A stretch of 23,329 bases of DNA from positions 1 to 23,329 of IMG/VR virus record IMGVR_UViG_3300037189_001403; one strand, given 5' to 3'. A program made the position numbers and the translations under genes. Under the pieces are notes generated by a model. That model searched no databases. It was not told the origin of the DNA and was given only the letters and a program-made list of their open reading frames with translations. Shown one piece after another: positions 1 through 23,329 of this stretch (positions are counted from its first letter, which is position 1; the number at the start of each line of letters is the position of its first letter). Origin of the DNA: a virus.

Positions 1-15
1 GCGTTGGCAAATCAT

Positions 16-40
16 CAAGACTTATACAAGTCTTGTTTTT
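16..40 (+). terminator. Hairpin plus T-run, possible intrinsic terminator
   Basis: An 8-bp perfect stem (CAAGACTT at 16-23, AAGTCTTG at 28-35) with a 4-nt loop is followed by five T residues (36-40). This is the form of a rho-independent terminator for a gene entering from the left edge. The stem is AT-rich, and open frames from the edge end at TAA 40-42 (frame 1) or 44-46 (frame 2), so the hairpin may overlap the last codons of a truncated upstream gene. The next CDS starts 12 nt downstream, so full termination here would need a new promoter that I do not see; it may only attenuate. Confidence 0.45.
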
Positions 41-52
41 AAATAAAAAAAA

Positions 53-715
53 ATGGCAGCAGTAACAGGAACAATAGTAGCTTTAGGTGGGCTTGGCGTA
101 AGCGCAGTTCAAGCTGTAAAACAGAACAAAGAAATGAAGAAGGCAGCTGAAGCTTCAAAGCAAGCAAGCACAGCACTTCGATCAATCAAAGAGCAGAACG
201 CATTTAAACAGCTTCAGGTACCTACATTAGGCACACAGTTAGCACAACAGTCAGGAGCTCAGAGAGAGGCTCAAGCGATGAATATGTTGCAAGGTGCTGG
301 CGCAGAGGGAGTTATTGGTGGTGTTGGGCAGTTGGCAATGGCAGGTGGCGACATAGATCTTGAGAACGCTGCTAGGCTTGACGACTTGAAGTTTCAGAGA
401 GATTCAATGCAGGCCGAGGCAGGGCAAGGAATTGAGAGTAGACGTTCTGTCAGAGAGTTTAACATTGGCATGGGAGAAAAGGCAGACGCAGAGCTAAGAA
501 GGGCTCAGGCAGAGCAAAATAGAAATGCTGCAATTCAGGGTATGTTTGGTTTTGCAGGTTCGGCACTTGAATCGGCTAGTAAAATTGCACCTTTATATGG
601 TAAGAAAAAATCTAAAGCCCCAACTGCACCAGAGGCAAATACAGAATGGCAAAATCATCTTATATCAAATAATAATCAACAGCCAGTTAATCCAAACCAA
701 TTTTACCTTAAATAA
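53..715 (+). CDS. Putative small internal virion (ejection) protein
   Basis: A 220-aa protein with a hydrophobic Gly/Ala-rich N-terminus (residues 1-20, IVALGGLGVSAVQAV), then a charged helical stretch rich in A, Q, E and K (about 22-60 and 105-160). A second glycine-rich hydrophobic patch (80-100) and a third (160-175) follow, and the tail is basic and proline/asparagine-rich. No catalytic motif is visible. This composition, and its place as first of three genes ahead of a giant virion protein, resembles the T7 gp14-like small ejection protein of podoviruses. That is inference from order and composition, not from a recognised domain. The start is the ATG after an A-rich run (AAATAAAAAAAA), the usual Flavobacteriia pattern without Shine-Dalgarno. 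The next gene starts 9 nt downstream, so the two are probably co-transcribed. Confidence 0.75.
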   Translation: MAAVTGTIVALGGLGVSAVQAVKQNKEMKKAAEASKQASTALRSIKEQNAFKQLQVPTLGTQLAQQSGAQREAQAMNMLQGAGAEGVIGGVGQLAMAGGDIDLENAARLDDLKFQRDSMQAEAGQGIESRRSVREFNIGMGEKADAELRRAQAEQNRNAAIQGMFGFAGSALESASKIAPLYGKKKSKAPTAPEANTEWQNHLISNNNQQPVNPNQFYLK

Positions 716-724
716 AAATTAACA

Positions 725-2137
725 ATGGCTAATCAATATTCAACATACGTACCAGTAGATGCAGTAGACTGGGGGACAGCAATCGGAGGTCTGTATAAAA
801 CAGTCAATGATATTGGCGAGTCGAGAAAAGCTGAGAAAGATCAACTAGACAAGCTGATGGGCGATGCCATCTTAGACATAAATAAAACAGAGGCATTAAA
901 GACACAGAGCCTTCAAGACTATATTTTGGAGGGAGCCAACAATGGTAGAGAGGTACTAAAGTCTGCCAATCAAAGACTTAAGGCTGGTGAGATTAACCCA
1001 AAGGAATATAAGGCAATTGTAAATAATGTAAACACGTACTGGTCTACAATGTCAAGCAGCATGAAAAACTTCGATGCTACAAACCAAGAAATGTTAAAAA
1101 GACTTAGCCCAGGAGAGGATGGATCGATGCCACAAGGATCAGAGTACGAACAATATTTAGCTGAGATACATGCTGGATTAGGAGACATTCGTAATTCAAA
1201 GTTCATATTTAATCCAAATAGTGGAGAGGGATACATGATGAAGATAGACCCACAAACAGGAACTCCATCTAAAATCATAAGCAGCATGGTTCCAGCGAAC
1301 CCAACCAATCTTGTTGACAATAGGGTAGACTTTGATGAAATTGTAACTGACGCTACTAAAGGTTGGAAGCAGGCATACACGAATGAAGACGGAACAGTAA
1401 CTATAAAGGATCCAACACAAAATGAATTTGTTGCAAACTCTATTGTAGCACTTACTACCAGCCTAACAAATACCCCTAGAAACCAAGCTCAACTTTTAGC
1501 TAGATATAATGGAAATCAATTCTATGAATCTGAACAACAAAAGAATAACATAATTCAAAGTGAAATTTCTAAAGAAAATGAATCTAGACAAATACAAGGC
1601 AAAAAGCCAATGACAGAAAGCGAGATAGAGAATTTTACTAATAATTTTGCTGAGACATTGATATATAGCAGTCTAGACGAGAATCAAACGTACCAGCCTA
1701 GGCTAACAGAGGCCCAACAAATGATGTCAAAAAAAATCATTACAGACCTTATAAAGTCAAAACTTCCAATATCAAAGACACTAGATGAACCTTGGAGACC
1801 TCGCAAAGGCAGCGATATGTCTGTAGATAAAAAGGCATTGTCATCTGCCTCAGATGTTAGATCAATTTTGAGTGGTGACAATGCACTTCAAAATATAAAT
1901 GAAAGATACAAGTCAAAGGGTCTCAGATTAACTTGGGATAAGAGTAAGAAAAAATTTATAGTTTTTAAATTTGACGCTAACGCTAAAAATAGAAATAGCT
2001 CAACAGGACAAGGAGCCTATGTTCCTACAGGTGACGAACTAAATTGGGACGCAACAGAATTCTATAAACTTGAAGGATTTGCTGGAGCAACCAGAGCAAA
2101 GTGGGACGAGGCAGTAGAAACTTTAAGAGGACAATAA
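725..2137 (+). CDS. Putative virion-associated protein (middle gene of ejection triplet)
   Basis: A 470-aa soluble, hydrophilic and mostly helical protein with no signal peptide or membrane segment. An N-terminal segment (MANQYSTYVPVDAVDWG) is followed by a charged helical region (about 30-125), a mixed region (150-230), a second helical region (270-350) and a basic C-terminal part (about 395-435). I recognise no domain. It lies between a small hydrophobic protein and a 3431-aa polyvalent protein, the position of gp15 in T7-like ejection modules and of cargo proteins in other Bacteroidetes podoviruses. I therefore infer a virion-internal role. The stop codon is one base from the next ATG, so translational coupling is likely. 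Confidence 0.72.
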   Translation: MANQYSTYVPVDAVDWGTAIGGLYKTVNDIGESRKAEKDQLDKLMGDAILDINKTEALKTQSLQDYILEGANNGREVLKSANQRLKAGEINPKEYKAIVNNVNTYWSTMSSSMKNFDATNQEMLKRLSPGEDGSMPQGSEYEQYLAEIHAGLGDIRNSKFIFNPNSGEGYMMKIDPQTGTPSKIISSMVPANPTNLVDNRVDFDEIVTDATKGWKQAYTNEDGTVTIKDPTQNEFVANSIVALTTSLTNTPRNQAQLLARYNGNQFYESEQQKNNIIQSEISKENESRQIQGKKPMTESEIENFTNNFAETLIYSSLDENQTYQPRLTEAQQMMSKKIITDLIKSKLPISKTLDEPWRPRKGSDMSVDKKALSSASDVRSILSGDNALQNINERYKSKGLRLTWDKSKKKFIVFKFDANAKNRNSSTGQGAYVPTGDELNWDATEFYKLEGFAGATRAKWDEAVETLRGQ

Positions 2138-2138
2138 A

Positions 2139-5100
2139 ATGGCAGAACTAGAGGAAGACTTATCACAATCATTGGACAACCAGTCTCCTGGTAATGGAGA
2201 CGGTATCTATACATATCCTGGAAAAAAAAATACATACTACCAAAAGAAGGATGGTAATTGGTATAAGAAAGTTGGAAACTCTGACTATCAAAAGATTCAA
2301 TCTGGAGACGTTGAAAGTAGGGTAGAGCTTCTTGAAAAGAACGCAGTTCCTTTTGAGATAAAATCTAACATAATCCCAAAGCTTCCAAAAAACATTGCTG
2401 GTGCAGATCTTAGCGTAAACGAAATCGTTGAAAAAGCTAAAGATGTTAAGCTGCCTCCAAAGATTAAGATAGAGAAAGAGAACGATGTATTTGTATGGAA
2501 GGAGTACGATCCAGAGTCTCCAGAAGCAGACGACTCTATGTACAAGGTAATTACAAATCCTAAGAGAGTAAACGAGCTAAACAAGAAGTACAAGAATAAA
2601 GCATCTACGAGTCCACTTGAGATGATTTATACTGGATTTCCTAACAGGGAAGACACAGAGTATAAGGTAAGTAGTGACAATTTATGGCAGAAAAAAGAGC
2701 CAGGTTCTGAATACTTCTACACAGTATCGAATCCAGAGTCAATAAAATATCTGAACAATCATTTCAAACAAAATGCCGACATACTTGACGAAAAAAAATC
2801 AAAAGAGATTGTTGGACAAAACAACTACATAAGAGACTTTAACGCAAGGCTGACAAATATAAATTCAGATCTAATAGGTAAGGATACAGACGATGTATTA
2901 TCTAACTTACAGTTTTCATTTCCTGAGTTTAAATTTGAGAGAAACGGATCTTCAGGTCTAAGGGTATACAATCCTAAAGATAAAAACGATACAAACATAT
3001 CACTAGATAACTGGTTTAGTAGTGATGATAAACTAAACGCTGAGAAGTTAAGGGCATTCTTAAAGGAAAACGTGCTGTCTAATACCAGTTCATCATATAA
3101 TAATTGGATTCAGTCTCAAGCAGTTTTAGAAGGAAAAATATCAAAGGCTGTATTAAAAGAGGACAACGGCGTAGTAACTAAAGATATTGCTGATGCTACA
3201 AATGTTGATCGTACAGTATTAAACGAACAAGTTAGAAGAGACCTAGGGGCAATGTCAAATGTATTGTTCCCTAAAGAGGCAGAGAAAATAAAAACTGCCG
3301 AAAAACAGTTTATTAATTCGTATTCAGACGCAATCAAGAATACTTATTCAAGGGTAAAAGACAAGTCTGAAGACGAGAAGAATGCTGCATTTGCTGCTAT
3401 TAAAACAGAGGACGTAAATGACAGAATTGTTTTTGCTGTCAATAAATTTGGGGACGAAGTAAAGGACAAGACCAATGACTTTGTTAAGGAACAAAAAGCA
3501 TTTAATGCTTACATACAAGACATAAATGAAAAGGTAAAGTCTGGGGAGATTTCTAAGGAAGACTATGATGCAAACTACAAGAAGTATATTAACGGCAAGG
3601 TAGAAGAGCTGAACCTAAAGTCATCAGATCTACAGACAGACTTAAAAACTTTAAACTCTTCACAGTTTGGTGTTAATAAGTCTATAGCTGGAAACTATTT
3701 GTTAAACGAAAAGCAAGGGACATTTGTTGGTGGTTTAACAAGGAGCGTTGTTCAAGGTGTTCTTGACCTTCCGTTCTACGTTGCAGGAGCAACTAAAAAA
3801 GAAAAGAAAGAATTTGTTGATGGAATAATTAATTCTGGTACTACCGAGGAGTACATGAACTCAGACGAAAGATGGGACATAACAAAGGCAGCATTCCAAA
3901 TGACAAGATCATTGTCAGCAATGGCAGCAGGGGCAGCGTTTGGTGGACCAGCAGGGACAATTGGTAGGTATGCTACATTGTATGCAATGTCTTACAACGA
4001 GATGAAGGACGACCTTGATGCCGTAGATATAAGCAACGAGGACAAGGTGCTTATGTCATCTGCATATGGACTTGTTGGATCAGTTTTAGAGAATTTCGGT
4101 ATAGGATATCTTTTGGGTAAGTCTGCACTGAAAGTTGGAGCCACAAACTGGATACTCAAAACAGCCTTCTCTGGTATTCCAAAGGGAGCCAGCAAGGAAT
4201 TCATAGAGGCTCAGATAATGAACAGCACAAAGATGTATATTTCCAAGATGGCTGTAACAGGTGCTGGGAGTTCTCTTGTTGAAGGTGCTACAGAGGCAAG
4301 TCAAGCAGCTGTTCAAGTCGGTATCAAAGAGGTATACGATGAAATGAAAAAGACTGACTACTTTAACAATAAAAGTTCTTGGCAAATATTAGGAGATATT
4401 GGATACAATGGGTATATGGGATCTCTTGGTGCTGGTATCGTTGAGACAGTGCAGCAGTCAGGAGAGGTACTTAATAGAGGCAAAAACGCATTTGTTAACA
4501 AGGATCAAATGAAGCTGTTGATAAAGTCAGCAAAGCTGAACGGCATTGATCAGGCATTACTTTCAAACTTAAAGGCAAGCATACTTAATGGAAAGATTTC
4601 AACAGTCGAGGCAAAAGAGATTGTCAGATCGTTCCAAGATATAAAAGGAAAGATAAACTCTATGCCTGACGAAATGTCTGTAGACAAGAAGTCTGTGGCA
4701 CTAGACCTAATGGTTGAGAGAGACAACTTAAATAAAAAGATTGAGGGCAAGGAGCCTACCCTTGTTGTAAAAGAAAAGGCCAGGATAGATGAGATTAATA
4801 ATCAATTAAAAAATGTAGACAATGCCGTACAAGAGCCAAGCACAGAGGAAATTCTTCAACGCCAACCAGAAACAACTGGAGAAGCAGGGGGTGAACGTGG
4901 AGGAGTGGAACAAGTCGTCCAAGGGGAAGAAGTTGCCCAAGAAGGTGGCGAGCAAGCCACTGCCCAAAAAGAAATAACTCCTGGATCTACTGCTAAAATC
5001 GCTGGTGTAGATATTGTATATCCTACAGAATCACAGGCCGAAGAAAGAAAAGCATTTAGATCTACAACTGAATACGTTGAGAATGCATCTAAAGATCTTC

Positions 5101-8100
5101 CATTAGAGGACGTTGAGTCACTATCAAAAGAACTTGAAGGAGATTTTGGCTTACTAACTGCTGATAACCCAATGGCTCAACCTCTTACCGAGGAAGAGAA
5201 CAAACAGCTTAGTCAAAAGGCTGAGGAGTGGTTAATATCAAGAGGTTACAAGCCTAGACGTGTTACTGGTAAGTACGAACAGGCAGAGAACTCTTTCTTT
5301 GTTCCAAACCTAACAAGGCAAGATGCGATTGAGTTTGCTAAAGAGTTCAACCAAGACTCTGTAGCACACTCTGACGGCATGGTATACCAGAACGGATCAA
5401 TAAATCCAAGGGTAAAACAAAATGACGACCTAAGCTTTACAGAGGGCTATAGCCCTGACTCTAACTTGGTTTCTGTAGTAAATACAAAGGATGGACTAAA
5501 GACATTCTCTATTGGATATAACTTTGAAGAGAAGGTCAATCCTGAGCCACAACCTACTGTAGTTAAAGAAACTGCTACACCTACATTTGTTCCAGAGACC
5601 AGTCAGACTGTTACTGAGAGAATCAATAAGGAGACAGATACAAAAAGAAAGAAAGTTTTTACTGCCGTTCAGAAAGTATTGTCTGCTATTCCTAACTCAC
5701 GAATTATATTGCACGACAACACTGATGCATTTGTTGCTGGTGTTGCTAAGTCTGCCAATATAACAAATGACCAGGCTATATCTCAAGGTGTTCAAGACAA
5801 CAGAGGTTCATATGTTAATGGTGACATTCATATAAACTTAGAAAAGGCTGGTGTGTCTACAGTATTTCACGAGGCGTTCCATGACCTATTGTCAAAGAAA
5901 GGATTTGAGTCTGGCGCATTGTTAGAAATGGCAAAAGGACTTAAGTCAGTTATATCTGACAAAGGATTGAAGGCTAGGCTTGATAAATTTGTCTCTAACT
6001 ATGAGCAAGGAGAAAGAGCTGAGGAGTATACTACTGAGCTTGGGGCCATTATGTCCGAGGCACAGAAAGAACTTACAACAACCAAGTGGCAACAGTTCAA
6101 GACATTGATAAATAACATCGGTAAAAAACTTGGCATTCCTGTTGTTTTTGCTGGTGCTGCGACTGCACAAGACGCTGTTGACTTTATGAACTCAATGGCT
6201 GGTAAGATTGGAAGAGGTGAGCAGATTGAGGTTGGTGATTTATCTAAAGTTGTTCCATCTAAAACAGATAAATATGGAAACTTAATAAAACCTTCAGAAT
6301 CATCAATAAAAAATATAAAAAGTCAAAAAGAAAAAATAGTAGATAATGCAAAGTCAAATGTAATAGAGGGCAAAACTGTAAGTACTAGACTTCCTAAAAA
6401 GGATGATATTCACTCTACTAGAGACTATATAGTAAGTATGAAATCATTAGAAGCAGAAGCATCTAAAGATAAAAAAATACAAGATCAATATATAAAAATA
6501 GCAAAAGAAATATCTTCATACGGTATATCAAAAATAAAAAATGTAGAAACTTTTGATGATGCCAAGAAAGTAGTAAATGATTTTAAGAATTCTGTAAAGT
6601 CTAATTTAAAATGGTTATATAATTCATTTGGTAATGATGTAAGAGACATATCAAAGTTATGGTATGATGGAGCAAACATTATTTGTAATAATATAGCTAC
6701 TAAATATAATTATTCCTTAGAACAAGTATCTGGAGTAATGGCCGTACTAAGTCCTCAGATGGATTGGTTTAGAAATTTATCACTAGGGGAAAGAGTAATA
6801 GATATTTACACTAATCAGCAGAATTCTATTTTTGATTCTAAAATGATAGATTATGTTAGTAACGCTACATCTGGTACTGGTAAAAATAAGGTTCCATTAT
6901 TCAAAGATTCTAAAGAAATAATTTCAAGAGTAAAGAATAAAAAACTATCAGAACTAAACAATAAAGATAAAGCATATTTTATTAGAGTATTTGATGAGGT
7001 ATATAATTCAAGAGAATATAATAATATATCACCTAATGGAGAAATAAATGGATTAGTTAGAAAATCTGATGGATCTCCTGGAGCTTGTGGATGGGGAGCA
7101 TTTCCTACTATAGAAAAATCAATATCAATACTTCAAAATGGATCTATTGAAAATATATCTTCTAATCTTGGTAATATGCATAAGGTTAGAAATTTCTTTA
7201 ACAATATATCTAATCCAAATGACCCAGATGCAGTTACTATAGATACTCATGCAGTAGCTGCTGGATTACTTTTACCATTGAGTGGAAGTTCAAAACAAGT
7301 ACTATATAATTTTGGTGGTGCAGGAAATGTAAATACTGGTATGACTGGGACATACCCAGTATATGCAGATGCTTATAGAGAACTAGCAAAAGAACTTGGA
7401 TTACTTCCAAGAGAAGTTCAAAGTATAACTTGGGAAGCTGTAAGAGGATTATTTAAAGCGACATTTAAGTCAAACAAAAATAATGAATTAAATATAAATA
7501 AAGTATGGGATGATTATAGTTCTGGATCTATATCTTTAGATGAGGTTCATACTAAAATAGAAGATATTGCTGGAGGAATAAGTAAACCAGTATGGTTTGA
7601 ATATATGGCTGATGGAGATAAAATATCAATGGATGAAAATTCAGCAGCATTAGATCAATCTAATCTTGACAATGAGTCAGAACAACCATCCAATGCCAAA
7701 AAAATCAAAGCTCAAAAAACAGAACCTGTTGCTGGAAACAAACTATTTAACGAGCCGTTAAAAGATGCTGAGACAATAGCCAAGTCGTACATGAAGTCTA
7801 TCGGAATGGAATACGTTCCTGTGGAAAAGATAAATAAGCTAGACGAAAATCTATCCAAAAGAATAGCCGATGCATACGACAAAATGAAAAACGATCCTAA
7901 CGATCCAGATGTCAAGAAGGCATACGAGGCTATGGCCAAGGAGACGTTAGATCAGTATGACGCAATTGTATCAAAGGGATACAAAGTAGAGATAAACAAT
8001 GACGAGCCATACTCTTCTTCTGAGGATATGATAAGTGATCTAAAAGACAACAAGAGAATGAAGATATTCTCTACAGAGTCTGGATTTGGAGATGAGCCTA

Positions 8101-11100
8101 TCACAGAGCAGCAGAGAAAAGAAAATGTATTGTTAACAGACTCTGGAAGAAAGGATGCTAACGGAGAGACTCTATTAGTCAATGATGTTTTTAGATTTGT
8201 ACATGACTTCTTTGGTCACGCTAAACTAGGAAATAGTTTTGGTCCAATAGGAGAGGAAAATGCTTGGAGAGTTCACGCTGTCATGTATTCTCCAGAGGCC
8301 AGAAAGGCTATGACATCTGAAACAAGAGGTCAGAACAGTTGGGTTAATTTTAGCGGAGTTAATGACGCTGTATTTAAGAAGAGAGACAAGGCAAGAGAGC
8401 TTCGTAAACAAGGTAAGATAGCAGAGGCAGACCAAATGGTCGGAGAGGTATACGAAGATATGAAATTTGCCGATCAAAAGGTAGGATTGCTTCCAGAGTT
8501 TGCCGTTGAAGAAGGGTCTCCATCAAAAATCAAAGCACAGAAACAATCCAAGGAGGATGCAATTCAAAGTGCCAAGGACATACACGAAAAGTCATTTAAA
8601 AGATTTAAAGACGAAAAAAGAGCCATAGCAAACGCTATCAATAATCTTGAAAAGTCAGACTGGTATAAAAATGCTGACGACACTCAGAGAGAGCAGGCAG
8701 TAGTAGAGGTAAAGCAATCTCTTGGCGTAAAAATAAAGAGAGCTCCATCTGTTGCCAAGGTAATGGGCAAGACTAAGCAGACTGCTGTTGTTTCAGATAT
8801 AGCTGCTGCAATTCGTGATCAGGTAAAGCTACAAGCACGATCATCAAGAGAGACAGCCAAGACTATTAACGAGAAAAGAAAAGAGCTTGGAGAGGCTATC
8901 AAGCAGGTTGTAAATAGCTACAAAGGCAAGATAACTGACAAACAGCTAAACGCCATCAACAAAAGGATTGCAAACGTGAATCTATTCAACCAAGAGATGG
9001 TGGACAGAGTAGTAGACTACGTTGAAAAGGTGATGAACAATGCAGACTACGCAAGAAAACTAAGCGATGCATTTGCAGAAAGAAAGGCCATCAAAAGAAT
9101 GATGAAGTCTGGAAACCAAGCCGAAACAGTTGCCATTGCTAGAGAATTCACAATCATCGATCCATCAATGGTTGAAGACATTGACGCATACCTAGATGTT
9201 GCATCAAAGATAAGAGCAAGCGTAAAGACATCTAGAAAATTAAAAGGAACAGTCTCTCTAAAGGAGATGGCAAACTTCCAAGATGTGTACGGATACATAA
9301 AGCCAGAGATCGATAGACAAGAGCAAATGATGAAAAATATGCTTTTGGCCGAGTATAAAGATTTAACAGATAATGGAACGATCTCAAATAAAATGAGCCT
9401 TGACGATATAAATAAAATCATCAAACTAGTTGTCGACAATCAAGACGAAAACAAAGTTATTGAAAACGAAGAGAAGGCAAGAGACTTTTTAAATCAAAAA
9501 CTAGAGTCTATAAAAAGTACTATTTTTCATATTTTAAAATATGGAACACAGCCATTTACTGGAGAATCTGTGGTCATGAGCGACAGAATTAGGTCAATCG
9601 TTAATAATATCTTAAAGTCAGATCTCAACGAGATGTCTACAAAACAAATGATTCAAATGGCAGACTCATTAAATAACTTTATTGAGAACGGAGCCATTGG
9701 TGGACTTGAAGATGCATTTAAAATAATTGAAGGCCAAAGAAACATTAAGACCCTAGTTGAAAAAGGAGTAAAGGCCAGACCACTTAAATTGTATTTTTCT
9801 AAAAAATTAGGAGATATTGCTTCGTATGAAGTAGCGTCTCTTACAGAACTATTCAATAGAATGTTTGTAGGTGTAACAAAAGGGTTAGACGTGCTAGAAA
9901 AGTCTGGATTTGCAGATGTAATTCTTGGGGCTAACAAGGCAAGAAGAGCAGTAAAAGATATACAAGAGAGATACGTACAACAATTTAAAAATATAAAAAA
10001 CTTTTTTGATGTTGAGCAAGCATACGAGAGAGGTATACTATCATTTTTGTATAGAAATGTTATCGGATCAGAATTAGAGATGAGTCAAGAGTTTAATCGC
10101 AGGGTAGACATGTTACTAGAGAGTCTTGAGACACTTAAAAATGGCGACTCGAAAGAACGAAAGATGGCTAAAGTGTACGAGAGTTTATTTGAAAAGCTAG
10201 ATATTAAGTCTAGAGACCTTGAAAAAATAACATCCAACGCAACTCCACACAATATGGAAGCTGTTAACTGGTGGATAAATGAATGGTCATCTCACTATGA
10301 CAATCTATCAGAGGTGTCAAAATCTGTGTACAATATGATACTAGGAAAAGACTTCAACTACACTCCAGACAGATATAAAATGACGGCAGAAGGATCTGCA
10401 ACTAAGACTATATCATCTGATCTTGTTGAAAGAAACTCATCATTTCTAATAAATACAGATTCGTACACAGACAAAAAGGAGTCTGGAGTTATGATCGCAT
10501 CGGTTCACCCTGACGTTCTTCCAAAAGGAAGATACGTAAGCCTTGACTTTGATGTTAATAACATCGAATCACTAACTGGTGCCCTTGTAGATATAGAAAC
10601 TGCTGGAGCAATTAGACAGGTAGACGCTTTCTTTAATTCTAATGAAATAAAAAAATTGATTCCAACGGTTGAGGATAGAAACATACTCATTCCAAGAATA
10701 AATAGATACATAAGAAGATCTAAAAATAAACTTGTAGTTCCTAGTGACGTATTTAGAAAAATTGACGATGCTGCCAATACAGTCGCAGCAGTTGGATCAA
10801 CATTGGCCATGGGGGGAATCTTCCAGTCAATAAAACAATCCATACCAGTTGTGGTTAGTACAGCAATAAATACAGGATCAAACTTTAAACTATATGCTGG
10901 TAAATCATTTAACGATTGGTTAAATACTACTGGAGCAACTGTATCAAATCGTGGCCAAGAATCTGTGACTGCTGTTGAGAGTGCCAACAAGAAAATACAA
11001 TCGTTCAATGGTAACTTTGACAAGGCAGTTCAAACGGTTAAGGGTTTAACACAGTGGCAACTAAAAACATTCTTGTCTAGGCCAGATGTCTTGGTGGCTA

Positions 11101-12434
11101 GGTCAGCATTTAAGTCTTACTACACCCAGTACATGAAGCAGAACACAAGTCTCTTTAAAAACGAAAGTATTGACTGGTCAACATTAAATGAAAAGATAAA
11201 ATCATTAGGACTAGAAGAGGTAAATAAGAAAGCAATAATATATGCAGATGTAATGGTATCTAGGCAGCAGAATATATCTGACGAAAGGCTTGCTGGTGAG
11301 CTACTTACGTCTGAAGACTCTTTAAGAAAGTTGCTCAGAAAAGTAGTATTTCCATTTGCATCGTTTAGTATAAATCAAAGAGCTAGACTTGTTGCTGACA
11401 TAAACACACTATATGTAAACTATAAGAATGTGTCTTCAGAAGATAGGGCCATCGCAATAAAATCAATCGCAGGCACACTCGCAGAGCAAGGTGTATTCCA
11501 AATGATTAATTTCGCATTAGGAATGCTACTATACGAAGCAGCTGCTGCACTTTCAGACAACGATGAAGATGACGAGGAATGGAAAAAAAGAATGCAAAAC
11601 GCAACCAAGTATCCACTAAAATCATTTGTCGCAGATCTAGCATCTCCAAATCCAGTAGCAGATGACGCTGTAATATGGACAGCAGATAAGCTACTTGATA
11701 TGTTTGGTAAACCTAAAAAGTCTGAGATAGATCAAGCCGTAGCTGATGAAAACGAAATGTTGTTACTAATGGACAAAGATCCAATGACAGAAAAACAAGA
11801 AAGAAATTTCAGAGAAGAGTTTGTAAAAGAAAACACGTATCAACTGTCATATAACTTTACAAATGGAGAAGAAGGAAAGTACGGTATGATTTCAATAGCT
11901 CCTGATCAGTATGCTAAAATAATGAAAAACTATGAGATGGCAGAAAATGGCACATTTACAAATGAGTACATGGGCAAAGAGACGACTAAGTACTTGACAG
12001 ATAAGGACAAAGCTATAGCCAAGTCTGTGTTTTATGCACTAGAGATGCCATTTACCACTGGAGTTGGTCTAAAAGAGATGGGTCAAGTTGCCAACAAGAC
12101 ATACTCAATCATTAAGAAGAGAGGACTAACAGAAGATCAGTACGAGATATATAAATCATTCAAAAAAGAATACAAGAAAGAGCCAAACACTTACGAATTG
12201 AAAATGATTAAGTCTGGAAAGTCATATGAAAATATTTCTGACGAAATAAACTTTATCGATCAGCAAGGAGGGTTAAATACCAAGCAAGGTATAGAGTACT
12301 CAAAGCTATTTGACAAGACAGGATTTGTAACAAAAGATCAGTTCGAAAAAATTTCTAAGGGAATGAAGTACGAGGACGTAATAAAAACTTCAAAGAAGAC
12401 AGGTATTACTGAGCCACCATTATTTCAAGACTAA
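2139..12434 (+). CDS. Giant polyvalent internal virion protein (3431 aa)
   Basis: This one unbroken ORF covers about 44% of the window. Visible order: three divergent Y/W/K-rich repeats (residues 23-66, 108-153, 172-211); a charged helical region; a hydrophobic Gly/Ala-rich stretch (about 528-775), possibly membrane-active; a low-complexity E/G/Q linker (about 900-950); a zincin-like domain with HEAFH at 1244-1248 and a downstream Glu-rich helix near 1295-1300; an inserted AT-rich domain (about 1391-1850); a domain with HDFFGHA (2022-2028), ENAWRVH (2040-2046) and ETRGQNSWVNF (2061-2071); long helical/coiled-coil regions (2140-2870); hydrophobic segments at 2882-2914 and 3112-3140; an acidic patch and a charged tail. 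Mosaic giant proteins of this kind are known as polyvalent proteins in phages and conjugative elements and are thought to enter the host with DNA. Last in a virion triplet, it probably acts in DNA ejection and early takeover (inference). The ATG is one base after the preceding stop. Confidence 0.85.
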   Translation: MAELEEDLSQSLDNQSPGNGDGIYTYPGKKNTYYQKKDGNWYKKVGNSDYQKIQSGDVESRVELLEKNAVPFEIKSNIIPKLPKNIAGADLSVNEIVEKAKDVKLPPKIKIEKENDVFVWKEYDPESPEADDSMYKVITNPKRVNELNKKYKNKASTSPLEMIYTGFPNREDTEYKVSSDNLWQKKEPGSEYFYTVSNPESIKYLNNHFKQNADILDEKKSKEIVGQNNYIRDFNARLTNINSDLIGKDTDDVLSNLQFSFPEFKFERNGSSGLRVYNPKDKNDTNISLDNWFSSDDKLNAEKLRAFLKENVLSNTSSSYNNWIQSQAVLEGKISKAVLKEDNGVVTKDIADATNVDRTVLNEQVRRDLGAMSNVLFPKEAEKIKTAEKQFINSYSDAIKNTYSRVKDKSEDEKNAAFAAIKTEDVNDRIVFAVNKFGDEVKDKTNDFVKEQKAFNAYIQDINEKVKSGEISKEDYDANYKKYINGKVEELNLKSSDLQTDLKTLNSSQFGVNKSIAGNYLLNEKQGTFVGGLTRSVVQGVLDLPFYVAGATKKEKKEFVDGIINSGTTEEYMNSDERWDITKAAFQMTRSLSAMAAGAAFGGPAGTIGRYATLYAMSYNEMKDDLDAVDISNEDKVLMSSAYGLVGSVLENFGIGYLLGKSALKVGATNWILKTAFSGIPKGASKEFIEAQIMNSTKMYISKMAVTGAGSSLVEGATEASQAAVQVGIKEVYDEMKKTDYFNNKSSWQILGDIGYNGYMGSLGAGIVETVQQSGEVLNRGKNAFVNKDQMKLLIKSAKLNGIDQALLSNLKASILNGKISTVEAKEIVRSFQDIKGKINSMPDEMSVDKKSVALDLMVERDNLNKKIEGKEPTLVVKEKARIDEINNQLKNVDNAVQEPSTEEILQRQPETTGEAGGERGGVEQVVQGEEVAQEGGEQATAQKEITPGSTAKIAGVDIVYPTESQAEERKAFRSTTEYVENASKDLPLEDVESLSKELEGDFGLLTADNPMAQPLTEEENKQLSQKAEEWLISRGYKPRRVTGKYEQAENSFFVPNLTRQDAIEFAKEFNQDSVAHSDGMVYQNGSINPRVKQNDDLSFTEGYSPDSNLVSVVNTKDGLKTFSIGYNFEEKVNPEPQPTVVKETATPTFVPETSQTVTERINKETDTKRKKVFTAVQKVLSAIPNSRIILHDNTDAFVAGVAKSANITNDQAISQGVQDNRGSYVNGDIHINLEKAGVSTVFHEAFHDLLSKKGFESGALLEMAKGLKSVISDKGLKARLDKFVSNYEQGERAEEYTTELGAIMSEAQKELTTTKWQQFKTLINNIGKKLGIPVVFAGAATAQDAVDFMNSMAGKIGRGEQIEVGDLSKVVPSKTDKYGNLIKPSESSIKNIKSQKEKIVDNAKSNVIEGKTVSTRLPKKDDIHSTRDYIVSMKSLEAEASKDKKIQDQYIKIAKEISSYGISKIKNVETFDDAKKVVNDFKNSVKSNLKWLYNSFGNDVRDISKLWYDGANIICNNIATKYNYSLEQVSGVMAVLSPQMDWFRNLSLGERVIDIYTNQQNSIFDSKMIDYVSNATSGTGKNKVPLFKDSKEIISRVKNKKLSELNNKDKAYFIRVFDEVYNSREYNNISPNGEINGLVRKSDGSPGACGWGAFPTIEKSISILQNGSIENISSNLGNMHKVRNFFNNISNPNDPDAVTIDTHAVAAGLLLPLSGSSKQVLYNFGGAGNVNTGMTGTYPVYADAYRELAKELGLLPREVQSITWEAVRGLFKATFKSNKNNELNINKVWDDYSSGSISLDEVHTKIEDIAGGISKPVWFEYMADGDKISMDENSAALDQSNLDNESEQPSNAKKIKAQKTEPVAGNKLFNEPLKDAETIAKSYMKSIGMEYVPVEKINKLDENLSKRIADAYDKMKNDPNDPDVKKAYEAMAKETLDQYDAIVSKGYKVEINNDEPYSSSEDMISDLKDNKRMKIFSTESGFGDEPITEQQRKENVLLTDSGRKDANGETLLVNDVFRFVHDFFGHAKLGNSFGPIGEENAWRVHAVMYSPEARKAMTSETRGQNSWVNFSGVNDAVFKKRDKARELRKQGKIAEADQMVGEVYEDMKFADQKVGLLPEFAVEEGSPSKIKAQKQSKEDAIQSAKDIHEKSFKRFKDEKRAIANAINNLEKSDWYKNADDTQREQAVVEVKQSLGVKIKRAPSVAKVMGKTKQTAVVSDIAAAIRDQVKLQARSSRETAKTINEKRKELGEAIKQVVNSYKGKITDKQLNAINKRIANVNLFNQEMVDRVVDYVEKVMNNADYARKLSDAFAERKAIKRMMKSGNQAETVAIAREFTIIDPSMVEDIDAYLDVASKIRASVKTSRKLKGTVSLKEMANFQDVYGYIKPEIDRQEQMMKNMLLAEYKDLTDNGTISNKMSLDDINKIIKLVVDNQDENKVIENEEKARDFLNQKLESIKSTIFHILKYGTQPFTGESVVMSDRIRSIVNNILKSDLNEMSTKQMIQMADSLNNFIENGAIGGLEDAFKIIEGQRNIKTLVEKGVKARPLKLYFSKKLGDIASYEVASLTELFNRMFVGVTKGLDVLEKSGFADVILGANKARRAVKDIQERYVQQFKNIKNFFDVEQAYERGILSFLYRNVIGSELEMSQEFNRRVDMLLESLETLKNGDSKERKMAKVYESLFEKLDIKSRDLEKITSNATPHNMEAVNWWINEWSSHYDNLSEVSKSVYNMILGKDFNYTPDRYKMTAEGSATKTISSDLVERNSSFLINTDSYTDKKESGVMIASVHPDVLPKGRYVSLDFDVNNIESLTGALVDIETAGAIRQVDAFFNSNEIKKLIPTVEDRNILIPRINRYIRRSKNKLVVPSDVFRKIDDAANTVAAVGSTLAMGGIFQSIKQSIPVVVSTAINTGSNFKLYAGKSFNDWLNTTGATVSNRGQESVTAVESANKKIQSFNGNFDKAVQTVKGLTQWQLKTFLSRPDVLVARSAFKSYYTQYMKQNTSLFKNESIDWSTLNEKIKSLGLEEVNKKAIIYADVMVSRQQNISDERLAGELLTSEDSLRKLLRKVVFPFASFSINQRARLVADINTLYVNYKNVSSEDRAIAIKSIAGTLAEQGVFQMINFALGMLLYEAAAALSDNDEDDEEWKKRMQNATKYPLKSFVADLASPNPVADDAVIWTADKLLDMFGKPKKSEIDQAVADENEMLLLMDKDPMTEKQERNFREEFVKENTYQLSYNFTNGEEGKYGMISIAPDQYAKIMKNYEMAENGTFTNEYMGKETTKYLTDKDKAIAKSVFYALEMPFTTGVGLKEMGQVANKTYSIIKKRGLTEDQYEIYKSFKKEYKKEPNTYELKMIKSGKSYENISDEINFIDQQGGLNTKQGIEYSKLFDKTGFVTKDQFEKISKGMKYEDVIKTSKKTGITEPPLFQD
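6290..7690 (+). other. AT-rich inserted domain inside the giant gene (about residues 1385-1851)
   Basis: The reading frame is continuous but base and codon use change. ATA, AAA, TTA and GAT codons dominate here, while the flanks use more GAC, AAG and CTN. The encoded segment is compact and has conserved-looking blocks: GVMAVLSPQMDWFRN (1532-1546), GACGWGAF (1648-1655) and VTIDTHAVAAGLL (1699-1711). The LSP-x-x-x-W-x-x-N and VTIDTHA blocks recall a family found in other phages (DUF7178-like, from memory). The IDTHA block also resembles the catalytic-Asp loop of HhH-GPD DNA glycosylases; that link is inference. Similar short linker motifs flank the segment, which suggests a swappable cargo module acquired after the rest of the gene. 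Confidence 0.55.
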
Positions 12435-13540
12435 AATATATGTGTCAGCCTTGCCACCTGACCATTTAATGGGTGGTGAATAAAGCCCTCTACAGCTTTA
12501 GGTGAATGCTGATATCCATTCCTGTGATGCCATCCGTCAGCAGACGATGGGCTTCTAAGTGTCTCGATATTTACAGACATTATGTCTTTGGATGACTTGT
12601 GATGGATATGGTGTCCGTATATGTATCTGTGAGTACATTCATGCCACTCACTAGATGCCTCGTGTGCCATTAGAAGTGGAAGGTTATCAATCTTAGCACC
12701 GTCCATGTGTGTTGATCCTATTAGATTTCTTCCGTACACTGTGTACTTTCGATGCTTCATGTCATTGTCAAATGTAACATTTTTGCACCTGCTGAACCAT
12801 GCCTCTACGCACTGTAACAACATGAATCCAGACATGAAATCATGATTGCTTGGATTAAAAACAACGTGAACATCTGCCAGCGACATCAGTGTCTCAATTA
12901 TATCAATCAAAAGTTTCTTGGCAGTTACAAAGTTATCGTACCACATGCCATCTGTATCTTGTGGAGTGCCAGATGTTGTCTGTCTGCGAGGATTATCGAT
13001 GTGCAGTATGTCGTTGCCAGCTATAAATATTATCTGATTTATGTTGTATCCGTTGGTCCTGTTAACGATGCCATTCATGCCGTCTAAGACTCTTTTTACA
13101 GCGATCTGCTGGTTATATTCTTCTCCAGTCTCAAAAGACGATGAGAGCTTACCAATGTGGATATCTGCTGGATCAAATACTAGGCAGTGTGGATCGTCAG
13201 CAATAGCTCTGTTAATCTTTTTGTATGACGGAGCCCATGTCTTAATCTCAGATATTAGCTCAGACTTGAACTCCTCTAGATTTACATCGTTACCACCTGC
13301 AACGTTGATGCTGTAGTGCTTGCCCTTGTACCAGTAGTTTTTAATTTTTGATGCGTCTATGCCAACACTCTCACACTCATCCAAAACACCTGAGTTAAGG
13401 TCGTACTTTCTTATAGCCCTTCTTATGGTTCCTCTGTGTCTTTCTATGTCGGCAGACTCTCCAAAAATTTTCCTAGCTATTTCAGTTTTGTTTTTTACTC
13501 CAGACTTATAGAGACTTATGATTTCATTGTAATGACTCAT
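12431..13540 (-). CDS. HTH-metallophosphoesterase fusion
   Basis: A 369-aa protein. Residues 1-48 look like a helix-turn-helix (YKSGVKNKTEIARKIFG, then a basic recognition-like helix TIRRAIRKY). The rest carries the calcineurin-like metallophosphoesterase motifs in order: DIH (126-128), GND (175-177), NHD (232-234), His278 and GHHIH (309-313), the expected two-metal ligands. This fold includes Mre11/SbcD nucleases and phage protein phosphatases. With an N-terminal DNA-binding domain and replication-gene neighbours, a nuclease or DNA-end phosphatase is the better guess (inference). No SbcC/Rad50-like partner is in the window. It overlaps the upstream 55-aa gene by 17 nt and shares that gene's promoter. 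Its TAG stop overlaps the TAA of the convergent giant gene, leaving no room for a terminator between them. Confidence 0.88.
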   Translation of the reverse strand: MSHYNEIISLYKSGVKNKTEIARKIFGESADIERHRGTIRRAIRKYDLNSGVLDECESVGIDASKIKNYWYKGKHYSINVAGGNDVNLEEFKSELISEIKTWAPSYKKINRAIADDPHCLVFDPADIHIGKLSSSFETGEEYNQQIAVKRVLDGMNGIVNRTNGYNINQIIFIAGNDILHIDNPRRQTTSGTPQDTDGMWYDNFVTAKKLLIDIIETLMSLADVHVVFNPSNHDFMSGFMLLQCVEAWFSRCKNVTFDNDMKHRKYTVYGRNLIGSTHMDGAKIDNLPLLMAHEASSEWHECTHRYIYGHHIHHKSSKDIMSVNIETLRSPSSADGWHHRNGYQHSPKAVEGFIHHPLNGQVARLTHIF

Positions 13541-13691
13541 GATCTTTAGGGATATCCTTAAGGATTTTTATTAAATTTAAGACGCTTTTATTTAATTCTT
13601 CGGTGTCGTTGTCCATTAACGACTCGTAGATAGAGTCGGTCAGATCATTTATATCTGCCATTAATATATTTATATAGTTAACCTTGCTCAT
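13524..13691 (-). CDS. Small hypothetical protein (55 aa), promoter-proximal
   Basis: The ORF starts with ATG at 13691 and stops with TGA at 13526-13524, 17 nt inside the metallophosphoesterase gene. The product begins MSKVNYINILMADINDL and ends PKDHESLQ; it is acidic and helical (TEELNKSVLNLIKILKDI), with no catalytic motif. An in-frame ATG eleven codons in (MADINDL) is an alternative start. Support for a real gene comes from its place directly behind a consensus promoter, and from an overlap with the next gene that would couple their translation. It could be a small regulator or simply a leader ORF; I do not recognise it. Confidence 0.6.
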   Translation of the reverse strand: MSKVNYINILMADINDLTDSIYESLMDNDTEELNKSVLNLIKILKDIPKDHESLQ

Positions 13692-13739
13692 AAATTATTA
13701 ATTCAATGCGAGGCGAAGTTATATAATTATTATTAAAAA

Positions 13740-13770
13740 CAAAAATAATAAAGATATTTTTTTGAACAAA
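13740..13770 (-). promoter_or_regulatory. Bacteroidetes-type promoter (TTTG, N19, TAnnTTTG)
   Basis: On the minus strand, TTTG (13770-13767) is followed after exactly 19 nt by TATTTTTG (13747-13740). This matches the Bacteroidetes housekeeping sigma consensus (-33 TTTG / -7 TAnnTTTG) at both boxes and at the spacing. Transcription would start a few bases below 13740, giving an untranslated leader of roughly 40 nt before ATG 13691. It lies in the 88-nt gap 13692-13779. It should drive the 55-aa gene and the HTH-metallophosphoesterase independently of the rest of the minus-strand block. Confidence 0.7.
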
Positions 13771-13779
13771 GTGGTGTTA

Positions 13780-14061
13780 CTAAAGATCAGCCAGCCATTC
13801 GTTGAACACGTTGCCCATGTTCACAACCTCTGTGTAGAAGTCAATTACATCCTCATCGTTCTCAGATGCAACCTTGCTATACACACTGTCCGTCATTCTA
13901 GACACCTCATCAATGAAGTCGTTTCCAGATTTCTTTATCCCTCTCTTGTAAAGGTTTGGATAGTCATGCTTCACGTCCTCCATGAAGTCCATTAACACTG
14001 GTAAAATACCTACCAAGCAGGCCAGTTTTTTCTCTCTCGAGATAGATTTGTTGTTCGTCAT
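13780..14061 (-). CDS. Hypothetical phage protein (93 aa)
   Basis: A helical protein with a basic N-terminus (SISREKKLA), a hydrophobic segment (LACLVGILPVLMDFMEDV, residues 13-30) and an acidic C-terminal half. I recognise no domain. The segment around YPNLYKRGIKKSGNDFIDE has the look of a conserved phage family, but I cannot name it. As given, it overlaps the upstream 119-aa gene by 98 nt in another frame. Starting instead at ATG 13992 (MDFMEDVK) or 13983 (MEDVK) would cut the overlap to 29 or 20 nt, so the true start is uncertain. It is the last gene before the 13740-13770 promoter. Confidence 0.55.
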   Translation of the reverse strand: MTNNKSISREKKLACLVGILPVLMDFMEDVKHDYPNLYKRGIKKSGNDFIDEVSRMTDSVYSKVASENDEDVIDFYTEVVNMGNVFNEWLADL

Positions 14062-14323
14062 AACTTAGATCATTAAAATTAAAATTAAAATTACTATTTA
14101 AAAGTTCTTCCTCACTGTAGTAAGGTTCAGTTTTTTGTCCAAATATCGCAACGCTAGGCTTGTTTTTAAAGAACATGTGGAGCCTATACTTCTCAACTTT
14201 CATTATCTGCTCTATATCGTAAAGGCTCAATCCATCAGACAACAACTTGTTTATCAATTCATAGTTGTCGTATATGTACAATGCCCTACTAACAGAATTC
14301 TTGTATCTCAGCTTTAACTCCAT
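13964..14323 (-). CDS. Hypothetical phage protein with HTH-like segment (119 aa)
   Basis: Residues 22-55 (ELINKLLSDGLSLYDIEQI onward) read like a helix-turn-helix preceded by short helices. An Asn/Phe repeat (NFNFNFN) encoded by a hexanucleotide repeat comes next, then a polar helix (DLSYDEQQIYLERE). No enzymatic motif is visible. Phages of this host group often carry small HTH-like proteins here, but I cannot assign a function. Its 5' end overlaps the VRR-NUC gene by 35 nt and its 3' end overlaps the 93-aa gene by up to 98 nt, so all three are probably on one transcript. Confidence 0.55.
   Translation of the reverse strand: MELKLRYKNSVSRALYIYDNYELINKLLSDGLSLYDIEQIMKVEKYRLHMFFKNKPSVAIFGQKTEPYYSEEELLNSNFNFNFNDLSYDEQQIYLEREKTGLLGRYFTSVNGLHGGREA
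14072..14093. repeat. Hexanucleotide tandem repeat (ATTAAA, about 3.7 copies)
   Basis: Three full ATTAAA units plus ATTA lie inside the 119-aa gene, read on the other strand as alternating Asn and Phe codons. The period is a multiple of three, so copy-number change would alter length but not frame. Confidence 0.8.
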
Positions 14324-14531
14324 GATTATTTAATTCTTTTATTCTGTACAACTGTAGCGGTGATGCCTTACCACCTGGCCTCTTTACCTCTATGAACTCA
14401 ACGTCAGAGTCCTTGGGTATCGCAATAAGGTCAGGTATGCCTGGCTTGTTAGTCTGGATCAACTTAATAACGTAGTATCCTTGAGACTCAAGCTTCTTTA
14501 TTATCTTCGTTTGTATCTGTTGCTCTGTCAT
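14289..14531 (-). CDS. VRR-NUC domain nuclease
   Basis: An 80-aa single-domain protein with the signatures of VRR-NUC nucleases of the PD-(D/E)XK superfamily: an N-terminal helix with Glu and Gln (TEQQIQTKIIKKLESQGYY), then GIPDLIA (31-37), the catalytic strand FIEVKRPGG (46-54) and SPLQ (57-60). Stand-alone phage VRR-NUC proteins are thought to act as Holliday-junction or branched-DNA nucleases. The length is normal for a single-domain member. It lies in the replication block, with the SF2 helicase a few genes upstream. It overlaps the upstream gene by 44 nt and the downstream gene by 35 nt, which points to compaction and coupled translation. Confidence 0.9.
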   Translation of the reverse strand: MTEQQIQTKIIKKLESQGYYVIKLIQTNKPGIPDLIAIPKDSDVEFIEVKRPGGKASPLQLYRIKELNNHGVKAEIQEFC

Positions 14532-14757
14532 TAAAGTTGCAGTAATACTTGTTTAGGTAATTAACTACCTTGCCAAGGTCTGCAAATCTAACGAAATTTA
14601 ATTCAGAATCCAACACCCTAACCTCTTTTATCTTAATAACACCATCCTCAAAGAAGTACTTGCTTATCTCAAGAACGCTATTCTCTGGTGTCTCTAGGTC
14701 AAATGTATCGACAAGTAACCTAATCATTGGGTCGTTTAATACCTTCAACCTAGACAA
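14488..14757 (-). CDS. Hypothetical protein (89 aa, TTG start)
   Basis: An unrecognised, mixed alpha/beta protein. It begins at TTG (14757) in this reading; the first internal ATG, in PMIRLLVDTF, would remove ten residues. The C-terminus is polar and acidic (ATDTNEDNKEA). The TTG start overlaps the preceding 38-aa ORF by 8 nt and the gene overlaps VRR-NUC by 44 nt. Position suggests an accessory replication-block protein; no function is visible. Confidence 0.5.
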   Translation of the reverse strand: MSRLKVLNDPMIRLLVDTFDLETPENSVLEISKYFFEDGVIKIKEVRVLDSELNFVRFADLGKVVNYLNKYYCNFNDRATDTNEDNKEA

Positions 14758-14866
14758 ACTTAATTATGACGACACGCTTGAACCAACCGATGAACATATA
14801 CTTGCCAGTGTCGGTCTTGTTGATACCAATAAATGGTGTTAAAAAAAACATTTCATTCTCTTTCAT
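14750..14866 (-). CDS. Small basic hypothetical protein (38 aa)
   Basis: The ORF runs from ATG 14866 to TAG 14752-14750, starting 3 nt after the SF2 helicase stop (14870). The product begins MKENEMFFLTPFIGINK and ends GWFKRVVIIKFV. It is short, basic and aromatic-rich, with a hydrophobic C-terminus. Its tight fit between two genes, with no other use of this DNA, supports it being translated. I do not recognise it, and a role as a coupling ORF for the next gene is also possible. Confidence 0.45.
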   Translation of the reverse strand: MKENEMFFLTPFIGINKTDTGKYMFIGWFKRVVIIKFV

Positions 14867-14869
14867 AGC

Positions 14870-16114
14870 TTACTTATTTATTTGTTTATAATCCTTTTTA
14901 AATACATTTAACGTATAACTTTTCTTACTCTTTACAGCCTTGTATATCTTGTCCTCTATGCTGTCAACACTAAAGATCCAGTATATCTTGTTGTTCAAAC
15001 GATTGATCGTTGTCATCCTATCTCTTGCCTGCCAGTAGCTTACGGCACTGAAGTCTATCGTATAGAACACAAGGTAGTCAGCATTTTTCAACGATATACC
15101 CTCACGACCAGACACGATTTGTAAGGCAATAGCCTTAAAATTACCAGAGTCAAACTCATCTAACTCTGTAGTAAGATCATCACCAAAGACCTGAGTCAGT
15201 GCGTTTAGCTCCTCCTTGAACTTGTAGAAGATGCCAATCTTTGATGTCGCAAATTGCGTCTTCAAGAACTCAGCCTTAAATGTTGACAACACCATTGACT
15301 TGCCACTCTCAAACTTTATTGTGCCACCTGAAAGCTGATGAAGCTTCTGCATTAACTTGGCTGGAGTGTCTGCAAGTATCGCCTCTTCCTTGCCCTCAAC
15401 TACCAAGTCTCTCTCTAGCTTCTTGTATATGTTCTTAACAATGTCTGGCATCTCAACATACAGCACCTCCTCCTCTATCTCTGTAGAGAAACCAGCCTGC
15501 CTCTGTGTGTACGTTATGATGTACGGAGACACCACAGACATGATCTCGTTCTCCTTGCCATACGAGTAGTCGTTGACCATCAAACCATTTATCTTCTTCT
15601 GAAACTTATTGACATAGATGTCTGACCACCTATAAAAGTTTGCAAATTCTTTAAACGGATTCATTGGGTGAACCCAAAACTGATGGTATATCTGAGAGTA
15701 AGACTCAGGAGTTATGGTCCCACTTAAAAGAATAACCTTTGGGTAGCCACACGTCATAACCAATGACCTGACCTGCTTCGCCCTTAGACTAGGCTTTGGG
15801 AAGGCACTCATCGTGTGAGACTCATCGCATATGATGACCTGAAAGTCAGATCGATCAACCTTGTGTATGCTCTCGTAGTTTGTCACAACAATGTCATGGC
15901 CTGGAAGTATTTGGTTTGCATCAGACTGAATGGACGATATGGCCTTCTTCTTAGTTAGAAATAGTATAGACCTAAATCCCATAAGCCTGCATATCTCTAG
16001 AGACGTAAACGTCTTTCCGAGCCTAACCTCCATGGCCAGACAAAGTATGTAGCTTTTACTTAATATGTTACATCCAGACTTAGATATATCTACCTGATAC
16101 GGTCGTAGTTCCAT
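14870..16114 (-). CDS. SF2 (SNF2-like) DNA helicase/ATPase
   Basis: A 414-aa protein with superfamily 2 motifs in order: an N-terminal Q-motif-like LRPYQ (3-7); Walker A VRLGKT (30-35); VTNYES (77-82); the DESH box (97-100); motif III LLSGT (129-133); motif V VSGREGIS (334-341); and motif VI QARDRM (362-367). The single-letter arrangement is that of small phage SNF2-like helicases. The DESH box rather than DEAH fits that group. It would translocate on DNA using ATP, acting in replication or recombination. The gene lies 10 nt downstream of the primase-helicase gene, and a small ORF follows 3 nt after its stop. Confidence 0.92.
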   Translation of the reverse strand: MELRPYQVDISKSGCNILSKSYILCLAMEVRLGKTFTSLEICRLMGFRSILFLTKKKAISSIQSDANQILPGHDIVVTNYESIHKVDRSDFQVIICDESHTMSAFPKPSLRAKQVRSLVMTCGYPKVILLSGTITPESYSQIYHQFWVHPMNPFKEFANFYRWSDIYVNKFQKKINGLMVNDYSYGKENEIMSVVSPYIITYTQRQAGFSTEIEEEVLYVEMPDIVKNIYKKLERDLVVEGKEEAILADTPAKLMQKLHQLSGGTIKFESGKSMVLSTFKAEFLKTQFATSKIGIFYKFKEELNALTQVFGDDLTTELDEFDSGNFKAIALQIVSGREGISLKNADYLVFYTIDFSAVSYWQARDRMTTINRLNNKIYWIFSVDSIEDKIYKAVKSKKSYTLNVFKKDYKQINK

Positions 16115-16124
16115 TATGATTTAT

Positions 16125-18479
16125 TTAAAAGTCTAGCTCTATCTTGTCATCGCTCTGAACAAACTCAACAACCTTTCCTAGTGCGTTTCTAAAAACCTTG
16201 GGACGTGCACCAAACTTATACTCTCCAAGAGAGTCAAGCCATCTGTAGAATCTGCTGTGAGATAACTTAAACCTGCCGTATGGGCCGTAGTCTGTGTAGT
16301 CCTCTATAAACTTGTGGTATATAGACTGACCCATAATATGAGTGTCTAGCTTAATGTGCTCATTGTCAATAGACGTGGACCACTCCCAGAAATCTGCCGA
16401 TGTCTCTGCAATAAACTTTCTAGTCTTCAGATTCATGAAGTCACACCTTACAAGGCCGTTAGACAAATAAAACTGTAGATTGCCTATCATGTAGTTGTCA
16501 AAGCAAGACCACTCGTCACGACTCCAACCAGAGAACAACATATGCCCAAACTCAGTCTCAGGTGTAAACATCTTTGAATAGTACTGCTTGAACTCTAGGT
16601 CCCACTTCCTCCTCTCAAACGAGTTGCCTGCACCCTTTATGGCGTAGTTAGTAGTAATGATGATCTTTGGTGAACTATCAAAAGGTATGTGTATCTCGTC
16701 CTTGTTCTTCTTCTCCAATGTAATTCCCTCTGTGATGACAGAGAACAATCGTTCAAAGTCAAAGTTCTTGCTTACGTCATCAAAGACAAGTGACTGAGTA
16801 TCAACCTGAACACGTTGGTATGGGAAAGACTTTTGAAAGCTAAATCCCTTGCCATCAATTGTCACCATCTTCTTGATGTAGCTGATAGATTTAACAAATA
16901 TTCCCTTGCCTGTTCCTCCCTCTGGGTTGTCGCTGATCACCTCATCGTTGAGTATCACAGCAGGGCAGTAGCTAGCTGGCTTGTAGCTGTGCATCAAGTA
17001 CCCTAACGTTGACTCCATTGACATTATCCTGTCCTTGCTCGAACCAGAAATGTTTGATATAAACTTTCTAAACTCACAATCATCATACGGAGTATGGTAA
17101 AAGACTCTGTTTATCTTCTGCTTTTCCCAAACATATCCATCTAAATACCTATAGTCAATCTTGTCGATAGAGTCCTTGGTTACTCTTACAGCGCAGTTTA
17201 AATAGTATAGGTAAGACTCCTCTATCGTGTCTACCATGAACACTGGTTCAATCTTTGCAACATAGTTAAGGAATGCCTCTTGGAAGAACTTGGTGTTGAT
17301 GGCGAAAAAATTATACACAGACATATCGCTGAACCCCATAAGATACTCCAACACAAAGTCCTTTATCATGTCCTCGTTGGTGTCGCTGATTATGTTGTCA
17401 ACCACCCTTACAAACACAAAGTTATTCGATCCATTGGGATAGTACTTGTAGAACCCATTGCCCTTTAGGTAGTCCCTAAATAGATGCGGTATAAGATCAA
17501 TCTTGCCCTTGCTACTCTTGGACCAGAACGTGTTGTATTCCTGAGTCTCAACCATTTGGTTTATTATGTCCCCATCAACGTCTGGATAGTATGTCTTAAC
17601 GTCATTGATTGGAACGCCCTTCTTGATGTCGTTCTTGATGGATGTTACCTTGTCAATGTCCTCGTAGAACTTAGTGGCGTGGTCTTTAACATTGCTGTAT
17701 GCAGACCAAATAATTGTCTGTATCTCTGATGCCATGTCACCGTCATCGTGAGACAACAAGCAGTCGAGTGCCTCGTCCTTAGATACGCCATACTGATTGA
17801 GTGCAGATGCAAAGATGAATAGATTATTGTTTCGCTGGCCCTGTACCATTCCGTACTTCTTTTTCCACCATAAGGTTAGCCTTCGAATAATCTCGTTCGT
17901 ATCATCTATACGTATCTTTGGCTTTTTACTAACAACCTCCTTGCTACTGCCCATCTCTACCCATGTGTCTGACAGCTCGTTTATGTATAGGTCTGGGTCG
18001 TAGCTCTCGTAGCAAACCCTTGAAACGTTCTTGCAAGACTTGTCAAACTCTTCGCAGTTGTAGTGTTTTTGTAGTGCCACAAAGTATTTCTTGTGGTTTG
18101 ACGCATCGCTAGGTATGCGTACCAATACCTTTATCCCATCTCCAGATGGTGACAAGAACACGCAGTAAGAATACTTGTCGTTGCATAGGTGTTCCTTCAT
18201 CTGAAACAAAGACTGATCGTCCTTGAATCCGTCAAAGTCTATGCATATAATTCCGCTGTGCTCGATGATAGCGTTGTCAGCCCTCCTAGAAAACTTTCCA
18301 GAAAATAAGATGGCAGGAAGGGTTTTCTTTATAGTGTTCCTCTTCTCCTTGTCTGTCTCTGACCTGACCATGTCTACAATACCTTTAGACGCACCAGACT
18401 TTATTCTGTCTATGGCAATGTCTAGGTCCCTATAGTATGGGGTGTTGGTGTCGTTTATTGATTTAAAGTATGTAATCAT
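16125..18479 (-). CDS. Bifunctional primase-helicase (BT4734/VirE-like primase, SF3-like ATPase)
   Basis: A 784-aa protein. Residues 1-170 match the BT4734/VirE N-terminal type, a primase-polymerase-like fold: IDFDGF (80-85), SPSGDGIKVLVRI (110-122) and the SRVCYESYDPDLYIN segment (153-167). Residues 205-260 look like a helical primase C-terminal linker. The C-terminal half is a D5-like superfamily 3 helicase: Walker A GGTGKG (521-526), Walker B LVFDD (564-568), sensor-1 IITTN (607-611) and a probable arginine finger in ERRK (622-625). Such fusions prime and unwind DNA at phage replication forks. This is the only primase in the window and no DNA polymerase is present, so polymerase must come from outside the window or the host. 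The following SF2 helicase gene is 10 nt away. Confidence 0.9.
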   Translation of the reverse strand: MITYFKSINDTNTPYYRDLDIAIDRIKSGASKGIVDMVRSETDKEKRNTIKKTLPAILFSGKFSRRADNAIIEHSGIICIDFDGFKDDQSLFQMKEHLCNDKYSYCVFLSPSGDGIKVLVRIPSDASNHKKYFVALQKHYNCEEFDKSCKNVSRVCYESYDPDLYINELSDTWVEMGSSKEVVSKKPKIRIDDTNEIIRRLTLWWKKKYGMVQGQRNNNLFIFASALNQYGVSKDEALDCLLSHDDGDMASEIQTIIWSAYSNVKDHATKFYEDIDKVTSIKNDIKKGVPINDVKTYYPDVDGDIINQMVETQEYNTFWSKSSKGKIDLIPHLFRDYLKGNGFYKYYPNGSNNFVFVRVVDNIISDTNEDMIKDFVLEYLMGFSDMSVYNFFAINTKFFQEAFLNYVAKIEPVFMVDTIEESYLYYLNCAVRVTKDSIDKIDYRYLDGYVWEKQKINRVFYHTPYDDCEFRKFISNISGSSKDRIMSMESTLGYLMHSYKPASYCPAVILNDEVISDNPEGGTGKGIFVKSISYIKKMVTIDGKGFSFQKSFPYQRVQVDTQSLVFDDVSKNFDFERLFSVITEGITLEKKNKDEIHIPFDSSPKIIITTNYAIKGAGNSFERRKWDLEFKQYYSKMFTPETEFGHMLFSGWSRDEWSCFDNYMIGNLQFYLSNGLVRCDFMNLKTRKFIAETSADFWEWSTSIDNEHIKLDTHIMGQSIYHKFIEDYTDYGPYGRFKLSHSRFYRWLDSLGEYKFGARPKVFRNALGKVVEFVQSDDKIELDF

Positions 18480-18495
18480 GGTTATAAGTGTGTGC

Positions 18496-18714
18496 TTAGT
18501 CTTGGTTGTAACTCTTAAGTTTCTCGATGTATATAACAGCGTCCATCAGCTCCTCTTGTAGGTGGTTGAGCCACTGAATTTCAGACAAATCCTTTCGGTC
18601 CATCGTTGTGTTGTACTTGGCAATGCCTATGCTGGATCTTTGTTTTATTTTTGAGACCACACGATCTACTACACTGTCGATTACTATGTCGGCAGTGGAT
18701 GTTGAATTCCACAT
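18496..18714 (-). CDS. Small MazG-like / DUF5664-like protein
   Basis: A 72-aa helical protein with the block RSSIGIAKYNTTMDR followed by WLNHLQEELMDAVIYIEKL. The G-x-x-KY-x-x-x-M and H-x-x-EEL-x-DA-x-Y patterns resemble small phage proteins related to MazG-type or dATP/dGTP pyrophosphohydrolases, whose EE and D residues bind magnesium. It is shorter than full-length MazG, so it may be a single-helix-pair version that works as an oligomer. It lies 16 nt upstream of the primase-helicase gene and just after a terminator, so it may open a separate transcription unit, though I see no clear promoter. Confidence 0.6.
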   Translation of the reverse strand: MWNSTSTADIVIDSVVDRVVSKIKQRSSIGIAKYNTTMDRKDLSEIQWLNHLQEELMDAVIYIEKLKSYNQD

Positions 18715-18734
18715 AATATAATTAATTAAATTTT

Positions 18735-18768
18735 AAAAAAAAACGTGCACTAGCCATACCTATGCACG
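18735..18768 (-). terminator. Rho-independent terminator
   Basis: Read on the minus strand, CGTGCATAG, loop GTATGG, CTA-G-TGCACG forms a stem of six G/C-rich pairs (18768-18763 with 18749-18744). Three more pairs extend it, with a single bulged G. Nine T residues follow directly (18743-18735). It ends transcripts of the small-gene cluster above 18825 and separates them from the MazG-like/primase/helicase set. It is the clearest terminator in the window. Confidence 0.85.
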
Positions 18769-18824
18769 CAGATGTTTTACCTTATATGGGGGTTAACCAC
18801 AGACATCAAACTGTAAACATGAAA

Positions 18825-19166
18825 CTATGCTAATGTCAATAAGTACAATGTCTCGTTAATTAAACCAATCATTTCATCCATGATATTTTGCAAGTCTGAA
18901 GGATAGTTCTTTCTTTCTGATTCAACAAGTGATTGCATTTTTTTCATGTGATCTACTGAATCCTCTTTCTTGGTTTCAGGAATAGTAATTTGAACACGTT
19001 TGTTTCTTCCAAAATATTTTTCAGTAAATGAATCAGTCAAGTCTAGTATACCATCGTAATATTCATTCAATGCCTTGTGTTCTGCGTAAGACGTTGTGTC
19101 TAAATGTTGTAGGTGCATTGCATCTCTAGATGCAAACAACATACCTATAAATTTTCCTGTTTCCAT
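18825..19166 (-). CDS. DUF5856-like protein (ferritin-like helical bundle)
   Basis: A 113-aa helical protein. The block SRDAMHLQHL (13-22), then SYAEHKALNEYYDGILDLTDSF, matches what I recall of the DUF5856 family of phages and Bacteroidetes, whose His/Glu pattern suggests a ferritin/Dps-like four-helix fold. H18, H21, H29 and E33 are candidate metal ligands. Function is not established; metal binding is inference. The gene is followed by the terminator at 18735-18768 and preceded by an A/T-rich gap holding a possible -7 box. It starts METGKFIG after an A-rich leader. Confidence 0.72.
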   Translation of the reverse strand: METGKFIGMLFASRDAMHLQHLDTTSYAEHKALNEYYDGILDLTDSFTEKYFGRNKRVQITIPETKKEDSVDHMKKMQSLVESERKNYPSDLQNIMDEMIGLINETLYLLTLA

Positions 19167-19177
19167 ATTTTTTTTTA

Positions 19178-19185
19178 CAAAGTTA
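19178..19185 (-). promoter_or_regulatory. Possible -7 box (TAACTTTG) upstream of DUF5856-like gene
   Basis: TAACTTTG fits the TAnnTTTG -7 consensus and ends 11 nt before the ATG at 19166. No TTTG or TTG is present 19 nt further upstream, so only half of the promoter is visible, and the leader would be very short. Confidence 0.3.
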
Positions 19186-19212
19186 ATACATTTTTTAACG
19201 ATATGTTACACT

Positions 19213-19431
19213 TTATTTTAGATATACATTGTTATCGTTTAATATCTCAAAAAATTTTTCACGAATTTTGTCTGCCATCTCCCACTCTTTTTCTGACAGC
19301 TCTCCGTACTTGCATATACTTCTAAGCTCCTGAGATATTTCCCATAGAGCATTAAACATTTTACTGCCTTGTGTGGCCATTTCATAATCATCCTGATCAT
19401 CAGGTAAATTGAATTCAAGTGTTGCTTTCAT
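19213..19431 (-). CDS. Hypothetical small phage protein (72 aa)
   Basis: The product begins MKATLEFNLPDDQDDYEMA, a start I associate with a common family of small uncharacterised phage proteins. The rest is helical and amphipathic (KMFNALWEISQELRSICKYG, then EKEWEMADKIREKFFEIL), with no catalytic motif. It lies in the cluster of small genes between the tRNA-like gene and the terminator, 30 nt after the previous gene. Its function is unknown. Confidence 0.7.
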   Translation of the reverse strand: MKATLEFNLPDDQDDYEMATQGSKMFNALWEISQELRSICKYGELSEKEWEMADKIREKFFEILNDNNVYLK

Positions 19432-19461
19432 ATCATTTCTATTTTATTAATGGGGCAACTT

Positions 19462-19680
19462 TTACCCCTTATTATTAATTGATTTGTTAAAGGTTTCGTT
19501 GTAGTATTGTTCTGCATCAGTTGGATTTCTTTCTATTATTGATAACTTACAATCGTACCAAGTTTTTATAATCTGATCCTTTTCCATCTCTTTGGCTTTT
19601 TCAATAATTTCTTGTACCCATTTAGGGGGTTCATTCAAAGTTAATTCTTCAATCAACCACTCTACTGCTGTTTGTTTCAT
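19462..19680 (-). CDS. MKQTAVEWL-family small protein, intact copy (72 aa)
   Basis: I choose ATG 19680 (MKQTAVEWLIEELTLN) over the longer open frame reaching 19776. The MKQTAVEWL start is shared with the neighbouring truncated copy, and the extra upstream residues are low-complexity and encoded by an A/T-rich gap. The protein is helical, with a central IIEKAKEMEKDQII segment and a C-terminal DAEQYYNETFNKS, features of a small-protein family frequent in Bacteroidetes phages and of unknown function. The 30-nt stretch covering its start codon recurs exactly at 19796-19825, and a 21-nt stretch encoding AKEMEK recurs at 19892-19912 in the 71-aa gene. The cluster therefore arose by duplication. Confidence 0.75.
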   Translation of the reverse strand: MKQTAVEWLIEELTLNEPPKWVQEIIEKAKEMEKDQIIKTWYDCKLSIIERNPTDAEQYYNETFNKSINNKG

Positions 19681-19683
19681 ATT
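19654..19683. repeat. 30-bp direct repeat, copy 1
   Basis: Identical over 30 nt to 19796-19825. It covers the first codons (MKQTAVEWL) of the 72-aa gene and the 3 bases upstream of its ATG. Confidence 0.9.
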
Positions 19684-19730
19684 AATTATTATTAAAGTAG
19701 CCAAATGTTCCTTAAAAAAGCACTTTTGGC

Positions 19731-19739
19731 TGTGGATAA
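19731..19739 (-). promoter_or_regulatory. DnaA-box-like 9-mer (TTATCCACA)
   Basis: A perfect match to the bacterial DnaA box consensus lies in the A/T-rich gap 19684-19762 between the intact and truncated EWL-family copies. Directly beside it (19741-19753) is a short CGG-T7-CCG inverted repeat. A single 9-mer can occur by chance, and I did not find a cluster, so an origin role is only a possibility. Confidence 0.3.
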
Positions 19740-19762
19740 TCGGTTTTTTTCCGTTTATATAC

Positions 19763-19822
19763 TTAAAATTTGTCAAGTTTTATAAACTCTTGTTCCAACC
19801 ACTCTACTGCTGTTTGTTTCAT
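19763..19822 (-). pseudogene. Truncated MKQTAVEWL-family copy (19 aa)
   Basis: ATG 19822 opens MKQTAVEWLEQEFIKLDKF and stops at TAA 19765-19763. The first nine residues equal those of the intact copy downstream, and the DNA is identical over 30 nt. The open frame then ends, where family members normally continue for 50 or more residues. Its ATG overlaps the TGA of the preceding 71-aa gene (ATGA), so it is probably still translated. Reading it as a duplication remnant is the simplest interpretation; a short leader peptide is the alternative. Confidence 0.6.
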
Positions 19823-19825
19823 ATT
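19796..19825. repeat. 30-bp direct repeat, copy 2
   Basis: Identical to 19654-19683. It covers the start of the 19-aa truncated copy and the last codon of the 71-aa gene. Confidence 0.9.
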
Positions 19826-20034
19826 TCTTTGGTGTTTTTAAATCTAAATCTACCTGCTTGAATGGGTGACTCCCAAGTTACTTTGTTTGATTCCTTTTCC
19901 ATCTCTTTGGCTGTTTGTTTTGTAGGATTGGATGGCTCCTTAAATTTCTCAAATGCCGTCAACAATTCCTCTACTGTTACTAAGTCTTTGTCTTTGGTCC
20001 AGTTATACAACCATTCTATCGTGTCTTTTTTCAT
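19819..20034 (-). CDS. EWL-family small protein, diverged copy (71 aa)
   Basis: I choose ATG 20034 (MKKDTIEWLYNWTKDKD) instead of the longer open frame. This ATG overlaps the TGA of the 121-aa gene as ATGA, and the N-terminus aligns with the MKQTAVEWL copies. The middle has TAKEMEKESN, sharing AKEMEK with the intact copy through a 21-nt identical stretch. The end is basic (AGRFRFKNTKEI). No function is known. Three consecutive genes with the same N-terminal pattern indicate tandem expansion. Confidence 0.7.
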   Translation of the reverse strand: MKKDTIEWLYNWTKDKDLVTVEELLTAFEKFKEPSNPTKQTAKEMEKESNKVTWESPIQAGRFRFKNTKEI

Positions 20035-20396
20035 CTTAATAAGTTTAATATTTCCATTCGTTCCTCCAGCGTTAACTTCTTTGGCAACACATACTCTTCT
20101 TTGTTTTCTAACCTGCATCTCTCTACGTGCTCCCATAATGACTGATCGTCATAACAAATAGGTTTTCCGTCATTAGTGGCTTGATCATCTGCACCATCAG
20201 GATATCTGTCGTATAGATACCATGAGATCCATTCCTCACCATCTTTGCCAAAGTATACACTCAACATCGTTGTAATTACGTGAGCAGAGTCATCGGTAAA
20301 GTTAACCAAGTCCAAGCCTAAGCTGTATAAATCGTTGAGTTTTTTTTCTTGATCCCTTAGCTTGTCTAAAATGTATATAAATACTTCCTGTGTCAT
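20031..20396 (-). CDS. Hypothetical phage protein (121 aa)
   Basis: A mostly helical N-terminus (FIYILDKLRDQEKKLNDLY) is followed by an acidic, aromatic centre (YFGKDGEEWISWYLYDRYPDG, about 69-88) and a charged C-terminus. The ISWYLYDR-type centre recurs in small uncharacterised phage proteins as I recall them, but no biochemical role is known to me. ATGA overlaps link it to both neighbours: its ATG to the stop of the 131-aa gene and its TGA to the start of the 71-aa gene. The three are therefore translated from one message. Confidence 0.68.
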   Translation of the reverse strand: MTQEVFIYILDKLRDQEKKLNDLYSLGLDLVNFTDDSAHVITTMLSVYFGKDGEEWISWYLYDRYPDGADDQATNDGKPICYDDQSLWEHVERCRLENKEEYVLPKKLTLEERMEILNLLR

Positions 20397-20788
20397 TTGT
20401 CCAGTTTTTTAAGTAATAAACTTGACCTGTAGTCTATCTCTTTCCTAATTAAATCAAGTTGCCAATCAGGACCACCGTAATCAAGTACGGCCTCTAGGTA
20501 GTCATCGTCCATATCGCATATCGCAATCCAAGATAATGGCTGATCGCCATCCTTTCCACGACTGCCCCTTGTGGCGTGCTTTCTCACAATCATAAAATCA
20601 TCGTCTGTGTATAGTGTAAATAATTTTATCTTTCTCATGTCTTTTGCACCATACCTTAGATAGGCTGTACCTCCATCAACCACAGCATTGTTTGGGCATT
20701 CGCATGCTACATAATCATGCCTGTGATGACTTACTATTGTATTGTTGCACTCAAGGCATGTGACTGAGTTATATACTATTTGTTTCAT
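20393..20788 (-). CDS. DUF7695-like zinc-ribbon protein (131 aa)
   Basis: The N-terminus carries CLEC (11-14), HHRHD (21-25) and CEC (29-31), then VDGGTAYLRYGAKD. This is a likely zinc-binding CxxC / H-rich / CxC knuckle joined to a DGG-x-x-YLR-x-G block. The pattern matches what I recall of phage DUF7695 proteins. The C-terminal half is acidic (DMDDDYLEAVLD) and ends in a basic helix. Zinc binding is inferred from the motif; the target is unknown. It is the first gene after the tRNA-like element on the minus strand and overlaps the next gene by 4 nt. Confidence 0.65.
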   Translation of the reverse strand: MKQIVYNSVTCLECNNTIVSHHRHDYVACECPNNAVVDGGTAYLRYGAKDMRKIKLFTLYTDDDFMIVRKHATRGSRGKDGDQPLSWIAICDMDDDYLEAVLDYGGPDWQLDLIRKEIDYRSSLLLKKLDK

Positions 20789-20810
20789 TGTTCTTGTTTT
20801 TAAAGTTAGT

Positions 20811-20894
20811 AGTCAGGACAGGATTCGAACCTGTACTAAACCTGGTATACACCATATTAAATTAGGAACGTGTTACCAATTACACCACCTGACT
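20811..20894 (-). tRNA. tRNA-like gene with abnormal anticodon region
   Basis: Read on the minus strand, a 7-bp acceptor stem is perfect (AGTCAGG 20894-20888 with CCTGACT 20817-20811). The D arm is good (GTGT, loop AATTGGTA, ACAC). The T arm is perfect (ACAGG, TTCGAAT, CCTGT). Total length is 84 nt, with no encoded CCA. The 34 nt between D and T arms do not form a normal 5-bp stem and 7-nt loop. Instead I see a small hairpin (TGGT-GTAT-ACCA, 20854-20843) and weak CC/GG pairing around it. I therefore give no amino acid. It may be a type II tRNA with a poor anticodon stem, a tRNA with an insertion of about 12 nt in the anticodon loop, or a decayed or decoy tRNA. Confidence 0.75.
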
Positions 20895-20930
20895 ATATTA
20901 GGGGAGACTAGCCCCCCCCAATTAATTTAA

Positions 20931-21239
20931 TTAGAATGGGAGGTCCTCCTCCTTTTTATCTTCGACCTCTCCTGATGGATCGATCCTCCATGCCTCCAAA
21001 TTATTGAAGTACCTGCCGTTGTACTCACGACCACGAATGTCAAACGACACCTCGACAGACTGATTAACAGAAAACTTGTCCAACACGTCAACGTTCTTCT
21101 GCGTTAGCTGAAACGCTATGTCCTGTGGATAATTCTCGTGAGGAACGTTCAACACGAACTCTCTCTTTGTAAACTTGTCGCTTACCTGCACCGATGGGTT
21201 TATAACTTTCAAAACCCCCTTCATTTTAAAACTGCTCAT
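20931..21239 (-). CDS. DUF3127-like OB-fold single-strand DNA-binding protein
   Basis: A 102-aa protein. The core (GVLKVINPSVQVSDKFTKREF, then VSFDIRGREYNGRYFNNLEAWRI) matches the DUF3127 pattern common in Bacteroidetes, an OB-fold SSB-like family, with REYNGRYFNNLEAWRI as its clearest block. The C-terminus is acidic and ends EEDLPF, closely like the D-D-D-x-PF tip that bacterial SSB uses to dock helicases and nucleases. I infer that it coats single-stranded DNA during phage replication and recruits partners. Its ATG overlaps the stop of the nuclease gene (ATGA), fitting a recombination cassette. Confidence 0.85.
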   Translation of the reverse strand: MSSFKMKGVLKVINPSVQVSDKFTKREFVLNVPHENYPQDIAFQLTQKNVDVLDKFSVNQSVEVSFDIRGREYNGRYFNNLEAWRIDPSGEVEDKKEEDLPF

Positions 21240-22021
21240 TTGTTTTTGTTATTTAGATAATTAAAATACACTCTTGAATACTTGTCTGCCTTGTCTAACT
21301 GCGAGTCCATCCAAACAATGTCATCGTCAGTGAGCTCTACGTTCACAATCGTCACCCTTAGCTCGTCTGGAAGGTCGTCCATGTAGTGAAGGCTGTCGCT
21401 CTCGTTGTCTGGGATCAACTCCTCTGGAGTGTTCGACAATACAAATGCTACCTCGCCTGTCCTCCAGTCATCGCCAGTCATCTTGCACAGCATGTATAGA
21501 TAGTGCTTGATCTGCCAGTCATATCCAGCATCCTTAGACTTATGGAATGCCTTGTACACAGTCTTTGGCATTGTCTTCTTAGACCATGGGCTCTTGATGT
21601 CAATGACCTTCTTAAGGACAGGGTCAACAATGTCAGGGTGCCCAACAGATATTCCATGCGACAGCTCATAGAAGTCGTCAAACTCAGCCTGCTTGTGGTA
21701 CTTAGTGAAGAATAGCCTGTTGTACACCTCTATAGACTCGTCCTCAACGTTGGTGCCCTTGGTCATCTCCCTAGTGCTGACGTGTGTCTTGTAGTCGTAC
21801 ACCATCTCATCAACAATGTTCTCGACAAATGTCTTTGCACCGACACTAAGCTCGTCAGACATCTCAGCCTTCTTCTCAAGCTCATCACGATCCTCTGCCT
21901 GTTTGTCTGTTAGCTTTATCTTGGACTTCAACTTTGCAAGTGTCTCAGCTTGCTTGTCTGTGAGCCCACCCTTTCTACCAAGAAATAAAGGTGAGCAGCT
22001 TGATGACCTAACCCTAATCAT
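21236..22021 (-). CDS. PD-(D/E)XK nuclease (RecB/Cas4/YqaJ-like exonuclease)
   Basis: A 261-aa protein. The N-terminal part is helical and charged, with two short repeats of LTDKQAE (20-26 and 37-43). The catalytic core shows Glu93/Glu95 (VEDE), VGHPDIVD (126-133) with Asp130, the strand VIDIKSPWS (139-147) with Asp141 and Lys143, and a Q-x-x-x-Y motif at Gln170-Tyr174. This set is typical of RecB-family nucleases such as phage YqaJ-type and Cas4-like exonucleases. It would resect DNA ends for recombination. The gene overlaps the upstream OB/HTH-like gene by 8 nt and the SSB-like gene by 4 nt, so the three form a unit. Confidence 0.88.
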   Translation of the reverse strand: MIRVRSSSCSPLFLGRKGGLTDKQAETLAKLKSKIKLTDKQAEDRDELEKKAEMSDELSVGAKTFVENIVDEMVYDYKTHVSTREMTKGTNVEDESIEVYNRLFFTKYHKQAEFDDFYELSHGISVGHPDIVDPVLKKVIDIKSPWSKKTMPKTVYKAFHKSKDAGYDWQIKHYLYMLCKMTGDDWRTGEVAFVLSNTPEELIPDNESDSLHYMDDLPDELRVTIVNVELTDDDIVWMDSQLDKADKYSRVYFNYLNNKNK

Positions 22022-22493
22022 TGGTCAACATTTTTAATTGATCATCGCTTAACTTGTACTGCTTCTGGATCTTGTCAACGGTCGTCCTGCCACTAGTCAC
22101 AGCGTCAATGGCCTTGGCAAGTTGCTCCTCTGTTAGTGATGGTAGCTCCTTCTTAGGGATTGGACGTGTGCTGAACCTTAGTGCGTCCACAAGTCCTTGC
22201 GGTGACTTGACCTTCTCAGTCGTTAGAACAATCTCCTTGCCCATGTAGTCCTCAGGGTCAAATGAGTTGAAGAATGTCTCCAACCTCTTAAAGTTTGATC
22301 GATTGCATACCATTGCCTTGTCAAACTCCTTAAGCTTGATGAAGACCTTGTCCTCCTTGCCCATCTCACCCACAAAGGTGTCTTGATATATACTCTCGAT
22401 AGTGACAGTACGTGGTACGTACTTGCCATCGACCTCCAAGTCCCATGCTCCGATGTACTTGTTGTCTTTCATTAGATTTCTCCAGTGTGCCAT
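22014..22493 (-). CDS. Putative OB-fold/HTH recombination-associated protein (159 aa)
   Basis: The N-terminus MAHWRNLMKDNKYIGAWDL and the block MVCNRSNFKRLETFF match a family often seen next to phage exonucleases and SSB genes. The central beta-rich part (about 15-115) is compatible with an OB fold. Residues 118-159 (LTEEQLAKAIDAVTSGRTT onward) look like a small helical or HTH domain. The family has no settled name that I can give. From its place before the nuclease I infer ssDNA or junction binding, perhaps an annealing or loading role. No RecT, Erf or Red-beta gene is present in the window, so this protein is the best local candidate for that job. Confidence 0.6.
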   Translation of the reverse strand: MAHWRNLMKDNKYIGAWDLEVDGKYVPRTVTIESIYQDTFVGEMGKEDKVFIKLKEFDKAMVCNRSNFKRLETFFNSFDPEDYMGKEIVLTTEKVKSPQGLVDALRFSTRPIPKKELPSLTEEQLAKAIDAVTSGRTTVDKIQKQYKLSDDQLKMLTND

Positions 22494-22510
22494 ATATTTA
22501 ATTTAATTGA

Positions 22511-22903
22511 TTACAAAGATTGCAAAACTTTTTCTAATTTCAAGGTAAACTCACCTCTTTTTTTCAACAATTTTTCTCGCCTTTTGATCAGCCTGTCGTA
22601 CTCGTACAGCTCTGGCTGTAGTGCTGATAGGCGTATCATGTTCTCGATTATGTTCATCTTGTTGGTGCAAGAGTCAACGTTTACCTTATAGCATCCTGCG
22701 AGCCATCCTGCATTCTCAAACAAGTGCTGTTGGTCAGGTGTTATAGGCTCGTGGAAGTCAGACGCAGTCATCGTATTCAAAACTACAATCCTGCCATCGT
22801 CAAACTTCTCAATCTTTACACCATGGTCGATAAACCAGTCGCTCTCTAACGTGCGGAACGTCCTGTTCCACTCGTTGCTAGATATCTCCTCCCATGCCTT
22901 CAT
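22511..22903 (-). CDS. Hypothetical protein (130 aa)
   Basis: Residues 1-75 are mixed alpha/beta (WEEISSNEWNRTFRTLES, then IEKFDDGRIVVLN). Residues 80-130 form a charged helix likely to be a coiled coil (YEYDRLIKRREKLLKKR). I recognise no family. It overlaps the upstream gene by 4 nt as ATGA, and a possible promoter for the next gene lies over its 3' end. Its place ahead of the recombination trio suggests a DNA-metabolism accessory, without direct evidence. Confidence 0.62.
   Translation of the reverse strand: MKAWEEISSNEWNRTFRTLESDWFIDHGVKIEKFDDGRIVVLNTMTASDFHEPITPDQQHLFENAGWLAGCYKVNVDSCTNKMNIIENMIRLSALQPELYEYDRLIKRREKLLKKRGEFTLKLEKVLQSL
22514..22543 (-). promoter_or_regulatory. Possible promoter (TTG, N19, AATCTTTG)
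   Basis: On the minus strand, TTG (22543-22541) lies exactly 19 nt before AATCTTTG (22521-22514), one mismatch from TAnnTTTG. It would start a short-leader transcript for the OB/HTH-like gene (ATG 22493) and the recombination trio. It overlaps the 3' end of the preceding gene. Confidence 0.35.
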
Positions 22904-23329
22904 TTTCTTTTATTTTTTGATGGTTCAAAACTAAGTAAATATCCGTCAGACTCGAATAGATCAAACGGTTTATTCTCGCACTCCATGAACATGCTATTAT
23001 ATAAACCTGTATAATCACTTTTGGTTACATATGTAATGAATACTCTGTCGTAATTGTTTGGCTCGTAGAAGAATGAGAAGATAGGAGTGTCCATGTCTAT
23101 GTCGACACTGGTACTACTCGTGTCAATGTCGTTGCTACCTAAAACACGTAAGTGTCCTCGCACCGCAGCTAACTTCGACTTGAACGCCTTCTTGTACATA
23201 ACACTACAGTTGTTGTCATCTAGATCAAAAACTTTGTAGTCCTTGGGGACTACTATGCCCTGCCCATATGCTGTTACCAAAAATAAACTAAGCATAGAAC
23301 TTAGTACCGACTTAACGATGCCATCGTAC
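22900..23329 (-). CDS. Probable secreted or lipid-side protein, 5' end outside window
   Basis: ATG 23295 gives 131 aa, but the frame stays open to the window edge (codons YDGIVKSVLSS ahead of that Met). With those residues the N-terminus looks like a signal peptide: Lys, then a hydrophobic run VLSSMLSLFLVTA ending in YGQG. Without them the signal lacks its positive charge, so the real start probably lies beyond the edge. The mature part is acidic (SSTSVDIDMDTPIFSFFYEP) and has three Cys residues (one in DNNCSVMY, one in MECEN, plus none paired nearby, or two in total if counted after cleavage). No known domain is seen. A phage gene with an export signal could act in the periplasm or outer membrane, for example in superinfection exclusion; that is speculation. 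Confidence 0.6.
   Translation of the reverse strand, partial: YDGIVKSVLSSMLSLFLVTAYGQGIVVPKDYKVFDLDDNNCSVMYKKAFKSKLAAVRGHLRVLGSNDIDTSSTSVDIDMDTPIFSFFYEPNNYDRVFITYVTKSDYTGLYNSMFMECENKPFDLFESDGYLLSFEPSKNKRK

Follow-up and report, generated by a model that had tools for sequence, protein, structure and literature searches.

The window, a 23,329-nt stretch that comprises positions 1 to 23,329 of IMG/VR virus record IMGVR_UViG_3300037189_001403, carries on its minus strand a gene for a tRNA-shaped RNA located between two protein genes (table 1). The primase and the SSB-like protein encoded in the window match the Pfam families BT4734-like and DUF3127. Both are taken here to be Bacteroidota families, and the host is therefore presumed to belong to the Bacteroidota. 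A single open reading frame of 3431 codons, with DUF3293 and DUF7178 domains, extends over positions 2139–12434; its product is perhaps a large virion or injected protein. Near the RNA, a 41-nt stretch is present in two copies that are 88% identical (19643–19683 and 19785–19825). This repeat was rejected as a separate element: the copies are the starts of small paralogous genes, and the stretch has relatives (MKQTAVEWL-like) in several other phages. In 11 of 11 relatives of the window's phage (L002, L003 and L005–L013), the exonuclease is followed downstream by a gene for tRNA-Arg(TCT); the window has none.

Table 1. Features of the tRNA-shaped RNA and its neighbouring genes in the window.
Feature	Position	Strand	Evidence
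Downstream gene, 131 aa, function unassigned, same orientation as the RNA	20393..20788	−	
A73 and C74	20809..20810	−	Invariant in 17/17 sequences, alignment A1 columns 85–86
Whole tRNA-shaped RNA, 86 nt to C74	20809..20894	−	ARAGORN tRNA-???; Rfam RF00005 47.6 bits; covariance model R1 110.2 bits
Acceptor stem 3' strand CCTGACT	20811..20817	−	Pair counts on A1
T arm ACAGG-TTCGAAT-CCTGT	20818..20834	−	4/5 pairs change on both sides
4-nt variable loop TAGT	20835..20838	−	A15 and T60 (=48) invariant in A1
Anticodon-stem 3' strand AGGTT	20839..20843	−	Pair counts on A1
Loop hairpin GGU-GUAU-ACC (consensus GGU-GNAU-RCC)	20844..20853	−	Pair counts; RNAalifold
10-nt 5' bulge AAUUUAAUAU, invariant	20854..20863	−	A1 columns 32–41; relaxed pattern search
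Anticodon-stem 5' strand TTCCT, CCT invariant	20864..20868	−	Pair counts on A1
D arm GTGT-AATTGGTA-ACAC; A14, A15, G18 and G19 present in window	20870..20885	−	Alignment A1
Acceptor stem 5' strand AGTCAGG	20888..20894	−	All 7 pairs change on both sides, 17 distinct sequences
Upstream gene, single-strand DNA binding protein (DUF3127)	20931..21239	−	PHROG 4932 1.5e-24; PF11325 2.2e-26

The outer parts of this RNA are those of a tRNA. Pairing is perfect in the acceptor stem (seven of seven pairs, 20894–20888 with 20817–20811), the D stem (GTGT/ACAC, four of four) and the T stem (five of five), and the last base of the variable loop can presumably make the A15–U48 Levitt pair. The Rfam tRNA model recognizes the RNA with an E value of 1.6e-7 and a score of 47.6 bits, above the gathering score of 29, skipping a 28-nt stretch in the middle of the alignment; no Rfam family other than RF00005 matches at this position (E of 5 or better). 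The initial annotation had described intact acceptor, D and T arms without a normal anticodon arm. This description is borne out: the 34-nt centre (20868–20835) contains no 17-nt arm with a 5-bp stem (four of five pairs allowed), a 7-nt loop and U33. The span given there, 20811–20894, covers the arms correctly but ends too early, leaving out the discriminator A at 20810 and the C that follows at 20809. Neither outcome named there as refuting it was seen. An ordinary anticodon stem-loop is given neither by a covariance fold nor by the arm search; the related phages examined hold no normal tRNA with the same centre; and ARAGORN returns tRNA-???, with no assignable anticodon and no tmRNA call. 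The window RNA is thus a tRNA shell in which the anticodon arm is swapped for a nearly invariant module made up of a CCU/AGG stem, a 10-nt bulge and a GGU-GNAU-RCC hairpin; the stem 27–31/52–56 encloses an insert of 20 nt.

The same module recurs in other virus records. A 17-nt word from it, CCTAATTTAATATGGTG, is present in 24 IMG/VR stretches: 21 are tRNA-shaped RNAs of the same build and three are unrelated places without a shell. Chance is excluded for the window RNA because it is conserved in these 21 other records. They reduce to 16 distinct sequences, which form alignment A1 together with the window (17 sequences). The core consensus is NNCCUAAUUUAAUAUGGUGNAURCCAGGNN, with 24 of the 26 core letters invariant. 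When nine of the 26 core positions were left free, the pattern found 21 stretches, all of the core family, and seven of the nine free positions were invariant. Dropping the CCT/AGG clamp added two matches only, both due to chance and in a non-tRNA context. A pattern anchored in the D arm, which fixes just the CC of the stem within the core, found 16 records, 15 of them with the core and the sixteenth (L061) with a different insert. At L061 (8159–8242), the D arm and acceptor of the window RNA are combined with an insert of CTAATA plus the hairpin CGAC-AATTT-GTCG, likewise a layout of bulge plus stacked hairpin.

Compensatory changes keep the acceptor and T arms paired, and the D arm is likewise maintained. 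In A1 (n = 17), changes on both sides that retain pairing are seen at seven of seven acceptor pairs and at four of five pairs of the T stem. Overall, 96.3% of pair cells are paired, against 35–43% in slid controls, and the number of cells with both sides changed is 52, compared with 12.9 in shuffles, none of 500 shuffles being as high. This covariation rejects a tRNA pseudogene. The view of the initial annotation that this is not a random pseudogene is upheld by the paired cells and by the invariance of the core. Within the core, pairs 29–54, 30–53 and 31–52 never vary. Pair 28–55 is UG, UA or CG in 12 of 17 sequences and unpaired in five, pair 27–56 is GC in nine and unpaired in eight, the window included, and the closing pair of the hairpin, U44–R49, is UA in 14 and UG in three. 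The core stem and the hairpin hardly vary, so that little covariation backs their pairing. RNAalifold recovers the acceptor, D and T arms and the loop hairpin unaided, but lengthens this hairpin by U41–A52 in place of the U31–A52 closure. The energy fold of the window sequence alone (−22.4 kcal/mol, z −1.4, with 18 of 200 shuffles equally good) favours pairing of the D-arm 3' strand with the centre; the tRNA fold is held on account of covariation, not energy.

Judged as decoding tRNAs, the core RNAs have a 7-bp acceptor, a D stem and a T arm with a TTCRANY loop, and an anticodon arm (5-bp stem, 7-nt loop, U33) is found in 0 of 17. Their D arm resembles that of tRNA-Gln. D-loop columns 17–18 are deleted in four of the 17, which weakens the case for a strict L-shape; G18–G19 is present in the window and 12 others. 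All 17 have A73–C74, which most ordinary tRNA genes in these records have too. The covariance model R1, built from A1, was searched against 42 locus sources and subsequently against 23 records. Over the 42 sources, members score at least 100 bits, L061 scores 73.5 and every other tRNA 57.5 or less; the scores of members hold by construction, because members or near-identical copies built the model.

Many phages carry the core module, and both its shell and its genomic surroundings differ among them. It is combined with nine different acceptor 5' strands. At one other locus, L060, the core RNA adjoins a homologue of the window's 131-aa protein gene (76% identity over 123 residues). The acceptors there and in the window are GGCCTTA and AGTCAGG, respectively, and the T stems are unlike, whereas the 26-letter core differs only at variable base N46. 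When nine window proteins were compared with 24 loci, matches were restricted to L006, L007, L056 and L058, L055, and L060; most core carriers, within the stretches compared, thus show no kinship to the window's phage. The nearest open reading frames are co-directional with the RNA in 12 of 15 loci (read by eye, one locus with one side only). Among 35 loci with relatives of the window's exonuclease, an intact core RNA is present only in L007, and model R1 finds a core RNA in one of the 23 such records searched. L006 is near-identical to L007 around the locus; its core RNA, at 3668–3720, is cut by a deletion of the loop and the 3' half. The RNA is therefore dispensable there, unless the deletion is an assembly error.

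RNAs with the same shell and other inserts are numerous. A word from the 3' half is present in at least 120 stretches; over all loci compared, the exact word gives at least 225 matches, with at least 179 distinct sequences. A script that allows two mismatches finds, among the matches listed, at least 207 distinct RNAs in 125 loci with a median length of 101 nt, a set that includes tandem or misjoined cases (lengths to 260 nt and one mixed cluster of eight). The inserts among the matches listed fall into 160 clusters, 24 with more than one member, and the window's type is the largest. A broader shell finder, with only two matches in eight loci, was left out of these counts. The sister RNAs share the shell AGTCAGG...CAGG-TTCRANT-CCTGTCCTGACT-A and mostly have a tRNA-Leu-like D arm, which is common to ordinary tRNA-Leu. 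Their inserts are very diverse, from about 20 to over 140 nt, and have no constant exon bases. Several lie in arrays with little coding sequence and with ordinary tRNAs interspersed. A scan anchored in the D arm, from which 24 of 126 sites without a matching 3' half were dropped, yields 94 distinct RNAs among the matches listed; 50 have acceptor AGTCAGG, and other acceptors occur too, each complementary to its own 3' strand. Sorting of the remaining 44 by eye gave 19 RNAs with unusual centres, two of these doubtful, and 25 that look like ordinary tRNAs. One insert type is housed in two shells with different acceptors (L276 versus L173 and L222), and phages related to the window carry shell RNAs too (G036, G038 and the record of L017 and L244).

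Some inserts are themselves paired. Stems are compensated round a constant loop, as in GTTGAA-GCTGGGTAA-TTCAAC versus GAGCAA-GCTGGGTAA-TTGCTC, and 19 doubly compensated insert pairs were counted in 23 clusters, against a mean of 4.6 and a maximum of 9 in 40 column shuffles. Insert stability is barely above that of shuffles (mean z −0.57; downstream control −0.36) and was set aside as weak proof of structure. Some inserts of the shell RNAs at L146, L131 and L094 contain a second T-arm-like hairpin (e.g. GTTGGTTCGATCCCAAC), like a tRNA nested in a tRNA. Together the sister RNAs point to a large, uncharted class.

A known molecule of comparable build is tmRNA (SsrA), in which tRNA acceptor, D-like and T parts are retained and the anticodon arm is replaced by another domain. 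The window RNA has the same tRNA-like ends and swapped arm. With 86 nt and a 34-nt insert, however, it has no room for a tag frame and pseudoknots, and pair 3–70 is U–A, C–G or A–U in the family (U–A in the window) rather than the G–U of tRNA-Ala identity. A tmRNA was rejected on the absence of G3–U70, of a tag-encoding insert and of an ARAGORN tmRNA call. Alterations in the anticodon loop are also described for phage tRNAs that escape anticodon nucleases (van den Berg 2023, PMC10264068) and for those of a retron study (PMC11555353); according to the portion of the former available here, its tRNAs carry anticodon-loop mutations and decode, whereas the window RNA has no decoding loop. The Bacillus cereus pseudo-tRNA tRNAOther is a tRNA-like element without a translation function (PMC3399842). 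It is a single locus beside a genomic island, inside a longer RNA, and the accessible part of that paper describes no conserved family with a replaced loop. Rfam family freshwater-1 (RF02979) was matched within shell RNA arrays just below its gathering score of 72 (L093, 6124–6185, 70.3 bits; L126, 4124–4186, 70.1 bits). It is a 62-nt model of different sequence, and no tRNA shell is seen at either site. A text search of the literature, with most subscription journals and bioRxiv outside its coverage, found no description of tRNA-shell RNAs with replaced anticodon arms. Within the literature searched, these RNAs are rated as a new class, whose function we infer.

The window RNA is very probably non-decoding and under selection, with a functional loop; it is fairly probable that its processing is that of a tRNA and that it acts by way of this loop. 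The following course of events is proposed. (i) The RNA would be transcribed together with the neighbouring genes. (ii) RNase P and 3' processing would excise it, and CCA would be added as for a tRNA. (iii) The shell would supply maturation, stability and perhaps access to tRNA-binding proteins. (iv) The 20-nt loop would do the work by binding a putative target; it would be unable to change because the proposed target is so conserved. (v) This target would most plausibly be a host protein that acts on tRNA, such as a nuclease of a defence system or a factor of translation or tRNA processing; the RNA would then serve as a decoy or an inhibitor. (vi) The sister RNAs with other inserts would form a repertoire shaped by an arms race. 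A variable yet paired shell round a fixed loop is the pattern of a scaffold presenting a binding site. Both A73–C74 and the co-directional neighbours are consistent with an RNA that is matured like a tRNA out of a longer transcript. There is about an even chance that the proposal is right as a whole, as far as a loop that acts by binding a conserved target. Counter-defence would be the most natural reason for so diverse a repertoire of modules, and a decoy against tRNA-cutting host defences, suggested in the initial annotation, is possible. As the specific role of the window RNA, counter-defence is a tentative and rather doubtful proposal. A broader reading is conceivable, although the balance leans somewhat against it: phages, chiefly of Bacteroidota and mostly uncultivated, would use tRNA as a display scaffold, with shell RNAs numbering in the hundreds, frequently several to a genome, that the tRNA machinery of the host would mature and that would carry exchangeable structured modules for the binding of host factors. 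On the same guarded footing, the window's module would be the most widely conserved one seen, and the set an RNA arsenal with a role comparable to that of small anti-defence proteins.

An antisense or other regulatory small RNA is an unlikely alternative. Here the shell would give clean ends and stability, and the loop AAUUUAAUAUGGUG would pair with a host or phage transcript. The large, accessible, A/U-rich loop and its near-invariant letters would suit this role, and tRNAOther, in the available text a tRNA-like element inside a regulatory RNA (PMC3399842), would be a precedent. However, a scan of the genome_contigs collection (84,980 species) with the word CCTAATTTAATATGGTGNAT on both strands gave one stretch only, in a Methanobrevibacter record without tRNA context, and this match is chance. 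A long antisense target in bacterial genomes was rejected on this result; the target may be shorter. Complementarity of the core to E. coli rRNA is not in excess of that of its own shuffles (84 of 100 reach it), in a comparison confined to E. coli rRNA where the presumed host is of the Bacteroidota. Still less probable is an aminoacyl carrier, charged by the host, incapable of codon reading and used off the ribosome or to titrate a synthetase. It would explain why A73–C74, A14 and A15–U48 are retained, and the D arm of the sister RNAs is one common to ordinary tRNA-Leu. Bacterial LeuRS is largely indifferent to the anticodon. GlnRS normally requires it, which tells against charging of an RNA with a tRNA-Gln-like D arm, as does the D loop shortened in four of 17. 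Acceptors in nine versions, moreover, mean that there is no fixed acceptor identity.

The remaining alternatives are remote. The RNA might be an ordinary tRNA precursor whose small anticodon-loop intron is removed by an unnamed enzyme, which is very improbable. The insert lies within the anticodon stem at the usual place of introns, and 34 nt would divide into 21 and 13 nt; an insertion in the anticodon loop, another of the roles initially suggested, is thus right as to geometry, with a stem 27–31/52–56 round 20 nt. It does not hold as a spliceable intron. When one segment was cut out so that 17 nt and a variable loop of 4 or 5 nt remained, a stem with U33 arose in five of 17 sequences and never in the window, and the inserts of the sisters differ by over 100 nt in length without constant exon bases. 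A spliceable intron was accordingly rejected, as no splice yields a common normal anticodon arm. More improbable yet, and already contradicted, is a decaying tRNA gene or a mere punctuation signal for RNA processing with a jobless centre. Copies are patchy and one is partly deleted, and tRNA-like elements are able to cut polycistronic RNA. Yet no part is more conserved than the centre, whereas compensatory change is seen in the shell, which has also turned over at one syntenic place (window versus L060); the pure punctuation role put forward in the initial annotation cannot account for this conservation of the loop. Equally improbable is a shell that serves as a DNA recombination or integration site, with the inserts as passengers, like integron attC sites. 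Identical shell ends flank unlike inserts, arrays are formed and one insert type occurs in two shells. Against this stand the RNA-level compensatory changes in the shell and in some inserts, the retention of tRNA-specific D- and T-loop letters, and the variation of shells in sequence. A non-decoding RNA that acts through its loop remains the preferred reading.

BLAST of the typed family consensus against 50,697 phage records did not show the core among the matches listed. Searches of isolated phages with the family consensus, one sister RNA and sister arrays gave, among the matches listed, genes for homing endonucleases, ordinary tRNAs and some short pieces without explanation; plasmids gave no match. 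These negatives are weak evidence of absence, because shapes of this kind in pT24, cr4_1 and the 735-kb phage went unflagged by sequence BLAST. Tenacibaculum phage pT24, which is cultured, has two tRNA-Undet genes with an extra hairpin in the loop's place, the centre forming the continuous hairpin TTCG-C-GGGTA-TAT-TACCC-T-CGAA. In the human-gut crAss-like phage cr4_1, a tRNA-shaped match of 124 nt (38.6 bits) lacks annotation, and another of 80 nt falls below cut-off. A shell of 111 nt in the 735-kb phage LR756501 has the acceptor AGTTAAG. Judged by shape, these RNAs likely belong to the same class as the shell RNAs. Genes labelled 'tRNA-Undet', in pT24 and in a theta-ribozyme study that sets them aside, are tRNA-shaped with an unassignable anticodon, as is the window RNA; in the portion of that study available here they are an annotation left-over and not described as a class (PMC10879173). 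Because such genes are labelled 'undetermined' by tRNA finders, an entire class of phage RNA may have escaped notice. Should the loops bind defence or translation factors of the host, they would be ready-made, specific RNA ligands, and the reason why phages have so many genes of tRNA shape could be tested directly on this class. With two apparent members in the cultured phage pT24, the question is open to experiment. A different arrangement is seen in the 735-kb phage (LR756501.1, 207096–207213, L339): a tRNA-Arg-like RNA with a normal-looking TCT anticodon arm and an insertion of approximately 45 nt between the D arm and the anticodon stem.
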